Assembly: GCA_026707585.1 (NCBI GenBank) | Contig: JAPOWQ010000040.1 | Location: forward strand, 1-64,000 | DNA length: 64,000 nucleotides | Source of the DNA: Chloroflexota bacterium | GTDB taxonomy: Bacteria; Chloroflexota; UBA11872 | Reading direction: 5' to 3' | Part shown: positions 1 to 64,000 of the stretch, in pieces | Numbering within the stretch: position 1 is the first letter of the stretch | Layout of the letters: every line of letters starts with the position of its first letter | The notes under the pieces: generated by a model | Seen by the model: only the letters and a program-made list of their open reading frames with translations | What the model was told of the DNA's origin: nothing | The model's database searches: none | Position numbers and translations under genes: made by a program

Positions 1-53
1 AGAGCGTCTGGTTGTGGCCCAGAAGGCTGGGGGTTCAAGTCCCCTCGCTCACC
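1..53 (+). tRNA. tRNA-His (GTG), 3' part only
   Basis: This is the 3' portion of a tRNA cut by the window edge. The anticodon arm is TCTGG (7-11), loop TTGTGGC (12-18) and CCAGA (19-23), giving anticodon GTG at 14-16. The T arm (GGGGG, loop TTCAAGT, CCCCT) runs 29-45, the 3' acceptor strand is 46-52, and the discriminator C at 53 is typical of tRNA-His. The CCA end is not encoded. A purine-only tract follows (about 62-99). Confidence 0.9.
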
Positions 54-105
54 CCCTTGAAGAAGGAGAGAGTGGAGAGAAGAGAGAAGAGAAGATTAGG
101 AGTCG

Positions 106-2847
106 CTAAGGGTTGGTGGCGGGGAGGTTGATGCGGGAGACGGGGGAGCAGGATTTGGATGCGGTGTACTGGATGAGGCGGACGAGGAGCGCGCGGGCGA
201 GGGGGTCGGCGCGCCCGGCCTGACTGAGGCCGAGGGTGGTGACGACGACCTTGCCCTTGCCGTAGTTGGCCTGGGCGGTGATGGCGGCTTCGTTGCCGAG
301 CCAGCCGCGGAAGGTGCCCATGAGGATGTCGCTCGGGTCGAGGCCGTCGACGGCCGGGATGACGCGGGGGGCGGCGCTGGGGACGAAGGGCGTGCTCATG
401 AGGGGTTCGGCTAGAAGCCCCTCGCGAAGTTTGGGCGCGATCCAGTCGAAGCCGGTGGACCAGTGGGACGCGAATCGGCCAGTGCGGGGGACCGAGGGCA
501 GGAACGGGGTGTCGGCGAGGTCGGCGACGATGAGGGCGGGGAGGCCGCCGGCCACCATTTCGAGGGCGTCGGCACCGCCACCGCCGGCGACGACGACGGC
601 CTGGGTGCGGACGGGCTGGGTAAGCGTGGTGCAGCCGGCTTCGGCGAGGGCGTTGGCAAGGGTGGCGACGCGATTGGTGTGGTCGACGCCGGTGAGGTAG
701 ATGCGGAGTTTGCCGTTGATGGTGGCGGCGTCGGTGGGGATGACGAGGACTTGCTCGCTTTGGTCGAGTGCAAGGCCCGGGCCGCGGATTGAGAGTTCGA
801 CATCGAGGACGCGGGCGGTTTCGATGAGGGGGGCGGTGAATTCGAAGTCGTCGATGACGGCGGGTTCGATGCCGCCGGGGATGGGGATGGTCTCGCGGCG
901 ACGGGATTCGCCGGAGACGGACCAGACGACTTCGGCGTCGCCGGCGGCGCGGGGACCGGATATGAGGGCGCGGACGGTGACGGGGCTGCCGGCCCAGGCG
1001 GAGCCGGGGAGGCCGTCGATAAGGACCACGGTCTCGTCGGCGACAGGACGCATGGCCTGCACGACGGGCTTGGGGCGGGCATGGAAGTCGGCCAATCCGT
1101 TGACTTCCCAGCCCTGGTCCATGAGTTCGGTGAGGACGAAGCCGGAGAGCCCGGAGGTGGCGCGGAGGCGAGCGACCTGCTGTCGGAATCCTTCGGCCTG
1201 GACCTGGCGGGTGGCGGCGGTGAGGTCGTCGAGGGAGGCGAAGGCCTGGCGGGCAACGGAGTTCTCGAAACGGTCAGCGAATCCGGCCTGGTCGAAGGCG
1301 AGGTCAGGGGTCCACGTACGGTCGGCGAGGAGCCAGGGGTAGGAAGGCTTCCAGTCGTGGGGCAGGCCCCAGAGGCCGAATTCGGAGAGGGCGACGGGGC
1401 GGTCGGCCGGGGCGTCGGCGTCGGCACGCTCCCAGAGGTCGGGGGGACGCGAGGCGAGCCAGTCGACGAAGGCACCGAAGTCGCGCGCGCCCTGGGGGTG
1501 GGCGGCGTAGGTGTGCATGTCGGCGAGGTCGGTATCGAGATGCAGGGCGCCGAGCATGGCGGAGTTGTCGATGACGAGGCGGGTCGGGTCGGCTTCGCGA
1601 GCGACGGCGACCCAGCGACGCAGGCGCTGGCGATGGTTGGCGTTGGCGGCGAGGTCGAGGCCCCAGCCTTCGTTGATGACCGAACGGGCGATGAGCGAGG
1701 GGTGGTGGGCATCGCGAACGGCGGCGCCCTGGAGCATGGCGGTGACATCGTCGTCGAGCCAGTCGGGGAAGGGTTCGTCCGGTTGTTGCGGGTGGCCCCA
1801 GCTTGGGAGGTCGTACCAGACGAGGAGGCCCATGCGGTCGGCGAGGGCGAGATAGCGGGGATCGGGGAGCTTGACGTGGCAGCGGACGAGGTTGAGACCG
1901 GCATCGCGGGCGACCTGGAAGCGGCGGGCCAGGGTGTCATCGCCTGGGTAGGCGTAGCCGGTGACGGGGCTGTAGTCCTGGTCGAGCGCACCGCGGAGGT
2001 AGAGGGGCTGGCCGTTTAGGCGGAGTTCGTTGTCGTCCGACTCGACGCGGCGGAAGCCGGTGGTGAAGCGGCGGGTGTGCGTGAGGCCGTCGGCGTCGAG
2101 GGTGACGTCGACGTCGTAGAGGGTGGGTGCGCCGGGCGCCCAGCGCTGGAGGTCTGGCCAGTTGTGGAGGAGTTCGCGGCCGGAGGTGAGATCGCCGGTG
2201 GCCTCGGCGGTCCACAGCGGGGTGGGGCTGTTGGCGTCGCGGACGGTTACATGGACTCGGCCATGGGTATTGGGGCTGCCGAGCACGGACAGGCGAACAG
2301 TCTGGAGGTCGTCGGCGAGGCCGGTTCGGAGGCCGGCGACGTGGTTGGGTGGGCGCTGGTCGAGCCAGACGGGTTGCCAGAGGCCGGAGCATTCGCCGTA
2401 CCAGTGCTGCTTGCCGCGCGGGATCCAGGCGGCGCGGGTTGGGGGGGCGCCGGGGGGCGTGCAGACGCCCGGGGACTGGACGGGCGTGTCCCAGACGCGA
2501 ACGGTGAGGGTGACGGTTTGGCCGTGGGCTTCCGGTGGAAGGATGGCTTCGAATGGGAGGTAGCCGCTTCGACTGCCGGCGATGTGCCGGTCGTTGATCC
2601 AGACGTCGGCGAGCCAGTCGGCGGCGCCGAACGTGACGACGGCCTGGTGGCCGGACGGAGGGGTGGGGACAGCAAGCTGGCGGCGGTACCAGTAGAAGGC
2701 GGGGCCGGTGGGTGGGTTGTGGAGGATGAGCTGGGGATAGGTCGGGAGTTCGATTTGGTGGTCGAAGGTCACATGGTCCGGGTCGGCGGAGTCGCTGATG
2801 CCGAGCCTCCAGGGACCGTGGATGCGGATGGGGCCAGAGGCAGTCAT
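106..2847 (-). CDS. Glycoside hydrolase family 2 protein (beta-galactosidase/glucuronidase-like)
   Basis: A 913-residue GH2-type enzyme that would hydrolyse beta-linked terminal sugars from glycans. The N-terminal jelly-roll domain (about residues 1-170) is followed by Ig-like domains and a TIM barrel. The acid/base glutamate sits in VINEGWG (E393) and the nucleophile glutamate in ALSEFGLWG (E489). About 300 extra C-terminal residues follow the barrel. I chose the ATG at 2847 over an in-frame codon at 2880, because the latter would overlap the divergent gene starting at 2869; homologues begin close to the jelly-roll. No signal peptide is visible, so it is probably cytoplasmic. The exact substrate cannot be read from the sequence. 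Confidence 0.85.
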   Translation of the reverse strand: MTASGPIRIHGPWRLGISDSADPDHVTFDHQIELPTYPQLILHNPPTGPAFYWYRRQLAVPTPPSGHQAVVTFGAADWLADVWINDRHIAGSRSGYLPFEAILPPEAHGQTVTLTVRVWDTPVQSPGVCTPPGAPPTRAAWIPRGKQHWYGECSGLWQPVWLDQRPPNHVAGLRTGLADDLQTVRLSVLGSPNTHGRVHVTVRDANSPTPLWTAEATGDLTSGRELLHNWPDLQRWAPGAPTLYDVDVTLDADGLTHTRRFTTGFRRVESDDNELRLNGQPLYLRGALDQDYSPVTGYAYPGDDTLARRFQVARDAGLNLVRCHVKLPDPRYLALADRMGLLVWYDLPSWGHPQQPDEPFPDWLDDDVTAMLQGAAVRDAHHPSLIARSVINEGWGLDLAANANHRQRLRRWVAVAREADPTRLVIDNSAMLGALHLDTDLADMHTYAAHPQGARDFGAFVDWLASRPPDLWERADADAPADRPVALSEFGLWGLPHDWKPSYPWLLADRTWTPDLAFDQAGFADRFENSVARQAFASLDDLTAATRQVQAEGFRQQVARLRATSGLSGFVLTELMDQGWEVNGLADFHARPKPVVQAMRPVADETVVLIDGLPGSAWAGSPVTVRALISGPRAAGDAEVVWSVSGESRRRETIPIPGGIEPAVIDDFEFTAPLIETARVLDVELSIRGPGLALDQSEQVLVIPTDAATINGKLRIYLTGVDHTNRVATLANALAEAGCTTLTQPVRTQAVVVAGGGGADALEMVAGGLPALIVADLADTPFLPSVPRTGRFASHWSTGFDWIAPKLREGLLAEPLMSTPFVPSAAPRVIPAVDGLDPSDILMGTFRGWLGNEAAITAQANYGKGKVVVTTLGLSQAGRADPLARALLVRLIQYTASKSCSPVSRINLPATNP

Positions 2848-2868
2848 CGTCTGATACCTTGACCGACG

Positions 2869-3369
2869 GTGGCCGAGCAATTCTCAGAGGCCGGGGGTGG
2901 GTCAGGTTCCCAGCCGCCGGGCGACTCCTTTGAGCGCCCCGCCGCTGGCACGTACGCGCGCCTGGCGGTTGCCGCGCTCCTGATTGCGAGCGCTGTCTTC
3001 GTACTTCTGGTCGATCGAAGCTTGAGGCGTCCGCCGGAGATTCCGGAGGTGTTGCAGCCGACGGCGGCCGCAGCCACGGCGGACCCGACGCGAGAAGCGC
3101 CGGCGGTGATACCGGTCACGCCGGAGCCGATCGTGATCGACCTGGAGGTGCCACAGGGCCCGTTCGAGCAATTGCCGACGCCAACGGTGGTTCCGGTACA
3201 TACGGAGGCACCGGCCCGATACTTTCTCGTTGCCGTGCAAAGCGGGGACACGCTGGCGGCACTGGCCAGCCGGTACGGGTATAGCTTTGAAGAGATAGCG
3301 GAGCTGAACGGCATCGACGAGCCGTACATCATCCAGATCGGCGACGAGTTGCTGTTTCCAAATCGGTAG
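2869..3369 (+). CDS. Membrane-anchored LysM domain protein
   Basis: A 166-residue protein starting with GTG. A short cytoplasmic N-terminus is followed by one membrane segment (about residues 27-48), a Pro/Thr/Ala-rich spacer and a C-terminal LysM domain (about 120-165) with the pattern V-QSGDTLAALASRYG and a final IGDELLFP. LysM domains bind N-acetylglucosamine-containing polymers such as peptidoglycan, so the protein probably sits on the outer face of the membrane and holds the wall. It is divergent from the GH2 gene with only 21 bases between start codons, so the two share a promoter region. Confidence 0.8.
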   Translation: MAEQFSEAGGGSGSQPPGDSFERPAAGTYARLAVAALLIASAVFVLLVDRSLRRPPEIPEVLQPTAAAATADPTREAPAVIPVTPEPIVIDLEVPQGPFEQLPTPTVVPVHTEAPARYFLVAVQSGDTLAALASRYGYSFEEIAELNGIDEPYIIQIGDELLFPNR

Positions 3370-3383
3370 CTGGCTTTGTCTGT

Positions 3384-3402
3384 GCCGAGGTCAGGCCTCG
3401 GC
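3384..3402. terminator. Possible bidirectional hairpin between convergent genes
   Basis: A 7-bp stem (GCCGAGG / CCTCGGC, 5-nt loop) lies at the convergent junction and overlaps the last codons of the cyclase gene. It is followed by GCTTTGTCTG. There is no long T run, so terminator activity is uncertain. GCTTTGTCTGT occurs on both sides of the stem. Confidence 0.35.
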
Positions 3403-4296
3403 GCTTTGTCTGTTGGGATCCTCGACATCCTGATCGTCCTCAGACGCGGGTGTGTCGCTGGTGGGATCCTCGGCCGAATCGGCTTCGGGTAGGGAAGCCT
3501 CGGTGTCTTGATCGGTCGAAGTGTCGGAATCGGACGGCTCGGGTGTGGACTCAGACTCGGCGGGCTCGTCAGGCTGGGGTTCGGCGGCCTGGTCCGCGGG
3601 GTCGGCTGCGGGCGGCTCGGCCTCGGGTTCCTGGTCGAGGTCGGGGTCCACCGCCAAGGCTTGCTGGGTGGGGTCGAGGCCGGGATCGAGGGCGACGAAA
3701 CGGACGGGCCAGGCGGTGACGTCGGCGGCGGGCGCGGGGAGCGCCATGAAGGCCATGCGCTCGACGCTAAGTGTCTCGGTGTTGACGAGGCCGCGGACGA
3801 CGGGAACGTCATTCTCCAACAGGGTGTTGAGGATGACGCGTTCGTCGTCGGGTTCCTGTTGGCGGCCAATTGAGATCCCGTCGGCCAGGGCGACGAGCTT
3901 GGCACCGCGGACGAAGAGCCACTGGGCGGCCTGGGCGGTGAAGCAGGGTGCGACCCCGTTGCCGCGGGCGGCGATGACGACGATGTCGCGGGTGCGGAGC
4001 TCTCGGCCAAAGATGTCTTCAAGGCGGTTGGAATCGATGTCGGGGGCATCCGCCGTGACTTCCAGGTGAGCGACCAAGCCCTCGCCGAAGAATATTTCGG
4101 GCGCGAGGCCGGATAGATCGGAGCCCCAGCGGACGTAACGGCGGGGGGCAAGGACGTGAGTGCCGACGTCCGCGTCCATTTCGATGCGGTGGGTAAGTGT
4201 TTGCGGCTGGCCGGCGCGCTCAAACTCAAGCGCGGCGAAGGCGTCAGCGACGCCATGGCGGAGAACCTTGGTGCAATCAACGACGCGGCGTGACAT
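3391..4296 (-). CDS. Putative cyclase family (kynurenine formamidase-like) protein, degenerate active site, acidic tail
   Basis: A 301-residue protein whose first about 200 residues follow the metal-dependent cyclase/formamidase fold, with GTH, LEVTADAPDID and the LADGISIG region. The family motif HxGTHxDxPxH reads DVGTHVLAPRR here, so three of the usual metal or catalytic residues are changed (first His, Asp, last His). The last about 100 residues are a low-complexity tail rich in Asp, Glu, Pro, Ser and Thr. The ATG at 4296 starts the homologous part; an upstream in-frame start at 4356 would add 20 unlike residues. Catalysis is doubtful. Confidence 0.65.
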   Translation of the reverse strand: MSRRVVDCTKVLRHGVADAFAALEFERAGQPQTLTHRIEMDADVGTHVLAPRRYVRWGSDLSGLAPEIFFGEGLVAHLEVTADAPDIDSNRLEDIFGRELRTRDIVVIAARGNGVAPCFTAQAAQWLFVRGAKLVALADGISIGRQQEPDDERVILNTLLENDVPVVRGLVNTETLSVERMAFMALPAPAADVTAWPVRFVALDPGLDPTQQALAVDPDLDQEPEAEPPAADPADQAAEPQPDEPAESESTPEPSDSDTSTDQDTEASLPEADSAEDPTSDTPASEDDQDVEDPNRQSAEA

Positions 4297-4368
4297 CAGC
4301 TCCGGGGATGAGTGGCGGTTTGAGGGATGGTGGGGCGTTAGAGCGTGCCCCGTCAATAGCTGCCTAGC

Positions 4369-5952
4369 CTATTCGATCGTGACGGCCCGTCCCCAGCCCG
4401 GTTCGGCGACCCGAATGGCGGTATTGCCGAAGGTCCGGTGGTAGAAGTCGAGGCCTTCGGCCTGGAGGTGAATCGGGATGAGGGTGCGCGGGTTGACGAT
4501 CTCGATGAAGCGTTGGAGATCGGGGCCGCTGGCGTGGCCGGAGGCGTGGAAGCCGGCGGCTTCAGCCTCGGACTCGGAATCACCGCCCAGGAAGTCCAGG
4601 CCGAGCAGATTCGTCCAATTGCGGAGGCGCTGCATGTCCAGCTGGGACTCTTCGTCGTAGGGCTCGCTGGAGGAATAGACCCAGGCGCCTGATGCCAGTT
4701 CACCGAGATCCAAGAGGCGCGTGATGTCGAAGAAGCTGAGGCAGAGGACGTAGCCGCCCGGGTTGGCGCGAACGGCGGACGGAGGCACCAGGGCGCCGGC
4801 GAACTCCTCGGTCATTTCGTCCTGCCAGGCGGTGGAGGTGGCGCGGCGGTCGTCGTAGATCAGGGGTCCGCCGAGCGGCGACGGTAACGGTGTAGCCGGA
4901 TCGACGGTGTGCATGGCCCTGAGCACCAGGGCGTCCTTCATTAGGATGACGAGCTGGCGGTTGGCGTGGCGGGCGGCGTCGAGGAAGGAGACGAGGCGTT
5001 CAATGTTGCGGGGTCCGAAGTCGGCGACGACCAGGCCGCGCGTGTGGCCGACACGGTCAACGGCGCGGGCGCGTACCTGCGCCTCGGATGCACCGCGGGG
5101 CCTGGCGGCCTGGGTGCCCTCGCAGATGAGGGCGACGAGATCGAGTTCGGCCAGTGCGTGGGCGAAGGCCCAGGTCTGGTCGGCGTGGCGTCCGTGCATG
5201 CGGATGTCGCCTGTGTAACCGATCCAGCCCGCGGAGGTTTCGACGGCGAAGCCGTGAGCGCCGGGGATGGAGTGGTCGACGGGAAAGGCGCGGACCTGGT
5301 GTCCGTCGATCTCGGACACGCCGGTCGTGATTGGGGATGTGATTGGTTCCGGGCCCGACTTGGTGTAACGGTGGATCCAGTAGGCGGCGGCGTCGGGCGA
5401 CCAGTGGGCGCCGGCCGGGAGCGCCCACGGACGCTGTTGGAAGGGAGTCCGGGAGTCGGTGACGAGAAGCCCGTCCCGCGCTACGCGGGGGCGCAGGAAG
5501 ACGGTCTGGTTGTCGTCGGTGCTCTGACCGCCATCCTGCATGGCCTTGGCAATCACGGCGGTCAGGCCGCCGGCGACGATGGGGATGTCGGGCCGGAGGA
5601 GTGAGACATAGCCGACGTGGTCGGCGTGAGCATGGCTGAGAAGGACGGCGCGCGGGTTGACGTCGTGGCGGTAGCCGGGATGACCGCGCAGGCGATCCCA
5701 AATTTGGCCGTGTTCGGAAAGGGAGTTGAGGTCGTCTCGGTACAGGCCGTCCAGCGGTGGGACCAGACCGGTGAGGAGGTAGTCGGAGAGCCCGCGGACG
5801 GTCCGCGGCCGGAGAAATTCCTCGAAGTAGGCGCCGAGGGCGCCGAAGGACATACCGAAATCGAGCAGAACCTGCCAGTCGCCGTCTTCGAGCAGCAGCT
5901 TGTTGCCGCCGATTTCGCCAGCGCCGCCGTAGGCGGTGAAGCGGACAGGCAT
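4369..5952 (-). CDS. MBL-fold metallohydrolase, RNase J / beta-CASP-like
   Basis: A 527-residue metallo-beta-lactamase-fold protein. The zinc motif LSHAHADHVGY lies about residues 105-115, GYTGDIRMHG follows about 245, and a C-terminal block contains HASGHASGPDL and IPIHLQAEG, as in beta-CASP nucleases related to RNase J. The N-terminus YGGAGEIGGNKLLLE is also RNase J-like. It may act on RNA or DNA, but whether it is a true ribonuclease cannot be decided. It ends 72 bases from the start of the cyclase gene and follows the dehydrogenase closely, so the three may be co-transcribed. Confidence 0.75.
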   Translation of the reverse strand: MPVRFTAYGGAGEIGGNKLLLEDGDWQVLLDFGMSFGALGAYFEEFLRPRTVRGLSDYLLTGLVPPLDGLYRDDLNSLSEHGQIWDRLRGHPGYRHDVNPRAVLLSHAHADHVGYVSLLRPDIPIVAGGLTAVIAKAMQDGGQSTDDNQTVFLRPRVARDGLLVTDSRTPFQQRPWALPAGAHWSPDAAAYWIHRYTKSGPEPITSPITTGVSEIDGHQVRAFPVDHSIPGAHGFAVETSAGWIGYTGDIRMHGRHADQTWAFAHALAELDLVALICEGTQAARPRGASEAQVRARAVDRVGHTRGLVVADFGPRNIERLVSFLDAARHANRQLVILMKDALVLRAMHTVDPATPLPSPLGGPLIYDDRRATSTAWQDEMTEEFAGALVPPSAVRANPGGYVLCLSFFDITRLLDLGELASGAWVYSSSEPYDEESQLDMQRLRNWTNLLGLDFLGGDSESEAEAAGFHASGHASGPDLQRFIEIVNPRTLIPIHLQAEGLDFYHRTFGNTAIRVAEPGWGRAVTIE

Positions 5953-5973
5953 CAGCGGGACGCGAGCGCTTGC

Positions 5974-6972
5974 CTAGGTCTTCAGGCGTTCGAGTACGGC
6001 GGGGTTCTGGATGGAGCGCGGGTGGCCGCCCTGGATGACGGCGGCGGCGCAGCGCAGGGCGCTTTCCGGCCCCCAGCGCGATGCCTCCTGGGAGTAGCCG
6101 GCGGAGTGCGGGGTGAGCAGGGCGTCGGGGATGTCGAGCAGGGGATTGTCCTCAGCGATCGGCTCGATTTCGGTCACGTCCAGACCGGCGCCGGCGATCT
6201 GCCCGGATTGGAGCGCGTCGACGAGGTCGGGTTCGTGGATGATGGGGCCGCGGGCGGTGTTGATGACGAAGGCGGTGGGCTTCATGCGTGCGAAGGCCTG
6301 GGCGTTGAGGCAGTGGCGAGTTTCAGGATTGAGCGGGAGGTGGACGCAGAGGTAGTCGGCGGTGGCGAGCACCTCGTCGAAATCGACCAGTTCGACATTG
6401 AGTTGCGTGGCGAGCGAGGGATCGACGTAGGGGTCGCAGGCAATGACTCGCAAGCCGAAGGCCTGGCAGCGGGTTGCGACGGCACGGGCGATGTTGCCGA
6501 ATCCGAGCAGGCCGGCTACCTGGCCGCGCAGACGCGGCCAGTGGTCCGAGGTGTCGATGGCGCCATCGCGGGTTGGAGCGCGCGTACGGCTTTCAAAGAC
6601 GGTGCGAGGCAGGCGGCGGTAGCAGGACAGGAGGAGCATGAGGGTGTGGTCGGCGACTTCCTCGATGCAGAGGTCGGGCGTGTTGCCGACCATGACGCCG
6701 TGCTCGGTGGCGGCCTCCAGGTCAATTGGGTCAACGCCGGTGGTACAGGTGATGATGGCGCGCAGGTGTGGGGCAATGGCGAAGTCTTCGGCGCCAAATG
6801 CGTCAAGGCCCACCGCGCCGGCCGTGGCGCGTGCCAGTGCGGCTCGTCGTTTTTCACTGTCCTGGATGTCAACAAAGTTGACCTGACCACCGGCTTGCTC
6901 GACTACACCGACGTGCGGGAGGAAGCGGTGGGCGTGCGCCAAGGGAACGAAGACGGTGGGTGGCTCAGCCAT
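5974..6972 (-). CDS. D-isomer-specific 2-hydroxyacid dehydrogenase (NAD-dependent)
   Basis: A 332-residue dehydrogenase of the phosphoglycerate dehydrogenase / CtBP type, which would interconvert a 2-hydroxyacid and a 2-oxoacid. The Rossmann motif is GLLGFGNIARAVA (about residues 170-182), the Arg in NTARGP and Glu in EIEP follow, and the catalytic His is in LLTPHSAG. The C-terminal domain is short, with no ACT domain. The substrate is unknown. A truncated relative occurs at 61945-62336. Confidence 0.8.
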   Translation of the reverse strand: MAEPPTVFVPLAHAHRFLPHVGVVEQAGGQVNFVDIQDSEKRRAALARATAGAVGLDAFGAEDFAIAPHLRAIITCTTGVDPIDLEAATEHGVMVGNTPDLCIEEVADHTLMLLLSCYRRLPRTVFESRTRAPTRDGAIDTSDHWPRLRGQVAGLLGFGNIARAVATRCQAFGLRVIACDPYVDPSLATQLNVELVDFDEVLATADYLCVHLPLNPETRHCLNAQAFARMKPTAFVINTARGPIIHEPDLVDALQSGQIAGAGLDVTEIEPIAEDNPLLDIPDALLTPHSAGYSQEASRWGPESALRCAAAVIQGGHPRSIQNPAVLERLKT

Positions 6973-7017
6973 TGGGAGGTCCTTCGGAGCGGGTGGTCGG
7001 TGGAGTGCCGAGGTCGG

Positions 7018-8322
7018 TCATCGGGCGTCGACGGTAACGGAGCCGGACAGTAGGTGAATCCAGGTTCGTCCCGGACGGAGTTCGAGCGGCGAGCCGTCGG
7101 GATCGAGGAACTCGGTCACGTCGGTTTCCGAGGCTCGGCGCCAGGTTCCGTCCAGGCGCGTGCCATCGCGGAAAACTGACACGGGGCCTTCGCCGGTGGT
7201 GCCGATCCAGACCGACTTGTTGCCCAGGTGGTCCTCGTCGTACTGGGTGACGCGGGCTGGGACCCATTGGGCGATCACGTTTTCCACGGCGAGCGCCTCG
7301 CCCGTGGAGGCGTCGATGTCGAGCGCGCCGCCGAGGGAGCGGCGCCAGCGGCGGGCGGCGGCGTCGAATTCGTACTCGGCCTGAAACGGTCCGCGAGATC
7401 CGGCGGGAACCGTGATTTGGGTCACGGGTCCAAGGTCGGGTTCGGCCTGGTAGAAGTGGAAGCCCCGGATTTCGCGCCGGTCGGGATGGCGCCGGGCGCC
7501 AACCTCACGTAGCGCGGGCAGGCTGGCGTACATGTTGAACGGGGCGGGGCGGCTGGCAATGCGGTAGTAGGGACGTGTCTCGTCGTAGAAGAACTGGTCG
7601 ACATCGGCCGCTGCCGAGTTGCGCAAATCCCGCATGACGGGCGGACTGGCGCCGACGTGGGCGAACAGGGCGTCGAACTGCTGGACCAGATCACGGTCGA
7701 CGAAGCGCGAGCTGCGGATGGGGCCCACACGTTCGAGGTCACTGTCCAGGAAAAAGGCGGTATAGCGGGTGACGGTGCCTTCGGTGAGGTGTTCGTAGAC
7801 CACGGCGGCGGTGCTGAGGCCGCTTTGCGGACGGGCGCCGATGGCGTTGTCGATTTTGACGGCCACGACGCGCCAGGATTTGGCCTCAGGGCTGATTCCC
7901 AGGCCCGTCAGCGGTGAGCGGATCAACGGCGGGGTTGGCGTGGGGGTTGGATCAGGCGTGGGCGGCGGGGTTGCCGGTTCGGGCGTCGGGGTTGCCGTGG
8001 GCGCCTCGGTTTGCGTCGGCGGGCGCGTGGGACGTGGGGCGGCGACTGTGGCAACTGGAGCGACTGGGGCCGCTGTAGGCGAGGTGGGGGGCGCGGCGGT
8101 TGGCTGGATTACCGCGACGGTTGCCGGCGCTGGCGTCGACAACGGCTGGGTGCGGGTTGTGGACGCCGCGGTGGGCGGTGGGGGTGACGGCGCGCCGGGC
8201 GCGGCTGCCGTGGGGGTTGGCGTTGGCGCCTCGGATTCGCCGCAGCCGGCGATCAGCAGCGCGGTTCCGCCGGCCAGGAGAGCCGCCACGCGGCGTCGCG
8301 TGAGGCGAGCCGGGCTAGGCAT
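7018..8322 (-). CDS. DUF3048 domain lipoprotein (YerB-like)
   Basis: A 434-residue secreted lipoprotein. The signal segment has an Arg-rich start (LTRRRVAALLAGGTALLIAGC) with the lipobox Cys near residue 27, then about 100 residues of Pro/Thr/Ala linker. The DUF3048 region starts near RSPLTGLGI and contains VAVKIDNAIGARPQSGL and VGPIRSSR, which are characteristic of the family. The biochemical role is unknown; the protein is exported and membrane-anchored. Confidence 0.8.
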   Translation of the reverse strand: MPSPARLTRRRVAALLAGGTALLIAGCGESEAPTPTPTAAAPGAPSPPPPTAASTTRTQPLSTPAPATVAVIQPTAAPPTSPTAAPVAPVATVAAPRPTRPPTQTEAPTATPTPEPATPPPTPDPTPTPTPPLIRSPLTGLGISPEAKSWRVVAVKIDNAIGARPQSGLSTAAVVYEHLTEGTVTRYTAFFLDSDLERVGPIRSSRFVDRDLVQQFDALFAHVGASPPVMRDLRNSAAADVDQFFYDETRPYYRIASRPAPFNMYASLPALREVGARRHPDRREIRGFHFYQAEPDLGPVTQITVPAGSRGPFQAEYEFDAAARRWRRSLGGALDIDASTGEALAVENVIAQWVPARVTQYDEDHLGNKSVWIGTTGEGPVSVFRDGTRLDGTWRRASETDVTEFLDPDGSPLELRPGRTWIHLLSGSVTVDAR

Positions 8323-8634
8323 ACAAGGTCCGCGAACTTCGGGTTGGGCTGTCGGGCATTGATACAGGATGCGGTGGGCGCCGTAGCCAATGCAACGATG
8401 CTTTTGCCAGCATCTCCTTACCTCAGGGTCATCGCCGCATGCACATTTGTGCGGTTGCTCACTGGCGTCAGGTTTACAGCCGACATGGATTCGCTGCTGA
8501 GTCAGCCCGCCCGTTGGCCAATAACCGCCCGGAACTGGGGCGCCGGTGGCTCTCGCTTGCGGAGCCGTCTGAAAGACTGTGCATCGGACGAGGCGTTACT
8601 CAGGGACCTTCTCTAGAGCGCTGCCGCTCCTGCT
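8323..8634. other. Intergenic region without a supported gene
   Basis: About 310 bases lie between the divergent lipoprotein and toxin-antitoxin operons. Short open frames run through it but none resembles a known protein or has a convincing ribosome binding site. It must hold the promoter of the leftward lipoprotein gene. The operator described next lies at its right edge. Confidence 0.5.
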
Positions 8635-8659
8635 CACTGCTATCATACTGCTAGCAGTG
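8635..8659. promoter_or_regulatory. Candidate autoregulatory operator/promoter of the VapBC-type operon
   Basis: CACTGCTA (8635-8642) and TAGCAGTG (8652-8659) form a perfect 8-bp inverted repeat. Inside it is a perfect 12-bp palindrome ACTGCTAGCAGT (8647-8658). The sequence TATCAT (8641-8646) is a good -10 hexamer lying within the repeat, so binding by the antitoxin would block it. No clear -35 is visible. Confidence 0.5.
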
Positions 8660-8675
8660 AATGTGGGGTGGCGGG

Positions 8676-8936
8676 ATGGCGACATTGCATGTGCGGCGTC
8701 TGGACGATGCAGTGGTCAGGCGGCTCAAACGACGCGCGGTCGCGAATCACCGCTCACTCGAGGGTGAAGTTCGCCACATTCTGGAGCAGGCCGCAGCCGA
8801 CGATCTGGCAGAGAGAATGCGGACATTCCGGGTCTTGTCCGAGAGGTTGCGAGCGGAGACGGTGGATGAGTCGCAGACTTCCTCACATGTCCTGATCCGG
8901 GAAGACCGGGATCGGGGCCATGGACCTGAGTGGTGA
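8676..8936 (+). CDS. FitA/VapB-like ribbon-helix-helix antitoxin
   Basis: An 86-residue protein starting MATLHVRRLDD, with the FitA-like pattern of a beta strand, then VVRRLKRRAVANHRSLEGEVRHIL (helix-helix) over residues 8-36. This fold binds DNA as a dimer, and the C-terminal half wraps the toxin. The ATG at 8676 was chosen over one at 8661 because it begins the conserved strand. It overlaps the toxin gene by one base (TGATG). It probably represses its own operon through the palindrome just upstream. Confidence 0.8.
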   Translation: MATLHVRRLDDAVVRRLKRRAVANHRSLEGEVRHILEQAAADDLAERMRTFRVLSERLRAETVDESQTSSHVLIREDRDRGHGPEW

Positions 8937-9361
8937 TGCGACTGGTGGTGGACGCCAGCGTTGCCGTGAAGTGGGTTGCCGACGAGGAAGATTCCGACAA
9001 GGCTGCCCGACTTCTTCGAGGACTCTACGAGCTTCACGCCCCGCGGCTGTTGGTGGCTGAGATAGGGAATGCTCTTTGGCGAAAGGCGCGTGCGGGAACC
9101 ATGCGACGTAGCCGCGCCGCACGGCTAGCCGCCGCGATAGCCGAGATGCCGGTCCTGTGGGCGGAGGACGAGGTCGTTGCCTCAGCGTCGGTTCGGCTAG
9201 CCCTTGAACTGGATCGCCCCGTCTACGACTGCGTCTATCTCGCTCTCGCGCATCGGCTTGGGGCGACGCTGGTGACGGCCGACGCACGTTTCGTGAATGC
9301 TCTGGCGGACACGGAGCACGGGGAAGTCGCGGTTTCACTGGCAAGCCTTGTCGAGGCGTGA
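8936..9361 (+). CDS. VapC-family PIN-domain toxin
   Basis: A 141-residue PIN-domain ribonuclease. Acidic residues expected for Mg2+ binding are present: VVDASVAVKW (first Asp), LLVAEIGNALWR (Glu), YDCVYLALAHR (Asp) and VTADARF (Asp). PIN toxins of this class cleave tRNA or rRNA when freed from the antitoxin. The ATG at 8936 overlaps the antitoxin stop codon; two GTG codons just upstream are alternatives. Translational coupling with the antitoxin is likely. Confidence 0.85.
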   Translation: MRLVVDASVAVKWVADEEDSDKAARLLRGLYELHAPRLLVAEIGNALWRKARAGTMRRSRAARLAAAIAEMPVLWAEDEVVASASVRLALELDRPVYDCVYLALAHRLGATLVTADARFVNALADTEHGEVAVSLASLVEA

Positions 9362-9527
9362 CCAGGTAGTCGAGCCGGAGAGCGTCGCCAGGTTGAGCCG
9401 GTTGAGGGTCCAGTCTCGTGATGACTACTGCTTGGGCTGCCGGCTTCGCCCGCCGGGCCACTGCTGAAGTGTCTACTGCGGACCGGGCAGAGCCGAGATG
9501 TCGGCTCGCCGGTCTCATGCAGCGGTG

Positions 9528-10370
9528 CTAGGGCTGCCCGAAGACGCGGCGGCAGGCGGCGGCGACGCGGGCGGCGCCTTGGGCGATCGGTAGGGCGCGC
9601 ATTTCGTCGTTGAATATCTCAACGCCACCGGGACCTCGATAGCCAGCGCCTTCGAGTGCAGCCGCAATAGCCGCAAGGTCCATTACGCCGTCACCCGGCA
9701 GGCGGCGCACCGAGTCGTCGAAGGTGGTTGGGTCGCCGGGCGGGGCGTCGTTGAGGTGGACGTGGTTGATGGCGCGTCCGGCCGCGGCGATGTCGGCGAG
9801 TTCGCTGTCGCCGCAATGGAAGTGGTAGGTGTCGAAGAGGATGCCGACGTTGACGCGGCCGATGCGATCGATCAGGTCCAGCGTTCCACGAATGCCGGAA
9901 AAGAGTTCAAAGGGCTGATCGGGCCAGATGTTGGGGCCGATGAACTCGAGGCTGAGGGCAATGCCCTCGCCGGCGGCCGTATCGGCGACATCGCCGATGC
10001 GCAGGGCGAGCAGGTCCAACATCTCGTCCGGCGGCCTGTCGACGCGGTTGGGCACGACGACGGCCGCGACACGAGCGCCCAGGGCCGCGCCGAGCGCGGC
10101 GTTGTCGGCCACGTCATCCAGGCTGGCGTCAAAGTCGGCGTGGGCGCCGATGACTTGCGCACCAGCGCCCCAGGCGCCGGGTTGAATGCCGCGGGACTGA
10201 AAGGCCTCGATCACGGCGTCGCGCCCGGCCACGTCATCCAGCGCGCGTGCAGCGGGCATGCTGAAGTCCGCGGCCCGGAAGCCGGCAGCGGCGGCCGCGT
10301 CCAGGTAGGTGCCGAGGTCGTCGACCTGGGCGACGGTGGCGGGATGGAGCGCGGGGATTAGCGAAGACAT
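9528..10370 (-). CDS. Sugar phosphate isomerase/epimerase (AP endonuclease 2-like TIM barrel)
   Basis: A 280-residue xylose-isomerase-like TIM barrel. The metal-binding pattern is visible as LSLEFIGPNIWP (Glu), GILFDTYHFHCGDSELADI (Asp, His), INHVHLNDAPPGD (His) and GGVEIFNDE (Glu). Proteins of this type isomerise or epimerise sugars, hydroxypyruvate or inositol derivatives. The substrate is unknown. A second, different member lies at 58611-59471. Confidence 0.8.
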   Translation of the reverse strand: MSSLIPALHPATVAQVDDLGTYLDAAAAAGFRAADFSMPAARALDDVAGRDAVIEAFQSRGIQPGAWGAGAQVIGAHADFDASLDDVADNAALGAALGARVAAVVVPNRVDRPPDEMLDLLALRIGDVADTAAGEGIALSLEFIGPNIWPDQPFELFSGIRGTLDLIDRIGRVNVGILFDTYHFHCGDSELADIAAAGRAINHVHLNDAPPGDPTTFDDSVRRLPGDGVMDLAAIAAALEGAGYRGPGGVEIFNDEMRALPIAQGAARVAAACRRVFGQP

Positions 10371-10438
10371 GGGCTCGACTCTCCTAGAAATGCGGGGCGC
10401 GTGCGGTCCGCCATGACTCGTTTGACGAGCGGGGCGAC

Positions 10439-12049
10439 CTAGCGGTCGCGGCCGGTTGCGCCGTGCAGGGCTTCGCGGACCACGATGTCGTCGATGAGGC
10501 GTTCGACGGGGGCCAGGTCGTCGGTGTAAACAGTTTCGGCGCGGTTGACTTCGCGAAGTTCCCAGGGTCGCGCGGCCACTTCGGCAAGAAATGGTACGCC
10601 GACGGTTCCGGCGCGCACCTGGTCGCCCGTGATCGGCGTCAGCGAGCCGTAGACGAGGCTGTTGTTGAAGCCCGACGGCAGGTCAATCACGTACACGTGC
10701 GGGAAGACCGAGCGCATGGTCTCCGACAGCACTTCAACCAGCCGGAAGTCGGTGGCGGTGCGTCCGGCGTTTAGCGCCACCACGCCCTTATCGGTCAGGT
10801 GGTCTCGCGCCGAAATGAAGAATTCCTGGGTGACCAGGTGGAACGGGATGTAGGGCTGGCGGTAGGCGTCCACGGCGATCACGTCGTAGCGCCGGTCCAC
10901 GCGCTGGAGGAAGGTGCGGCCGTCCTCGGCGTAGGTCTTGAGGTTGGGTTCGTTCATGTCGAAGTACTTGCGGCCAAGGTCAATGACCCGATCGTCGATC
11001 TCCACGCCGTCGATCGCCACGTCGTCTCCGAAGATCTGCGTGTACTGCTTGGAGACGGTACCGCCGCCGAGGCCAATGATCAGCAGCGAATCGACCTCGT
11101 CCGGCTTCTGTCCGCCGATGATGGGGGCGAGTAGGAAGTAGTCCCAGGGACCATTGGTGAGCAGGCGGTCGGGGTGGTAGATGGAGTGGGTGCCGATGCC
11201 CTCGTTGAGGACCAGGCGGCGGCCGATGGTGGGGCTGTCGATGACCTGGAAGAACTGAAGGGCGGATTCGCCTTCCACCAGGAGGCCCTCGGCAGGCCGG
11301 ACAGGGCCCGGATCAACGGCGACCCAGAGCACGATGAGAATGGCCATGAGTGCCGCGTAGAGGAGGCGACGAGGCAGGCGGCTGGTGGCGATGATCGCTA
11401 GACCCAGCAGCAGAACCGCAAAGATCAGAAACGTTGAACGGGTGCCGACGGTGGGGATGAGCAGAAGGACGGGTAGGAAGGCGCCACAGATGCTGCCGAC
11501 GGTGCTGACGGCAAAAACCTGGCCGGCGCGTTTGCCGGCCTGCTGTACGTCGCTGGTGACCAGGCGGATCGCGAACGGCGACACCATTCCGAGCATGGTG
11601 AGCGGGACGGCCAGCAGGAGCAGGACGCCGACCAGGGAGCCGAAGAACAAGCCGCCGTTGAGCGAGGCGATGGCCTGCGAGGACACGGAGAGCACGGGTT
11701 TCGAGAAGAACGGGATCAGGCCCACCAGAAACGAGGCGATTCCGACGATGTGAAACAGAGTGTCTTCGTACGGCCGCCGGTCGGCGAGGCGCCCGCCGAT
11801 CCAGTAGCCGATCGACAGGTAGAGCAGCGTCAGGCCGATGACGACGGCCCAGATGATGATGCTGGTGCCGAAGAACGGCGCCAAGAGCCGGGAGGCGCTG
11901 ATCTCCACGGCCAGGACGGACATGCCCGAGAAGAAGGCAATCGTGAGAACGAGCCAGACGCGTGCGGTCCCGAGCGGCTGCTCGCCTGTTGGGGAAGGGG
12001 TGCTGGCCACGCGATTCCTTAGCTCAGTTGGGGGGCGTCGAACGCCCAT
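10439..12049 (-). CDS. Membrane-fused spermidine-synthase-like protein
   Basis: A 536-residue fusion. The N-terminal half (about residues 30-255) has seven or more hydrophobic segments starting WLVLTIAFFSGMSVLAVEISASRLL, typical of the integral membrane domain fused to polyamine aminopropyltransferase-like proteins. The C-terminal half has the Rossmann core LLIIGLGGGTVSKQY, DGVEIDDRVIDLGRKYF and YDVIAVDAYRQPYIPFHL. Whether it makes a polyamine is uncertain; many members lack proven activity. A GTG at 12010 is an alternative start, just before the first membrane segment. Confidence 0.75.
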   Translation of the reverse strand: MGVRRPPTELRNRVASTPSPTGEQPLGTARVWLVLTIAFFSGMSVLAVEISASRLLAPFFGTSIIIWAVVIGLTLLYLSIGYWIGGRLADRRPYEDTLFHIVGIASFLVGLIPFFSKPVLSVSSQAIASLNGGLFFGSLVGVLLLLAVPLTMLGMVSPFAIRLVTSDVQQAGKRAGQVFAVSTVGSICGAFLPVLLLIPTVGTRSTFLIFAVLLLGLAIIATSRLPRRLLYAALMAILIVLWVAVDPGPVRPAEGLLVEGESALQFFQVIDSPTIGRRLVLNEGIGTHSIYHPDRLLTNGPWDYFLLAPIIGGQKPDEVDSLLIIGLGGGTVSKQYTQIFGDDVAIDGVEIDDRVIDLGRKYFDMNEPNLKTYAEDGRTFLQRVDRRYDVIAVDAYRQPYIPFHLVTQEFFISARDHLTDKGVVALNAGRTATDFRLVEVLSETMRSVFPHVYVIDLPSGFNNSLVYGSLTPITGDQVRAGTVGVPFLAEVAARPWELREVNRAETVYTDDLAPVERLIDDIVVREALHGATGRDR

Positions 12050-12081
12050 TTCGGGGGCGCATTGTCACGTACGCGACGCCC

Positions 12082-13680
12082 CTAGAACCCGAGCACCTGT
12101 CCGTGCCAGCGCGGGTCGGTGGCTCCGATCCGGGCGCCCGTATCCGGGTCGAGCATAACGCCTTGGGCGCGCGAATAGACGGAAAAGGGAGCTTCGCGAC
12201 GAACCGAGTGGCCGCGGTTTTCGAGATCGGTGAGGACGGCGGGTTCGAAGCGATCTTCGAGCATGAGGTCGCCCGTGTCCTCGTTGTGGTACCAGCGGGG
12301 GGCGTCGATGGCGGCTTGCCAGTGCATGCCGTGGTCGAAGACGTTGGAGATGACCTGAAAGTTGGTCTGCACCTGGTACTGCCCGCCCGGCGAGGAGCCG
12401 AGCAGCACCAGGTGGTCTTCGCGCCGCACCATGTAGGTGTTGAGGGTGTGGATGGGGCGCTTGCCGCCGTGGAACACGTTGGGGCTGGCGGGATCGAGGG
12501 AGAAGCCGCACATGCGGTTGTTGAGGAGCACGCCGGTGCCGGGCACGACATAGCACGAGCCGAAGCTGGTGAAGACGCTCTGAATGAACGTGATGGCGTT
12601 GCCGGCCGCGTCGACGGCGGAGATTGCGGTGGTGTCGCCGCCGACGGCGCTGGGATCGCCGGCCGATATGTGCTGGGCGGCGCGAACGGGGTCGATGGAC
12701 ATGCGGCGCTGGGCAGCGAACTCCTTGCCGATCAGCCGATAGATGTCGATGTCGTTCCAGTTGGGATCGCCGACGTGGGCCAGGCGGTCGGCGAACGCAG
12801 CCTTTTTGCACTCGGCCATGAGGTGGAGAACGTCGGCGCTGCCGAACTCGAAGGCGGCCAGTTCAAAACCTTCGGCGATGTTGAGTTGTTCCAGGAGGAG
12901 GAATCCCTGGGAAGGAAGGGGCTGTTCGAGGACTTCGAGGCCGCGATAGTAGGTGCGGAGCGGCCGGAGGACCTGGCACTGATAGGCCGCAAGGTCGTGG
13001 GGGGTGAAGGCGCCGCCGTCGCGGGCGGATGCGCGCACGAGGGCGTCGGCAAATGGTCCCTTGTAGAAGGCGTCGGCGCCGCCGTAGGCGATCTGGCGCA
13101 GGGTTTCAGCGAGATCAGGCTGGTAGAGCAGGGAGCCGGGCCGGGGCGGGACGCCGTTGGGGAGAAAGCTGCGGGCGCTGGCGGGGTGCTGGGCAAGGGC
13201 CGGACCGGCGCTGGCGATGGCCTGGGCGGTATCGAGGTCGACGGGAACGCCATGCTGGGCGAATTCGATGGCCGGGACGAGGGCGTCGGCCATGCGAATG
13301 GAGCCGTAGCGATCCAGAACGGTCTGCCAGGCGCTGACGGCGCCCGGGACGGTGGCGGCGTTGATGCCGTGGGGCGGGATTTCGTCGTCGAATGCGTCGA
13401 TGGTGAGGCCCGCGGGCGAGGGGCCGCTGGCGTTGATGGCGACGGGGTCCGCGGCGCCGGCGGGGAGGCAGAGGGCAAAGGCGTCACCGCCGACATGGTT
13501 GGTGCCGGGCTCGGCGACGGCGATGACCGCGGCCGCCGTGACGACGGCATCAAAGGCATTGCCGCCGTTGCGCAGGGTGCGCAGGCCGGCTTCGGTCGCG
13601 AGGGGATGTCCGCTGGAGATCATGGCGCGAGCGCCAATGACGGGGGGGCGCTGGGTGGCCCAGCGCGGGTCGGCGGTCAA
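12082..13680 (-). CDS. Gamma-glutamyltransferase family protein
   Basis: A 532-residue Ntn-hydrolase of the gamma-glutamyltransferase family. GHPLATEAGLRTLRNGGNAFDAVVTAA near the N-terminus and GSSPGGQYQ (oxyanion region) are diagnostic. Self-cleavage would occur before the first Thr of GGDTTAISAVDAAGN; the family's usual TTH is TTA here. No signal peptide is visible. It may act on glutathione or another gamma-glutamyl compound. The upstream neighbour is dnaN on the same strand. Confidence 0.8.
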   Translation of the reverse strand: MTADPRWATQRPPVIGARAMISSGHPLATEAGLRTLRNGGNAFDAVVTAAAVIAVAEPGTNHVGGDAFALCLPAGAADPVAINASGPSPAGLTIDAFDDEIPPHGINAATVPGAVSAWQTVLDRYGSIRMADALVPAIEFAQHGVPVDLDTAQAIASAGPALAQHPASARSFLPNGVPPRPGSLLYQPDLAETLRQIAYGGADAFYKGPFADALVRASARDGGAFTPHDLAAYQCQVLRPLRTYYRGLEVLEQPLPSQGFLLLEQLNIAEGFELAAFEFGSADVLHLMAECKKAAFADRLAHVGDPNWNDIDIYRLIGKEFAAQRRMSIDPVRAAQHISAGDPSAVGGDTTAISAVDAAGNAITFIQSVFTSFGSCYVVPGTGVLLNNRMCGFSLDPASPNVFHGGKRPIHTLNTYMVRREDHLVLLGSSPGGQYQVQTNFQVISNVFDHGMHWQAAIDAPRWYHNEDTGDLMLEDRFEPAVLTDLENRGHSVRREAPFSVYSRAQGVMLDPDTGARIGATDPRWHGQVLGF

Positions 13681-13739
13681 GCCTGAATGCTCTGGTGCAG
13701 CGGCAGCGCGAATCCGGACAGCGATGGAATGGGGTCGAC

Positions 13740-14894
13740 CTACGACACCGTGTGCATGGGCATGATGACGTGGCTGAAGGACGGCATGTCCTGGCCGTCC
13801 TTGTCCACCTGGCGGACCAGGCCGGGACTGGTGGGGCCGGCCAAGGCGAGCGAGACGCGCTCCGAGGAGACCGTGCCCAGGCAGTCGGAAAGGAAGCGAT
13901 AGTTGAAGGCGATTTGGGCGCTCGTGCTGGCGCCGGTGACTTCGGCCTCGACTTCGCCCTGGTTCTCGCCCAGTTCGGCGGAATTGGCGGAGAGGACCAG
14001 GCGACCGCCGTCGTCACTGCCTTCGATGGAGGCTCGGATGACGTTCTGGCCGTCGCGGGCAAAGAGGGCGGCAATGCGGGTGGCCTGGGTGACGGCCGCA
14101 GTGTCGGCAACGACGCGCGTTTCCATGTTGGCGGTGTCGGGGATCAGTTGCTGGTAGGCGGGGAACTGGCCGTCAATGAGTTGCGAGACGAGGGTTACGG
14201 CCCTGGTGCTGAAGCGCACGGATTGGGCGTTGGCCGTAAGGCCGATCGTTACGGACCCCGGATCGTCGGTGAGGATGCGCGAGAGTTCGACCATGGCCGG
14301 ACGCGGCACGATGATCTGGGTAGGTTCCGAGAGTCCGGTTTCGGCGGCGGCGCGGCGAACGGCCAGGCGATAGCCGTCAGCGGCGGCCAACTCAACGTAG
14401 TCCGGGCCGAACGTCAGGCTGACGCCGGCAAGGACGGGCCGGCTGTCGTCCTGGGCCGCAGCGACGACGACCTGCTCAATGATGGAGGTCCAGACGCTGG
14501 TGGGCATTTCGAGTTCGCGCTCGGCGTCGCCCACGGGGATGGGAGGGAACTCGTCGGCGCCGATACCCTTCATCTTGGCGCGAAAGCGCCCGGAGGACAC
14601 CTCGAGGGTGTCGGTCTCGGCGTCGAGTTCGAGGGCGACGACGCCTTCGGGCAACTGGCCGATGAAGTCGGAGAGCAGGCGCGCGGGAACGGTGATGGCG
14701 CCCTCCGCCTGGATGCTGGCGCCGGTCCAGACGGAGATGGACATTTCCCGATTCATGGCCTCGAGCTTGAGGCCGCCGTCTTCGGTGGCCAGCAGGACGT
14801 TGCTGAGGACGGGCAGCGGGCTGCGGGCGGCGACGGCCCGGCTGACGAGGTTTAGCCCGCGGTTGAGGTTTTCTTGCAAGCAGGTGAGGTTCAC
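13740..14894 (-). CDS. dnaN: DNA polymerase III beta subunit (sliding clamp)
   Basis: A 384-residue clamp of normal length. It begins MNLTCLQENLNRGLNLVSRAV and carries LPVLSNVLL, three repeated clamp folds and the C-terminal MPMHTV typical of DnaN. As a ring-shaped dimer it tethers DNA polymerase III to DNA. No dnaA, recF or gyrB lies beside it, so it is not in the classical origin-proximal cluster, and the window gives no sign of the replication origin. Confidence 0.93.
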   Translation of the reverse strand: MNLTCLQENLNRGLNLVSRAVAARSPLPVLSNVLLATEDGGLKLEAMNREMSISVWTGASIQAEGAITVPARLLSDFIGQLPEGVVALELDAETDTLEVSSGRFRAKMKGIGADEFPPIPVGDAERELEMPTSVWTSIIEQVVVAAAQDDSRPVLAGVSLTFGPDYVELAAADGYRLAVRRAAAETGLSEPTQIIVPRPAMVELSRILTDDPGSVTIGLTANAQSVRFSTRAVTLVSQLIDGQFPAYQQLIPDTANMETRVVADTAAVTQATRIAALFARDGQNVIRASIEGSDDGGRLVLSANSAELGENQGEVEAEVTGASTSAQIAFNYRFLSDCLGTVSSERVSLALAGPTSPGLVRQVDKDGQDMPSFSHVIMPMHTVS

Positions 14895-15107
14895 GCGGCG
14901 ATCTCCGAGTCGTGGCAGCCAGTCAACGGGGCGGGCCCAGCCGGCGATCGGTACCGCACATGTTGGGCGCCGCGGACGGCGGATACTAGATGTCGTGCCA
15001 AGCGGTGGTCAATCCAGCGGCGGGTTTCGGAAGCTTCCAGGTTCGGGTGGCGTCGCTGTTAGGCTTGCCTGACACGCCCGCCGCGGGCGCGGGCGCCGAG
15101 TCTGGGG

Positions 15108-15122
15108 AAAGGAGCTCGCTTG
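15108..15122 (+). promoter_or_regulatory. Ribosome binding site selecting a TTG start
   Basis: AAAGGAG (15108-15114) lies five bases before the TTG at 15120. It is among the strongest Shine-Dalgarno matches I noticed in the window. It decides the start of the ANTAR regulator, whose homology begins at SLRVIVAEDE immediately after this codon. Confidence 0.75.
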
Positions 15123-15692
15123 AGCTTGCGAGTCATCGTCGCTGAAGACGAAACGATCATTCGGCTCGACCTGAAGGAGCGGCTGGAGGCTTCGGGCCAT
15201 CAGGTTGTGGGCGAAGCAGGCGACGGCGAGAGCGCCGTGCGGATGGCGCGCGAACTGCGACCTGATCTGGTGGTGATGGATATCAAGATGCCCGGCGTGG
15301 ACGGCATTGAAGCCGCCCGGGCGCTGACCGCCGAGCACGTGGCGCCAGTGGTGCTGGTGACGGCCCACGGTGAGCGCGAACTGGTGGACCGGGCCAGCGA
15401 GGTAGGGGTGATCGGGTACGTCCTGAAGCCGCTGCGTGATCGGGACCTGGAGTCGGCCATCGCCGTGGCGATTTCCCGGTATGGGGAGTTCGAGGCGGTG
15501 AGCCGCGACGTGCAGACCCTGACCGAGCAGTTGGAGACGCGCAAGGCGGTGGAGCGGGCCAAGGGGCTGCTGATGACGCGGCTGGGGCTCTCGGAGCCCG
15601 ACGCGTTCAAGCGGATTCAGAAGCTGAGCATGGATCGGCGCCGCTCGATGCGCGACATCGCCGAGGCGATCATCCTGGCGGAAGAGATCTAG
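15120..15692 (+). CDS. REC-ANTAR response regulator (AmiR/NasR type, RNA-binding antiterminator)
   Basis: A 190-residue response regulator. The receiver domain (residues 3-118) has the acidic pocket VAEDE, phospho-acceptor D54 in VVMDIKMPG, a conserved Thr in VLVTAHGE and Lys in YVLKPLRD. A helical linker leads into a C-terminal ANTAR domain (about 128-188, ERAKGLLMTRLGLSEPDAFKRIQKLSMDRR). ANTAR proteins bind paired hexaloop RNA stem-loops to prevent termination. No histidine kinase is adjacent. It starts with TTG behind a strong ribosome binding site and is followed 20 bases later by the YfhO-like gene. Confidence 0.88.
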   Translation: MSLRVIVAEDETIIRLDLKERLEASGHQVVGEAGDGESAVRMARELRPDLVVMDIKMPGVDGIEAARALTAEHVAPVVLVTAHGERELVDRASEVGVIGYVLKPLRDRDLESAIAVAISRYGEFEAVSRDVQTLTEQLETRKAVERAKGLLMTRLGLSEPDAFKRIQKLSMDRRRSMRDIAEAIILAEEI

Positions 15693-15712
15693 GGGAGGCC
15701 CGGCCGACCCCC

Positions 15713-18631
15713 ATGCGGGGCGTCATTGACGGGAAGGTGCTCCGGCGCGTCCCCCATTGGCTGGGAGCGCCGTTGCTGGTCGTCGCGCTGTTGGCGGCCG
15801 GGTTGGTGCTCAGCTATCGGCGGCTAATCGTCGAGGGCCTGGTGATGGCGGGCTACGACACGCAGACGTATTTCTATCCCTATTGGGCGGCGGCGTTCGA
15901 CGCGCTGCGTTCGGGACGGATTCCACTGTGGAATCCGGACCTGTTCATGGGCGCGCCGTTTCTGGCGAACCCGCAGGCGGCTGTCTTCTATCTGCCGAAC
16001 TGGTTGCTGCTGGGCTTGCCGCCCGAACGGGCCATAAGCGTGGCGTTGATCTTGCACGTGGCGTGGGCGGCGGCGGGGACAGTGGCGCTGACACGGGCGG
16101 GATGGCGGCTGGGCTGGGCGGCGGGGGCGGCCGGGGCCGCAGTATTTGCGTTTGGCGGCTACTTCGTCGCGCAGTCGGGGCACGTGAACCAGGTATCGGC
16201 TGCGGCCTGGCTGCCCTGGCTGCTGCTGGGCCTCGACCGGGCGGTCACGGGAGACCGGCGGGCGTGGCTGGCGTTGCCGCTGATCACCGCGCTGCTCCTA
16301 CTGGCGGGGCATCCGCAGGTGGCGTATATGAGCCTGTCTTTTGGGCTGGTGTACGCGATGACCGTAGGCGCGGGGGGTGGCGGCGCCGCCTGGCGCGGGC
16401 GGATCCGCGGCGCCGCGCGGGGCCTCGTGGCGTGGGCGGCGGCCGGGGTTGGCGGGGTGTCGCTGGCGGCGGTGCAGGTGCTGCCGACGCTGGAACTCTC
16501 GCACCAGGGAATCCGTTCGAGCGGCTTGCCGTTGCACGAGGCGGCGTCGTTCTCGCTGCCGGGGGCGGAGTTCCTCAGCGCGGTCCTGCCGACGTTCACG
16601 GCGATGCCTTCGAGCACTGAATTCGTTGCGCACATTGGGCTGAGCGGGATCATCCTGGCCGTGCTGGGCGTGGCGGCCCGGCCGCGGCAGGCACGGACGC
16701 TGCTCATGGTGGCGACGCTATTGGGGACGCTGCTCCTGGCCGTTGGGCCCGCCACGCCGTTCTTCACGCTGGCGCATCGCCTGATTCCAGGGTTCGACCT
16801 CTTTCGCGTGCCGCCGCGCTGGCTGTTGCTGGGCATCCTGGCGGGGGCGTTGCTGGCGGCGCAGGGCACTGCGTCGCTGGGCCGCGGCCGCGTTGCCCCG
16901 GGAGCGTGGCGGCGAGCGACGGGGCCCGGGCTGGGCCTGGTTGCGCTGGCAGCGGCGCTGACCGTGGCGGGTGTGGTGCATCCAGTGAGCGATGACGTCT
17001 CGAGGCCGTGGATGGCGGTTGGGCTGTTGGCCCTGGCGCTGCTGGCGGCGGCGTATGCATCGTCCTGGACATGGGCGCGCTGGGCGGCGGTGGTGTTGGT
17101 GGTGACGGAGTTGGTGGTGGCCTCAGGTCCGGCCCCGGTGGGGCAGGCCGTGCCAGCCGAGGCCTATGCCGCCGACGCCGGCGTGAAGTCCGCGCTGCAC
17201 GCGGACGGATGGAACGGGCGTGTCTTGAGCCTGGCGAGGCCCTCGTTTGAGGTCAGCCAGCCAGTCCGGGCGCGGTTGGCCGACGAGTGGTTCAATCGCC
17301 TGGGGGAGCGCTCCTATCGCGAGATGCTGGTTACCGTGAAGAACTCGGCAATCATGAACCCGAACATGGGGATGGCCTACGGGCTGGCCAGCGCCGATGG
17401 ATATGACGGGGGCGTCTTGCCGCTGCGCAGCTACGTGGAGTTTCGCGACCTCCTGCTGCCCGGGACGGGGGCGACGCCCGACCTGCTGATTCAGCAGGCC
17501 ATTACCGAGATGCCGCCCGACCGCGTGCTGGACGGGCTGGCGGTGCAGTCGGTGATTCGCAGCCCAGACAGGATGTTCGAGATTGACGGGGCCACGCTGG
17601 ACCTTGGCTATTGGCGGCGCATCGACGAGACCGGGCGGGCTGACGAGCTGTACGTGGAGAAGGCGGTGGGCGTGGCGGTGCTGATCGACGCTTCGCCGGA
17701 GGTACCGGCCGGGCCGGCGGGCCGTGTGGAGGTGATTGGGGTGGACGGGTCGGCCGTGTCGCTGCCGCTGGTGCGTCGGGCGGAGCGTCCGGAACGCGTA
17801 GCGCTGGGTCCCGGACACCTGGTTTCAGTGCGGCGGGGTTTGGATCGACCGTCGTTCGTGAGCCGCGCCATGTTCGAGACGCCGATGGACGTGGCCCGGG
17901 TCGTGGTGACTGCCGAGGGTCCCCCGTTCGACTTGCGAGCGCTGACGGTGCTTCAGGAGGACGGCCGTTCCGCGCCCGTGGCTTTGCGGTCCGAGGGCGC
18001 AGCGGTGAGCCAGCGGGCCGGCGAGGTGGTGGTAACGCGCCGGGGAACGACGATTCAGCGGGGCTGGCTGGTGACGGACGCGCGGCTGGCGCGCGACGAG
18101 GCGGAGGCCCGTGAGCTGGTTGGCAGGTCGGGCTTTGCCGCCGACGAAACGGTGGTGTTGATGGCTGGCTCGGACAGGGAAAGGCGATGGGGAGCGGCTG
18201 GCGAGGCAGGTCGCGCGATTGGCGTCCTGCGGTCGGCGTCGGCGGGCCGGGTGGATGCCGTGTCCGCCGCCGAGTTGCGCGCGCTGATTCCTCCCGAGAG
18301 CGCCGCCCCGACGGACGCCGATACCGTTGGGCTGCTGGAGGAGTTGCCTGAGCGCGTGAAACTGCACGTGCGGACGACGGGTCCGCGGGTGCTGGTGCTG
18401 CCGGACGCGCCGTATCCGGGCTGGCGCGCGCGGGTGAATGGGGTGGAACGGCCTGTGTGGCGGGCAAACGTGGGGCACCGGGCGGTGCTGGTTCCGGAGG
18501 CCGGGGAGCACCTCGTCGAGTTCACTTACCGGTCAATCCCGTTCGAGGCCGGGCGCATCGTCTCACTGGTCAGTCTGGGAGCGCTCGTCTTGGGGGCCGC
18601 GGCCGTGTGGGTCCGCGGCCAGCGCCGGTAG
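15713..18631 (+). CDS. YfhO-like multi-pass membrane protein (GT-C glycosyltransferase type)
   Basis: A 972-residue integral membrane protein. The first about 480 residues hold roughly a dozen hydrophobic segments; YDTQTYFYPYWAAAFDALRSGRIPLWNPDLFMGAPFLANPQ (two key acidic/aromatic clusters, residues about 44-83) is the first extracytoplasmic loop typical of YfhO/GT-C proteins. The C-terminal half is a large soluble extracytoplasmic region ending in PYPGWRARVNG and one more membrane segment. It probably transfers sugar from a lipid carrier to a wall or lipid acceptor. A glycosyltransferase gene follows after four bases, supporting that role. Confidence 0.75.
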   Translation: MRGVIDGKVLRRVPHWLGAPLLVVALLAAGLVLSYRRLIVEGLVMAGYDTQTYFYPYWAAAFDALRSGRIPLWNPDLFMGAPFLANPQAAVFYLPNWLLLGLPPERAISVALILHVAWAAAGTVALTRAGWRLGWAAGAAGAAVFAFGGYFVAQSGHVNQVSAAAWLPWLLLGLDRAVTGDRRAWLALPLITALLLLAGHPQVAYMSLSFGLVYAMTVGAGGGGAAWRGRIRGAARGLVAWAAAGVGGVSLAAVQVLPTLELSHQGIRSSGLPLHEAASFSLPGAEFLSAVLPTFTAMPSSTEFVAHIGLSGIILAVLGVAARPRQARTLLMVATLLGTLLLAVGPATPFFTLAHRLIPGFDLFRVPPRWLLLGILAGALLAAQGTASLGRGRVAPGAWRRATGPGLGLVALAAALTVAGVVHPVSDDVSRPWMAVGLLALALLAAAYASSWTWARWAAVVLVVTELVVASGPAPVGQAVPAEAYAADAGVKSALHADGWNGRVLSLARPSFEVSQPVRARLADEWFNRLGERSYREMLVTVKNSAIMNPNMGMAYGLASADGYDGGVLPLRSYVEFRDLLLPGTGATPDLLIQQAITEMPPDRVLDGLAVQSVIRSPDRMFEIDGATLDLGYWRRIDETGRADELYVEKAVGVAVLIDASPEVPAGPAGRVEVIGVDGSAVSLPLVRRAERPERVALGPGHLVSVRRGLDRPSFVSRAMFETPMDVARVVVTAEGPPFDLRALTVLQEDGRSAPVALRSEGAAVSQRAGEVVVTRRGTTIQRGWLVTDARLARDEAEARELVGRSGFAADETVVLMAGSDRERRWGAAGEAGRAIGVLRSASAGRVDAVSAAELRALIPPESAAPTDADTVGLLEELPERVKLHVRTTGPRVLVLPDAPYPGWRARVNGVERPVWRANVGHRAVLVPEAGEHLVEFTYRSIPFEAGRIVSLVSLGALVLGAAAVWVRGQRR

Positions 18632-18635
18632 TCCG

Positions 18636-19865
18636 GTGTACGCCGCCTACATCGCGCCGTTCGGGTTTGCACCGAAGAACACGACGGGTCGACGTGTGAT
18701 GCCGATGGCGCGCGCCGCCGCCGCGGTGGGCCATCGGGTGCGCGTGATCGTGCCCCCGTACGACGATCCGGCCACCTACGGTCGCCGGTGGGAAGAGGAC
18801 GGGGTGGAGGTCACGTGCCTGTCACGTCCGCGGTTCGATGGCACGGTCGTGATCGGCGCGGCCTGGACGCAGTGGCGGCTGGCGAGGGCTGCGGCGGACC
18901 TGGTGGGGCAATGGCAGCCGGACCTCGTGCATGTCTTCAAGCCGAAGGCGGTGTCCGGGTTGGCGCAGGTGCTGATTGCTCGACGCAAGGACCGGCCGGC
19001 CCTGGTGCTGGATCTGGACGACTGGGAAGGCCGAGACGGGTGGAGCCGGAACGAGGCATATGCGCGGCCGTTGGTCGAGCTATTTGAGGTCCAGGAGCGC
19101 ATGGGGATGCAGCGGTGCGACGCCTTCACGGCGGCCAGCCGGCTGCTGGCCGAGCGAGCCGGCAGGGTCGCGGCGAGCCGCCCGGCGCTGCACCTTCCGA
19201 ACGGGTTTGATCCGGCGGCATACGCGGCGTGGGCGCCGGATCGCGTCGGTAGCGCGTTTCGCCGGTCGCTGGGCGTTGGGAGCGGCGCGTCGCTGATCCT
19301 GATATATACGCGGTTCTTCGACTACGGCCTGGAAGCCTGGGCGCAGGTTATCCGCGGCATCGCGGAGCGGTCACCGACGGCGCGCTTCCTGGTGCTTGGG
19401 GCCGGCAAGTTTGGACAGGAGCGTGACCTGGCCGCGGACATGCGGGTCTCGGGACTGGCCGAGCGCATGTCGTTCCTGGGCTGGTTGCCGTTTGCGGACA
19501 TACCATCGGCGCTGGCGGCCGCGGACCTGGCGCTGATGCCGCTGGCGGACACGGTGGCGAATCGAGCCAAGTGCTCGCCGCGCTACATCGACCTGATGTA
19601 CGCGGGGGTTCCGGTGGTCACGACGCCGATAGGCGAGGCGCTGACCTATATCCGGGACGGAGAGACCGGATATGTCGCAGCCGACGCCTCGCCGGCGGCG
19701 GTTACCGCGGCCGTGCTGCGGGCACTGGCGGCCGAGGGGACGACGGAGGTGCGGCGGAGAGCGCGAGCGCGGGCCATCGACGAGCTTTCGTGGGAGCGGC
19801 TAACGGCACCGCTGACCGGGCTGTACGAAGGTGCGGTTGCGAGGGCCGCGTCAGGGCGCGCCTAG
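18636..19865 (+). CDS. Family-4-type glycosyltransferase
   Basis: A 409-residue GT-B fold glycosyltransferase. It begins VYAAYIAPFGFAPKNTTGRRV with GTG at 18636, four bases after the stop of the YfhO-like gene. The nucleotide-sugar half has LILIYTRFFDYGLEAWAQVI, FLVLGAGKFGQE, MSFLGWLPFADIPSALAAADL and the acidic region AGVPVVTTPIGEALTYIRDGETGY. It would act at the cytoplasmic side, possibly building the saccharide that the preceding membrane protein uses. The reading frame stays open upstream of 18636, but that part is a shadow of the preceding gene. Confidence 0.8.
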   Translation: MYAAYIAPFGFAPKNTTGRRVMPMARAAAAVGHRVRVIVPPYDDPATYGRRWEEDGVEVTCLSRPRFDGTVVIGAAWTQWRLARAAADLVGQWQPDLVHVFKPKAVSGLAQVLIARRKDRPALVLDLDDWEGRDGWSRNEAYARPLVELFEVQERMGMQRCDAFTAASRLLAERAGRVAASRPALHLPNGFDPAAYAAWAPDRVGSAFRRSLGVGSGASLILIYTRFFDYGLEAWAQVIRGIAERSPTARFLVLGAGKFGQERDLAADMRVSGLAERMSFLGWLPFADIPSALAAADLALMPLADTVANRAKCSPRYIDLMYAGVPVVTTPIGEALTYIRDGETGYVAADASPAAVTAAVLRALAAEGTTEVRRRARARAIDELSWERLTAPLTGLYEGAVARAASGRA

Positions 19866-21242
19866 TCAGTTGATAGGCGCCGTCCGCACTGCTTCCGGCG
19901 TGGGCCCGGGCTGAGGGGTGGGGGTTGCGGTGGCGACGGCCCCGCCCGGCCCAATCAGGGCCTGGCCCTGGGGCGCCGGTAGCTCGCCGACCTGACGCTG
20001 CAACTCCACGGTCAAGACTGGCGGGGTGACCTGGGTGATTTCGATTCCCGGCGGGACGGTGATTACCGGTCGAAGCTGATGGCGACCGGGGCTGAGGTTC
20101 GACAGATCCAACTCGGCCACGATGTCGCCGGCGCGCAGTTCCTGCAAGGTTTCGACCGACCCGCCGACGACCACCTGGACGGAGGGTTGCGAAACCGCGG
20201 CCGACAAGTTGGGATCAAGGTTGACGGCGACGGCGGCGACCTGAATGGTGGTGGTGTCGGCCAACGGTTCGACGACGACGACGACGGCCGCAGTCGGCAC
20301 TCCGCTCAGGAGCAAGACGCCGACCGGGTTGGCGAAGGCGACGCTGCCCTCAACGTCGCCGCGCGCGCCCTCGATGTCGAGCGGGAGCGTGCTGACGGTA
20401 TTGACCCGCTCGATGTCCTCGGGCTGGCCCTGGATTTCGACGGTGGTCGGCACTACGCTGATTTCGCGGACGAAGAAGCCGGGGGCGACAGCGCCCGCGA
20501 GTTCGGCCAGGACCGGCACTCGCTTGCGGCTGGTGATGCGAGCGATCGGCACGCGGACTTCGGCGGTCTGCGGCTCGAGGCGGACGTTCTCGACTTCATT
20601 GCCGCTGCGGTCGGTGGGCACCAGCAGGGCCTGGGTGGAGACGTCGGACGTCGCGCCTTCAAGGGTCAGGTTAACGATCACGGACGCCACCTGGTCGACG
20701 TCCGAGGCTCCGCCGCTGACCCGGATGCTGGCCGGGCTGGACACGACATTGTTGAGGTCGGCGCTGAAGCCGACCGCCGGCGCGCTCTCGAGTCGGGCGG
20801 TTACTTCAAAGGCACGGACTTCGAACGGGTCGATTTGCACGGTGACGGTTTCGGGCGTGACGCGAACAACCTCCATTGCCGCGTCCGCGACGGCTACTTC
20901 CACGGGAAGCTGATGGACGCCGGAGCCGATGCCGGCCAGGTTCACGCGGGCTGAGAAGTCGCGGACGGTCAGTCGCCCGAGGTTCTCGCGTGGCCCGCCC
21001 ACGGTTACGCGCACCGGCTGGATTTGGCTGGCCAATACCAGGCTCGGGCCAAGGTTGACGTCGTCGACCTGGATGTCGTCGTCGATCAAGTCCTGGATGT
21101 TGGGGTTCTGCTCGAGCGTCCAGACCACCCACACGAGCGCTGAAAGGGCCAGCGCCACCAGGAATCGAACACCGAGCGTGCGAACGAAGAAACGGCGCGC
21201 CAGGATGATGCGTCGCGCGCGGCGGCGGCGCGTGGCGTTCAC
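19866..21242 (-). CDS. YbbR-domain protein (CdaR-like)
   Basis: A 458-residue protein with an Arg-rich N-terminus, one membrane segment (about residues 28-45, FLVALALSALVWVVW) and four or so tandem YbbR repeats outside the membrane, recognisable by recurring VTVGGP..., IRVSGG..., VEIQGQPEDIE and VQVVVGG. CdaR-type proteins modulate the diadenylate cyclase encoded with them. Its start overlaps the cyclase stop by four bases (ATGA), so the pair is one operon. It converges end to end with the glycosyltransferase gene. Confidence 0.85.
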   Translation of the reverse strand: MNATRRRRARRIILARRFFVRTLGVRFLVALALSALVWVVWTLEQNPNIQDLIDDDIQVDDVNLGPSLVLASQIQPVRVTVGGPRENLGRLTVRDFSARVNLAGIGSGVHQLPVEVAVADAAMEVVRVTPETVTVQIDPFEVRAFEVTARLESAPAVGFSADLNNVVSSPASIRVSGGASDVDQVASVIVNLTLEGATSDVSTQALLVPTDRSGNEVENVRLEPQTAEVRVPIARITSRKRVPVLAELAGAVAPGFFVREISVVPTTVEIQGQPEDIERVNTVSTLPLDIEGARGDVEGSVAFANPVGVLLLSGVPTAAVVVVVEPLADTTTIQVAAVAVNLDPNLSAAVSQPSVQVVVGGSVETLQELRAGDIVAELDLSNLSPGRHQLRPVITVPPGIEITQVTPPVLTVELQRQVGELPAPQGQALIGPGGAVATATPTPQPGPTPEAVRTAPIN

Positions 21243-22072
21243 CTACTGCGGGATATCCAGGCGGGCAGACCCTGCAGGCCGGCGCCGCGCGTTTGAACTC
21301 GCAACGCCGTCTCGAGGCGGCGGCGCAACTGGTCCGGCGTGAGGTGACGTTCGAGCCGTCCGTCCACGGCCATCGAGATTCCGCCGGTCTCCTCGGAAAT
21401 GATCACCGCAATGGCATCCGTGGCTTCGGTGATGCCCAGGCCGGCCCGGTGTCGAGTGCCAACATGATCCTGCGGGCCCAGTTCATCGCTCAGGGGCAGC
21501 ATGACGTGCGCGGCTACCACCTCCATGCCGTTGACCAGGATGGCGCCGTCGTGCAGTTCGGAACCGGGATGGAAGACCGTGACCAAGAGGTTGCGCGAGA
21601 GACTGGCTTCCAGGCGGGTTCCGGTGCCGGCGTATTCGTCCAGTCCACCTTGGCGCTGGATGACAATCAGGGCGCCCCACAACCGGGCCGACAATTCCTC
21701 TGCCGACCCGACCACGGAGTCAATCATCAGTTGCGTCTGCTCGGTTGTCACGATTCCAAATGGATGTGCGACGAGCGTCCCGGTTCGGCCGACTCGCTCC
21801 AGCAGTCGACGCAACTCAGGCTGGAAGACCACGATGAGGGCGAATGTTGCCACCAGCAATCCCTGGTCCAGGATCCAGTTGATGAGCTCAAGCTGGAGTA
21901 CGCGACCGATGACGAACAAACCGACAGCCACGACCACCAGGCCGCGGAGAAGCTGATCGGCCTGGGTTCCCCGAATCAGCGAGAGCACGGCGTTGAAGAG
22001 GAGGGCGACGAGCAGAATCTGAATGGCGGCGCCAAAGTCGAACTCACCTGCAAGGTACTCAAGCTGTTCCAC
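21239..22072 (-). CDS. cdaA: Diadenylate cyclase (CdaA type)
   Basis: A 277-residue membrane enzyme that makes c-di-AMP from two ATP. Three N-terminal membrane segments (about residues 14-32, 43-58, 66-85) precede the DAC domain. The catalytic motifs are ELHDGAILVNG (DGA) and GTRHRAGLGITE (RHR). The length fits CdaA. It is translationally coupled to the YbbR-domain gene. In other bacteria c-di-AMP controls potassium, osmotic balance and wall integrity; the targets here are unknown. Confidence 0.92.
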   Translation of the reverse strand: MEQLEYLAGEFDFGAAIQILLVALLFNAVLSLIRGTQADQLLRGLVVVAVGLFVIGRVLQLELINWILDQGLLVATFALIVVFQPELRRLLERVGRTGTLVAHPFGIVTTEQTQLMIDSVVGSAEELSARLWGALIVIQRQGGLDEYAGTGTRLEASLSRNLLVTVFHPGSELHDGAILVNGMEVVAAHVMLPLSDELGPQDHVGTRHRAGLGITEATDAIAVIISEETGGISMAVDGRLERHLTPDQLRRRLETALRVQTRGAGLQGLPAWISRSR

Positions 22073-22113
22073 TGGAGCCGCTTATCGTCAACGCCGACGG
22101 TATTTCAGTCTAC

Positions 22114-23094
22114 CTACGCTCCCAACTCGTCGAACGCCGCGTCACCCCGCATGATGGCCACCAACAGCGCCTTCTGCGTATGCAGTCGGTTTTCGGCCTG
22201 ATCGAACACCACCGACTGGGGGCCGTCGAGGACGGCATCGGTAACCTCGTCGCCCCGGTGGGCCGGGAGACAGTGCATGAAGATGGCGCTGGGGCCGGCC
22301 ACGGCCATCATGTCCTCGTCCACGCGGAAGGGAGCGAAAATGTCGCGGCGCTCCGCAGCCTCGTGTTCCAGGCCCATGCTGACCCAGGCGTCGGTATACA
22401 CCACCTCGGCGTCGCTGACGGCGGCCTGCGGGTCGTTGCCAATCTCGATGCCGCCGCCGGCGTCCTCGGCGATTTCCTGCGCGCGTTCCAGGATGTCCTC
22501 GTCGGGCTCGTAGCCTTCGGGCGAGGCGACGCGGACGTGCATGCCCGCTAACGCCCCGGCAAACAGCAACGAGTTGCAGACGTTGAAGCCGTCGCCGACG
22601 TAGGCCAGGCTCCGGCCGGCGAGTCCGCCCAGGTGCTCGCGCATGGTCAGCACATCCGCCAGCGCCTGGCAGGGGTGGGTGAGGTCGCTGAGACCGTTGA
22701 TCACGGGAATGTCGGCCCAGGCGGCCAATTCCTCAAGGGTGCGGTGCGCGTAGACGCGGGCCATGAGCGCGTCGACCCAGCGTTCCAAGTTGCGGGCGAT
22801 GTCGGGGATCGACTCGCGGACGCCGATCTGGGTGTGCTCATTCATCAGGTCGACCGCGAAGCCGCCGAGCTGCGACATGCCAACCATGAAGGTGGTGCGG
22901 GTGCGCAGGGACGCTTTCTCGAAGAGCATGGCGAGGCTGCGGCCGGCCAGGAGCGGATGCGGCCGGCCGTTGGCCTGCATGTCCTTGAGCTGCGAGGCGC
23001 GGTCCAGCAGGCGCCGGAGCTGGTCGGGTGAAAGATCGGCCAGCGTCAGGAAGTCCTGCCCGCGAAGGTCAGTTGTGGTTGCGTGGAGGGTCAA
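22114..23094 (-). CDS. argF: Ornithine carbamoyltransferase
   Basis: A 326-residue enzyme forming citrulline from ornithine and carbamoyl phosphate in arginine synthesis. The carbamoyl-phosphate site SLRTRT (residues about 57-62), DLTHPCQALADVLT, and the ornithine-binding FMHCLPAHRGDEVT are all intact. The start codon overlaps the upstream SpoIID gene by four bases. No other arg genes are in the window. Confidence 0.92.
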   Translation of the reverse strand: MTLHATTTDLRGQDFLTLADLSPDQLRRLLDRASQLKDMQANGRPHPLLAGRSLAMLFEKASLRTRTTFMVGMSQLGGFAVDLMNEHTQIGVRESIPDIARNLERWVDALMARVYAHRTLEELAAWADIPVINGLSDLTHPCQALADVLTMREHLGGLAGRSLAYVGDGFNVCNSLLFAGALAGMHVRVASPEGYEPDEDILERAQEIAEDAGGGIEIGNDPQAAVSDAEVVYTDAWVSMGLEHEAAERRDIFAPFRVDEDMMAVAGPSAIFMHCLPAHRGDEVTDAVLDGPQSVVFDQAENRLHTQKALLVAIMRGDAAFDELGA

Positions 23095-24920
23095 TAGACG
23101 TGCTCGAAGTCGATGCCGGTGTAGTAAGCGGCCAGGATCTGCTCGCCGTTGGCCCCGGCCGCGGCCATGGCATTGGCGCTGCGCAGCGGAAGTCCGATTC
23201 CATGGCCGAGCAATGATTGCCCGCGGCTATACGGATCGTCGACTGCTACGGCCCAGGGTTTGACGGGTCCGCCCCATTCTTCATGCCAACTGCGGGTTCG
23301 GCCGTCGGCGCGCGAAAAGTAGACGGCGTGGATGGTACTGCCCTCATAGGTGAGTACGCAGCCTCGCGTGTCGTGGATGGCGTCCCGCAGGCGGGTGCCC
23401 GAGAGTTCGCGCGCGTAACCGTGATACACCTGATCGCGGGTATACAGCGTGGGGGTATGGCGGGTGGAGGCCGCCACGTCGAACAGAGCGCCGCGTGCCC
23501 GGCGGGGGCCGCGGACCGTATAGGCGTAGGTCCGAAAAGCGATGGCCGATGCGCGCAGGGCTTCCCAGGGAATGTTGTCGTTCTGCTCCACGAGGCCGGA
23601 GAGGTAGTCGTCCATCGGCAGGGTGTTGACGACCCAGGCGCTGCGGTAGTTGGCCAGCCAGGCGAACTCCATCGAGCCGCGGTAGGTCCGCTGGGGGGCC
23701 GTTTCCTCAAGGCGCAACAGGGACCCTTCGACAGGGTCGATGAGCACTTTGCCAACGGTCTGGATCCGGGAACCGTCCGGCAGGTCGAGCACGTGCGTCG
23801 CGTTTGGGATGTCGCGGCGGATGGCGATGCGCTCGTCCTGGTTAAGCCTGGCAAGTACCGCGCCGCCTTCGTCGCGGACTTCCAGGCCGGCGGTCGAAAA
23901 AATCGTGGCCTGGTGGACGCCCGGGTTGTCGTCGCTGATGTCGAGGAGGCCGACCCTAACGTCCGGCATGGGCAGGCGGGCGGGCGCATGGATGATTGGC
24001 GCCTGGACGGCCAGGGCGGTGAACCACTCGCCGCGGATCTTCAAGTCCGGCTGTAGCCGATAGGGGCCGGGGGCCGCGGGCATCTGCACAGCTATGTCTG
24101 TGGTGACGGATCCGCCCGGCGCCACGTCGTTGGGTAGCGAAACCGGGGCGGGTGTGGCGCGAGTGGATGGGCTGTTGGAGTCAGCCCAGCGCAAGCCGAC
24201 GGTGACGGCCTCGGCGCCGCCGGACGTCCAGGTGTCGTCACCGGTGTTGGTGACCGTGAGCCTGAGCGAAGCCGAGGCGCCTGGCGGATGCGGCTCAACA
24301 GGATCAATGGCGTAGCCGGCGTCAATCCCGTCGTTCAGGGTCTCAAGGTAGGTGCGGCCGAGCGGTTCGATCTGGATGGGGACGGCGCGAGTCGCCAAGA
24401 AACTCAGCTTGCCCCGTTGGAAGAACTGGGCGGTGACACCGCCGGCCTCGGGCACTTCCTCGGAGATCGGCAGCCCAAGCAGATCGGTCCTGCCGAGGCG
24501 GTTCCAAAACTCCAGGAAGCCGAAGCGAACCGAGTGGCGGGTCTGCCAGATGTATTCCACGGTCGTCTCGCTGCGAAACGGGGCGATCTGGTGAAAGAAG
24601 CGACCTCCCGAGACCAGTTCTCCCAGCAGCGCGGGTTGTACCTCGTAGTCCGTGCCGGCGTTCTCGGGCCAGTGCTCGAGCAGGAAATTGGCGAAGAGTT
24701 GCGCTGAGCGGCCGTTGCGTTGGAAACGCTCGGTGAGTGGATCGCCGGTGATTGCGACGCCGCCAACGCGTGCTACGAACGTGGTGAAGATGGGGTCGAC
24801 GGCGGCGTTGGCCACGCCGGAGACTTCGGCCAGGACGCGTGCGGCCGGTCCCGCGGCCAGGCCGGCAGCGCCAACGGCGGCCGCACGTCCGAATCTCCGT
24901 CGTGAGAGTTGTCGAGGCAT
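23091..24920 (-). CDS. SpoIID/LytB-domain protein with Tat-like signal
   Basis: A 609-residue exported protein. The start MPRQLSRRRFGRAAAVGAAGLA carries a twin-arginine-type signal, so I chose the ATG at 24920 over one at 24986. A middle region (about 190-330) looks like a beta-sandwich. The C-terminal 230 residues form a SpoIID domain with DDYLSGLVEQNDNIPWEALRASAIAFRTYA, RGCVLTYEG and HGIGLPLRSANAMA. SpoIID proteins cleave denuded glycan strands; LytB-type relatives act in wall remodelling. This is not evidence of sporulation. It overlaps argF by four bases. Confidence 0.78.
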   Translation of the reverse strand: MPRQLSRRRFGRAAAVGAAGLAAGPAARVLAEVSGVANAAVDPIFTTFVARVGGVAITGDPLTERFQRNGRSAQLFANFLLEHWPENAGTDYEVQPALLGELVSGGRFFHQIAPFRSETTVEYIWQTRHSVRFGFLEFWNRLGRTDLLGLPISEEVPEAGGVTAQFFQRGKLSFLATRAVPIQIEPLGRTYLETLNDGIDAGYAIDPVEPHPPGASASLRLTVTNTGDDTWTSGGAEAVTVGLRWADSNSPSTRATPAPVSLPNDVAPGGSVTTDIAVQMPAAPGPYRLQPDLKIRGEWFTALAVQAPIIHAPARLPMPDVRVGLLDISDDNPGVHQATIFSTAGLEVRDEGGAVLARLNQDERIAIRRDIPNATHVLDLPDGSRIQTVGKVLIDPVEGSLLRLEETAPQRTYRGSMEFAWLANYRSAWVVNTLPMDDYLSGLVEQNDNIPWEALRASAIAFRTYAYTVRGPRRARGALFDVAASTRHTPTLYTRDQVYHGYARELSGTRLRDAIHDTRGCVLTYEGSTIHAVYFSRADGRTRSWHEEWGGPVKPWAVAVDDPYSRGQSLLGHGIGLPLRSANAMAAAGANGEQILAAYYTGIDFEHVY

Positions 24921-25071
24921 AGACGACCAGCGTAACGGGTGAAGGGGGTGTGTGGTGTTACAGACCTCACCTTCGCAGGCAGCCAATTCCAGGTGCTGGC
25001 GTGAGTCGGCAGGGTCCCGGCGATTGGCCGCCGTGCTCCGAGTGCCAGATTAACGGGGGCATACTGACGAG

Positions 25072-26250
25072 GTGACGCAGGCCGCCCATTCTCGAATCTA
25101 TCTCGATCACGCCGCCACGACGCCCCTGGATCCAGCGGTGTTTGAGGTCATGCGCCCCTATCTCTGGTCCGAGGCTGGTAACCCGTCGAGCGTGCATGCC
25201 GCCGGGCGCCAGGCGCGCGAGGCCGTAGACCGGGCACGCGAACAGGTCGCCAGCGTGCTGGGCTGCAGGCCCGGCGAGGTGATCTTTACGAGCGGCGGAA
25301 CCGAAGCGGACAACCTGGCCGTGATCGGGCTGGCGCTGGCCGAAACGGGGCGAGGTCGCCACATCCTGACCACGGCCATTGAGCATCACGCGGTGCTGTT
25401 TGCGGCGCGCTCGCTGCGGTCCCGCGGATTCGAGGTGACGGAGCTTGCCGTTGATCAGGCTGGCCGGGTCGATCCGGCCAACCTGGAAACCGCCGTTCGT
25501 CCAATCACAACGCTCGTGAGCATCGGTCTGGCGAATAACGAAATCGGGACAATCCAGGACGTTCCGACGCTTGCGGGGATCGCGCAGGGGGCGGGCGCGC
25601 GCGTGCACACGGACGCGGTGCAGGCCGTGGGCCAACTCGACATAAATGTTGATCGACTTGGCGTTGACCTGTTAAGTTTGTCCGCGCACAAGCTCTACGG
25701 ACCCAAAGGGGTCGGCGCGTTGTACGTGCGCGAGGGTGTGAACGTGGAGCGGCGGGCCTTTGGCGGCGCGCAGGAACGCGACCGCCGAGCGGGGACCGAG
25801 AACGTGCCGGGAATCGTTGGGCTGGGCGAAGCCGTGATGCGCGCCGAGGCCGAACGCGAACAACGGACCGCGCACATGCGGCGGATGAGCGCGGCGCTCG
25901 TGCAGCGGGTGACGGCCGGGTGCTCAGAGGTACGGGTGATGGGCGATCCGGAGCGGCGGCTGCCCGCGTTCGCGCCGTTTGCGTTTGCGGATATCAACGC
26001 CGAGTCCCTGCTGATTCGGCTGGACCTGGAAGGAATCGCCGTCTCAACGGGGGCGGCGTGTACCTCGGGCTCGCTGGAGCCGTCGCACGTGATCGAGGCG
26101 CTGGGACTGCCCGAGGGATTCCGGCGCGGTTCGCTGCGCTGCACGGTGGGCCGGGGAACCACGCTGGACGAGGTCTCGCGGGCAGGCGAGGCGATCGTTC
26201 GGCACGTACGGACGCTGCGAGCCGTAGCCGCGGCGTCGGGAGTCGCGTAG
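25072..26250 (+). CDS. Cysteine desulfurase (IscS/NifS family)
   Basis: A 392-residue PLP enzyme that moves sulfur from cysteine to Fe-S cluster or thio-modification pathways. IYLDHAATTPLDP opens the protein; the PLP-stacking His is in TTAIEHHAVL, the Schiff-base Lys in LSLSAHKLYGPKG (about residue 206), and the active-site Cys in STGAACTSGSLEPSH (about 327). It starts with GTG at 25072. It is a general-type desulfurase; no scaffold (iscU/sufU) or thiI/mnmA gene is adjacent. Confidence 0.9.
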   Translation: MTQAAHSRIYLDHAATTPLDPAVFEVMRPYLWSEAGNPSSVHAAGRQAREAVDRAREQVASVLGCRPGEVIFTSGGTEADNLAVIGLALAETGRGRHILTTAIEHHAVLFAARSLRSRGFEVTELAVDQAGRVDPANLETAVRPITTLVSIGLANNEIGTIQDVPTLAGIAQGAGARVHTDAVQAVGQLDINVDRLGVDLLSLSAHKLYGPKGVGALYVREGVNVERRAFGGAQERDRRAGTENVPGIVGLGEAVMRAEAEREQRTAHMRRMSAALVQRVTAGCSEVRVMGDPERRLPAFAPFAFADINAESLLIRLDLEGIAVSTGAACTSGSLEPSHVIEALGLPEGFRRGSLRCTVGRGTTLDEVSRAGEAIVRHVRTLRAVAAASGVA

Positions 26251-26252
26251 AC

Positions 26253-26519
26253 GTGGATGTGTTGTTTGTCGTTCCACCGTCCGTTTACCTGGGATTGCTG
26301 CTGGCCACGTTTGTCAGCTTTACGTTTCACGCGGTGATGGGCCGGCGGCAGAATTCGGGGTTCTTCTACCTGCCGTTTGGGGTGGCCGGGTTCGCGGGCG
26401 GCGCGCTAGCGGCCGGCGCGATTGGCGCCACGTACATGGCTATTGGCGGCCTACCGATCCTCGGCGCGTTCGTCGGGTGTTTGGTGGGCCTGCTGGTCGC
26501 ACATCTGGTCCTGACATGA
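26253..26519 (+). CDS. Small hydrophobic membrane protein
   Basis: An 88-residue protein starting with GTG two bases after the cysteine desulfurase stop. Three hydrophobic stretches are visible (about residues 5-25, 37-55 and 65-85) with glycine and alanine pairs, and a basic loop MGRRQ between the first two. I do not recognise a family. The tight spacing suggests co-translation with the desulfurase. Confidence 0.65.
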   Translation: MDVLFVVPPSVYLGLLLATFVSFTFHAVMGRRQNSGFFYLPFGVAGFAGGALAAGAIGATYMAIGGLPILGAFVGCLVGLLVAHLVLT

Positions 26520-26620
26520 GCGCGCCCTGGGTGCGCATCCGTTTGGCCGCAGACTCGCCGTTGCCTTACGGGAAACTGTGCTAGCTTTTTCGGGCACAGC
26601 GGACTCCAGGGAGTCGGACA

Positions 26621-26740
26621 GTGGTTGTCCGATTGGCCAAGCTGGTCCTGGGGTTTCTGATCGGGGTGACCGCCGGGTACGCGCTGAGCGTGATGCGACC
26701 CGCGGCCGAGCCCGATCAACCGACGGAGGACTTCCCATAG
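26621..26740 (+). CDS. Tiny single-pass membrane protein
   Basis: A 39-codon frame starting with GTG. VVVRLAKLVLGFLIGVTAGYAL forms one membrane helix with a basic start, followed by a short acidic tail ending EDFP. AGGGAG about six bases upstream is a possible ribosome binding site, and TAGCTT (26582-26587) is a possible -10. The form (one helix with a GxxxxG-like face) resembles small YtxH-like proteins. I do not recognise a family; it could be missed by automatic annotation. Confidence 0.5.
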   Translation: MVVRLAKLVLGFLIGVTAGYALSVMRPAAEPDQPTEDFP

Positions 26741-26844
26741 CGCAGGCATAACCCACGGCTCGCACGTTTTCTAAGGCTGATTGGGAGGCAGCTTCCATCG
26801 GTCTTTCTTTGTTTTGTGGGCCCGGCCGGCCTGGGGACGACCCG

Positions 26845-29466
26845 ATGAATACCGCCCAGATTCGCGATCACTTCCTACGGTTCTTCGAGGCGCGTGGGCA
26901 CCGTGTGCTGCCGAGCGCCTCGCTGGTGCCGGTGGGCGATCCGAGCGTGTTGTTGACGTCGGCCGGCATGCAGCAGTTCAAGCCATATTTCAGCGGCGAG
27001 CGAGCATCGCCGTATCCGCGCATCGCGACGGTGCAGAAGTGCTTCCGGACGACGGACCTGGATGAGGTGGGAGACCTGAGCCACCTGACGTTCTTCGAGA
27101 TGCTGGGCAATTTCAGCTTTGGCGACTACTTCAAGGTGGAAGCGATTGCCTGGGCCCGAGAACTCGTGCAGGACGTCATTGGGATCGAGGCCGACCGGGT
27201 CTGGGCGACCGTCTATGAGGGCAGCCCGGGCGTGCCGCGTGACGAGGAGGCGGCAGATATCTGGGCCGACCTGGGGCATCCGCGAGAACGCATTGCCTAC
27301 GCGGGCGAGGACAACTTCTGGGGGCCAACCGGGGATAGCGGACCGTGCGGACCCACGACCGAGATTCACGTGAACCTGCGCCCGGACTTGCCGGACGTGG
27401 GACCGCTGGCCGCGCCTGAGCGCTACCTGGAAATCTGGAACCTGGTGTTCAACCAGTACATGAAGTCGGCGGACGGCCAGTTGACGCCGCTGGAGCAGCA
27501 CGGTGTTGACACCGGGGCGGGCCTGGAGCGCTGGGCGGTGGTGCTGCAGAACGTGGGCTCGATCTACGAAACGGACACGTGGTGGCCGCTGGTGCTCACG
27601 GCGGCAGGTCGGGCCGGGCTCGAATACGAGGCGCAGCGCGAAAGCGGGCGCTCGCTGCGAGTCGTTGCGCAGCACTGCCGGGCGGCGGCGTTCCTGATTG
27701 GCGACGGCGTGATGCCAGGCAACGAGGGGCGCGGCTACATCCTGCGCCGGAGCATCCGGCAGGGCGTGCGGCACGCGCGGCAACTGGGGATCGAATCTGA
27801 TGCCCTTGGGCCGGTGGTGGAAACCGCCATTGACGTGATGGCCGAGGAAGGCTACGAGGACTTGCTGCCGCGGGCGGACTTCATTCGCAGCGTGGTGAGC
27901 GACGAGGAGCGGCGTTTCCGCCGGACCCTGGACGCCGGGGTAGCGCGCCTGGAGGACCTGCTGGCCGAGGTTCCGCCGGGAGGCCGCGTGGATGGCGCGC
28001 GGATGTTTGAGCTGTATGACACCTTTGGGTTTCCGCCGGACATCACCAAGGACATCGCGGCGGCGCGCGGGGTGGGCGTGGATGAAGCCGGCTTCGACGC
28101 GGCGCTGACGGCGCAGCAGGCGCGCAGCCGGGCCGCGCAGGCTGACGGGCAGGCCAGGGACCTGCCGACGGGGTTCGGTGAATCCGTATTCCTTGGCTAT
28201 GAGTTCGTGACGCAGGGCGAGGGCACGATCGTGGCGATGGCTCGCGAGGGCGAGTTGCTGGACAGTACGCCGGCGGAACGTCACGTGATGGTTGTGCTGG
28301 ACCAGACGCCGTTTTACGGGGAAGCCGGCGGTCAGGTCGGTGACACGGGAGTGCTGAGGGGGCCCAACGGCTCGGCCAGGGTCACGGACACGCTCAAGAA
28401 TGCCGAGGGTACGGTGGTCATGATGGCCGAGGTGACCAAGGGCCGGCTGTCCGTTGGCGAACGCGTGCGGGCCGAGGTTGACCGCGAGCGGCGCTTCAAC
28501 ATCATGCGAAACCACACGGCCACGCACCTGCTGCACGCTGGGCTTCGCCGCACGCTGGGCGACCACGTGCGGCAGGCGGGATCGCTGGTGGCGCCGGACC
28601 GGCTGCGTTTCGACTTCACGAATCCGGCGCCAGTGACCGACGGCCAGATTCGCGAGATTCAGAGCTGGGTGAACTCGCAGATCCTGAGCGATTCCCGGCT
28701 GGTCACCGAGTTGACCGAGGTGCAGGCGGCCGTGGAGGCCGGGGCGATGGCGCTGTTCGGCGAGAAGTACGGCGAAGTGGTGCGCATGGTCAGGCTGGGC
28801 GAGGTGAGCCGCGAGCTCTGCGGTGGGACGCACTGCGTCTCGAGTAACCAAGTCGGGCTGTTTGCCATCGTGCAGGAAGGCGGAATCGCGGCCGGCGTTC
28901 GGCGCATCGAGGCCGTGACCGGCTCCGGCGCGGTGGCTTTCGTCGAGCGAAACCAGGACCTCTTGGCCGACATTGCCCGGCAACTCGAAGCCGCGCCGAC
29001 GGAAGCGCCGGAACGGGTGCAGCGGCTGCTCGATCAGCAGTCCGACCTGCGGCGGCGGCTGCAGGCCGCGGAACGCGCCGAGGCTCGTCGCCTGGCCGCC
29101 AACCTGGCTGCCGGCGCGGTTGCGGTGGGCCCAATCTCGCTGGTCGCGGCCAACACGTCCGTGACTAATCGGAACGCGTTGCGAGGTTTAAGCGACGACT
29201 TGCGCCAACGCCTGGAGACGCCCTGGGTGATCGTGCTGGCGGCAACCATTGATGAGCGTCCGGCGTTCGTTGCCGCGGCGTCGGCGGAGGCCGTGGCCGC
29301 GGGGATCAATGCCGGTGTGCTGGTGCGGGCCATGGCGAAGACGGCCGGCGGTGGGGGCGGCGGCCGTCCGGAGCTGGCCATGGCCGGAGGCAAGGATCCC
29401 TCGCGGATTCCGGCGGCGTTGGAGGCTGGACGGGCGTATCTGACGGATCAGGTCGCGGTGACATGA
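26845..29466 (+). CDS. alaS: Alanyl-tRNA synthetase
   Basis: An 873-residue enzyme of normal length that charges tRNA-Ala. The aminoacylation domain begins MNTAQIRDHFLRFFEARGH; the editing domain has the zinc ligands HTATHLLH and CGGTHC; the C-terminal C-Ala domain has GGGGGGRPELAMAGG. I chose ATG 26845 because homologues begin there; an upstream in-frame start at 26809 gives 12 unlike residues. It leads a run of co-directional genes and overlaps the next by four bases. Confidence 0.96.
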   Translation: MNTAQIRDHFLRFFEARGHRVLPSASLVPVGDPSVLLTSAGMQQFKPYFSGERASPYPRIATVQKCFRTTDLDEVGDLSHLTFFEMLGNFSFGDYFKVEAIAWARELVQDVIGIEADRVWATVYEGSPGVPRDEEAADIWADLGHPRERIAYAGEDNFWGPTGDSGPCGPTTEIHVNLRPDLPDVGPLAAPERYLEIWNLVFNQYMKSADGQLTPLEQHGVDTGAGLERWAVVLQNVGSIYETDTWWPLVLTAAGRAGLEYEAQRESGRSLRVVAQHCRAAAFLIGDGVMPGNEGRGYILRRSIRQGVRHARQLGIESDALGPVVETAIDVMAEEGYEDLLPRADFIRSVVSDEERRFRRTLDAGVARLEDLLAEVPPGGRVDGARMFELYDTFGFPPDITKDIAAARGVGVDEAGFDAALTAQQARSRAAQADGQARDLPTGFGESVFLGYEFVTQGEGTIVAMAREGELLDSTPAERHVMVVLDQTPFYGEAGGQVGDTGVLRGPNGSARVTDTLKNAEGTVVMMAEVTKGRLSVGERVRAEVDRERRFNIMRNHTATHLLHAGLRRTLGDHVRQAGSLVAPDRLRFDFTNPAPVTDGQIREIQSWVNSQILSDSRLVTELTEVQAAVEAGAMALFGEKYGEVVRMVRLGEVSRELCGGTHCVSSNQVGLFAIVQEGGIAAGVRRIEAVTGSGAVAFVERNQDLLADIARQLEAAPTEAPERVQRLLDQQSDLRRRLQAAERAEARRLAANLAAGAVAVGPISLVAANTSVTNRNALRGLSDDLRQRLETPWVIVLAATIDERPAFVAAASAEAVAAGINAGVLVRAMAKTAGGGGGGRPELAMAGGKDPSRIPAALEAGRAYLTDQVAVT

Positions 29467-30863
29467 GAGCGGTCAGGGAACGGCGCCCGGGCGTGGCGCA
29501 TCGGGTTGAGGTACCTGAGTCCGGGGTCTACCGGCGTCTGGACTATGGCCCGCCGCGGCAGGCGGTACGCCGGCCTGCGGGAGCCGGCCGCAGCGTCGTG
29601 TTCGAGCGGCTTACCGCGGAGGGTGGCGCGCCGAGGTCCGGGACGTGGCGGCTGCCGCGCTCGACGGGTGCGCCGGCCTGGCTGTGGCGAGAGTCGGTTT
29701 CGCGGCAGGCGACTGCGGCGGTCGTGGGCGGGTTGGCGTCGATTCTGCTGGTGGTCGTGGCGTTTCAGTACTTCGTCGTTCCCTCAAGTACGATCACGGT
29801 GGTCCCGCAGGCCCAGCGACTACCGATCGACGCGACGGTGCGGATCGATCCGGATGCCGGGGTGCTTGATGTCGAGCGCGGGATCGTGCCGGCGACTGTC
29901 ATGGACGCTACCGTGTCGGAAACGCTGACCAAGCCAACGACCGGCCGACGCCGGGAGGCGCAAGGCGTTGCGAAGGGATTCGTGACCGTTCGCAATCGCA
30001 CGCGCCAGGCAGTGGTTCTACCGGTGGGGTCGCGGGTGATGGCCGCCGACGGTACGGGGTTCCTGACCGACGCCGAATTCCTGGTGCCGCCGACGCTGCA
30101 GGTTGGCGGGCGCGACGTGCCGGGGGAGGCCATTGTCGCCGTGACGGCGGAGGCGCCCGGCTTGGCGGGGAACGCTCCGGCCCTGGCAATCACAACGGTG
30201 GACGGGCCGTTTGGCGGGGCGCTGGAAGCCTTCAATCCGCAGCCGCTGGAGGGCGGTTCGGAGTCGGAAGTGGCGCTGGTGTCTCCGCGTGACTTTGCCG
30301 AATTGGAAGAGTTGTTGACGGAGCGCTTGCAGAGTTCGGCCATCGAGCGCCTGCGGCGTGACCGTCCGGCCAACCAGACCTTGATCGTGTGGTCGCCCGC
30401 CACCGGTAACCCCCAGATCTTGCGGCGCGACTTCAGCGCCGAGCCGGATGCGCATGAAAACGAGATCACACTTTCGATGGAGATTCGCGCGCTGGGCACT
30501 GCCTTTTCGACGGACGACCTGGAAGCGGTGCTGCGGCGGCGATTACAGGATTCGCTGGAGGGCCGGCCGTTCGAGATCGACTCAGTTCAGGTGGTGGACA
30601 CGGAGGTGCTGGGCGAACGCCAGGGGGTGCTGGATCTGCGCGTGCAGGCGATTGCTGAAGCCGTGGATACGATTGACCACAACACGGTGCGGGAAACGGC
30701 GGCCGGTCGTTCGCTTGGCGAAGGGCTGCAGGCGCTGCGCTCGCTGCCGGGCGTGCACCGCGTGTCCGTTACGCACGATCCGCCGGATACGGGGAACTTT
30801 CCGAGAATCAGTTTCCGCATCGATGTCCAAGTTGAAGCGCCGCAGCCAGTCCAGGCTCCATGA
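29463..30863 (+). CDS. Membrane-anchored baseplate J-like protein
   Basis: A 466-residue protein. About 80 basic, unstructured residues precede one membrane segment (about residues 86-106, AAVVGGLASILLVVVAFQYFVV); the rest is outside the membrane. Residues about 165-250 have the beta-rich pattern GFVTVRNRTRQAVVLPVGSRV... and GEAIVAVTAEAPGLAGNAPALAIT, which matches the baseplate J/gp47-like family. No other phage tail gene is near. The role is unknown; position between alaS and ruvX suggests a conserved cellular function. Two further alpha-beta domains form the C-terminus. Confidence 0.65.
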   Translation: MRAVRERRPGVAHRVEVPESGVYRRLDYGPPRQAVRRPAGAGRSVVFERLTAEGGAPRSGTWRLPRSTGAPAWLWRESVSRQATAAVVGGLASILLVVVAFQYFVVPSSTITVVPQAQRLPIDATVRIDPDAGVLDVERGIVPATVMDATVSETLTKPTTGRRREAQGVAKGFVTVRNRTRQAVVLPVGSRVMAADGTGFLTDAEFLVPPTLQVGGRDVPGEAIVAVTAEAPGLAGNAPALAITTVDGPFGGALEAFNPQPLEGGSESEVALVSPRDFAELEELLTERLQSSAIERLRRDRPANQTLIVWSPATGNPQILRRDFSAEPDAHENEITLSMEIRALGTAFSTDDLEAVLRRRLQDSLEGRPFEIDSVQVVDTEVLGERQGVLDLRVQAIAEAVDTIDHNTVRETAAGRSLGEGLQALRSLPGVHRVSVTHDPPDTGNFPRISFRIDVQVEAPQPVQAP

Positions 30864-31284
30864 CCCGGAGCGCCCGCCGCCGGCCCTCGGCCGGCGGACT
30901 GGCGCGCTTGATTTGGGAGAGCGTCGGATTGGCGTGGCGATGACCGACGGGGGCGGATCGTTCGTGACGGTGCGGCAGGTGTTGCAACGAACCGGGGGAA
31001 GCGGCGACGCGGCAGCCCTGGGCGCGATCCTGGACGCCCATCCCGGCGCAACGTTAGTGGTCGGACTGCCGTTGAATACGGACGGAACCGAGAGTGCGCA
31101 GGCCGTGCGGACACGACGTTGGGCTGCCCAACTGCTGGAAGGTCGCAACGAGCCTGTTGTTTGGAAGGACGAGCATTTGACCACGCAAGCCGCCCGGCGG
31201 GGTGGAGCCGCGGACGCGGACGTGGACGCGCGCGCAGCGGAGATTCTCTTGCTGGATTACCTCAGGAGTCAGCCCACATGCTGA
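30823..31284 (+). CDS. ruvX: RuvX/YqgF-family nuclease
   Basis: A 153-residue RNase H-fold protein. GALDLGERRIGVAMTD carries the first catalytic Asp, LVVGLPLNTDGTES is the family motif, and VVWKDEHLTTQAA plus DVDARAAEILLLDYL give the other acidic residues. Roles ascribed to the family are Holliday junction resolution and 16S rRNA processing. The start is uncertain: ATG 30823 overlaps the previous gene by 41 bases, and TTG 30832 is an alternative. Confidence 0.85.
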   Translation: MSKLKRRSQSRLHDPERPPPALGRRTGALDLGERRIGVAMTDGGGSFVTVRQVLQRTGGSGDAAALGAILDAHPGATLVVGLPLNTDGTESAQAVRTRRWAAQLLEGRNEPVVWKDEHLTTQAARRGGAADADVDARAAEILLLDYLRSQPTC

Positions 31285-32330
31285 GCCGTGTGAGTGCGAT
31301 GACCCAGGCGTTCGGCATTGTGCTGCTGACGCTGGCGGGCGTGCTGCTGTTGGGGTATTCAGCCGCGGCCCGGTTTGCGGAGTCGCCGGCAGCGGTGGCC
31401 GCGCGGACGGTGCCGTTTACGATTCCGGTGGGGGCGACGGCTTCGGACATTGCGCAGGGGCTGCGGGAGGCAAGCCTGATTCGCAGCGATCTCCTGTTTC
31501 AGGTGCTGGTGGAACGTCGTGGGCTGGAGGGGGCGTTCCGCCAGGGGACGTTTCTCTTGCGCTCGGACATGACGCTGGACGAGATCGTGCGCACGCTCAG
31601 TTCCGCCAACGCGGTGGACCAGACGCTTACGTTCCCGGAAGGCTGGCGGATGGAGCAGATGGCGGAACGGCTGGCCGATCAAACCGAGATTGACGACCTG
31701 GAGTTCTTACGGCTGGCGCGCGAAGGGGCCCCGCCGCTTGTGGCAGAGTTCGACTTCCTGGCCGGCATACCGCCAGGGCAGTCACTGGAGGGCTATCTGT
31801 TTCCGGATACCTACCAGATTGACGGGTCTTCGAATGCGCGGAATCTGATTCAACGCATGCTGCGACGGTTCGACGAGGTGGTGACACCGGAGATACGCGC
31901 GGACGCGGCGGACAACGGGCTGTCGGTGCACGAGATGCTGACGCTGGCATCGATCATCGAGCGGGAAGCGGTGCTGGACGACGAGCGCGCCGTAATCTCG
32001 GGGGTGTTCCATAACCGGCTGGCTCGGGGAATCCCGCTCCAAGCGGATCCGACGGCGCAGTACGCCATAGGTCAAGCCGGGCCGGGGGCCCGGTGGTGGA
32101 AGCCGGATATCACCGGCGACGACCTGCGGACGCAGTCCCCGTACAATACGTACGTGGTCAACGGGCTGCCGCCGGGGCCGATTGCCGCACCGGGGTTGGC
32201 CTCGATCATTGCGGCGGCGAGACCTGAATCCACCCCGTTCCTGTTCTTTGTCGCGCGCGGCGACGGTTCGCACGCCTTTTCCGAGACGCTGGAGGAACAC
32301 ACACGCAACATCGAGCGCTATCTGAACTGA
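31278..32330 (+). CDS. mltG: Endolytic murein transglycosylase (MltG/YceG)
   Basis: A 350-residue membrane-bound lytic transglycosylase that trims nascent glycan strands. One N-terminal membrane segment (about residues 10-30) is followed by a LysM-like region and the catalytic domain. The catalytic Glu is in LTLASIIEREAVLDDERAVISGVFHNRL; NTYVVNGLPPGPIAAPG and FLFFVARGDGSHAFSETLEEH are diagnostic. ATG 31278 overlaps the ruvX stop by seven bases. Confidence 0.92.
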   Translation: MLSRVSAMTQAFGIVLLTLAGVLLLGYSAAARFAESPAAVAARTVPFTIPVGATASDIAQGLREASLIRSDLLFQVLVERRGLEGAFRQGTFLLRSDMTLDEIVRTLSSANAVDQTLTFPEGWRMEQMAERLADQTEIDDLEFLRLAREGAPPLVAEFDFLAGIPPGQSLEGYLFPDTYQIDGSSNARNLIQRMLRRFDEVVTPEIRADAADNGLSVHEMLTLASIIEREAVLDDERAVISGVFHNRLARGIPLQADPTAQYAIGQAGPGARWWKPDITGDDLRTQSPYNTYVVNGLPPGPIAAPGLASIIAAARPESTPFLFFVARGDGSHAFSETLEEHTRNIERYLN

Positions 32331-32362
32331 CGGCGGGCCGGACGGAGCGGCTGGCGGCTCGG

Positions 32363-33388
32363 TTGGGCGAGCTTGACGTGGACGCCATGCTGGTGACCGG
32401 CGAGGCTAACCGGCGCTACCTGAGCGGATTCACGGGGACGGCGGCCACGCTGCTGATCTCGTCGCAGGATCGGCGACTGGTGACGGACTCGCGGTATACC
32501 GAGCAAGCGACACGACAGGCTGCGGGATACGACGTAATCGAGAACGTCGACACGCTGGGCGTGGTGGCGGGCTGGATTGCCGCGCGCGGCATCGATCGGC
32601 TTGGCGTGGAATCCGAGCACACGTCGCTGAAGCAGCATCGCGAGCTGGTCGAGCGCCTGGCAGAGGAGTCGCAGGCGGCGGAGGTGAAGCCGCTGGACGG
32701 CCTGGTGGAAGAGCAGCGTGTCGTAAAAGACGAGGCGGAGCTGGCGCTGCTGCGCGAGGCGGTGCGGCTGGCGGACGACGTAATGACAGCGGCGGGCGAA
32801 GCCGTGGCGCCCGGGATGTCCGAACGCGAACTCTCGCTGGAGTTGGAACGCTTGATTCGGGAGGCCGGGGATGGGCCATCGTTTCCGACGATCGTGGCCG
32901 GCGGACCGAATGCGGCCATGGCGCATCACTCACCAGGTGAGCGCCCGATTGGCGCAGGGGAGCCGGTGATCGTTGACCTGGGCGTGCGGCTGGACGGCTA
33001 CTGCTCGGACATTACGCGGACGTTTGCCGCGGGTGGCGCCGATGCGCAGTTTGATGAGATTTACAGGATCGTGCTGAAAGCGCAGGCGGCGACGGAAGCC
33101 GGGACGCGCGCCGGGATGACAGGTCGCGTAGCCGATGCGCTGGCCCGCGAGGTGATAAGCGACGCCGGCTACGGCGGTAGTTTCGGTCACGGGACCGGCC
33201 ACGGCGTGGGGCTTGAGATTCATGAAGCACCTACGCTCTCTCCGCGCGGGGCGAATGTGTTGGCGGCCGGCGCCGTGGTGTCGGTCGAGCCGGGCATTTA
33301 CCTGCCGAATTGGGGCGGGGTGCGGATTGAGGACCTGGTAGTCGTTGAGGCCGATGGCGTTGACGTGCTGACCCAAGCCCCCAAGTGA
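32363..33388 (+). CDS. Xaa-Pro aminopeptidase-type M24 metallopeptidase
   Basis: A 341-residue M24 peptidase that removes N-terminal residues before proline. Metal ligands are visible: VDLGVRLDGYCSDITRTF (two Asp), FGHGTGHGVGLEIHE (His), VVSVEPGIY (Glu) and GVRIEDLVVV (Glu). The creatinase-like N-domain spans residues 1-120. The start is uncertain: TTG 32363 is used here, but homology may extend to a CTG at 32327 that overlaps the mltG stop codon. Confidence 0.87.
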   Translation: MGELDVDAMLVTGEANRRYLSGFTGTAATLLISSQDRRLVTDSRYTEQATRQAAGYDVIENVDTLGVVAGWIAARGIDRLGVESEHTSLKQHRELVERLAEESQAAEVKPLDGLVEEQRVVKDEAELALLREAVRLADDVMTAAGEAVAPGMSERELSLELERLIREAGDGPSFPTIVAGGPNAAMAHHSPGERPIGAGEPVIVDLGVRLDGYCSDITRTFAAGGADAQFDEIYRIVLKAQAATEAGTRAGMTGRVADALAREVISDAGYGGSFGHGTGHGVGLEIHEAPTLSPRGANVLAAGAVVSVEPGIYLPNWGGVRIEDLVVVEADGVDVLTQAPK

Positions 33389-33444
33389 CCGACACGGTAG
33401 AACCAAGGTGCAATCGGAGAAGCCATGGCTAAGGAGGCCGCTGC

Positions 33445-34002
33445 GTGATTGACGCCGGCGAACTGAGACGTGGATGGGTGCTGCGGATCGATGGCGATCT
33501 CTGCCAGGTGATCGACTTCCAGCACCAGAAGATCGGTCGTGGGTCGGCCAACGTGCGGATAAGGGTGCGTGACGTACGCAGCGGGGCGACCACGGACCGC
33601 TCGTTCCAGGCCTCCAAGCGGTTCGAGCGCGTAATCCTGGATACGCACAAGGTGCAGTATCTGTACCAAGACGCTTCCGGCTATCACTTCATGGACATGG
33701 AGACGTACGAAGACATGACACTCTCCGCCGACGCGGTCGGCGAGGCTGCGCAGTACCTGACCGACGGGCTGGACCTGGAGATCACGTCCTTCGAAGATGT
33801 GCCGTTGGGCGTCGAACTGCCGATCAACGTGGACATCGAGGTGGTCGAGACCGAGCCGGGCGTGCGCGGCGACACGGCGACGGGCGCCACCAAGATGGCG
33901 CGGGTGGCGACGGGCCTGGAGGTCCAAGTCCCGCTATTCGTGGAAACGGGCGACGTCTTGCGCATCGACTCGCGCAGCGGCGAGTACCAGACGCGCGTTT
34001 GA
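33445..34002 (+). CDS. efp: Translation elongation factor P
   Basis: A 185-residue factor that relieves ribosomes stalled at polyproline. All three beta-barrel domains are present; the end IDSRSGEYQTRV is typical. The tip of the first-domain loop reads KIGRGSA with Arg at position 32, instead of the common KPGKG. No modifying enzyme gene (epmA, ymfI or earP) is seen in the window. It starts with GTG at 33445 and is followed 18 bases later by the accB-like gene, as in many bacteria. Confidence 0.93.
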   Translation: MIDAGELRRGWVLRIDGDLCQVIDFQHQKIGRGSANVRIRVRDVRSGATTDRSFQASKRFERVILDTHKVQYLYQDASGYHFMDMETYEDMTLSADAVGEAAQYLTDGLDLEITSFEDVPLGVELPINVDIEVVETEPGVRGDTATGATKMARVATGLEVQVPLFVETGDVLRIDSRSGEYQTRV

Positions 34003-34020
34003 CGGCCGAGTAGCGCGTCG

Positions 34021-34470
34021 ATGACCACGGACCCGGACTGGGAAGCCGCGTTGGACGAAGACGTTCCGCGGCTGGCCCGGTTGTTGCGGGAGACGGGCGC
34101 GGAGGAAATTGAGGTTGGCGACGCCACGCGGACGATCCGGATGCGGCGATCAAGCGCCCCGGGCGTGGCAGCTGCCGAAAGGGCGGTGACGGAGGACGAG
34201 GAGTCGACAGACGAGGGCCTGATGGTCGTTTCGTCAGAGCAAGTTGGCGTGTTCGTGGCTCTCACCGAGCCAGGTGCGCCACCGCAGGTGCGAGTGGGCG
34301 ATGCCGTGGACGAAGGGCAGACGCTTGGCTATGTGGACGTTCTGGGTGTGGCTCACGACGTTGTCGCACCGGAAGACGCCACGATCGAACGGTTGCTGGT
34401 GCACGACGGAGAAGTCCTGGAGTACGGCCAACCGATAGCGGAACTCCGCCGGAGCGCTGGCGCGACCTAG
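34021..34470 (+). CDS. AccB-like biotinyl-domain protein lacking the biotin lysine
   Basis: A 149-residue protein built like a biotin carboxyl carrier protein: an N-terminal helix-strand region, an acidic/Ala linker, then a C-terminal biotinyl/lipoyl fold (about residues 68-145). The usual biotin site EAMKM reads DVLGV here, so the modified Lys is Gly109. The flanking pattern (VGDAVDEGQTLGYVDV, VVAPEDATIERLLVHDGEVLEYGQPIAEL) is otherwise conserved. It cannot be biotinylated in the usual way. It follows efp as accB often does; no accC is next to it. It overlaps the convergent secF end by four bases. Confidence 0.75.
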   Translation: MTTDPDWEAALDEDVPRLARLLRETGAEEIEVGDATRTIRMRRSSAPGVAAAERAVTEDEESTDEGLMVVSSEQVGVFVALTEPGAPPQVRVGDAVDEGQTLGYVDVLGVAHDVVAPEDATIERLLVHDGEVLEYGQPIAELRRSAGAT

Positions 34471-35405
34471 CGGACGAGCGTCAAGCGGCTTCGAAACCGT
34501 TCCCAGATTCGCGGGATGTCGCGCCGGTCCCAGGAAACCAGCGCTGACGAGGCGGCGAAGATGGACGAGTAGGTTCCGATCAGGAAGCCGGCGGCGAGGG
34601 CGATCACGAACAGTCGGATAGTGGGACCGCCAAGGACGATCAGCGCGAGCAACACCAGCAGCGCGGTCAACGAGGTGTTGAGGGAGCGTGTGAGGCTCTG
34701 GTTGGCGCTGAAATTCACGGTTTGCTCAAAGTTCGGACGCCGGGCGTCCGGCAGGCGCAGGTGACGCTGCCGGTTCTCGCGAATACGGTCGAACACGACG
34801 ATGGTGTCGTTTACCGAGAAGCCGATGACCGTGAGGATGGCGGTGACGAAGAGCGCGTCCACCTGCACGCCGGCGGTGTGACCCAGGAGGGCGAAGAGAC
34901 CGACCAGGAAAAGCGCGTCGTGAAGAAGCGCGCCGATGGCGGCCAGGCCGAGCACGATAGGCCGCTCCATGCGGCGGAAGGCCCACATGACGTAGAGGAG
35001 GATGAGCGCGGAAGCCACGGCCACGCCAATGGCCGCCGCGCGAGTGAGTTCGGCGCCGACAACGGGGCCGATGGTGGAGAACCCGAGTTCCTGGCCGGGC
35101 CCGACGCGCTCGAAGATGGCGGCGACCAGCGCATTCTTGGCTTCAACCTCTAAGGGCGGCGTGCGCACCAGGGCTCCGCGGTCGTCGGTGAGTTGCACGG
35201 TTGCTCCGGGATAGCCGCCATCGACGGCAACGGCCTGCACGGCCTGCTGGGTGATCTCCTGGTCGAAGCGCAGCTGGACAAGGGAGCCGCCGGTGAAGTC
35301 AATGCCGGGTTTGAGGCCGCCGGTGAGAAGGGCGACAACACCGGGCAGCAGCAGCGACAGCGACAGCAGGTACCACCAACCGCGGCGAGAGGTAATGGCG
35401 AACAT
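34467..35405 (-). CDS. secF: Protein translocase subunit SecF
   Basis: A 312-residue membrane protein with six membrane segments. GIDFTGGSLVQLRF in the first periplasmic-side region, and VNDTIVVFDRIRENRQR after the fourth segment, are the SecF signatures. With SecD it uses proton motive force to aid protein export. It shares one base with the secD stop codon, so the pair is one operon. Confidence 0.93.
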   Translation of the reverse strand: MFAITSRRGWWYLLSLSLLLPGVVALLTGGLKPGIDFTGGSLVQLRFDQEITQQAVQAVAVDGGYPGATVQLTDDRGALVRTPPLEVEAKNALVAAIFERVGPGQELGFSTIGPVVGAELTRAAAIGVAVASALILLYVMWAFRRMERPIVLGLAAIGALLHDALFLVGLFALLGHTAGVQVDALFVTAILTVIGFSVNDTIVVFDRIRENRQRHLRLPDARRPNFEQTVNFSANQSLTRSLNTSLTALLVLLALIVLGGPTIRLFVIALAAGFLIGTYSSIFAASSALVSWDRRDIPRIWERFRSRLTLVR

Positions 35406-36712
35406 CAGGTTTCGGATTGCCCAGAGGCGCCGGCGCCAAACAGCCGAGGCTGGGTCAGGACCGGCACGGTGATGGCCAGACGTAGCAGATTCCGGCTGAC
35501 CGTGATGGCGCTGAACATGCTGACGGCTACGCCGATGGCGAGGGTGACGGCGAAGCCGCGCACGCCGCCACTGCCGAAGCCGAAGAGGACGGCGCAGATG
35601 ATGAGAGTTGAGATGTTGGAGTCGCGGATGGACGTCCAGGCGCGGTTGAAGCCGGATTCGACGGCGCCGCGGATGGCTCGGCCGGAGCGCAGCTCCTCGC
35701 GGGTGCGTTCGAATATCAGGATGTTGGCGTCGACCGCCACGCCGACGGACAGGATGAAGCCGGCCAGGCCGGACAGGGTAAGGGTGACCGGAATGAGCTT
35801 GAAGACGGCGAAGACGACCGAGGCGTAGACGATGAGCGCGAGCGCGGCCACGACGCCAGGCACGCGGTAGAAGGCGACCATGAAGATCAGGACCAGGAGC
35901 GCTCCGACGATGCCGGCGCTGAGGCTGGCCTGCAGGGACTCCTGACCAAGGGTGGGGCGGACGCTGAGGGTCTCGACGACTTCCAACGGAACGGGCAGGG
36001 CGCCGTAGCGAAGCTGGATGGCGACGTTGCGGGCCTCGTCGGCCGTAAACGTTCCGCGAATGACGCCGCTGTCGCGGATGGCGGCTTCGATCCGTGCCGA
36101 ACTGATCACGACGTCGTCGACCGTAATGGTGAGGACCTCGTTGAGGTGGCTGGCGGTGTAGGTCTGGAAGCGGTTGGCGGCGTCGGACTGGAGGTCAAAC
36201 TCAATCATGGGCGCGCCGAGGGAGTCAAAGCCGACGCGGGCGTCGCGCAGGTCGCGGCCGCGGAGGACGGTCTGGGAGGGGTCGGCGGGGAGGATGGTTC
36301 CCTCGTCGATGAACTCGAAGCCGGTGTTGACAACCAGGAGCTGGCCGGTCTGGCGGAAGACGCGGATGGCTTCTTCCGGGTCCTCGACGCCGGGCAGTTC
36401 GACGATCAGGCGGTTATCGCCCTCGATCTGAATCAGGGGTTCGGCGACGCCCAGGGCGTTGACACGGTTTTCGATGATGCGTTTGACGGCGTCCATGTCG
36501 CCGTCCTGCAACTGCTGGTCGGGCGGAGGGCTGGCCTGGAAGCGCACGTGCAGGCCGCCCTGCAGGTCCAGGCCCTGACGGAAGCGGAGGTCGGACAGGT
36601 CGCGGCCAGCTACTTCGATCGGCAGGCCGGGGGTGGCGGGCAGCGATAGGTACAAGGCGAAGCCGAAGATGACGGCGATGACGGCCACCGTGGCCCACTG
36701 ACGTCTGCGCAC
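35405..36712 (-). CDS. secD: Protein translocase subunit SecD
   Basis: A 435-residue SecD with a first membrane segment, the extracytoplasmic P1 region (GLDLQGGLHVRFQ near residue 48), and a C-terminal five-segment block containing ILSVGVAVDANILIFERTREELRSG. It is shorter than proteobacterial SecD, as is common in other phyla. No yajC is adjacent. Confidence 0.92.
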   Translation of the reverse strand: MRRRQWATVAVIAVIFGFALYLSLPATPGLPIEVAGRDLSDLRFRQGLDLQGGLHVRFQASPPPDQQLQDGDMDAVKRIIENRVNALGVAEPLIQIEGDNRLIVELPGVEDPEEAIRVFRQTGQLLVVNTGFEFIDEGTILPADPSQTVLRGRDLRDARVGFDSLGAPMIEFDLQSDAANRFQTYTASHLNEVLTITVDDVVISSARIEAAIRDSGVIRGTFTADEARNVAIQLRYGALPVPLEVVETLSVRPTLGQESLQASLSAGIVGALLVLIFMVAFYRVPGVVAALALIVYASVVFAVFKLIPVTLTLSGLAGFILSVGVAVDANILIFERTREELRSGRAIRGAVESGFNRAWTSIRDSNISTLIICAVLFGFGSGGVRGFAVTLAIGVAVSMFSAITVSRNLLRLAITVPVLTQPRLFGAGASGQSET

Positions 36713-36771
36713 GGACTTAGAGATCTCCCGGGAAACCAGCGCTGATCATACGTGGGAGGGCCGGTGGTGCG

Positions 36772-37932
36772 TCATTGCGCCGAGGGCCGGGCGGTGACGT
36801 AGTGGGCGCTGCCGAGGTTGCGGACGAGGCCTTTGACTTCCATGACGGCGAGCAGGGCGGAGATGCGGAAGGCGGGTAGGGCGGCGAGGCGCACGAGTTC
36901 GTCGATGTGCATGGGGTCGGTGGTGAGGTGGCGGAGGACGGCGCGTTCCTCGGTGGTGGGTTTGACGAGTTGGGGCATTTCCAACTGCTCGGGGCTGACG
37001 GCGATCTGCAGGGCTTCGAGGACGTCCTCGGCGGAGGTGACGGCGCGGGCCTCGCCGCGGTTGATGAGGCGGTTGGTTCCGCGGCTGGCGGCGGCGAAGA
37101 CGCTGCCGGGGACGGCCAGGATCTCGCGGTTCTGCTCAATGGCGTAGCGGGCGGTGTGGAGGGCGCCGCTTTCGAGCGGGGCTTCGATGACGATGCTGGC
37201 AAGGGACAGGCCGCTGATGATGCGGTTGCGCTGGGGAAAGTTCTCGGGGAGTCCGCGGACGCCGACGGGGTACTCGGTGACGATGGCGCCGCGCTCGAGG
37301 ATGCGAGGGACGAGACGGCGGTTGGCGCGGGGGTAGATTTCGTGCAGGCCGGTGCCCCAGACGGCGACGGTGGCGCCGCCGGCGTCGAGCACGGCGCGGT
37401 GGGCTTCGCCGTCGATGCCGGTGGCCATGCCGCTGACGACGCAAAGGCCGGCACGCGCCAGGGTGCCGGCCAGTTGGGCGGTGACCTGTTTGCCGTAGGC
37501 GGTCATGCGGCGGGTGCCGACGATGGCGACGGTGCGCTGGTAGTCGGCGCAGGCCAGGTCGCCCTTGACATAAATCAAGGGCGGCGGGTCGGGGATCTCG
37601 CGCAGCTGGGATGGGTAGGTCGGGTCGTGCCAGGCAATGGCGCGGCCCTCGTGTTTGGCTAGTTCTTCGAGGGCATAGTCGGCCGACTTCTCGCGGCGGG
37701 CGGTCTCGACCGCCTTAGCAACGGCCGGTGAGACGCCGGCGGCTTCAAGCCTGGCGGCGCTGGCGCTCCAGGCGACGCGCAGGTCGCCGAAGGCGCGGAT
37801 GAGGTTCCACAACGTGGCCGACCCAAGCCCGGGAACCGAACTCAGCGCCACCCACGCGGCCAGGTCTTCCGGCGTGCGCCCCACGGGCGCAGGTAAGCGG
37901 TCGGCCGCGAAATGGGATTCGCGGCTGGCCAT
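36772..37932 (-). CDS. dprA: DNA-processing protein DprA
   Basis: A 386-residue DprA/Smf protein that binds single-stranded DNA and loads RecA during natural transformation. A helix-hairpin-helix-type N-terminal region (WVALSSVPGLGSATLWNLIRAFGD) precedes the Rossmann core with VAIVGTRRMTAYGKQV, SGMATGIDGEAHRAVLDAGG and NRIISGLSLASIVIEA, and a winged-helix C-terminus about residues 310-380. It suggests a capacity for DNA uptake, although no com genes are present here. Confidence 0.92.
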   Translation of the reverse strand: MASRESHFAADRLPAPVGRTPEDLAAWVALSSVPGLGSATLWNLIRAFGDLRVAWSASAARLEAAGVSPAVAKAVETARREKSADYALEELAKHEGRAIAWHDPTYPSQLREIPDPPPLIYVKGDLACADYQRTVAIVGTRRMTAYGKQVTAQLAGTLARAGLCVVSGMATGIDGEAHRAVLDAGGATVAVWGTGLHEIYPRANRRLVPRILERGAIVTEYPVGVRGLPENFPQRNRIISGLSLASIVIEAPLESGALHTARYAIEQNREILAVPGSVFAAASRGTNRLINRGEARAVTSAEDVLEALQIAVSPEQLEMPQLVKPTTEERAVLRHLTTDPMHIDELVRLAALPAFRISALLAVMEVKGLVRNLGSAHYVTARPSAQ

Positions 37933-38021
37933 GGTGAGAGCTTAGCGTTGGAGGGGCGGAGAGTGCGGGTCTTCGCGACGGAGGGCACCGGCGGGTTGGC
38001 ATCGCTGGAGACTCGTCGCCC

Positions 38022-38055
38022 GATATCTTTCGATAGTATCCACGGTATCGATATC
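38022..38055. promoter_or_regulatory. AT-rich overlapping palindromes upstream of hicBA
   Basis: An AT-rich island in GC-rich surroundings holds GATATC (38022-38027), GATAGTATC (38032-38040), TATCGATA (38046-38053) and GATATC again (38050-38055). The HicB start lies 24 bases downstream. HicB proteins repress their own operons through palindromes, so this is a reasonable operator/promoter candidate. No binding specificity can be read. Confidence 0.4.
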
Positions 38056-38079
38056 AGAACTACCTTGAAGGGCGTTGTT

Positions 38080-38649
38080 GTGGACTTTCAGATCCGAGGC
38101 GCGTGGTACGCGATCGAGCCTCAGAACGTGATTCGCGCGACGCAGGACGTGCAGCCCAACGCGACGGACGGACGGAACAAGTACTTCGTCGAACTGCACG
38201 GACGCCAGTACCCGATCAAGCAGGTCGTCCAACTGGTGACAGGGCTGGCGTCACCGGTGTTCACGGCGCAGTACGCGTATCGAATCCTCAGCAGGCTGGG
38301 ATTTGAGATCTCAGAGCGTCCAGACGAACAAGCCTATGGCCGGCCGCTGCGTGAGCCTGACACGAGCCGGGGCCGTGGCGGCGATCCGGCGGAAGCGTCG
38401 GTAGCCGTGAACACGGCGGACGAAGACCGAGAGGTGCTGGAACTGCTGGTGGTCTTCACGACGGATGAGGACGGCTGGGTGGTCGCGAGCTGTCCGACGC
38501 TCCCGGGGTGTCACAGCCAGGGGCACACGCGGGAGGAGGCGCTTGCGAACATTCGCGAGGCCATCAGCGGATACCTGGCGAGTATGCGCGAGCACGGCGA
38601 TCCGATGCCGGACCCGTCGACGTTCCAGGTGCTTGAGGTGCCCGTGTAG
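38080..38649 (+). CDS. hicB: HicB-family antitoxin with extra N-terminal domain
   Basis: A 189-residue protein. The C-terminal about 75 residues are a HicB fold (LELLVVFTTDEDGWVVASCPTLPGCHSQGHTREEALANIREAI, key GC, G and EA positions), which neutralises HicA. The first about 80 residues form a separate unit: WYAIEPQNVIRATQ..., then NKYFVELHGRQYPIKQVVQL, F-TAQYAYRIL and LGF. That pattern resembles a small head domain found before some restriction nucleases; this link is my inference. AAGGGC lies before the GTG at 38080. Upstream in-frame codons reach into dprA and are rejected. Typical HicB is 60-150 residues, so this one is long. Confidence 0.7.
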   Translation: MDFQIRGAWYAIEPQNVIRATQDVQPNATDGRNKYFVELHGRQYPIKQVVQLVTGLASPVFTAQYAYRILSRLGFEISERPDEQAYGRPLREPDTSRGRGGDPAEASVAVNTADEDREVLELLVVFTTDEDGWVVASCPTLPGCHSQGHTREEALANIREAISGYLASMREHGDPMPDPSTFQVLEVPV

Positions 38650-38870
38650 TGGCGCGGCTTCCCGTGATCTCGGGTGACGAGTTCGTGAGAGCCGTTGCCC
38701 GGATTGGATTCGTCTGGGACCGCACCCACGGCAGCCACATGATCCTGATCGGGCCGGCGGGACTCAGGCTGTCGGTTCCAAGGCAGAAAGAACTTGGTCG
38801 AGGGCTGCTGCGAGCGCTGATACGCGACAGCGGCCTGACGCGAGAGGAGTTCCTGCGACTGCTCCGGTAG
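38649..38870 (+). CDS. hicA: HicA-family mRNA interferase toxin
   Basis: A 73-residue dsRBD-like toxin that cleaves mRNA. The catalytic His is H30 in THGSHMILIGP; ISGDEFVRAVARIGF, LSVPRQKELGRGLLRALIRDSGL and EEFLRLL match the family throughout. GTG 38649 overlaps the HicB stop by one base. The order antitoxin-toxin is the less common hicBA arrangement. Confidence 0.88.
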   Translation: MARLPVISGDEFVRAVARIGFVWDRTHGSHMILIGPAGLRLSVPRQKELGRGLLRALIRDSGLTREEFLRLLR

Positions 38871-39504
38871 TCGTCCTTCAGGTGACGGCCCTGGGAAGCC
38901 CTTGCGCACCGCCAGGCCGTGCATCCGGGAATCAAATCTCGGACAGAGCGACGCCGCCGCGGATTGAACTTGTGCAAAATCTGCACAAGTTGACCGTGCG
39001 TAATTCGCTGGGAGTCGCCTTGGTGAGCGAGGGAGACGATGGCGTCCAGGTTGTGGCGCTAGATGGGCCGTCTCTCAAGGTGTGCGGCTGCGATCCGAAC
39101 TACTAAGAAGTCCTTAGCAGTTGACCCAGCGTCCAGATTCTCGGTGGCGAACGCGTTGCGCAGTTGGAGTAGGAGGTCTTGGGGCGAGGCCGGAGAGACG
39201 TTTGCCGCGTCCCATTGGTACGGCAGAGCAGTTTCATGCTCGGGATGAGCGTCAGTTGGAAGTGAGTTGCTGCCGGTTCGAACTGTCGAGGAATCCTTGG
39301 TAGTTGCCGCGATCCCCAGCCCCCCGGCGTATGCCCGGTGGGGCGTTATCGCAGATCGGTCGCAGCGGGTAGCCAGGTGGCGGGGACTGATCAAGGCTCA
39401 ACCTGGCGTCGCCAGGGTGGGCGGCGAGGGGGCAGGGGCTGGTGAGCGAGCGGCTTCAGCGGGTGTCAGGCAGCCAACTGCTGAGCCGTGGTCTTGAGCT
39501 TGTG
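38871..39504. other. Gene-free stretch between hicA and mcrC
   Basis: About 630 bases contain no frame I can assign. Short frames on both strands (up to about 110 codons at 39059-39394, minus strand) lack a recognisable family, ribosome binding site or gene-like continuity. The only strong signal is the palindrome at 38967-38991. It may be remains of a lost gene between two defence modules, or the 3' flank of the leftward mcr operon. Confidence 0.5.
38967..38991. promoter_or_regulatory. 25-nt perfect palindrome (10-bp arms, 5-nt centre)
   Basis: AACTTGTGCA (38967-38976) and TGCACAAGTT (38982-38991) are exact inverted copies separated by AAATC. The AT content and absence of a following T run suggest a protein-binding operator and not a terminator. 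TTGACC overlaps its right arm and could act as a -35, but no good -10 follows. No gene starts close by, so the regulated gene may have been lost. Confidence 0.55.
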
Positions 39505-40695
39505 TTAGCGGACTTTGCGGGCGAGGCGATTGACGCGTTCGAGGATTTCGTCGGGTTGGCCACGTAGGTCGAGGACGGCGATTTCGATGCACTTGCGGGC
39601 TTCACGGATTTCGTAGACGACCGGTTCGACTCGGTCCTGGTCGTCGTGGGCGTAGATGAGGAGGGCGCTGGGGAGTCCGGCGGCGAGGGCGTAGGCGAGG
39701 GCCTGGTAGATGTCGTGGTTTTGGGCGCCGTGGACGGTGGTGCGCTTGTATTTGGCGTCGCCGACGAAGACGCAGCGGTTGGCTTGCCACCAGGAGATGT
39801 CCGGCTTGAGGCGTAAGTCGCGGCCTTGATCCAGCCAGAGATCTCGGCCGCGGGCTTCCTGGGGAAACGTGTGTTCGGTCAGGTCCAGCGCTTCGCGGAG
39901 GGCGACGGCTACAAAGTCTTCGAAGACCTTGTTCATGTCGATCAGGAACGAGGCGGATTGGACCTTGCCGGCCGCCAGTTCGACGGCGCCCGACTGGAGG
40001 ATGAGCCGGGCCAGGGCCAGGGCGGGTTGGTAGTGGGCGTTGAGCGGGGTGACGGGAACTTCGGGAAGGTGGGTTGGCCGGTATTCAACTTTGGATACGT
40101 TGGCGAAAACGGCACGCATGGCACTCAGCAGCCGGCGGGTGTTGGGGGAGCGCTGGGGCAGCCAGGCCAGGCGCCTGACGGCGGCCTTGAGCAGGCGGTT
40201 AGGTTCGATGTCAGGCGTGAATTCGTCGTACCTGACCTCGATGGGGACGGCGATGCCGAAGCGCCGGCGCAGTTGTTCCTCGATGCGGATGCGTCCGCGG
40301 ACGACGTTGAGCGTTTCTTCGCGGGTTTGATAGCCCTGGAGGAGGCCGCGGCCGGTGGCCCGGCGGACGGCCTGGTGGAATAGCTGGACCATGGCTTCGA
40401 CCAGGTCGGCTGATCGATCTATGTCGGTGACTTCCGGCTTGAGCTGGAAGGCGCCGAGCGCGTAGGAGGCCAGAAATAGGACACGGTCGATGGGGAGTTT
40501 TGGCCTGATTTCGACGGTGAGGTCGGGGAGGCGGATGACGCCAACCTTGGAGTTGGGGCGCAGATTCCAGAGGCCGTCTGAGGATGCAGGAGAGACATCA
40601 ACCGATTCTGCGCTGCGCTGAAGGTAATGAAGCTGCCTGGACGTGAGCCTGACGTCTTCTTGCGTCTGGTGTTCAGCTAGTTGGAGACGCCGCAT
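39505..40695 (-). CDS. mcrC: McrC-type nuclease subunit of a 5-methylcytosine restriction system
   Basis: A 396-residue McrC-like protein. The N-terminal region (RLTSRQLHYLQRSAESVDVSPASSDGLWNLRPNSKVGVIRLPDLTVEIRPKLPIDRVLFLASYALG: key IRPKLPI near residue 75) is typical of McrC; the C-terminal PD-(D/E)xK nuclease core reads LRLKPDISW...CVFVGDAKYK (about residues 293-313), with the lysine intact. McrC supplies DNA cleavage when activated by McrB. Its ATG at 40695 overlaps the mcrB end by 23 bases. The longer upstream frame is a shadow of mcrB. Confidence 0.87.
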   Translation of the reverse strand: MRRLQLAEHQTQEDVRLTSRQLHYLQRSAESVDVSPASSDGLWNLRPNSKVGVIRLPDLTVEIRPKLPIDRVLFLASYALGAFQLKPEVTDIDRSADLVEAMVQLFHQAVRRATGRGLLQGYQTREETLNVVRGRIRIEEQLRRRFGIAVPIEVRYDEFTPDIEPNRLLKAAVRRLAWLPQRSPNTRRLLSAMRAVFANVSKVEYRPTHLPEVPVTPLNAHYQPALALARLILQSGAVELAAGKVQSASFLIDMNKVFEDFVAVALREALDLTEHTFPQEARGRDLWLDQGRDLRLKPDISWWQANRCVFVGDAKYKRTTVHGAQNHDIYQALAYALAAGLPSALLIYAHDDQDRVEPVVYEIREARKCIEIAVLDLRGQPDEILERVNRLARKVR

Positions 40696-43333
40696 CGCCG
40701 TCTTCGTTGGCAGCGGCATCGGCCGCTTGAATCTCGGCTCGGAGCTTGACGTATTCAAACTCCGCCAGGCGCTCCTCCCGGCCGAAGAGTTGCTCCTCGA
40801 TGTAGGGGAGGACCGAATAGTCCCAGATCCGCTCCACCCAATCCTCGTTGAGGTCTCTGCGCATGAAGTGGCTGGGGCCGATGGCCAGGTGGCGGTCGCG
40901 GAGTTTGCCGTTCGCCGCGTCCAGCAGCCTGACGACCCAAAGGAGGTCGGGCTTGTGTGCTTCAAGCCAGCGGCTCAGGAGACCATCCACCGGCGTTCTA
41001 TCAGGAAAGAATGGAACAAAGTGGAAGCGGCGACGCAGGGCGGCGTCCACCAGGGCGATGGAGCGGTCGGCGGTGTTCATTGTGGCGATGAACCAGAGGT
41101 TGTCTGGGAGGGAGAACTTCTTGTCGGAATACTGGAGGAAAATCGCGTGGTCTGGACCCCTGTATTCGAGTAGAAAGTAGAGTTCGCCAAAGACGCGGGC
41201 GACGTTGCCGCGATTGATTTCATCGATGACGAGTACGTGCTTTGCGTCAGGATTGTCGCGTGCCCTTTTGGCGACACGCTTGAGTGGCCCTTCGCGGAGT
41301 TGGAAGCCCGGCTGGCCTTTCTGGTCGGAGGGTCGGAAGCCTTCGACGAAGTCTTCGTAGGCGTAGGACGGATGGAACTGCACAAGGTCGGTGGAGCCTT
41401 CGGCGCCGGCGAAGTGGCGGGCGAGCTGCAGGGCGACGAAGGTCTTGCCGGTGCCGGGCGGGCCGTAGAACACGACCTGCTGCTTGTGTTCGATCAGCCG
41501 GTTGATGTCGCGAAGGTGACCGGCGTCCCAAAAGAGCCGAGTGGCGAGGTCGTTGAGCGTCTCCGGCGCGACGGTGATCGAGAAGGTCTGCTCGGCGGCG
41601 CGGCCGTCTTCGTCTGTTGCTGTCCAGGTATACGTTGCGGAAGACTGCGCCGCCGTCGGAGCGCCGCTCAGTTCACGCGTCGCGTCGTCAAGCTCCAGAC
41701 CATCCGGCGGCTCCGGCGTCAACGCGTAGGTCGATGCTCCGCTGCCGCCGCTGGCCTCAGGCAGATACAGGGTCGGGATGATGGAGTTCTGGGAGAGTGC
41801 CTGGTTCTCGATCGGCTCTTCGAACGTCGGCGGCGGTGGAGGGGGCGGAGCATCGGCCTCTCGGAAGCGTCGAAGGGCGTCGTACTCGAACTCTGGGAAA
41901 TCTGGGTGATCCTCGGTCGTCCAGTTGACGACAGACCAGAGCATCGACTGGGCATCCAAACGATCCCGCAGCTCAATCTTGCGCTTTCCTGCCTCGACTA
42001 GAATCCGGTCAAGGAAGGACAGGACGTGCTCATACACGACACTGTCCGATGCAGATTTATCAGGATAGGGGTATCCTGTCAGGTCATACCCGCGTTCAAA
42101 TGTAGTAGTTCCATACGGTGGGTACGTACGTGGATCTATAGCCATTGCCAAGAATGATGCAAGGGTTATCCGCGTACCCTTGCCGCTGGGAGAGTCTGCA
42201 GGAACTTGCCTTAGAAAATCCCCGATTGCTACAGACGCATTCTCTTTGCTGACCCAGTTGCTTCTGTCTCCCCACAGTGCGAACAGCGCTTCACGTGCTT
42301 CCGTATTGTTCTCGGAACACCATATGCTAAACCTAGATTGAGTGATGTAATAGACTAAATTGTTGTCCTTATGCCCAAATGCTTGATTTAGAACTGTCAG
42401 CCAGTCATCCGATCCACGCTCGATAGCAAATCGCGCATGCTCGAGGCTGGTTGCAATGTCGAGCTTATAGTTACGCTCCCACTTGTCGAAGTGTTGAAGC
42501 TTGACAAAGCGACTTCCCCAGCCGATGAATCTGTCCCATGCCGAAACGTCTGGCGACCAGGTGAACCTGATGTCATCTGAGTAGAAGTCGAAACCGTCCA
42601 TATACTGCTCGGCATGTCCGGTCAGGCGTCGCCGGATTTGGAGTAAGTCGCGGTCAATGTCGCCCGTTGGCGCTTCAAGGAGAGCTCCAAAGGAATTACG
42701 CAGACTCATCTTCTGGTTTTTGGATATGGTTGGCTCGAAAGTATCAGGATATGTGAGGTGCAGTATCGACTCTGTTTGCAAGCCTGCCTTTGGGACTACA
42801 ACTGCTTTGATCTCATCCATGAAACTCCAAGGATCACGGAGGGCTATCGACTGTCGTTCGTCAGGCAGTCTCTTCCAGTGCAAAACGAACTCGGCGATGA
42901 ATTCAATGTGCGCTGGTTTGGAGGCTCCAAAGGCAGGTCCAGGAAATAGGACACCGCTATCCAATACCGAGTCCAGGTGGCTCGGAACGGATATGTCCGG
43001 GTCACCCCAACTAAGAACAAGGCTGAGACGTTCTCGCTTGTTCCTGCCACCTATCGCAGGAGGAGCAGCAATCAGATAGTGGACATAGAGGATTTCGGCG
43101 GCAAGTTGGATTGTCTCGCGCGGGGCTCCGAGAAGTAGCGCCTTGAGCTTGTCAAAGAACCCGCTACCGGGCGCACTGGTTGGCACAACGAACCGCTGGT
43201 GGAAGTCGGTGAGGTTCTGAAGTGACCAGATCGGATTGCCGGGGGTGAAGAGGGAATCGTCCGTGCGTAGGGCTACGTCAACCCAGCGTTGGGCGGCGTC
43301 GTATACCGGCTCGCAACCCGCCCGTCTAGCCAT
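40673..43333 (-). CDS. mcrB: McrB-type AAA+ GTPase with an inserted Ig-like (He_PIG) domain
   Basis: An 886-residue motor subunit. Residues 1 to about 490 are a large region starting WSLQNLTDFHQRF...GSGFFDKLKALLLGA, found in other McrB-like proteins and presumably for target recognition. A proline run (about 494-503) leads to a putative-Ig domain (about 506-590): IPTLYLPEASGGSGAS, GLELDDATRELSGAPTAAQ, TYTWTATDEDG, TFSITV. The GTPase follows: Walker A GPPGTGKTF (about 623), Walker B VLVIDEINRG (about 699) and the McrB loop TMNTADRS. Ig domains of this type normally occur in surface proteins. ATG 43333 is used; ATG 43363 adds ten residues. The 42000-43200 stretch is visibly richer in A and T than its surroundings. 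Confidence 0.85.
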   Translation of the reverse strand: MARRAGCEPVYDAAQRWVDVALRTDDSLFTPGNPIWSLQNLTDFHQRFVVPTSAPGSGFFDKLKALLLGAPRETIQLAAEILYVHYLIAAPPAIGGRNKRERLSLVLSWGDPDISVPSHLDSVLDSGVLFPGPAFGASKPAHIEFIAEFVLHWKRLPDERQSIALRDPWSFMDEIKAVVVPKAGLQTESILHLTYPDTFEPTISKNQKMSLRNSFGALLEAPTGDIDRDLLQIRRRLTGHAEQYMDGFDFYSDDIRFTWSPDVSAWDRFIGWGSRFVKLQHFDKWERNYKLDIATSLEHARFAIERGSDDWLTVLNQAFGHKDNNLVYYITQSRFSIWCSENNTEAREALFALWGDRSNWVSKENASVAIGDFLRQVPADSPSGKGTRITLASFLAMAIDPRTYPPYGTTTFERGYDLTGYPYPDKSASDSVVYEHVLSFLDRILVEAGKRKIELRDRLDAQSMLWSVVNWTTEDHPDFPEFEYDALRRFREADAPPPPPPPTFEEPIENQALSQNSIIPTLYLPEASGGSGASTYALTPEPPDGLELDDATRELSGAPTAAQSSATYTWTATDEDGRAAEQTFSITVAPETLNDLATRLFWDAGHLRDINRLIEHKQQVVFYGPPGTGKTFVALQLARHFAGAEGSTDLVQFHPSYAYEDFVEGFRPSDQKGQPGFQLREGPLKRVAKRARDNPDAKHVLVIDEINRGNVARVFGELYFLLEYRGPDHAIFLQYSDKKFSLPDNLWFIATMNTADRSIALVDAALRRRFHFVPFFPDRTPVDGLLSRWLEAHKPDLLWVVRLLDAANGKLRDRHLAIGPSHFMRRDLNEDWVERIWDYSVLPYIEEQLFGREERLAEFEYVKLRAEIQAADAAANEDGDAASPTS

Positions 43334-43341
43334 GGCGTCCG

Positions 43342-43358
43342 CCCGCAATGTTTGCGGG
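43342..43358. repeat. Small hairpin beside the mcrB start
   Basis: CCCGCAA (43342-43348), loop TGT, TTGCGGG (43352-43358) form a perfect 7-bp stem just upstream of the preferred mcrB start on the minus strand. It could affect mcrB translation, be an operator, or be coding if ATG 43363 is the true start. Confidence 0.35.
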
Positions 43359-43469
43359 GGCATGATACGTCGGACGTCGGGGCGGGTGGGTTCGAGTGTG
43401 GGGCGATGTGCGAGGTGGAATGGGGCCACAAGGGTTGTCCCCACGCGATCGGCGCTCGGGGCGGTGGGG

Positions 43470-44195
43470 TTAGGGTTTTTGCCAGCGCATGAGGGTGAAT
43501 TCGGGGATGCGGTACCAGTCTTCGAAGCGGGGGTTGTGGCGGAGGGTGTCGTGGGGTGGGACGGGTTCGAGGAAGCGGCGGAGGATGAGGTTGGCGGCGA
43601 GGTAGGCCTGCATGTAGGCGCTGAGGGGGCGGTGCCAGTTGACGACTTGGTGGCCGCGCCAGTTGAGGGTGATGGGGCGCTCGTCGACGTATTGGTCGAC
43701 GGGGCGAAAGAGGCGGCGGCCGTCGGCGGCGCGTTCCCAGCCCGGTGAGGCTGTGATGAAGCCGAGGTTGGCGGCGACGAGGTTTCCGCCGGGCTTGAGG
43801 ACGCGGGCGGCTTCGGCAATGGCGGATCGAAAGTCGGGCACATCCACCCAGACGACGTAGCTGACGACGGTATCGACGGTGGACGAGGCGATGGGCAGCG
43901 CGGTGGCGGGGGACCTGACGATGGTAGCTTGGCCGGCGGAACGGTCCCGGGCGGCCTGGACCATTGGCCAGAAAAGGTCGAGCGCGATGGTGCGGGCGCC
44001 GCGTGCAGCGAGCATGCGGCTGAAGCGGCCCTCGCCGGCGCCAATGTCGAGGATGAGCTGTCCTTCTACGTTTCCGCAATCCTCCAACATGAGTTCGTCG
44101 AGGAGCATGGTGCGGCTGGGGTCGCCTTCGTCGATGAAGCGGATGTATTCGGCGGCGAAGGCCTGCCAGCCGCTAGGGTCGTCTTCGTCGGGCAT
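43470..44195 (-). CDS. Class I SAM-dependent methyltransferase
   Basis: A 241-residue methyltransferase. Motif I is QLILDIGAGEGRFSRMLAARG, followed by TIALDLFWPMVQAARD, ATALPIASSTVDTVVSYVVWVDVPDF and EAARVLKPGGNLVAANLGF, the pattern of UbiE-like small-molecule methyltransferases. The start is uncertain: ATG 44195 or ATG 44231 (12 residues longer). The substrate is unknown. It lies upstream of mcrB on the same strand, but 136 bases apart, so a link to restriction is not established. Confidence 0.75.
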   Translation of the reverse strand: MPDEDDPSGWQAFAAEYIRFIDEGDPSRTMLLDELMLEDCGNVEGQLILDIGAGEGRFSRMLAARGARTIALDLFWPMVQAARDRSAGQATIVRSPATALPIASSTVDTVVSYVVWVDVPDFRSAIAEAARVLKPGGNLVAANLGFITASPGWERAADGRRLFRPVDQYVDERPITLNWRGHQVVNWHRPLSAYMQAYLAANLILRRFLEPVPPHDTLRHNPRFEDWYRIPEFTLMRWQKP

Positions 44196-44371
44196 AGTCC
44201 ACGGGATGAACAAAGGGAGGGCATTGTGCATGAGTTGCAGCGTCCATTGGACCCTTGCGGCAGCACGAACGACGTTTCGCCGATGCCGACGGCGCTCGCC
44301 TCGCCGCTTTTGCCGTGGAGCACCTAGGCTCGTAGCGTCCAGACAAGCCAGCGCGTTTGGTTCTGAGTCCG

Positions 44372-45391
44372 ATGCCTGAGTTTCCAGTTGTTGATGCCGC
44401 CGGGTCGCCGTATGAGGCGGGGCGGGTGCATGGGGCGGCGGTGGCGGGGATGGTTCGGGCGGAGGTTGAGGTGCGGTTGGGCGGGATGGATCGGGAGGCG
44501 GCGTTTCGGCACGTGGCGGGCGTGAAGTCGTTTGTGAAGAAGTGGGCGCCGCATCTGCTGGATGAGGTGCGGGGGATTGCGGACGGGGCGGGGATCGATG
44601 CGCGGGCGGCGCTCTGGTTGCAGTGGGGGATGCGGGCGCCGGAGGCATGCACGGCGTTTGCGGTGGGGCCGGAGTTTACGGGTGACGGGACGGTGTATGC
44701 GGGGCAAACGAAGGACACAGGGCCGGGGGCGAACGAGCGGTCGATCGTGTTGAAGGTTCGGCCTGACGGTCGACCGGCGATTCTGAGTTTCAGCTACGCG
44801 GGTCACCTGGCGCAGATTGGCATCTGCTCCACCGGCGTGTCGCTGTGGGGGATGTCGCTCTATATCGACAGACGCGGCGGAGGCGACGGCCCTTTGCTCA
44901 AACGGATGCTGCTGGAATGCGACAGCGTAGCCGCGATGCGCGAACTGGCCGGGGCTTTATCGGACGACAACAGCGGCGCATTCGGGTTTAGCGATGCCGA
45001 CGGGAATATGGGGGTGCTGGAACGGCTGCCGGGGCGGCAGGTCTGGCTGGACGGCGGGCGCGACTCGATTGGGCACGCGAATATGATTGCTTCGCCGGAG
45101 CCGGCGGACCGGGCGATGGATTGCTACCCCACGCGGTGTCCCAGCGCCGGGGCGCGGCACCGGCGAGTGAATGAAGCGCTGGCGGAACGTCGCGGTGGGT
45201 TCGACGTGGCCGCGGGCTTTGCCATCCTCTCCGACCAAAAGGACCACCCGATGTCGATCTGCCGGGAGACGACGGAGGTGGACGGCATTTTGACGAACGC
45301 GGCTGTCGTGACTGAGCCGCTGGAGGGGCGGCTGCACGTGACGTACGGGCCGCCGACGAAGGCAAGGCCGCAGACAGTGAGCCTGACCTAG
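44372..45391 (+). CDS. C45-family peptidase / acyltransferase-like Ntn hydrolase
   Basis: A 339-residue protein of the acyl-CoA:6-aminopenicillanate acyltransferase-like (C45) family. GSPYEAGRVHGAAVAGMVRAEV opens the protein; EACTAFAVGPEFTGDGTVYAGQTKDTGPG contains the Cys expected to become the N-terminal nucleophile after self-cleavage. WGMSLYIDRRG and MSICRET follow. The substrate is unknown; penicillin synthesis is not implied. ATG 44372 begins the homologous part. It is divergent from the methyltransferase. Confidence 0.78.
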   Translation: MPEFPVVDAAGSPYEAGRVHGAAVAGMVRAEVEVRLGGMDREAAFRHVAGVKSFVKKWAPHLLDEVRGIADGAGIDARAALWLQWGMRAPEACTAFAVGPEFTGDGTVYAGQTKDTGPGANERSIVLKVRPDGRPAILSFSYAGHLAQIGICSTGVSLWGMSLYIDRRGGGDGPLLKRMLLECDSVAAMRELAGALSDDNSGAFGFSDADGNMGVLERLPGRQVWLDGGRDSIGHANMIASPEPADRAMDCYPTRCPSAGARHRRVNEALAERRGGFDVAAGFAILSDQKDHPMSICRETTEVDGILTNAAVVTEPLEGRLHVTYGPPTKARPQTVSLT

Positions 45392-45442
45392 CCCGACGCT
45401 TGCGTTTCGGACGACCTTGCCTGGCGGAAGTCCGACGGGCCG

Positions 45443-45850
45443 CTAGTCGTCGATCTGCCTGGCCCAGGGTGTCTCGGCGATGCCGCAGAGCGCTCCGCTG
45501 GGTAACGCGAAGCGCGCCGTGGTTTGGCCCCAGGGCTCCGCTTTCGGGCCGTGGAGCAGCTTGACGCCACGGCCTTCAAGAGCCTGAGCGGACGCCGGGA
45601 CTTCATCGACTTCGAACTCGATGGTCAGGCCCGGGGCGACCCGGTCGACGGCCGACCTGTCGCCGAACGTGGCTTCGGCGGCGGCCTCGCGGCTCCAGAG
45701 GCCGAAGTGGATGACTCCGGGGATCTTGACCGACGCGTAATCGGCGGAGGCGGAGTCGTCGACCTCAAGGCCCAGGTCGTGGCGGTAGAAGCTGACGGCG
45801 GCTTCGAGGTCGTCCACGATTTCGGCGATGCCAGCGAGGTGTCTGATCAT
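45443..45850 (-). CDS. VOC-superfamily (glyoxalase-like) protein
   Basis: A 135-residue protein with two beta-alpha-beta-beta-beta units: MIRHLAGIAEIVDDLEAAVSFYRHDLGLEV and later FEVDEVPASAQALEGRGVKLLHGPKAEPWGQTTARFALPSG. Such proteins bind a metal and act as lyases, dioxygenases or resistance proteins. No specific function can be read. The next gene on the same strand encodes a cupin. Confidence 0.72.
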   Translation of the reverse strand: MIRHLAGIAEIVDDLEAAVSFYRHDLGLEVDDSASADYASVKIPGVIHFGLWSREAAAEATFGDRSAVDRVAPGLTIEFEVDEVPASAQALEGRGVKLLHGPKAEPWGQTTARFALPSGALCGIAETPWARQIDD

Positions 45851-45903
45851 TTCGAGGGTCCTTCGAGGGTGGTGCCGGGGTCGGCGAGGACTGGAAAGCG
45901 CGA

Positions 45904-46398
45904 TCAGCGGTGAGTTTCAGGCCGCGGTTGGTCAGAGGTCCCGCGGAATTCGGGGGGCAATGTGTCCCGCCGCTCAGGGAGGCCCGTGCGCTCGGCTTGG
46001 GTCATCGGGCGATGGGAGTCGAGGGTGACGGTGTCGCTGTGGTCGGCGGGGTAGGGCGGGCTGGTAATGAAGAGGACGCGGGCGGGCGTGTCGCCGTCCG
46101 CGGCGAACTGGATGGAGTGGCCGGGGAGGGTGATTACGGACTCGCCGGCGGCGGCCTGGATTTCATGAGTCTGGCCGGATTGCGGGTCGTGGGTGATGGC
46201 TCGGATGCGGCCCGAGAGGACATACGTGACCTGCTCGAGGGTGAGGTGGGCGTGGATGCCGTAGGTGTGGCCGGGCTGGATGTCGCCTTCGGCCAGGGCG
46301 AGATGGGCGCAGGGGGTGAGGTCGATGGGGTAGACGACGATGCCGTCAGGGGCGGTGACGGGTGGGCCGGCACGTATTGGCTTCACGGCCTTTGACAC
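45904..46398 (-). CDS. Cupin-domain protein
   Basis: A 164-residue single-domain cupin. The metal motif 1 reads GHTYGIHAHLTLEQVTYVLSGRIRAI (His-His-Glu pattern about residues 44-60) and motif 2 follows at VITLPGHSIQFAADGD. The N-terminal part YPIDLTPCAHLALAEGDIQPG is typical. It may bind a small molecule or act as an isomerase or dioxygenase. The substrate is unknown. Confidence 0.72.
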   Translation of the reverse strand: MSKAVKPIRAGPPVTAPDGIVVYPIDLTPCAHLALAEGDIQPGHTYGIHAHLTLEQVTYVLSGRIRAITHDPQSGQTHEIQAAAGESVITLPGHSIQFAADGDTPARVLFITSPPYPADHSDTVTLDSHRPMTQAERTGLPERRDTLPPEFRGTSDQPRPETHR

Positions 46399-46489
46399 GC
46401 TGAATGGATCCTTTGGTGGTGGGAGTCGTTCCTAGGGTCACGCCTTGGTCGACGTCGCTGCGCTTCGCGGATCATGGCATCCAGGAGGG

Positions 46490-46576
46490 TGCCTGGCGAA
46501 GCGCCAGGGGGCGGAAGGTCGGTCGGTTCCGCGCTTGGGTGCGCGGAAGAGGGGCGCTTCGCGAAGCGCCCCTACG
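46490..46576. repeat. REP-type palindromes, left flank of rayT
   Basis: A 44-base unit (46533-46576) begins GCTTGGGTGCGCGGAAG and contains the perfect palindrome GGGGCGCTTCGCGAAGCGCCCC ending in CTACG. A second palindrome, CCTGGCG AAG CGCCAGG, sits at 46490-46506. A near-identical 43-base copy in the same orientation lies on the other side of the transposase gene (47276-47318). The right end overlaps the rayT stop codon. Confidence 0.7.
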
Positions 46577-47201
46577 ATGAAGCGCCCCGACGAGGGATCT
46601 TGGAAGTCGATGGGTTCTCTTGGTCCGAATCCCATGCAAGTGGGTTGTTCACGATGTATTCGCGGATCGAGCCGAGTTCTCGTTCATTGCGAATTACGCG
46701 TTCATAAAAGTTGCGTTGCCAGATCACCCGACCGGCCGTTGCTTGAGCCAGGTTTGCTCGTCCTGTTCCGACCGTCTTGAACGCGCCGACCAGCTCACCC
46801 AACGGCTTCCGTCGCGCTGCGGGCGCGGCTCTTGAATGGTGATGACCAGCGGATCGTTCAGTCGCAGGACCGAAGCCTGACTCAGCGAATTCGGTGAGGA
46901 CTATGATTCCATGAAGGTGATTCGGCATGACTACGTACTCGTCCAGCTCCACATATGGATACCTTTCACCTAGCCACTCCCACACCTCCACCATCAACTT
47001 ACCAAGGGTGTTTAGCTGAACTTCCTCGTCCCGGACGTTGCCGAACAGGCAGAGCTTGCGTCGGGTGACGATGGTCACGAAGTACGCGCCGGCCTGGGAA
47101 TAATCATAGCCCTGCAAGCGGATTGATCGACGGCGGCGAGGGCGACCGAGATCATCAGGATGAATTCTTCCCCGTTGTGATTTCGGTTTCTCGCTACGCA
47201 T
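46572..47201 (-). CDS. rayT: REP-associated tyrosine transposase (RayT / Y1_Tnp family)
   Basis: A 209-residue single-strand transposase of the IS200/IS605 Y1 relatives. AGAYFVTIVTRRKLCLFG opens the core, VELDEYVVMPNHLHGIIVL has the HUH-type MPNHLH motif, and IWQRNFYERVIRNERELGSIREYIVNNPL carries the catalytic Tyr and the C-terminal family signature. ATG 47201 starts the homologous region; the frame is open upstream but reads through the flanking repeat. REP elements flank it, as expected of a domesticated REP-spreading transposase. Confidence 0.85.
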   Translation of the reverse strand: MRSEKPKSQRGRIHPDDLGRPRRRRSIRLQGYDYSQAGAYFVTIVTRRKLCLFGNVRDEEVQLNTLGKLMVEVWEWLGERYPYVELDEYVVMPNHLHGIIVLTEFAESGFGPATERSAGHHHSRAAPAARRKPLGELVGAFKTVGTGRANLAQATAGRVIWQRNFYERVIRNERELGSIREYIVNNPLAWDSDQENPSTSKIPRRGASS

Positions 47202-47275
47202 TGTCTTGCGGCTGTGGGTCCAGCCGACTGAGATAGTGCATGCGGTTTGGGCGGGGGAAGCGGCGAGTCCGGCGT

Positions 47276-47318
47276 GCTTGGGTGCGCGGAAGAGGGCGCT
47301 TCGCGAAGCGCCCCTACG
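47276..47318. repeat. REP-type palindrome, right flank of rayT
   Basis: A 43-base copy of the 46533-46576 unit, same orientation, differing by one missing G before GCGCTTCGCGAAGCGC. A partial palindrome GACGCTTCGCGAGGCGCCC follows at about 47327-47345, near the end of the next gene. Confidence 0.7.
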
Positions 47319-47353
47319 GGAGGGGGATGACGCTTCGCGAGGCGCCCAGGCGT

Positions 47354-48124
47354 CTAGTGGGAGGCCTCGGCGACGGGGACGCCTTGGAGGAGGCCGGCCT
47401 GGTGCATTTTTTCCCAGGCGGTGAGGAAGGTGGCGTTCCATTCGTCGGTGAGGGGGTTGTGGAGCATGTCGCGGAAGACTTCCCAGAAGACGATGATGCC
47501 GTCAGCGCCGGCCTGGAGGGCGGCGTTGGCGACGTCGACCGAGCGCACCAGGGCGGCGGTGATGTAGGGCCGCTGTTCCCAGCCGGCGAACATGTCGGCG
47601 CACTCGCGCACGTGCCACACCGGGTCCACGCCGACGCCCTTGTACGGTTCGCAGAAGGGCAGGATGTGGGTGGCGCCGGCCTGGGCCACCACGGCGGCCT
47701 GGGTGAGGTTGAAGGTGGTGGTGCAGAAGGTTTCCACGCCCTCGGCGGCCAGGGTCGAAAAGGCTTCGAGGCCCTGGGTGGCGCAGGGGATCTTGATGAT
47801 GATCTGGTCGGACATCTTGGTGAAGACGTGGGCGACGTCCAGGAGTTCGGCCGTGGTGTGGCCGTCGATCTCGACCACGACCTGCTTATCGGTGATGTCG
47901 AGGTAGCGGCGGACGACCTCCGTCAATTGCCCGTACTTCTGGGTCATGTCGTCCAGGACGACGGTATTGGTGACGATGCCGTAGCCACCGCGGGGCAGCC
48001 AGACCTTCAGGTCTTCAGGGTCGCCGGCCAGCCAGATGGCCGGGCCGCGTTCGGTGAGTCGAGCCTGGGTAACCGGGCCCACGTCGGTCTCGACGCCGTC
48101 AGCCGTGATTGTCATGCCAGCCAT
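47354..48124 (-). CDS. Transaldolase-family protein
   Basis: A 256-residue TIM barrel like transaldolase / fructose-6-phosphate aldolase. The Schiff-base Lys is in QIIIKIPCATQGLEAF (about residue 103); VNTTTFNLTQAA-like FCTTTFNLTQAAVVAQAGATHILPF follows, and the N-terminal GGYGIVTNTVV replaces the usual TNP motif. It may be an aldolase for sugar or sugar-acid carbon skeletons. Its start shares one base with the stop of the VOC gene upstream, so the two are one operon. Confidence 0.75.
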   Translation of the reverse strand: MAGMTITADGVETDVGPVTQARLTERGPAIWLAGDPEDLKVWLPRGGYGIVTNTVVLDDMTQKYGQLTEVVRRYLDITDKQVVVEIDGHTTAELLDVAHVFTKMSDQIIIKIPCATQGLEAFSTLAAEGVETFCTTTFNLTQAAVVAQAGATHILPFCEPYKGVGVDPVWHVRECADMFAGWEQRPYITAALVRSVDVANAALQAGADGIIVFWEVFRDMLHNPLTDEWNATFLTAWEKMHQAGLLQGVPVAEASH

Positions 48125-48537
48125 TAGAGATGCCTCCCGTCAACCAGTTGCAGTCCCACGCCCAGGGTTTTGTCGGTGTCGAGGAATGAAATGCGCCAGT
48201 CGGAAGAACTGACGATGGGGTCGGTGCCGCCGATGCCGAATTCTCCGCTCAAGGTTGCCAGGGTGTCGTCCATCGCGTCGTCGCGGAAGGCGACGTGGTG
48301 GACGCTGGGGCCGTGTTCGTGCAGGTGGGCGGCGAACTTGCTGACCTCGTCGTTGGTGGGGCAGATGATTTCGAGATAGCTGTCGGTGTCGCCGATCTGG
48401 AGAGCGGCGTAGGCGTTGCCTTCTTCCTCCGACTCCCAGATTTTGAACGGCGTCATGCCCAGCTTTTCCTGGAACAGGGCCAGGGCGGCTTCGCGGTCGG
48501 GCACGACGTAGGCGATGTGGTGAACGGCATCGAACAT
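48124..48537 (-). CDS. VOC-superfamily protein (methylmalonyl-CoA epimerase-like)
   Basis: A 137-residue VOC protein: FDAVHHIAYVVPDREAALALFQEKLGM, YLEIICPTNDEVSKFAAHLHEHGPSVHHVAFRDDAMDDTLA and GVGLQLVDG. The spacing of His and Glu resembles methylmalonyl-CoA epimerase, but no mutase genes are near. It is coupled to the transaldolase-like gene and 73 bases beyond the enolase-superfamily gene start region, so a shared sugar-acid pathway is possible. Confidence 0.7.
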   Translation of the reverse strand: MFDAVHHIAYVVPDREAALALFQEKLGMTPFKIWESEEEGNAYAALQIGDTDSYLEIICPTNDEVSKFAAHLHEHGPSVHHVAFRDDAMDDTLATLSGEFGIGGTDPIVSSSDWRISFLDTDKTLGVGLQLVDGRHL

Positions 48538-48610
48538 GGCGGCCTCCGGGGACGGCCTGCAGATTTAGGGAGAGTGTACGCCTTCGAGGTCGGTACGGGT
48601 TGCCGCGCAA

Positions 48611-49735
48611 CTACTCGATGAAGGTGCGCCAGGGGTAGGAGGGTTCGGGGCCGTCGGCTTCGTCGTCCAGGGCGTCGAGGTTCAAATCGTCGATGCCGAG
48701 GCCGGGTTTGTCGCTGAGGTGCATGTAGCCGTCGTGGACTTCCATGGATTCGCCGGCGACGCGGCGGCGCAGTTCGGCCTCGGGGTAGGCGGTTTCGAGC
48801 ACCTGGAAGTTGGGGGTGACGGCGGCGATCTGCATGGCCATGGCGGCGGAGATCGGGCCGCCGGAGTTATGGGGCGCGACCTGGATGTAGTACGTCTCGG
48901 CGGCGGCCGCGATCTTGCGGACCTCGGTGATGCCGCCGGCGTGGGTCAGGTCGGGCTGGATGAAGGCGGCGCCCTGGCCTTCGAGCAGTTCACGGTAGTC
49001 CTGGCGGCTGAAAAGCTTTTCGCCGCAGGCGATGGGCGTGGCCATGCGCGGGGCTAGGGCGCACATGGCTTTGACGTTTTCGGCGGGGATGGGTTCTTCC
49101 AGCCAGACGGGGCGGGCTGGCGCGAGGGCCTGGGAGGCCTCGATGGCGAGGCGGGGGGTGAGGCGTTCGGCGCACTCGATGTGGATTTCGAAATCAGGGC
49201 CGGTGGCCTCGCGGATGCCCTCCACGAGCTCGGCGGCGAAGCGGATGGCGGCAACGTCGGTGCGCTGGCCGGGCGAGCCGAACGGGGTGACCTTGACGCC
49301 GCGGTAGCCCTCGTTCCGGGCGCGGATGGCGCCTTCCACGTGGTCGGCCACGGAGTCCATCCAGCGCGAAACGCCGCCGGCGTAGACGCGGACTTTGCGG
49401 CGGACGGGTCCGCCCAGGAGTTTCCAGACCGGCACGCCGTAGCGTTTGCCCTGCAGGTCCCAGAGGGCGCCGTCGATGGCGGAGATGGCGCTGTTGACGA
49501 TGGGTCCGCCGCGCCAGCCGGTGTAGAGGTCGCGCCAGATGAGCTCGATGGCTGAGGAGTCGTGGCCGAGCAGGCGGGGGGTGAACTGGCGGATGACGGC
49601 GGCGACGGCGGGACCGCGGTCGGAGGTGGAGCCTTCGCCCCAGCCGAAGAGGCCCTCGTCGGTCGAGACGCGGACGAAGAGCCACTCGCGCCAGCGGACG
49701 AACTTGATGACGACGTCGATGCCGGTGATTTTCAT
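48611..49735 (-). CDS. Enolase-superfamily sugar-acid dehydratase (mandelate racemase/galactonate dehydratase-like)
   Basis: A 374-residue enzyme of the mandelate racemase subgroup. An N-terminal capping domain (MKITGIDVVIKFVRW, VSTDEGLFGWGEGS) precedes a barrel with metal ligands in IHIECAERL, WLEEPIPAENV and IACGEKLFSRQDY, the His in QVAPHNSGGPI, and a catalytic-region KVTPFG. Such enzymes remove water from aldonic acids. ATG 49735 was chosen over an in-frame start at 49813 because the latter lies in the repeat hairpin. The substrate is not determined. Confidence 0.8.
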   Translation of the reverse strand: MKITGIDVVIKFVRWREWLFVRVSTDEGLFGWGEGSTSDRGPAVAAVIRQFTPRLLGHDSSAIELIWRDLYTGWRGGPIVNSAISAIDGALWDLQGKRYGVPVWKLLGGPVRRKVRVYAGGVSRWMDSVADHVEGAIRARNEGYRGVKVTPFGSPGQRTDVAAIRFAAELVEGIREATGPDFEIHIECAERLTPRLAIEASQALAPARPVWLEEPIPAENVKAMCALAPRMATPIACGEKLFSRQDYRELLEGQGAAFIQPDLTHAGGITEVRKIAAAAETYYIQVAPHNSGGPISAAMAMQIAAVTPNFQVLETAYPEAELRRRVAGESMEVHDGYMHLSDKPGLGIDDLNLDALDDEADGPEPSYPWRTFIE

Positions 49736-49790
49736 GCGCGGACCTCCTGGAATCGACCCTTGTTTAATGCCAGGGCGGATGCCCGGAAGA

Positions 49791-49823
49791 CCCTCACCCC
49801 AACCCTCTCCCACGGGGAGAGGG
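49791..49823. repeat. Hairpin repeat of the CCCTCACCCCAACCCTCTCCC type
   Basis: CCCTCTCCC (49803-49811), loop ACG, GGGAGAGGG (49815-49823) form a perfect 9-bp stem preceded by CCCTCACCCCAA. This sequence type is a dispersed intergenic repeat in several GC-rich bacteria. It lies between the nth stop and the enolase-superfamily start, both minus strand, so it may also weaken read-through. Confidence 0.6.
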
Positions 49824-49857
49824 AGAAGGAGCGGCCGCTCGGTAGCAGACGAGAGGG

Positions 49858-50604
49858 TTATGCAAAGGTCGCCTGGAAGGGGGATTTGGCCGGCCGGACC
49901 GGCGCGGCGGACGACGGGCAGATGTCGTTGAGGACGCAGCCTTCGCAGTCGGGTTTACGGGCGTCGCAGACGCGGCGGCCATGCCAGATGACGGCGATGC
50001 CGGCGAAGATCCAGTCGTCCTGGTCGAGCGTGTCGGTGAGGTCGCGCTCGATCTTGACGGGGTCGGTGGCGCGGCTGAGGCCGAGGCGCTGGGACAGGCG
50101 CTTGACGTGAGTGTCGACGACGACGCCGCTGGGGATGCCGAAGGCCTCGCCGAGGACGACGTTGGCGGTCTTGCGGGCGACGCCGCGGAGGCGCAGAAGC
50201 TCGGGCATGGTGCGGGGGACTTCGCCGTCGAAGTCGTGGATGAGTTGGGCGGCAGTTTCGCGGATAGCACGGGCCTTGCTGCGGAAGAAGCCGGTCTGGC
50301 GGATGACTTCCTCGACTTCGAGCTGCGGAGCGGCGGCCAGGGCGTGGGGCGTGGGGTAGCGGCGGAAGAGCTCGGGGGTGACGCGGTTGACGGTGACGTC
50401 GGTGGTCTGGGCGGAGAGGATGACGGCGATAAGGAACTGAAAGGGGTTGCGGTAGTTCAGCTCGGCGGCGGCTTCGGGGTAGAGCTCGCGGAGGCGGCGG
50501 ACAATTTCGGCGGCGCGGGCGCGGCGGACGGCCTTGGATTCGCGCCAGCGACGGATGGCGAAGGTGGTGCGCTTGGACCGTGCTGTCCGGCGTCGGGCTG
50601 CCAT
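49858..50604 (-). CDS. nth: Endonuclease III
   Basis: A 248-residue DNA glycosylase/AP lyase for oxidised pyrimidines. The helix-hairpin-helix LLRLRGVARKTANVVLGEAFG has the catalytic Lys, VVVDTHVKRLSQRLG has the catalytic Asp, and the C-terminal cluster loop CDARKPDCEGCVLNDIC matches C-x6-C-x2-C-x5-C for a 4Fe-4S cluster. The N-terminus has about 25 extra basic residues. Confidence 0.93.
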   Translation of the reverse strand: MAARRRTARSKRTTFAIRRWRESKAVRRARAAEIVRRLRELYPEAAAELNYRNPFQFLIAVILSAQTTDVTVNRVTPELFRRYPTPHALAAAPQLEVEEVIRQTGFFRSKARAIRETAAQLIHDFDGEVPRTMPELLRLRGVARKTANVVLGEAFGIPSGVVVDTHVKRLSQRLGLSRATDPVKIERDLTDTLDQDDWIFAGIAVIWHGRRVCDARKPDCEGCVLNDICPSSAAPVRPAKSPFQATFA

Positions 50605-50654
50605 GGCGGCAGGATATCCGGCGGGGCGGTGGAGCGGCTACGCGCCTGAGGAGG

Positions 50655-50951
50655 GTGGCTTCGCGCGGCCTCGCTCAAGCGGGGTGAGACGTCCTCCGCA
50701 ACGACAGCAGCGCCATGCCGGGCGAACAGGCGGGACAGGTGTCCCTCGCCGCAGCCGGCATCACGAACGTTGCGGCCGGAGACTTCGCCCGCCAGGTGGA
50801 GCAGGCGGTGAGCCAGACGCGACAGGAGACGTGCAAGCGAACCGTCGCGTACAAGGCTGACGTTAGCCTCGGCGTGTTAGTCGTAGCTGTCCACTTCAGT
50901 AGTGTTCCGTCGGGACCCTTGACGATCGACGGAGCCGAACCTGGCTCGCAT
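50655..50951 (-). pseudogene. Remnant of a class I SAM methyltransferase
   Basis: On the minus strand, from ATG 50951, the reading gives a methyltransferase-like N-terminus ending VDSYD, an in-frame TAA (50877-50879), and then in the same frame HAEANVSLVRDGSLARLL..., GRNVRDAGCGEGHLSRLFARHG and EDVSPRLSEAAR. The last blocks are motif I and the following acidic strand of a SAM methyltransferase. The 3' two-thirds are missing before nth begins. The stop and the truncation mean it is not functional. Confidence 0.6.
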
Positions 50952-51022
50952 ATCTCGCCCCCGAGCATCGGTCCCGTCGCGTAGGATTAGGCGTGCACAC
51001 GGTGGAGAAAGAAATCGTAGCG

Positions 51023-51262
51023 ATGGCCGGCGGCACGGCAACACCTGGACGGATAGCACGACGGAGGTTGTTGCGCGCCGCGTCTGTATCGACACTCGTC
51101 GTGGCTACGGGCGGCGCGCTGGGCGCGTGCCTGGGTGACCCGTCGCGGGATGAGGACGGGTACTACAAGTTCGCGCGCACACGCGCGCGGGGAGAGTACG
51201 AGTACGACCCGCAGGAGCGTGAGCGGCTGCGGCAGGAGTACAAACCAAGCGGCAGTACGTAG
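51023..51262 (+). CDS. Tiny Tat-signal lipoprotein 1
   Basis: A 79-residue exported protein. The signal is twin-arginine-like (RIARRRLLRAASVSTLVVATGG) with a lipobox ending at Cys (GALGAC, about residue 36). The mature part is only about 44 residues, charged and Tyr/Arg-rich (GYYKFARTRARGEYEYDPQERERLRQEY). I do not recognise a family. A GTG at 50993 is an alternative start. Two other proteins with the same build lie at 51429 and 53655. Confidence 0.6.
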   Translation: MAGGTATPGRIARRRLLRAASVSTLVVATGGALGACLGDPSRDEDGYYKFARTRARGEYEYDPQERERLRQEYKPSGST

Positions 51263-51428
51263 ACGCGGCCCAGGCCGGGCACGAGGAGCAGTGCCACGGC
51301 GGCCATCAGCATTGGAAGCCGCCGAGGCGTGCGCCAACGAATCGCTTGCCGGGGGCGCCGGCCGTTCCCGTTGTGCGGATATACTTCATGGTCATAGTTG
51401 AGGCTGCTTTCGCACTCGCGAGGTTCCC

Positions 51429-51635
51429 ATGGCGAACGATACGGATCGACGAGGTCAGACTGGACTTCGTGCCGGCACTCGAATTCAGCGGCGCCGGATG
51501 CTGGCAATTGGCGCCGCCGCGATAGCCGCGGCGGGCATTGCAGCCTGTGCCCCGGAGGACGAGGGCGCGGGAACCCGCGACAACCCATTCCCGTATAGCG
51601 AAGAGCGAACCGCTCGGCTGCGTACGCGCATGTAG
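51429..51635 (+). CDS. Tiny Tat-signal lipoprotein 2
   Basis: A 68-residue protein. The signal IQRRRMLAIGAAAIAAAGIAAC has a twin arginine and a lipobox Cys at about residue 40, leaving a mature peptide of under 30 residues with PEDEGAG, DNPFPYSEERTARLR. GAGGT lies before the ATG. No family recognised; the size and layout match its two neighbours. Confidence 0.55.
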   Translation: MANDTDRRGQTGLRAGTRIQRRRMLAIGAAAIAAAGIAACAPEDEGAGTRDNPFPYSEERTARLRTRM

Positions 51636-51727
51636 CCCCGGCGCGACCTCGGTCGCGTCATTGACGGCGACACGACGGCCCGTGCCTGTGCGAGTGCGCC
51701 TACTACCCGCCCTGGTTTCGAGGACAT

Positions 51728-51763
51728 GATCAAGGCCCGGCGCCGAAGCGCCGGGCCTTGATT
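51728..51763 (-). terminator. Strong hairpin with UUCG loop downstream of the solute-binding protein gene
   Basis: CAAGGCCCGGCGC (51731-51743) pairs with GCGCCGGGCCTTG (51748-51760), extended by two A-T pairs. Read on the minus strand, the loop is TTCG closed by C-G, the extra-stable UUCG tetraloop. It lies 36 bases past the stop of the leftward solute-binding protein gene. The T tract after the stem is weak. Confidence 0.7.
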
Positions 51764-51797
51764 CTGTCGGCGTCCCAGGTCCGGACGCTCGCCAGGA

Positions 51798-53309
51798 TTA
51801 GAGCGGCGGGAAGCCGAACTTCTGGCGACCCTCGTTGAGTTGGTCGCGCTGACTGGCCAGCGTGGTACGCACCAGGTTCTTGGCCTCGTCGATCACCTGA
51901 TCGACGGGCTTGTCGCCCAGGTAGGCGGCGTCGGGCGTCTTGCGCCACTCGTACATCTCCCACCAGGCGGGGAGCGCCATCATCAAGTGGCGGTTGACGT
52001 TGTCGACATCGGCGTAGTGCTTGAGCCACGTCATGCCCTCGGGCGGCGGCGCCTTGGCCTCGTCGGAGTCGAAGACGCCGCGGTGCATGGGCAGGTGGCC
52101 TCGGTCAATGGCAACGCGACCCTGATACGTCTCGCCGCCCAGGAAGAGGATGAGATCGACCGCTTCCTCGATGGTGCCGAAACGCTCGGCGCCGTTGGTC
52201 ACGAGGTGCGGCTGATCGTTCCACTCGTGGATTTCCTCGCCCAGCGATCCCAGCGGCATAGGACCGAGCGACCACTGGAAGCGGTCCTTGATGCGCGGCA
52301 CGTGATAGCCGGTGGTATAGACGACGGAACTCAACCAGGACCAGACCTTGCCGGCGGCGAAGGGGTTACCGAACTCACCCGCCAGTCGCTTGTTGTCGGC
52401 GAGTGGGAAGGAAACCTTCTCGTTGTGGATCAGGCCCACGGAGAAATTTAGACCGAAGTCGCCGCCGTCATCGAAGACGGCCAGCTCGGTCTCGTCCGCA
52501 TTGCGCATGGCCTTGGCGCCCGACATGAACGCCATGGGGCTCCAGTGGAACTCGTAGCCGTTGTGGGCCCAGGTGCCCCACTGGTCGGTGTCGGGATCCG
52601 TGACCTGCTTGCAGGACTCAAGGAACTCGTTCTCGTAGGTCCAGCCCTCGCTGGGAAACTGTACCCCGGCCGCCTCGCCCATGGTGGTGTTCATCACGAT
52701 GCCGCCGAGGGCGCCCTGGAACGGAATTCCAAACTGCGCGCCCTCGATCACGTTCGATGGATTCGATCCCTCGCCGTGGGCGTGGTCGTGATTGACGGTG
52801 TACAGGTCGGGAATGAAGTAGTAGTCCTCAGCGATGTAGTCGTCGCGCTTGGCCAGCGTGTCATTGATCTCGGTGAAGCCGCCATCGTTGACGAAGGCAC
52901 CAAGCATGCCGCCGTCCAGCATGGCTACCTCAGCCTGGGTGCCGGCGGCCATCTGCAGCGGGAACACGCTGGTGGCGTAGTCGGCAGGCTGGGGGATGAA
53001 CTTGACGAAGATATTCGGCCGCAAGGCCGCGTATTGCTTGAGGCCCCACTGCATGGCCGCGCCGCGCGGACCGGACGTGTGGTCGCCTACGTAGCTGAGC
53101 GTGACGCTCTCGGGCTGTGGCGCCGCCGTGGCAGCCGGAGCGGGCGCCTCGGTCATGGCCGGGGCGGCGGTGGTCGCCGGCGCCTCCGACACAGGTTCAG
53201 GCTCGGGTTCCGACTCGCCGCACGCCGCCAGGATGGCCATGCCGCTGACGCCGATGGCCCCGACGCCCGCGGCGCGCAGGATGGTGCGCCTCGATGGGCG
53301 ATTGCTCAT
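51798..53309 (-). CDS. Extracellular solute-binding lipoprotein (sugar ABC-transporter type)
   Basis: A 503-residue binding protein. The signal SRRTILRAAGVGAIGVSGMAILAAC is Tat-like with a lipobox, followed by an acidic and Ala/Pro/Thr linker of about 50 residues. The mature fold begins VTLSYVGDHTSGPRGAAMQWGLKQYAALRPNI and resembles family-1 sugar-binding proteins (GIPFQGALGGIVMNTTM, EFGNPFAAGKVWSW). No permease or ATPase gene is adjacent, so its transporter is elsewhere or lost. The pseudogene at 62591 is a close relative. ATG 53309 starts the signal. Confidence 0.85.
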   Translation of the reverse strand: MSNRPSRRTILRAAGVGAIGVSGMAILAACGESEPEPEPVSEAPATTAAPAMTEAPAPAATAAPQPESVTLSYVGDHTSGPRGAAMQWGLKQYAALRPNIFVKFIPQPADYATSVFPLQMAAGTQAEVAMLDGGMLGAFVNDGGFTEINDTLAKRDDYIAEDYYFIPDLYTVNHDHAHGEGSNPSNVIEGAQFGIPFQGALGGIVMNTTMGEAAGVQFPSEGWTYENEFLESCKQVTDPDTDQWGTWAHNGYEFHWSPMAFMSGAKAMRNADETELAVFDDGGDFGLNFSVGLIHNEKVSFPLADNKRLAGEFGNPFAAGKVWSWLSSVVYTTGYHVPRIKDRFQWSLGPMPLGSLGEEIHEWNDQPHLVTNGAERFGTIEEAVDLILFLGGETYQGRVAIDRGHLPMHRGVFDSDEAKAPPPEGMTWLKHYADVDNVNRHLMMALPAWWEMYEWRKTPDAAYLGDKPVDQVIDEAKNLVRTTLASQRDQLNEGRQKFGFPPL

Positions 53310-53654
53310 GCGTTCCCTCCCTGAAGGCAAGGATGCTCAAATCGCGACAGCTCGTTGCGGTCGCTTCCGGACGACGCTCCGGCACCAGCCGAAACTCATG
53401 CCGCCGTTGGACGCTTGCCTCAGTGCACCGAACTTGGCGTGCGTAGCTTGTTCTATTTGGAACTACACGTCAAGTGGCCTATCTTGAACGGCATGATTGC
53501 TCGCTGTTTAGTTTTAACTCAGATCTCCTGGCGGGATCCGAGTGACCATCGTAGCGACTGTTCCGTGCGCGGCGTGGCGGGTCGCCTGGTGTGGGGACCG
53601 GCGTCCGGGCCCAACGGCGAGCGACGATGCGTCGGCCAACGAAGGGCATGAGCA
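53310..53654. other. Divergent intergenic region
   Basis: About 345 bases separate the leftward solute-binding protein gene from the rightward small lipoprotein gene. I see no gene in it. The best promoter-like sequence for the rightward gene is TTGAAC (53484-53489), 17-base spacer, TTTAGT (53507-53512), four of six matches to each consensus. No strong inverted repeat is present. Confidence 0.4.
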
Positions 53655-53933
53655 ATGGGCGCTCGCGGGGAACTGCCCGGGACGGATGGGCAGCCGGTTT
53701 CAACGGTGGGTAAGCGGCCGGCGACGATACAGGACGGCGGTCCGGCCAGGCGCGGGGTTGGTCGACGACACGTGTTGCTCATGGCGCCGGGCGCGCTGCT
53801 CTCCGCCGTCCTGACGTCCTGCGCCGACAAGCCTCCACCGACCGAGGTAACGCCGTTTGCGTTTCCGGCGGTGGGCGCGGGTCAGAAGGACACCGCGCAG
53901 TTTGGCGCGCGCAGCGGTCCCACGGTTCCCTGA
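53655..53933 (+). CDS. Tiny Tat-signal lipoprotein 3
   Basis: A 92-residue protein with a longer basic N-terminus, then RRGVGRRHVLLMAPGALLSAVLTSC as a twin-arginine-like signal with lipobox Cys at about residue 56. The mature peptide is about 36 residues, Pro/Thr/Gly-rich (KPPPTEVTPFAFPAVGAGQ). GAAGGGC lies about seven bases before ATG 53655. No family recognised. Third of the series with 51023 and 51429. Confidence 0.55.
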   Translation: MGARGELPGTDGQPVSTVGKRPATIQDGGPARRGVGRRHVLLMAPGALLSAVLTSCADKPPPTEVTPFAFPAVGAGQKDTAQFGARSGPTVP

Positions 53934-54082
53934 TCGCGGCCGCGAAGCGCTTCCGCGGGCGTGACGCCTGAGGGCCTCCGCGGGGGCGAGACCGTCTTTT
54001 TGGGCCGTCGCCGAACGACTAGTCGCTACACTGGAGTTCATGTCTGCGACGGTCTGCCGTTGGCGCTGATACGGCGCGTGCG

Positions 54083-55957
54083 ATGCTCCGAATGAACCGT
54101 CGCACGCTGCTCGGCGTCGGGATCGGGAGCATGGTCGCCGCCGCCCCGACCGCATTCGTGGCCACCCTACTCGTGGGACGCTCGGACGGCCTGCCGGCAG
54201 GCGCCAGCGTTGGCGGGGTTGACGTTGGAGGTCTCAGCCCGCAGGAAGCGCTTGAGCGAGTACAAGCCGCCTGGCGACCCTTTCTCGACAGCCCGGTGGT
54301 TTTTCGGCTGGACGGCCGGAGTTGGCGGCCATCGGGCACTGATATCGGGCTGCAGGCCGACTTTCAGACTCCGCTACGCGAAATCGTGGTCTCCCGAGCC
54401 ACCGGGGGCGTGCTTGACCGGATGGCGGGGCTGCCGTCGGCAGCGAACTCCACAACGCCGGTCGTTTCTTACGACCGCGAGGTTGCTCGGCGATATCTGC
54501 AAGCGCTTGCCGCCGGCTTCGATCAGCCGTCAGTGAGCGCGGCGTTGGAGCTGCGAAACGACGGGCGGGTGAGCCTGACGCCGGGCCAGCCAGGGCGGGT
54601 GGTGAACGTGGAGCAGGCCCTGGCCGACCTGGAGGCTGGCCTAGCGCAGCGTTCGGTGAGCCACGTGGTCGAGCTGGGCTATCGACAGGACCAGCCGGCC
54701 GTTTCCACGTCCGAGGCGGAGGCCGCGCTACAGGCGGTACGCCAGATGATCGGGCAGCCCATCTGGCTCACGCATGGGTCCGGCGGCTGGATGATCGAAC
54801 CGGCCCAGCTGCGGAACGCCCTGGTCCTTGATCGCATTGACGCCGGATATGCGCCACGCATCGAGGTCACGCGCTTCAACGACGTCTTCCAGAGAATCGA
54901 GGACACCCTGAGCGCCGAGCCTCGACATGGCGCGTTCGACTTCGACGATACGCGGGATCGAGTGCTGGACTTTCAACCAGGGCATCCCGGTCAGCGGCTC
55001 GATCGACCGGCGCTTGAGCGCTCCATCCTGGAGGCGGTGCGGCAGCCGGGCGAGCGGCGCGTTGAGGTTCCGGTGATTCTCATGAACAAGGAGTTCGACA
55101 CCTTTGCCAATCCTCTCGGTATCAAGGATTTGCTGGGCGTCGGCTCGTCAATCTACAAGGGCTCGCCGGACTATCGCGATCACAACATTGCGGTGGGAGC
55201 GGCCAAGCTGGACGGCATGATCGTGCGGCCGGGCGAGACCTTCTCATTCAATGAGCGCATCGGCGCCTTTACCAAGGCCGAAGGCTGGGTTGAGGGCAGC
55301 GTGATCGTGGAGGACCGCACCGAGCAGGGGATTGGCGGCGGCATCTGCCAGGTTTCAACGACGCTGTTTCGGGCGGTGCTGGCGGCCGGACTGCCGATCG
55401 AGGAGCGCTGGCCGCATCTCTATCGGGTTCGCTACTACGAGATGGGCGGATCGCCAATCGGCTTTGACTCGACGATCTTCTCTCCGGGAATCGACCTCAA
55501 GTTCAAGAACGACTTCGAGACCCCGATCATGCTCCGCGCGTTGATTGACCGGCGGCTTTCGACGCTGGACTTCGAGATCTGGGGCGCCGCGGATGGGCGC
55601 ACGGTCAGGCTGGGCAAGCCGCGGCTATGGGATTGGGAAGATCCCCCGGCGGACGAGGGCATTGTGAACTCCGAAGAAGAGCCGGACTTTGAGGAGCAAG
55701 TGGAATACGCGAAAGACGGAGTAAAGGCGTCCGTCACCCGAACCGTCGTTCTGGCGGGCGGTGAGACCCGTACGGGTACCTTTCTTTCCACCTATGAGGC
55801 TTGGCCCAATCGTTACATCGTGGGGATTGACGAGGCCAAGGCGCGGTTTCCGGCAGCCTTTAACAAGTGGGTGGACGAGAATCAGGACGAGGCGGCGCGA
55901 TGGGGGGTGAGCAAGGTTCCGGGGGTGTCTTCGGATCCGGACGCGCCGGCAGGTTAG
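54083..55957 (+). CDS. VanW/YoaR-like cell-wall protein
   Basis: A 624-residue membrane-anchored protein. A basic start and one hydrophobic segment (about residues 10-32) precede two peptidoglycan-binding-4-type repeats (VGGVDVGGLSPQEALERVQAAW near 45) and the VanW domain about 365-510: DHNIAVGAAKLDGMIVRPGETFSFNERIG, GIGGGICQVSTTLFRAVLAAGLPIEERWPH, YYEMGGSPIGFDSTIFSPGIDLKFKND. Such proteins are tied to the wall; the function is unproven and vancomycin resistance is not implied. ATG 54092 is an alternative start. Confidence 0.85.
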   Translation: MLRMNRRTLLGVGIGSMVAAAPTAFVATLLVGRSDGLPAGASVGGVDVGGLSPQEALERVQAAWRPFLDSPVVFRLDGRSWRPSGTDIGLQADFQTPLREIVVSRATGGVLDRMAGLPSAANSTTPVVSYDREVARRYLQALAAGFDQPSVSAALELRNDGRVSLTPGQPGRVVNVEQALADLEAGLAQRSVSHVVELGYRQDQPAVSTSEAEAALQAVRQMIGQPIWLTHGSGGWMIEPAQLRNALVLDRIDAGYAPRIEVTRFNDVFQRIEDTLSAEPRHGAFDFDDTRDRVLDFQPGHPGQRLDRPALERSILEAVRQPGERRVEVPVILMNKEFDTFANPLGIKDLLGVGSSIYKGSPDYRDHNIAVGAAKLDGMIVRPGETFSFNERIGAFTKAEGWVEGSVIVEDRTEQGIGGGICQVSTTLFRAVLAAGLPIEERWPHLYRVRYYEMGGSPIGFDSTIFSPGIDLKFKNDFETPIMLRALIDRRLSTLDFEIWGAADGRTVRLGKPRLWDWEDPPADEGIVNSEEEPDFEEQVEYAKDGVKASVTRTVVLAGGETRTGTFLSTYEAWPNRYIVGIDEAKARFPAAFNKWVDENQDEAARWGVSKVPGVSSDPDAPAG

Positions 55958-56072
55958 GAATTACGACGGTGGAGCAATGCCCGCTTTTCCGGGGCGCGGC
56001 GCTCTAGGTTGGGAGACCCTGGCTGGATCCGTGACGGACTCGCTACCCGGTGGCGCTACGATGGATGGCACA

Positions 56073-56146
56073 CGGGGAGTGGCGCAGCCTGGCAGCGCGC
56101 GGCGTTTGGGACGCCGAGGTCGCGAGTTCAAATCTCGCCTCCCCGA
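56073..56146 (+). tRNA. tRNA-Pro (TGG)
   Basis: A complete 74-nt cloverleaf: acceptor CGGGGAG (56073-56079) pairs with CTCCCCG (56139-56145), discriminator A at 56146. The anticodon arm is CGGCG, loop TTTGGGA, CGCCG, giving anticodon TGG. The T loop TTCAAAT is present. CCA is not encoded. Confidence 0.92.
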
Positions 56147-56230
56147 CCCGATGGGGAAGTCGAGAGGCCTAACGCGGACTCGATCCGGCATTGCCCAAGT
56201 GGAACGAACGGCCCGGGGCGCCCGCTTGCC

Positions 56231-57778
56231 CTAGGTTGAAGGTTGGAGCCTTGACTTGATCTCGCGCCCACGTCCGTCGACGGCGCGCAGTCCGAACGTC
56301 CAGGCACCCCAGGTCGAGCCTTCGATGCCGGCCTCCGGGCTATCGAGCGTGATCTGCAGTCGATTCCAGCCTGCGCGCAGATGCACGCTGCGGGTGGCAT
56401 TCTTGAAATAGGCGTTACGCCCGAGGGGCTGCCACTGGCCGTTGCCGATGCGAAGCCTCAGGTCATGGGCCCAGCCGATGTACAGGGTGGCCTCGGCGTC
56501 GGCGTCGGCGTAGAGCCAGGTCTGCGCCAGCCCGACGGCCGGCCAGGTTACGGAGTTGCCGGGATCGGACGGGCGAAACGTCAGGCCGAAGTCAACGAAG
56601 CCCTGAATGTCCTCGGCCGGCACCCAGCGAGCGACGTGCCGGTCTTGATGCCGCCAAGGTGAATCGGGCGGGTAGCCGGTGTCCTCGACGACCGCACGCA
56701 GATCGCCCTGGTTCGCGGCGGCCTCCAGCGCCGACTTCGCGCCGGGGTGCAGCGGGCCGTGAACCATCCAGCGCGGCGTGGCGTTCGGCGCCCCGGTGCC
56801 GGAGTAGGGCAGTTCCGTGCCGAGCGGCAGCTGGTCCCAGCCGGGCAGCTTGACGAAGGGACGGTGGGGAGGTTCCTGGTACCAATAGGCGGTGCTGCAG
56901 ATGTCGTTGGCCATGGAGCCGAAGCGAACGTGGATGGAGCGGCTGAAGGGGATGGCGTCGGACGCAAAGAACCGGTAGGCCGCCAGGGTGTGCCGGGCAA
57001 AGGCCGGGCCAAGGTCTTCCTGGGCGTAGTAGGGGACGCCCTGGTCAAGGTGCGAGGAAGGCTGATGCAGCACGCCGCCATAGGACGCGCCGAAGGTGTC
57101 CTCTCCGCCGCCGCCGCGTAGATAGGCGAACGTACCTTCGGGCGCTCCGGTCTCGTTGGCGACGTAGATGTTCTCGGCCCCGGCGTGGGACCAGCGGGCG
57201 CGGTCGTCACGCACGGCCACGCCGTAATTGAAACCGACGAGGTAGCCGCGCCCGACGGCGTCCATGAGGAGGTAGTTGCGGCCGAAGGCCTGGCACGGGT
57301 TTTCGCGACGGAATTGCGCGTGGAAGCGGAGTGGTTCTTGGAGCGCGCCGTCAGGGTAGGCGTGCCAGTCGACGAACAGGATGATGCGGGGTGGGTCGAC
57401 GTCCGGCCCCGCCTCGGCCTCGATCCGCGCGCCGCGCGCAAACGGCATGTGAAATGTGGCCGTGTAGCCGGCGTGGGCCTGCGAGATCAGGTAGCGCGAG
57501 TTGAGCGGGTAGGGCGCGAGTCCGTGGAGCTGGCCGAAAAAGTCGCCCAGCGGCGCTTCAACGGCGGGCGTACTGGAGCCGTCCCAGTACATCCGGATCA
57601 GCGTCTGGCGCTGGTTGCCGGGCGACGGCCGCCGTACCGTGGCCACAAAGATGCGGCGAATGCAGCCAGCGCCTTCCAAATTGGCCAGCGTCATCGGCCC
57701 GCCGCGCGGGAGGTTCTGGTGGGTCAGAACGCGGCTGGGGATGAAGCGGTTTGGGAGATTTAGGTGCGGGAAGTCCAT
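56231..57778 (-). CDS. GH172-type (DUF2961) glycoside hydrolase
   Basis: A 515-residue protein of the DUF2961 family, now classed with GH172 difructose/arabinan hydrolases. MTLANLEGAGCIRRIFV, LIRMYWDGSSTPAVEAPLGDFFGQLHG and the later RIILFVDWHAYPD are characteristic. The C-terminal about 130 residues form an extra beta-sandwich. No signal peptide is visible. ATG 57778 is preferred; an in-frame TTG at 57796 adds six residues. It could act on fructan or arabinose-containing glycans. Confidence 0.8.
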   Translation of the reverse strand: MDFPHLNLPNRFIPSRVLTHQNLPRGGPMTLANLEGAGCIRRIFVATVRRPSPGNQRQTLIRMYWDGSSTPAVEAPLGDFFGQLHGLAPYPLNSRYLISQAHAGYTATFHMPFARGARIEAEAGPDVDPPRIILFVDWHAYPDGALQEPLRFHAQFRRENPCQAFGRNYLLMDAVGRGYLVGFNYGVAVRDDRARWSHAGAENIYVANETGAPEGTFAYLRGGGGEDTFGASYGGVLHQPSSHLDQGVPYYAQEDLGPAFARHTLAAYRFFASDAIPFSRSIHVRFGSMANDICSTAYWYQEPPHRPFVKLPGWDQLPLGTELPYSGTGAPNATPRWMVHGPLHPGAKSALEAAANQGDLRAVVEDTGYPPDSPWRHQDRHVARWVPAEDIQGFVDFGLTFRPSDPGNSVTWPAVGLAQTWLYADADAEATLYIGWAHDLRLRIGNGQWQPLGRNAYFKNATRSVHLRAGWNRLQITLDSPEAGIEGSTWGAWTFGLRAVDGRGREIKSRLQPST

Positions 57779-57872
57779 TCGGAAGGTTTGCGCCAATTGT
57801 CCATGATTGTGCCCAGCTTATCCGGGCACCCGATGGTTGCTTTCCGACCGCGCCGATGCGGGTGGTTGGATT

Positions 57873-57897
57873 GCTAAGCTTAGCTAAGTCTAGCTAA
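57873..57897. promoter_or_regulatory. Iterated palindromic operator of the second toxin-antitoxin operon
   Basis: A perfect 12-bp palindrome GCTAAGCTTAGC (57873-57884) overlaps an inverted repeat TTAGCTA-AGTC-TAGCTAA (57880-57897). The core AGCTAA recurs, as in cooperatively bound Phd/YefM operators. The antitoxin start lies 18 bases downstream behind a GAGGAG ribosome binding site (57906-57911). Confidence 0.6.
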
Positions 57898-57915
57898 CTC
57901 ACGCCGAGGAGTGAC

Positions 57916-58164
57916 GTGAAGGTCAACATGCATGAGGCGAAGTCGCAGCTGTCCAAGCTGGGCGAATTGGCCTGGCAGGGGGAGGAAGTCGTGATTGCGC
58001 GAGACGGGGAGCCGTACCTCTATCTGCTGCCCTACCGAGGCGCCGCGAAGCCGCGTCGACCAGGCGGGTGGGCGGGCCGGGTCTGGATGGCGCCGGACTT
58101 TGACGAGACGCCGCAGGACGTGATCGACGCATTTGAGGGCAAGGGGAGCGACGACCCTGTCTAG
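57916..58164 (+). CDS. Phd/YefM-family antitoxin
   Basis: An 82-residue antitoxin. MKVNMHEAKSQLSKLGELAWQGEEVVIARDGEPYLYLLPY is the Phd/YefM DNA-binding fold; the C-terminal GRVWMAPDFDETPQDVIDAFEG is the toxin-wrapping tail. GTG 57916 follows a good ribosome binding site. It probably represses its own operon via the palindromes at 57873-57897. Confidence 0.85.
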   Translation: MKVNMHEAKSQLSKLGELAWQGEEVVIARDGEPYLYLLPYRGAAKPRRPGGWAGRVWMAPDFDETPQDVIDAFEGKGSDDPV

Positions 58165-58552
58165 GGTCGGGCAGGCGCTCTTGCTGGACACTCATGCGCT
58201 GATCTGGTGGCAGGCGAAAGACCTTCCAATACTCAGTTCCAGGGCCTTCAACGCAATTGCCGATCCGAGTAATGCGGTGTTCGTAAGCGCGGCCAGCATC
58301 TGGGAGATTTCCATCAAGCGAGCTCGAGGCAAGCTGGACGTGCCCGGAAGTGTGCTTGAGGCAATGGAAGAAAACGGATTCAGAGAACTCCCGATAACCG
58401 CCTTTCACGCCGAGCGGGCGGGCAGTCTGCCGCCATACCACACCGACCCGTTTGACCGCATGCTGGTGGCGCAGGCGCAGGCCGAGGGCCTGATCCTGGT
58501 GACGCGGGACGCGAACATTCCGCGATACGGGATTCGCACGCTCACGGCCTAG
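58133..58552 (+). CDS. PIN-domain (VapC-like) toxin
   Basis: A PIN-domain ribonuclease of up to 139 residues. LLLDTHALIWW has the first Asp, VSAASIWEISIKRARGKL the Glu, DPFDRMLVAQAQ the next Asp, and LVTRDANI the last. This subtype usually pairs with Phd/YefM antitoxins, as here. The start is uncertain: TTG 58133 overlaps the antitoxin by 32 bases, and homology begins about residue 14. Its end faces the isomerase gene. Confidence 0.83.
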   Translation: MRARGATTLSRVGQALLLDTHALIWWQAKDLPILSSRAFNAIADPSNAVFVSAASIWEISIKRARGKLDVPGSVLEAMEENGFRELPITAFHAERAGSLPPYHTDPFDRMLVAQAQAEGLILVTRDANIPRYGIRTLTA

Positions 58553-58610
58553 GGCCTCGCCGCTCGATTCTTGGACCCTGGCCGGCGACCTGCGGCGCGT
58601 CAGCCGGCGG

Positions 58611-59471
58611 TCAGTTCAGCAGCCCTCGCAAGTACGCCAGATCCTCAACCTCACCTCGCGCCCGCAGGGCAATGGCTTCAGGGGTGTATTCGCCGGCGCC
58701 CACGGTGCCGATGACCTCCTGGTCGGTGGTGTATTCGGTGTGGATGGTGATGGGACCGTCGAAGCCCCAGGCCTTGAGCAGGGCGATGGCTTCGGGCCAC
58801 TCGGCGGCGCCCTGCCCGAGCAGAACGAAGCCGTCGGTGAAGCTGGCCCGGCGATCGGGACGCTGGTCCGGAAAATGGCGCGCATCCTTGCCGCCGATGG
58901 CCGAGAGGCGGTCGCGCAGCATGGCCAGACCCATTTGCACGTCTTCGCCGTTGATCGCCATGTGACCGAAGTCCACGTAAGCGCCAACGTGTTCCGGGTC
59001 ATAGTCCTGCAGGAGGTGACGCATGCCGGCGCAATTGGATCCGAGACACTGGCCGCTATGCGTGTGGTACATGGTCTGCACGCCGGTTCGGCGGCTCAGG
59101 CGTTCGAAGCCGTCGAGCCGCCCGCGAGCCATTGACCAGAGGTCCTCGAACGACTTGCAGGGATTGAACTTGAAGTAGCCGATCTTGATACGCGGCACGC
59201 CGGCCGCGGCGGCGGCTTCGAAGAGCGCCACCGCGTCGGCGGCGGCTGGGTCGATGAGGTCTGTGGACGAGGAGATCATTGGGCAGTCGACGCCGATCTC
59301 ACGCCAGGCGCGTACGGCGCCGGGTAGCTCCGCGGCCACGTTGTCGGCGCTGATGGCATGGCCGTCGCGGACGGCGAGATCCAGGCCGTCGTAGCCGAGG
59401 TCGCGCGCGCGCTCGCCTAGCTGGCGAGCGTCCAGGTCTTCCCAGAACTTGGTGAACCGAACGAGCTGCAT
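58611..59471 (-). CDS. Sugar phosphate isomerase/epimerase (xylose-isomerase-like barrel)
   Basis: A 286-residue TIM barrel. MQLVRFTKFWEDLDARQLGERARDLGYDGLDLAVRDGH opens the protein; IKIGYFKFNPCKSFEDL, MYHTHSGQCLG, VGAYVDFGHMAINGED and GPITIHTEY supply the usual His, Asp and Glu metal ligands. ATG 59471 is chosen because homology starts there. The substrate is unknown; it shares only the fold with the protein at 9528-10370. Confidence 0.78.
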   Translation of the reverse strand: MQLVRFTKFWEDLDARQLGERARDLGYDGLDLAVRDGHAISADNVAAELPGAVRAWREIGVDCPMISSSTDLIDPAAADAVALFEAAAAAGVPRIKIGYFKFNPCKSFEDLWSMARGRLDGFERLSRRTGVQTMYHTHSGQCLGSNCAGMRHLLQDYDPEHVGAYVDFGHMAINGEDVQMGLAMLRDRLSAIGGKDARHFPDQRPDRRASFTDGFVLLGQGAAEWPEAIALLKAWGFDGPITIHTEYTTDQEVIGTVGAGEYTPEAIALRARGEVEDLAYLRGLLN

Positions 59472-59609
59472 GTCATCTCCCGGCCGCACAGTGTCAGCGG
59501 CCCAGCATCCCACGCTTCCGTCGGTCGTGCCTTCGCCGAGCTATGGCGACCGAGGACTTACGCGAGTCTTACCATGGCGCTGGCAGCGCGCACGGTGCTT
59601 CACCCGGCA

Positions 59610-59912
59610 ATGTCGGAAACGCGACAGCAGATCCTGATCCTGCATCTGGCCGAGCCGGACCTCGGTGCTCCCACGGTGGCGTGGGCGCTCTACGACGGAA
59701 GCCGACCGGCCGGTGATCAGCAGATGCAGGCTGGCGACCAACCCGAACCGCCTTACGAGTCGGTGGTGGACGCCATGCACGACGGCTGGCGGGTGGTGCA
59801 GTTGCCGCAGTTGCCCACCTACCCGCAGGGAGCTGAGCACGAGACGGGGCCCCTGCCGTGGGAGTATGTGCTGGAGCGTTTCGTTCCGATGGAGGGGGCC
59901 AATGGCGACTGA
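59610..59912 (+). CDS. Hypothetical protein
   Basis: A 100-residue soluble protein, no recognised family. It starts MSETRQQILILHLAEPDLG and has acidic, Pro- and Gln-rich middle regions and an ordered C-terminus (PWEYVLERFVPMEG). An earlier ATG at 59574 would add 12 residues. It overlaps the dioxygenase-family gene by 11 bases, so the two are probably co-translated. Confidence 0.55.
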   Translation: MSETRQQILILHLAEPDLGAPTVAWALYDGSRPAGDQQMQAGDQPEPPYESVVDAMHDGWRVVQLPQLPTYPQGAEHETGPLPWEYVLERFVPMEGANGD

Positions 59913-60678
59913 GACGGCGATGAGCCACAGGCTTGACGCGCTCCAGATGGCGCGGTTCGTCGTGGACGGCTTCGTGGAGTTCGGGGATCTGGTGCCCGAG
60001 GATCTCAATGCCCAGGTGCATCGCGACGCCCTGGCGTACCCGAAGAACCGAGGCTACAACCCCAATAAGCCGAACGAGTTCTGGGACTACTCGGACGCGG
60101 TGCGCGAGGTGTTCGAGCTTCCGGCCGTGCGGGGGGTCGTAGAGAGCCTGGTAGGGCCTGACGCCATCCACGACCACTCGTTCCTGCACACGGTGGCGCC
60201 GGGTCGGCGCGAAGCGCAGCGCTGGCACGTGGACTCGAGCCTGGCGCTGGACCATCCGCGCACGTTCGACATTCTTGTCTGTTACTTCCCGCACGATGCG
60301 CCGTCCGAGATGGGTCCGACGCTCGTGCTGCCGGGCTCGCACGTGCGACGCGTGAGCTATCACGATGTGACGCGCTATAAGAACTTCCTGGGACAGCGAC
60401 AACTGACGGGTCCCGGAGGCCGGATTGCCTTCATCCATGAATCGCTCTGGCACTGCGCGCAGCCGAACCAGACGGATGATTGGCGGTTCATGTTCAAGAT
60501 CCGCTACCTGCCGCGGGTCGCGCAGCGTGGGCTGTTTAACGCGGACGGACTGGAGCAGGCGGAGATCGAGGCGTTCTTCAACGACTCGAATCGCAAGTAC
60601 CCCTGGGCCGGCGACCAGTTCGTGGCCATGGGGCAGGCCTGGCGCGCGTGGTGGCGCTACCTGGCGGAAGCTGCGTAA
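59902..60678 (+). CDS. Phytanoyl-CoA dioxygenase (PhyH) family protein
   Basis: A 258-residue Fe(II)/2-oxoglutarate-dependent oxygenase. The iron-binding His-x-Asp is in QRWHVDSSLA (about residue 112), EMGPTLVLPGSH is the family loop, and the distal His and Arg are in FIHESLWHCAQPNQTDDWRFMFKIRY. It hydroxylates an unknown substrate. ATG 59902 lies inside the end of the upstream gene. Its end converges on the methyltransferase gene. Confidence 0.83.
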   Translation: MATETAMSHRLDALQMARFVVDGFVEFGDLVPEDLNAQVHRDALAYPKNRGYNPNKPNEFWDYSDAVREVFELPAVRGVVESLVGPDAIHDHSFLHTVAPGRREAQRWHVDSSLALDHPRTFDILVCYFPHDAPSEMGPTLVLPGSHVRRVSYHDVTRYKNFLGQRQLTGPGGRIAFIHESLWHCAQPNQTDDWRFMFKIRYLPRVAQRGLFNADGLEQAEIEAFFNDSNRKYPWAGDQFVAMGQAWRAWWRYLAEAA

Positions 60679-60692
60679 GGGCCCGCCACCGA

Positions 60693-61544
60693 CTAGGCGG
60701 GTTCGGACGCCACTTTCTGGGCGATCACGCCGTACCAGAGACGGGGCAGAAAGTCGAAGCGAATCTTGTCCACGGCGGCGCTCATGGCGTCGCTTAATTC
60801 GGCCAGGCTCACGTCGCGGGAAAACGTCAGGTCCTTGGCCATGCCGCGCACGAATTCGGGGTAGCGGGCGATGGCCTTGAGGGCCGTCCTGGTGAGGATG
60901 ACCTCGCGGTCTTCCTCGTGCACGACACGGAAGCCGGCGTCCCGGATCATCTGCTTGTAGTCGTCGTGCGAGCGGTAGGCGAGCGTCTGGATCTTGCGCT
61001 CGCGCTTGGCGCCGGTGAGCCGCACGAAGTGGAGCTTCCACTCGCCGTGGCCGCGCATGGAGTGGCCGACGGCCATTGAGGTGGCCGTGAACGAGCTGTT
61101 GATGGAGAGAAAGGCGCCATTGCGGGCGACGTCGGCCAAGGATTTGAAGACGCGGCGTTGATTGCATTCGCCTTCAATTTCGTGAATCGCATCGTGAATG
61201 CTTACGGAGTCGGCGCCCCCGGGTGGCAGAAGCTCGTCGACGGCCGCGCGGGCGTCGCGAGCGTCGCCGTGAACGAATGTGGCGCTGACGCTCTTGTTCC
61301 CGCGCACGGTTTGACGCGCGATCTCGAGGGCGCGCTTGTTGCGGTCGAGCGCGATGACACGTCCCAGGTATCCCCGGGCGGTGGCCTCCTCAATGATGAG
61401 TTGCGGAATCAGACCTGCGCCCGTGGCCACGTCCAGATGCACAAACGGGTTGGGCACCCGATCCAGCAGTCGGGCGACCAAGTCGCGGTTGACCTGGCGA
61501 TACTCAGGTATGGCCGAGAAGTGGCCGAAATGAAGGTCACTCAC
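60693..61544 (-). CDS. Class I SAM-dependent methyltransferase
   Basis: A 283-residue methyltransferase. Motif I is FVHLDVATGAGLIPQLI (about residues 34-50), followed by GRVIALDRNKRALEIARQTV, ATFVHGDARD and DSVSIHDAIHEI. The N-terminus SDLHFGHFSAIPEYRQVNRDLVARL resembles small-molecule (fatty-acid or quinone-like) methyltransferases. No specific substrate can be named. A CCCGCC/GGCGGG stem at 60682-60701 lies at its 3' end between the convergent genes. Confidence 0.75.
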   Translation of the reverse strand: MSDLHFGHFSAIPEYRQVNRDLVARLLDRVPNPFVHLDVATGAGLIPQLIIEEATARGYLGRVIALDRNKRALEIARQTVRGNKSVSATFVHGDARDARAAVDELLPPGGADSVSIHDAIHEIEGECNQRRVFKSLADVARNGAFLSINSSFTATSMAVGHSMRGHGEWKLHFVRLTGAKRERKIQTLAYRSHDDYKQMIRDAGFRVVHEEDREVILTRTALKAIARYPEFVRGMAKDLTFSRDVSLAELSDAMSAAVDKIRFDFLPRLWYGVIAQKVASEPA

Positions 61545-61787
61545 GCGCGCGACGCTACCTTCGTTCGTGCGATTCGAAGTTTACAAGGCATGGCCTACCC
61601 ACCGGAACGAGGGGTTTCGCGCTCCACTGAATGGCGCACACCCGTCTGGCGGCCAGCATGTTAGCGGATACGGCGTGCCGTGGTGGCGGGGAAACTTCCG
61701 ATGCGGTGTTCGGTACGATCTGAATAGTCGGATGACCGGAACGATGGCGCTCGCGCAAGACGCGGCCCGTCGGCCCGGATCCTCCTG

Positions 61788-61860
61788 GCGGGGGTAGCTC
61801 AGACGGTAGAGCGCTAGCCTTCCAAGCTGGATGTCGCGGGTTCGAATCCCGTCCCCCGCT
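61788..61860 (+). tRNA. tRNA-Gly (TCC)
   Basis: A complete 73-nt cloverleaf: acceptor GCGGGGG (61788-61794) pairs with CCCCCGC (61853-61859), discriminator T at 61860. D arm GCTC/GAGC, anticodon stem CTAGC/GCTGG with loop CTTCCAA, anticodon TCC, T loop TTCGAAT. CCA is not encoded. Everything to its right in the window is decayed, which is suggestive of an integration or deletion point. Confidence 0.93.
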
Positions 61861-61944
61861 CCCAAGGGAAGCAGAGCGGCGAAGCCGGCCGATTGGCGGT
61901 GGGGGGCATCTCGCCCGGCGACAGAGATGCCGCCAAGGCCAGTG

Positions 61945-62336
61945 TCACTTGGTGTATTTCAGTTGGTCGAGGAACTGGCCAATCTGCGCGCATCGATTTG
62001 CGTGGAATCGCGCGCCGATGTGCGGCGTGATGCTCTCAGTCGGGAGCGACCACAGCGTGGCGTCGGCCGGGAGCAGATCCGCGATAGAGACAGCGAGCGC
62101 CGCGCCGCCAAAGTGGGCGTCACGGGGTCGGCGCACCAAGGCTCGCTCATCGTGCAAGGCCCCGCGCCCCCGGCGTTGATCAGCAGGGAGTCCTTCCGCA
62201 TGGCGTCGAGCACGTTGACGTCAATCAGCTGAATCGTCTGCGGCCTTTCCGGGAGCAGTGCGATCGCGACGTCGGGGGACCACACCTTCGGCGGGTTGCC
62301 AAGGCGCCGAGGGCGGGGCGGTCGTGCGGCACCCAA
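61945..62336 (-). pseudogene. Truncated, frameshifted 2-hydroxyacid dehydrogenase
   Basis: Only the C-terminal third remains. One frame reads VAIALLPERPQTIQLIDVNVLDAMRKDSLLINAG; near 62160 the frame changes and continues as GRGALHDERALVRRPRDAHFGGAALAV, LPADATLWSLPTESITPHIGARFHAN, then a stop. This matches the NAD-domain end and catalytic His region (ITPH) of the family seen intact at 5974-6972. The N-terminal two-thirds are absent, so it is not functional. Confidence 0.72.
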
Positions 62337-62392
62337 CGGCCTTCACGATGACCTGGCCAAACGGCCATGAGGTTAGAGCTCGATGAGTCTGC

Positions 62393-62422
62393 TTGAGCGA
62401 AAGATATTTGGCTCTGTACTAT
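62393..62422 (+). promoter_or_regulatory. Candidate promoter of the decayed solute-binding protein gene
   Basis: TTGAGC (62393-62398), 18-base spacer, TACTAT (62417-62422) match four of six bases in each consensus hexamer. An operator-like palindrome follows directly. The transcript would have a leader of about 160 bases. Confidence 0.35.
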
Positions 62423-62428
62423 TCGTAA

Positions 62429-62452
62429 TCAGAATCGGTACTGCGATTCTGA
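62429..62452. promoter_or_regulatory. Operator-like perfect inverted repeat
   Basis: TCAGAATCG (62429-62437) and CGATTCTGA (62444-62452) are perfect 9-base inverted copies with centre GTACTG, just downstream of the candidate -10. Position and symmetry suit a repressor site for a transporter gene. No regulator gene is adjacent in the window. Confidence 0.45.
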
Positions 62453-62590
62453 AGGAACCGGCGGGAGGCAACGGACAGCGGTCGTGCGCGCAGCGACGAC
62501 TGATCGCCCGACGCGCACGGACGCGGCATCGATTCCTCGACTGGCCATCGGGTCGACTGGATGTGGCGTGCGTAGCAGCGGAGGCGCAGA

Positions 62591-64000
62591 ATGAACGGCG
62601 TAAGTAGACGTGCTCTTGTTCGGATGATGGGCACCGGCGCCCTGGGATCCGCTGGCGCCGCGCTCTGGGCAGCCTGCGGTGAGACCCAGGTCGTGACCAA
62701 AGAGGTCCCGGTCGAGAGGGTCGTCGTCAAGTAAGTCCCGGTAGAGAAGATCGTTACTCAGCAGGTTGAAAGAATCGTGACCCAGGAGGTCGTGAACGTC
62801 GTGCGGCAGGAAGTTCCCGTCGAGAAGGTGGTTGAGGTCAAGCAGGTTGTCGAGGTCCCGGTCGAAAAGGTTGTCGAAAAGGTCGTCACCAAGGAAGTAG
62901 AGACGGTCGTCGAGAAAGTCGTCGAGGTCGAGGCGCAGCTTCCGCCCGTGACCGTGGTATTTCGTCCACGACCACACGTCGGGTCCGCGCGGCGCCGCGA
63001 TGGGATGGGGCCTGGATCGATTCGCGCAGACGGTGCCCCACATCAATATCAAGTTCGTGCCTCAGCCTCACACCTACGAGGAGTCCTTCAGCATTCAGAT
63101 GGTCGCGGGCACGGCGGGTGAACTGGCGCTCTTGTCCGGCTGGTTCAAGTCACGCTTCCAGGCGTCAGGCGGCTTCATGCAGATCGATGACGTCGTGCGC
63201 AAGTTCGACACGTTCAATCCGCACGACTACTACTTCTACCCGGATACGAACGATCTGACGTTTACCGATACCCTGCCCATTGGGCATCTGGATGGCCTTC
63301 GGGGCCCCATGTTCGGTCTGCCTTATCAGGGCAATCTGAACACCCAGATCATTCAACCTTGACATCATGGAGCAGTCTGGAATCGAGTGGCCGACGACGG
63401 GTCGGTGGGGTATCCAGACAGAGTTCCTGGAGGCACTCCAGAAGGCGACCGACCCCGAAGCGCAGCAATGGGGGCTTCTCGCGAACGGGAGCTGGTACGG
63501 GATGTGGTACTCGTGGGGATGGGCGCTGGCCGACGATCCCAATCTGCGTTACCGATCGGCGGACGGCCTGCGGACGACGATGTGGGACAGCGACGGTGAC
63601 GCAGGGATCCGCCTTGTCAATGACCTGATCCATACACATGGTGCGGCGCCGCCGGTTTCCGAGACGCGGGAGCTGGCGGGTGAGTTTGGCGATCCGTTCT
63701 CCGCCGGACGCGTGATGGTCAGGTCGGCGGGATCGGTTGGCACCTTTGCGACGCGGATCAAGGACCGGTTTCGGTGGTCGCGAATGCCAACGGTCGAAGG
63801 CCCGCGCGGGCCTGCGCCATACGCCATGACCATGCAGCCGCACTTGGTGACGAATTCCGCCGAGACGCGCGGCAACGTGGAAGCGTGTGTTGAGGTCTGC
63901 TTGTTCTTCGCCGGCCGGGAAGTCCAGGGACGGGTCGGTATCGATCGGGGATCGGTGCCGATCAGGAAGGACGTCCTGGCATCGCCGGAATACGCGGCGG
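62591..64000 (+). pseudogene. Solute-binding lipoprotein pseudogene, cut by window end
   Basis: From ATG 62591 a Tat-like signal (SRRALVRMMGTGALGSAGAALWAAC) leads to a Val/Glu/Lys repeat. An in-frame TAA (62732-62734) interrupts it. One extra T near 62963 shifts the frame; in the next frame FVHDHTSGPRGAAMGWGLDRFAQ continues the family. A second extra base near 63354 shifts it again, and NLDIMEQSGIEWPTTG resumes and runs in frame to the window end, with ELAGEFGDPFSAGRV and GRVGIDRGSVP. It aligns along its length with the intact protein at 51798-53309. Three lesions indicate a dead gene unless they are sequencing errors. Confidence 0.8.
62700..62938 (+). repeat. Low-complexity Val-Glu/Lys coding repeat
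   Basis: Degenerate units of the type VPVEKVV, VVEKVV and VTKEV recur about ten times after the lipobox of the decayed solute-binding protein. It would form a long charged linker or strand-rich stalk. The intact relative at 51798-53309 has an Ala/Pro/Thr linker at the same place instead. Confidence 0.7.

Follow-up and report, generated by a model that had tools for sequence, protein, structure and literature searches.

He_PIG-type Ig-like domains are normally found on cell-surface proteins, and the question raised by the locus described here is how such a domain came to lie in front of the motor of a McrB-type GTPase and what it does there. The locus is part of a 64,000-nucleotide stretch of Chloroflexota DNA (the window; its genome is referred to as G000), for which an initial annotation, made from the letters alone, had proposed that the open reading frame at 40673-43333 encodes such a protein. 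If this reading is right, the Ig-carrying McrB represents a domain swap between compartments, in which a surface-protein Ig-like module was recruited to a cytoplasmic defence motor.

The mcrB gene (40673..43333 on the minus strand including the stop codon, 886 aa) runs from an ATG at 43333 to a TGA at 40675-40673, with zero internal stops; its strand had previously been left unstated. Its assignment as a McrB-type GTPase was borne out by an AAA_5 match (Pfam, residues 620-770, 68 bits) as well as by matches of the motor to E. coli McrB in sequence (E 6e-41) and, using the structure model, to entry 6hz4 (Foldseek, E 1.5e-14). Pfam, McrB match, fold and motifs together place the AAA+ GTPase motor at residues 593-860 (40754..41557, minus strand), and all motifs named beforehand were located intact, i.e. 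Walker A GPPGTGKT at 624-631, Walker B VIDEINRG at 702-709 and MNTADRS at 752-758. Overlapping the 3' end of mcrB is mcrC (39505..40719, minus strand; 404 aa from the ATG at 40719, with a second ATG at 40695), the product of which matches PF10117 with 208 bits and contains KPD and DAK nuclease motifs. With GTPase and nuclease signatures both intact, the locus combines a McrB-type AAA+ protein bearing the Nx(xx)D signature (here MNTADRS, hence NxxD) with an adjacent McrC bearing PD-(D/E)xK nuclease motifs, encoded by overlapping genes. These sequence features identify it as McrBC-type (Type IV) restriction, which would cleave modified DNA with GTP and presumably be active in restriction.

In the surroundings, a HicB-like antitoxin frame (37.8 bits; window 37912-38649, plus strand) lies between dprA and mcrC, and a frame at 46572-47441 (minus strand), located in a GC dip, resembles a small REP-type transposase (QGYDYSQAGAYFVTIVTRR), for which Pfam returned nothing at E 0.001. 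Rfam families were not found near the mcrBC locus, and no plasmid or phage record was found in which one place covers 80% of the McrB protein. In three genomes with matching flanks (G000, G011 and G006), dprA and secDF are found near the McrBC system, with proteins about 86-95% identical.

The Ig-like domain itself occupies residues 508-591 (41561..41812, minus strand), as delineated by Pfam, AlphaFold and Foldseek. Both checks suggested for it, a Pfam search and a structure prediction, gave a significant Ig-type match and a beta-sandwich: He_PIG (PF05345) matches residues 511-589 with an E of 1.3e-9 and 38.8 bits against a curated Pfam cut-off of 24, and a He_PIG search of the domain's own genome scores it at 43.2 bits, likewise above the cut-off. 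The AlphaFold2 model of McrB (mean pLDDT 87.7, pTM 0.59) displays a helical N-terminal region, an AAA+ fold and, for the Ig, a seven-stranded beta-sandwich (strands 511-514, 519-523, 535-539, 546-549, 554-557, 563-573 and 579-589), with a pLDDT of 54-87 per 10-residue block over residues 501-590. The domain is preceded by a proline-rich linker of low model confidence (residues 493-503; 41825..41857, minus strand), the pLDDT falling below 50 along the proline tether at 495-505, while its last strand (579-589) leads to helix 593-600 of the motor with three residues between. Foldseek retrieved cadherin-like modules of SraP (4m02: E 6e-5, 85 columns, rmsd 1.9 A), and among PDB entries a cadherin-like stem module of this protein ranks first for the Ig, in structure and in sequence alike. 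Two of the three aligned SraP-type calcium ligands are changed (D601 to S528 and N602 to G529), D645 being kept as D574; with the ligands mostly missing, a calcium-binding adhesion role is unsupported.

How widely the layout occurs was examined in a set of 61 related genomes, thirteen of which belong to the genus of the window. A full-length Ig-carrying McrB is present in six of these thirteen, namely in the window's own genome and in five others at 84, 74, 63, 56 and 56% identity, the Ig domains of the latter being 42-75% identical and having no stops and no frameshifts. The identical layout in five further genomes rules out an assembly chimera, which the initial annotation had named as a possible objection. 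Orthologues that share the N-terminal region and the motor but lack the Ig occur in one further genome of the genus (G002), in its sister genus and elsewhere in the order; according to the alignment, a short proline-rich linker of about 4-14 residues takes the place of the roughly 90 residues found in Ig members, and the Ig is thus a clean insertion into this linker, which is variable across the family and contains proline runs of many lengths. Among 400 Chloroflexota genomes, the Ig region aligned in those six genomes only, and it aligned in none of 396 genomes from the phylum to which G400 belongs (the genome of locus L069, titled Acidimicrobiia). A scan of 84,980 species with one genome each, which was keyed on the N-terminal modules rather than on the Ig so that He_PIG on McrBs of other families in unsampled phyla is possible, found 79 loci with the N-terminal region and the Ig only in the five other genus members. 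The statement that the layout is unusual holds as well: none of the other McrBs examined carries He_PIG, and no such protein was found in the literature searched, an absence that is not proof as subscription papers lay mostly outside the search.

Regarding the source of the domain, the window's genome contains four He_PIG matches, the other three being located in frames of 846, 3280 and 4361 aa, the first of which is metalloprotease-like, contains an HExxH motif and has an N-terminus that looks like a signal. In a tree of 50 domains, those of the six McrBs group together as a single clade with modest support (UFBoot 67), and the nearest non-McrB domains, 47-52% identical, belong to secreted or surface-located proteins of this genus. 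Both observations fit a single event, and the genus probably acquired the Ig once, from He_PIG-rich surface proteins of its own lineage. For sponge symbionts, an enrichment of cadherin-domain genes and of restriction-modification genes has been reported (PMC8163846).

Upstream of the Ig, about 470 residues, which the initial annotation had described only as a large N-terminal region, form an all-helical region (model pLDDT 92.8) consisting of two putative recognition modules, N1 (residues 30-255; 42569..43246, minus strand) and N2 (residues 262-470; 41924..42550, minus strand). Pfam gave no match over the N-terminal 490 aa, including none to the methylcytosine-binding DUF3578 of the E. coli type, PADLOC gave none for the N-terminal region, and comparison of the N1 and N2 folds with PDB and viral structures returned nothing at E <= 0.001. 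A duplicated pair they are apparently not, the hhalign probability of 0.8% being not significant. In other genomes the halves are found apart, as N1 plus motor (L090 and L100, for example) or N2 plus motor (L107, L120), or in reversed order with N2 before N1 (L130, L132, L134), and are therefore separate modules. As analogy with other McrBs and their position suggest, N1 and N2 would recognize the target; the N1/N2 region is at least a more distinctive recognition candidate than the Ig, and its modules are candidates for new domain families that read DNA or its modifications.

Both modules (window 41894-43333, minus strand; L087, L090, L100, L107, L120, L130) occur in many McrBs of several bacterial phyla, varying in order and combination, and also on Streptomyces and Rhodococcus plasmids. 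One Dehalococcoidia genome has three consecutive mcrB-like genes (L100:5962-11523; N1-motor, N1-motor, N2-motor), and L120 has two. The slot between N-modules and motor is occupied by an EVE domain (PF01878) in L068:1507-2571 (34 bits) and L117:564-1565 (46 bits), and by other unmatched domains of about 175-230 aa in several actinobacterial members. In the sister genus, one McrB without the Ig has another kind of insert, about 110 aa long, within its N-terminal region (L044:8760-9149; no Pfam match), and in Herpetosiphon and relatives (L089, L092, L098, L102, L109) N1 is joined to a divergent AAA motor with a weak score against the McrB motor profile.

The N-terminal region also has a history distinct from that of the motor. 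Between the mcrB genes of G000 and G012, DNA identity is 92% up to residue 37, this conserved 5' end (residues 1-36; 43226..43333, minus strand) having a GC3 of 72%, then about 53-55% up to residue 574 and 94% beyond. The crossover was placed at residues 574-579 (41597..41614, minus strand; identity from 0.53 to 0.94, dlnL 198), which form the loop before the last Ig strand, and a second one, between G010 and G006, at 567-584, with the cassette of G010 resembling that of the window. Both well-resolved crossovers thus lie in or near this loop, at the last hairpin of the Ig. The G006 and G000 cassettes are only 41-52% identical, despite matching dprA/secDF flanks. An AU test rejected both swaps of trees, that of the cassette tree onto the motor data with p 2e-56 and that of the motor tree onto the cassette data with p 3e-10. 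Across all six genes, GC3 by block amounts to 49-62% in the cassette; the motor has 76-80%, the stretch of the first 36 codons 64-72% and the Ig 61-95%, so that the cassette looks imported. Judged from these sequence comparisons, N1 and N2 constitute a low-GC cassette that in this genus is replaced as one unit with respect to the motor, which may be how such systems renew their target range. A causal role of the Ig in this exchange is weakened, however, since Ig-less pairs switch between motor and cassette at about the same border (residues 499-634). Two Ig-carrying pairs involving G004 place the switch at 583-602, where the Ig ends or beyond. The exchange is therefore a family trait that does not require the Ig, which just happens to hold the border in this genus.

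Taken together, we consider it on balance probable that the Ig, captured from surface proteins, serves as a motor-docked structural adaptor or stalk underneath an exchangeable N1+N2 recognition cassette, which is held on a proline tether. The parts of McrB follow one another as cassette, proline tether, He_PIG Ig and GTPase motor. With its last strand anchored where the AAA+ domain begins, the Ig would form, in six copies, short stalks on the hexamer, as extrapolated from a single-chain model (pTM 0.59), while the flexible tether on the opposite side would carry the recognition cassette. Cassettes are replaced by recombination, bounded on one side by the conserved 5' end (near residue 37) and on the other by the conserved last hairpin of the Ig or the point where the motor begins. 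A cassette that has bound its target would deliver DNA to the ring, where McrC would cut. A rigid element is conceivable here, as the cadherin-like module of SraP is part of a relatively rigid stem (PMC4047093). Moreover, the elements that contact guanine in known McrBs lie shortly before the AAA+ core (PMC7680126), so that an Ig joined at this point may affect nucleotide use.

The initial annotation had left two functions to choose from, a spacer setting ring geometry or a module binding a target or partner. The former is better supported by the position in the linker, the direct run into the AAA helix, the absence from orthologues and the exchange taking place above the domain. Direct contact of the Ig with modified DNA or a phage protein, as an additional binding module, is less well supported and seems unlikely, but it is kept in consideration by the EVE domain, which takes up the same slot in the related McrBs L068 and L117. 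Selection bears on this idea as well: for the Ig, the three closest pairs give a dN/dS of 0.41-0.46 versus 0.18-0.27 for N1, N2 and the motor, i.e. the Ig is, by this measure, under constraint that is weaker than that on the remaining domains. The higher dN/dS speaks for a binding role; however, the residues invariant among the six domains follow the He_PIG family pattern with no obvious binding motif, the composition of the Ig is like that of the motor and unlike that of the cassette, and we know of no He_PIG domain that has been shown to bind nucleic acid. In favor of Ig-mediated recognition, predicted IG-like domains in the BREX protein PglZ have been proposed as invader sensors (PMC12839542).

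An extension of the adaptor reading, which we regard as rather doubtful, would make He_PIG a universal dock that accepts new cassettes by recombination within the conserved Ig hairpin, so that a modification-dependent system would change its specificity by an HsdS-like swap using two undescribed families of helical modules. Conversely, sister-genus McrBs without Ig show that the domain is dispensable for the basic architecture, which, like the higher dN/dS of the Ig, speaks against an adaptor and allows for a neutral passenger, that is, a piece of a surface protein that was copied into a tolerant linker and persists for no other reason than that it folds. The variability of this linker and a dN/dS that exceeds, in the closest pairs, that of every other folded domain agree with this explanation, but we consider it quite improbable given that the Ig is kept in six of six members at 42-75% domain identity, without stops or frameshifts and with dN/dS < 1. 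Least likely of all is an oligomerization collar of six copies touching above the ring and stabilizing the hexamer or its asymmetry, as orthologous motors do without an Ig, even though few residues separate Ig and motor, a construct of two SraP cadherin-like modules dimerizes in solution (PMC4047093) and a domain joined near the guanine-contacting elements could influence them (PMC7680126). Paired orthologues with and without Ig make the role of the domain directly testable.

Several known systems resemble the adaptor with its exchangeable cassette in part. Type I HsdS subunits likewise have an exchangeable target-recognition part between conserved segments; this is a likeness in working only and not one of homology, and a methyltransferase partner was not identified here. 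The SraP cadherin-like modules (4m00, 4m02, 4m03), the best match of the Ig, form a relatively rigid stem carrying a binding head, but are extracellular and calcium-binding, whereas the McrB Ig is without two of the three aligned ligands. With the McrBC systems of E. coli (6hz4, 6ut6) and T. gammatolerans (6ut5), the locus shares the NTAD (NxxD) signature, the Walker motifs, a PF10117 McrC and a modular N-terminus; unlike in these McrBs, the N-terminus consists of the helical modules N1 and N2 instead of DUF3578 or YTH, and He_PIG precedes the motor. The lack of any Pfam match in the N-terminal region excludes the DUF3578 type. EVE-McrB proteins (PMC7641849; L068, L117) also have an extra domain between N-modules and motor, EVE being a modified-base reader, a role not known for He_PIG. 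Finally, a census of McrBC systems describes Ig-like beta-sandwiches in the McrC of CoCoNuTs and their relatives (PMC11090510). While an Ig-like fold is thus common to both, CoCoNuTs are defined by an NxD-type McrB (PMC11090510), and the NTAD (NxxD) signature rules out that the present system is one of them: there, the Ig is found at the N-terminus of McrC, whereas here a He_PIG domain is part of McrB itself.

Follow-up and report, generated by a model that had tools for sequence, protein, structure and literature searches.

Three short genes surrounding a sugar-type solute-binding protein (SBP) gene in the window, i.e., the whole stretch of 64,000 nucleotides that was analysed, are, judging from their orthologues, genuine genes, with strong purifying selection acting on the mature parts of their products. 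By sequence, they are members of a large, genus-specific family of micro-lipoproteins that is unnamed in the profile libraries tried. We tentatively propose, at a probability a little short of even, that their products (A, B and C) serve orphan sugar-binding lipoproteins as lipid-anchored accessory subunits, which would resemble LptM in action without belonging to the LptM family. The locus comprises:

51023-51262, plus strand: micro-lipoprotein A, from ATG (51023) to TAG (51262), with RRR and the lipobox LGAC; signal of 35 residues, mature part of 44 residues (51128-51259) with a C-terminal E/R-rich helix
51429-51635, plus strand: micro-lipoprotein B, from ATG (51429) to TAG (51635), with QRRRML and the lipobox IAAC; signal of 39 residues, mature part of 29 residues (51546-51632)
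51798-53309, minus strand: SBP, a family-1 sugar-type solute-binding lipoprotein of 503 residues (SBP_bac_1, 36.6 bits, cut-off 26)
53446-53478, no strand assigned: intergenic block between SBP and C with the inverted repeat GTTC-N6-GAAC, conserved with few differences in 8 aligned loci
53655-53933, plus strand: micro-lipoprotein C, from ATG (53655) to TGA (53933), with GRRHVLL and the lipobox LTSC; mature part of 37 residues (53820-53930) with the motif TPFAFP

The initial annotation had described three short Tat-like, lipobox-bearing genes starting at 51023, 51429 and 53655 with an SBP gene on the opposite strand amid them, and this description proved correct, with mature parts of 44, 29 and 37 residues and the SBP at 51798-53309. 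A and B converge on the SBP gene, while C diverges from it. In all three, the n-region is basic or carries twin arginines and is followed by a hydrophobic stretch and a lipobox cysteine, as seen by sequence reading and a rule-based scan, and their export and lipidation are predicted on this basis. The Pfam Tat model PF10518 was not reached, with 12.4 bits for B against a cut-off of 22.7 and no match at E<=1 for A and C. The start codon of C is uncertain because its N-terminus is free to vary among orthologues. Upstream of B, GAGG (51420-51423) is situated five bases before the ATG and TATACT at 51380-51385; the block containing both is conserved across 8 aligned loci, and nine of its columns (GATATACTT) are invariant. 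A promoter and terminator scan of the region returned one promoter and one terminator, which is not above shuffled sequences.

Orthologues were fetched from syntenic loci of the genus, which consists of 13 genomes, i.e., 12 relatives of the genome carrying the window. This search of relatives at the same sites, as advised in the initial annotation, identified A and B in nine of the 12 and C in eight, and the order around the same SBP is retained wherever the contig is whole. With the window's own copy counted, the alignments hold 10 (A), 10 (B) and 9 (C) sequences, giving 45, 45 and 36 pairs; G003 and G011 share identical A and B proteins, so that these two genomes are not independent. Loss of frame and stop codons in close strains, the outcomes named beforehand as speaking against the genes, were looked for in these orthologues and neither was seen, with no internal stop among the 29 sequences. 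Mean identity of the mature parts amounts to 0.934 (A), 0.964 (B) and 0.959 (C), at a dN of 0.038, 0.025 and 0.020 and a dS of 0.72, 0.449 and 0.855, respectively, which yields a dN/dS of about 0.02-0.06 from the mean values. Variable sites in the mature parts (46/132, 20/87 and 32/111 for A, B and C) are distributed over codon positions 1/2/3 as 10/2/34, 2/1/17 and 1/3/28, i.e., predominantly at third positions. In the 60 nt past the stop codon, 56, 57 and 59 of the 60 sites vary, figures that are overstated because this downstream comparison is ungapped. Orthologues of the SBP are 91-95% identical to the SBP of the window, so that the three peptides and the SBP itself are conserved to a similar degree.

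These values bear on the idea, also put forward in the initial annotation, that the genes are leftovers of SBP genes, or else chance ORFs. The signals are of SBP-like design and broken SBP copies do occur in the genome; against this stand the low dN/dS, the absence of internal stops from all 29 sequences and the fact that the mature parts match the SBP at best over 4 residues (E 0.27), which is not meaningful, and the idea was discarded as very improbable. Moreover, a scan for a lipobox followed by a short mature part in 20 random 20-kb stretches of the same genome, taken from 19 contigs, yielded 19 matches, 12 of them motif-positive, compared with 2 matches in the same stretches reversed without complementing. 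Small lipoprotein ORFs are thus more frequent in this genome than expected by chance.

The last 22 residues of the signals have drifted to a mean identity of 0.60 (A), 0.71 (B) and 0.47 (C) while the mature parts are conserved, which places the function in the exported peptide. Pheromones cut from lipoprotein signals are known in Gram-positive bacteria, and the signal peptide might accordingly be regarded as the product and the mature part as a by-product. As the signal ends (0.47-0.71 identity) are diverged and the mature parts (0.93-0.96) are not, this explanation was rejected as scarcely credible.

The SBP of the triad is found at an identity of at least 91% in 8 of the 12 relatives. In a ninth (G009) it is present as two fragments at contig ends next to B and C, one covering 17 residues at 94% and the other residues 1-88 at 68%. 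A and B occur in the same nine relatives as the triad SBP, and C in eight; in G011, which is without C, the contig stops inside the SBP gene. The genomes G001, G002 and G012, which are without the triad SBP, exhibit no orthologue of A, B or C among the matches listed. This co-occurrence may reflect gain or loss of a single locus, since the genes lie within 3 kb.

With A as query, one clear paralogue was detected in the same genome (C5:58358, E 4.5e-6), and the remaining ones are weak (C5:58631, E 0.0034; C22:42057, E 0.024; C65:278798, E 0.14). A list built from scans of SBP flanks and a subsequent genome search by profiles contains 26 family genes at 10 loci, occurring as singles, pairs and clusters, among them:

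C65:276459-281691: cluster of seven genes
C28:110127-111490: tandem run of five genes

The mature parts range from 19 to 61 residues and typically consist of the cysteine, a short acidic or glycine-rich linker and an aromatic-x-aromatic motif (e.g., GGYKFP, EDYSFP, TPFAFP, GKFKLR and DFEYK). Aromatic-x-[FYL] is located within the first 32 mature residues in 25/26 genes, a descriptive count and not a test, as the motif was drawn from the same sequences, and it is followed by P, K, R or T in 23/26, the exceptions being A, B and the C39 gene. One subset carries an additional C-terminal E/R-rich helix (SEEERAKLQE, PQERERLRQE). The initial annotation had considered the mature parts of A, B and C dissimilar and had not recognised the three genes as members of one large family. 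Compared directly, they are indeed barely alike, but intermediates tie A and C to the wider family, while B forms a looser branch of its own together with its G(T/S)RD(N/D)PFP relatives. A likeness between AGTRDNPFP of B and residues 310-318 of the SBP (E 2.8) was treated as chance.

All scanned genes were clustered and clusters of plainly spurious ORFs set aside. In most clusters the mature part is better conserved than the signal, as in a group with mature parts of 19-20 residues (11 distinct copies; identity 0.87 for mature part and 0.63 for signal; dN 0.062, dS 1.04). The two largest clusters are mixed paralogues, namely 25 DFEYK sequences (dN 0.354) and 17 PGGYxFP sequences (dN 0.637; identity 0.58 for both mature part and signal), and one three-copy group shows 0.79 for the mature part and 0.81 for the signal. 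The C5 pair has 12 distinct copies in the genus. In profile comparisons of mature parts, the E-values of which refer to single comparisons of groups picked by eye, the short PGGYxFP group joined the A-type group (93%, E 3.6e-7, 19 columns). The DFEYK group was joined through the C-terminal helix alone (55%, 18 columns), which renders its membership in the family uncertain.

No Pfam model reached its cut-off for A, B, C and five paralogues, and no NCBIfam model did so for 10 members. A scan of genome contigs with protein A found no relative, and no description of this micro-lipoprotein family was found in the titles and abstract beginnings listed by the literature searches. An origin from phages was not supported, as viral contigs contained no confirmed relative of the A-type alignment and the PHROG matches of seven family members reached E 0.04 at best.

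A family profile (A5) matched 12 of the 13 genomes of the genus at E<=1e-8 and none of 28 others of the class. In a draw of 400 genomes from the phylum, 12 matched at E<=1e-10, all of them from this genus, and none of the 387 outside it did, although weak relatives could escape this draw, in which 16 candidates were scored per genome. The best matches inspected from the sister genus and from the next family (L207-L211, L213 and L225-L227) are Tat signals of long proteins. The family is absent from G001 (2.1 Mb, 76% complete). The close SBP type (E<=1e-20) was found in none of five genomes tested outside the genus, with 2 matches in G001 and 13 in G012. Among the genomes tested, neither the micro-lipoprotein family nor the close SBP type thus occurs outside this genus. 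The named relatives obtained in a scan with the SBP alignment are Chloroflexi or Chloroflexota MAGs, several of which presumably originate from marine sponges, judging by their sample names.

The SBP is a member of PF01547 by sequence and fold. Its AF2 model (pLDDT 80.8) matches the oligosaccharide-binding structures 6rjy and 5f7v (TM 0.80 and 0.79 by target), and a PDB sequence search returned 5f7v (E 0.0092) as the single match. No ABC permease gene lies beside it, the closest BPD_transp_1 gene on the contig being 85 kb away. The conserved block at 53446-53478 is likely the promoter or operator region of the SBP; within it, 53448-53463 is unique in the window even if up to 3 mismatches are allowed. 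A shared DNA operator was considered and rejected, as the inverted repeat matched 11 of 289 loci, every one a copy of the SBP-A/B/C locus. Broken SBP copies are present at 62570-64000 of the window and at C65:270-273 kb.

Analysis of the genomic context revealed 27 paralogous SBP genes, the 2-kb surroundings of which make up 3.3% of the genome; 18 of the 26 listed genes, at 7 of the 10 loci, fall within these surroundings (binomial p about 5e-9). This overstates the linkage, since some of the listed genes were discovered by scanning the flanks of SBP genes. In the less biased random stretches (400 kb), the 12 motif-positive matches represent four loci, two of which have an SBP at 2 kb or less, one at 4.6 kb and one at 13.5 kb. 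A whole-genome profile search of the single-contig genome G012, in which small-lipoprotein loci were called by reading, identified 10 such loci, including two (L261, L264) of other types; five of the 10 have an SBP no more than about 500 bp away, and one near 2,414,600 is more than 100 kb from every listed SBP. When SBP loci were collected by similarity of the SBP alone, 40 of the 79 had a family member in their flanks (up to 5 kb) and 37 within 2 kb, several of these being one orthologous locus in different genomes. BPD_transp_1 is absent within 5 kb from 22 of the 27 SBPs, with contig ends limiting some, and no listed micro-lipoprotein is found in the 2-kb surroundings of the other five. Taken together, the linkage of micro-lipoproteins to mostly permease-less sugar SBPs is frequent and suggestive of a possible partnership.

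The same gene arrangements can be read differently, namely that the family consists of general micro-lipoproteins of the envelope or surface, with structural, signalling or host-facing roles and without a physical tie to SBPs, the linkage then reflecting shared gene islands for taking up and degrading particular compounds. Several loci fit this: the distance of the C5 pair from an SBP is 13.5 kb in the window's genome and 300 kb in G012, the C39 gene and several G012 loci are likewise away from SBPs, and for 19 of the 27 SBPs no listed micro-lipoprotein is found in the surrounding 2 kb. The orientation also varies and is not consistently operonic: a DYSFP gene lies close downstream of an SBP on the same strand, the 19-residue gene precedes one, A and B converge on theirs and C diverges from it. 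Islands would not readily explain, however, that different groups recur beside one SBP family at many loci. The surface peptides suggested in the initial annotation keep a place: we regard an envelope role apart from SBPs or transport as possible but doubtful, at roughly a third of the probability. The accessory peptides of transporters suggested there gained support from the repeated linkage to one SBP family, and a partnership with SBPs or transport may be placed somewhat under even.

Another reading takes the products for antimicrobial or immune-active lipopeptides, secreted or displayed at the surface, that target other cells, which would fit a diversified multigene set of small peptides predicted to be lipidated. 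Twelve mature peptides, however, carry a net charge of -3 to +1 and a mostly negative hydropathy (-1.85 to -0.32, C being weakly hydrophilic), and orthologues are nearly invariant, unlike peptides in an arms race. We consider this explanation quite unlikely.

Returning to the proposed partnership with SBPs, the conserved mature parts and diverged signals, the repeated SBP linkage, the shared restriction to the genus and the common motif all speak in its favour. Unpaired SBPs, the distant C5 pair, the varying orientation, the bias of the gene list and the scarcely folded AF2 model of mature A (coil for the most part, with residues 28-37 helical; pLDDT 70.5, pTM 0.31) weigh against it, and the proposal is placed just below the balance point. 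In this model, A, B and C would pass through Tat, some relatives perhaps through Sec, and the lipidated peptides would be anchored on the outside of the membrane. Within a few residues of the lipid, the aromatic-x-aromatic motif would dock on a common partner, the simplest being the neighbouring lipid-anchored SBP or a membrane complex serving it, and the variable tail, helical in A, would confer specificity. The micro-lipoprotein would then act as a small accessory subunit for positioning, stabilising or gating the SBP, as LptM does for the LPS translocon. A bolder extension, which we consider rather improbable, is that the surface of this genus represents a modular nutrient-capture system: about two dozen mostly permease-less SBPs, part of them paired with dedicated micro-proteins of 19-61 residues, which would dock via a common aromatic-x-aromatic motif and serve as adaptors for shared transporters.

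If the proposal holds, a conserved gene family with mature products of down to 19 residues would be linked to the capture of sugars by an uncultured lineage, binding-protein systems could have tiny lipid-anchored partners, and the working of SBPs without neighbouring permeases would become testable. The adaptors, if real, would constitute an undescribed class of transport subunits, among the smallest lipoprotein subunits known. Short lipoprotein genes can easily be overlooked.

Among known systems, a complete ABC sugar importer locus shares with the present one the PF01547 SBP and differs in the permease genes, which are missing beside it here. The neighbour at 51798-53309 belongs to the family-1 sugar SBPs (PF01547), whereas the micro-lipoproteins themselves are not SBPs. 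AcrZ, KdpF and similar small proteins are regulators of transporters. Like them, the micro-lipoproteins would be tiny, membrane-bound and tied to transport; in contrast to these transmembrane helices, they are predicted lipoproteins.

Membership in the LptM family (formerly YifL; PF13627, NCBIfam NF047847) was rejected, since PF13627 is absent from the Pfam matches of A, B and C (E<=1) and of five paralogues (E<=0.05), and NF047847 scored at best 16.0 among 10 proteins against a cut-off of 27.7. The micro-lipoproteins also differ from LptM in their Tat-like signals and their motif. LptM is likewise a short lipoprotein, which forms a stable complex with LptDE and thus belongs, as a stable subunit, to a large complex of the envelope, and its conserved region directly follows the cysteine while the tail is poorly conserved in many lineages (PMC10567701).

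A homologue of the family-1 sugar-type solute-binding protein (SBP) is split over several reading frames at 62570-64000 of the window and runs on to C36:64179 in the numbering of the contig, with its pieces distributed as follows:

near 62570, signal part
62961-63350, broken SBP homologue piece
63355-64179, broken SBP homologue piece

This split homologue (62570-64179) represents either a decayed copy or the product of assembly frameshifts. Elsewhere in the same genome, two further SBP matches are likewise fragmented (G000:C65:270326-273038; loci L029, L032 and L036), one of which carries a TAG within it.

Upstream of the SBP gene of the window, a GTTC-N6-GAAC inverted repeat is located at 53448-53463, and its conservation is limited to copies of the same locus. 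In the congeneric relative G009, micro-lipoprotein gene A is adjoined by a second SBP that is 32-35% identical (L102, 1361-2687, on G009:C45). The G+C content dips to 0.581 at 42001-44000, as opposed to about 0.63-0.71 in the rest of the window.

Small lipoproteins were also found beyond the three genes surrounding the SBP. The motif RQDYxxxIAPERCGG defines a separate group, present in G000 (the genome of the window) and its relative G012, that falls outside the aromatic-x-aromatic family:

L008, 1420-1635, group member
L264, 1462-1656, group member

A lipoprotein of G012 with a mature part of 52 residues and a doubled 'PGDFY' element (L261, 1381-1689) is distant from all listed SBPs, and a micro-lipoprotein pair with mature parts of 22 residues and the motif FDFKPRG (G000:C8:6833-7367) is located 4.6 kb from an SBP.
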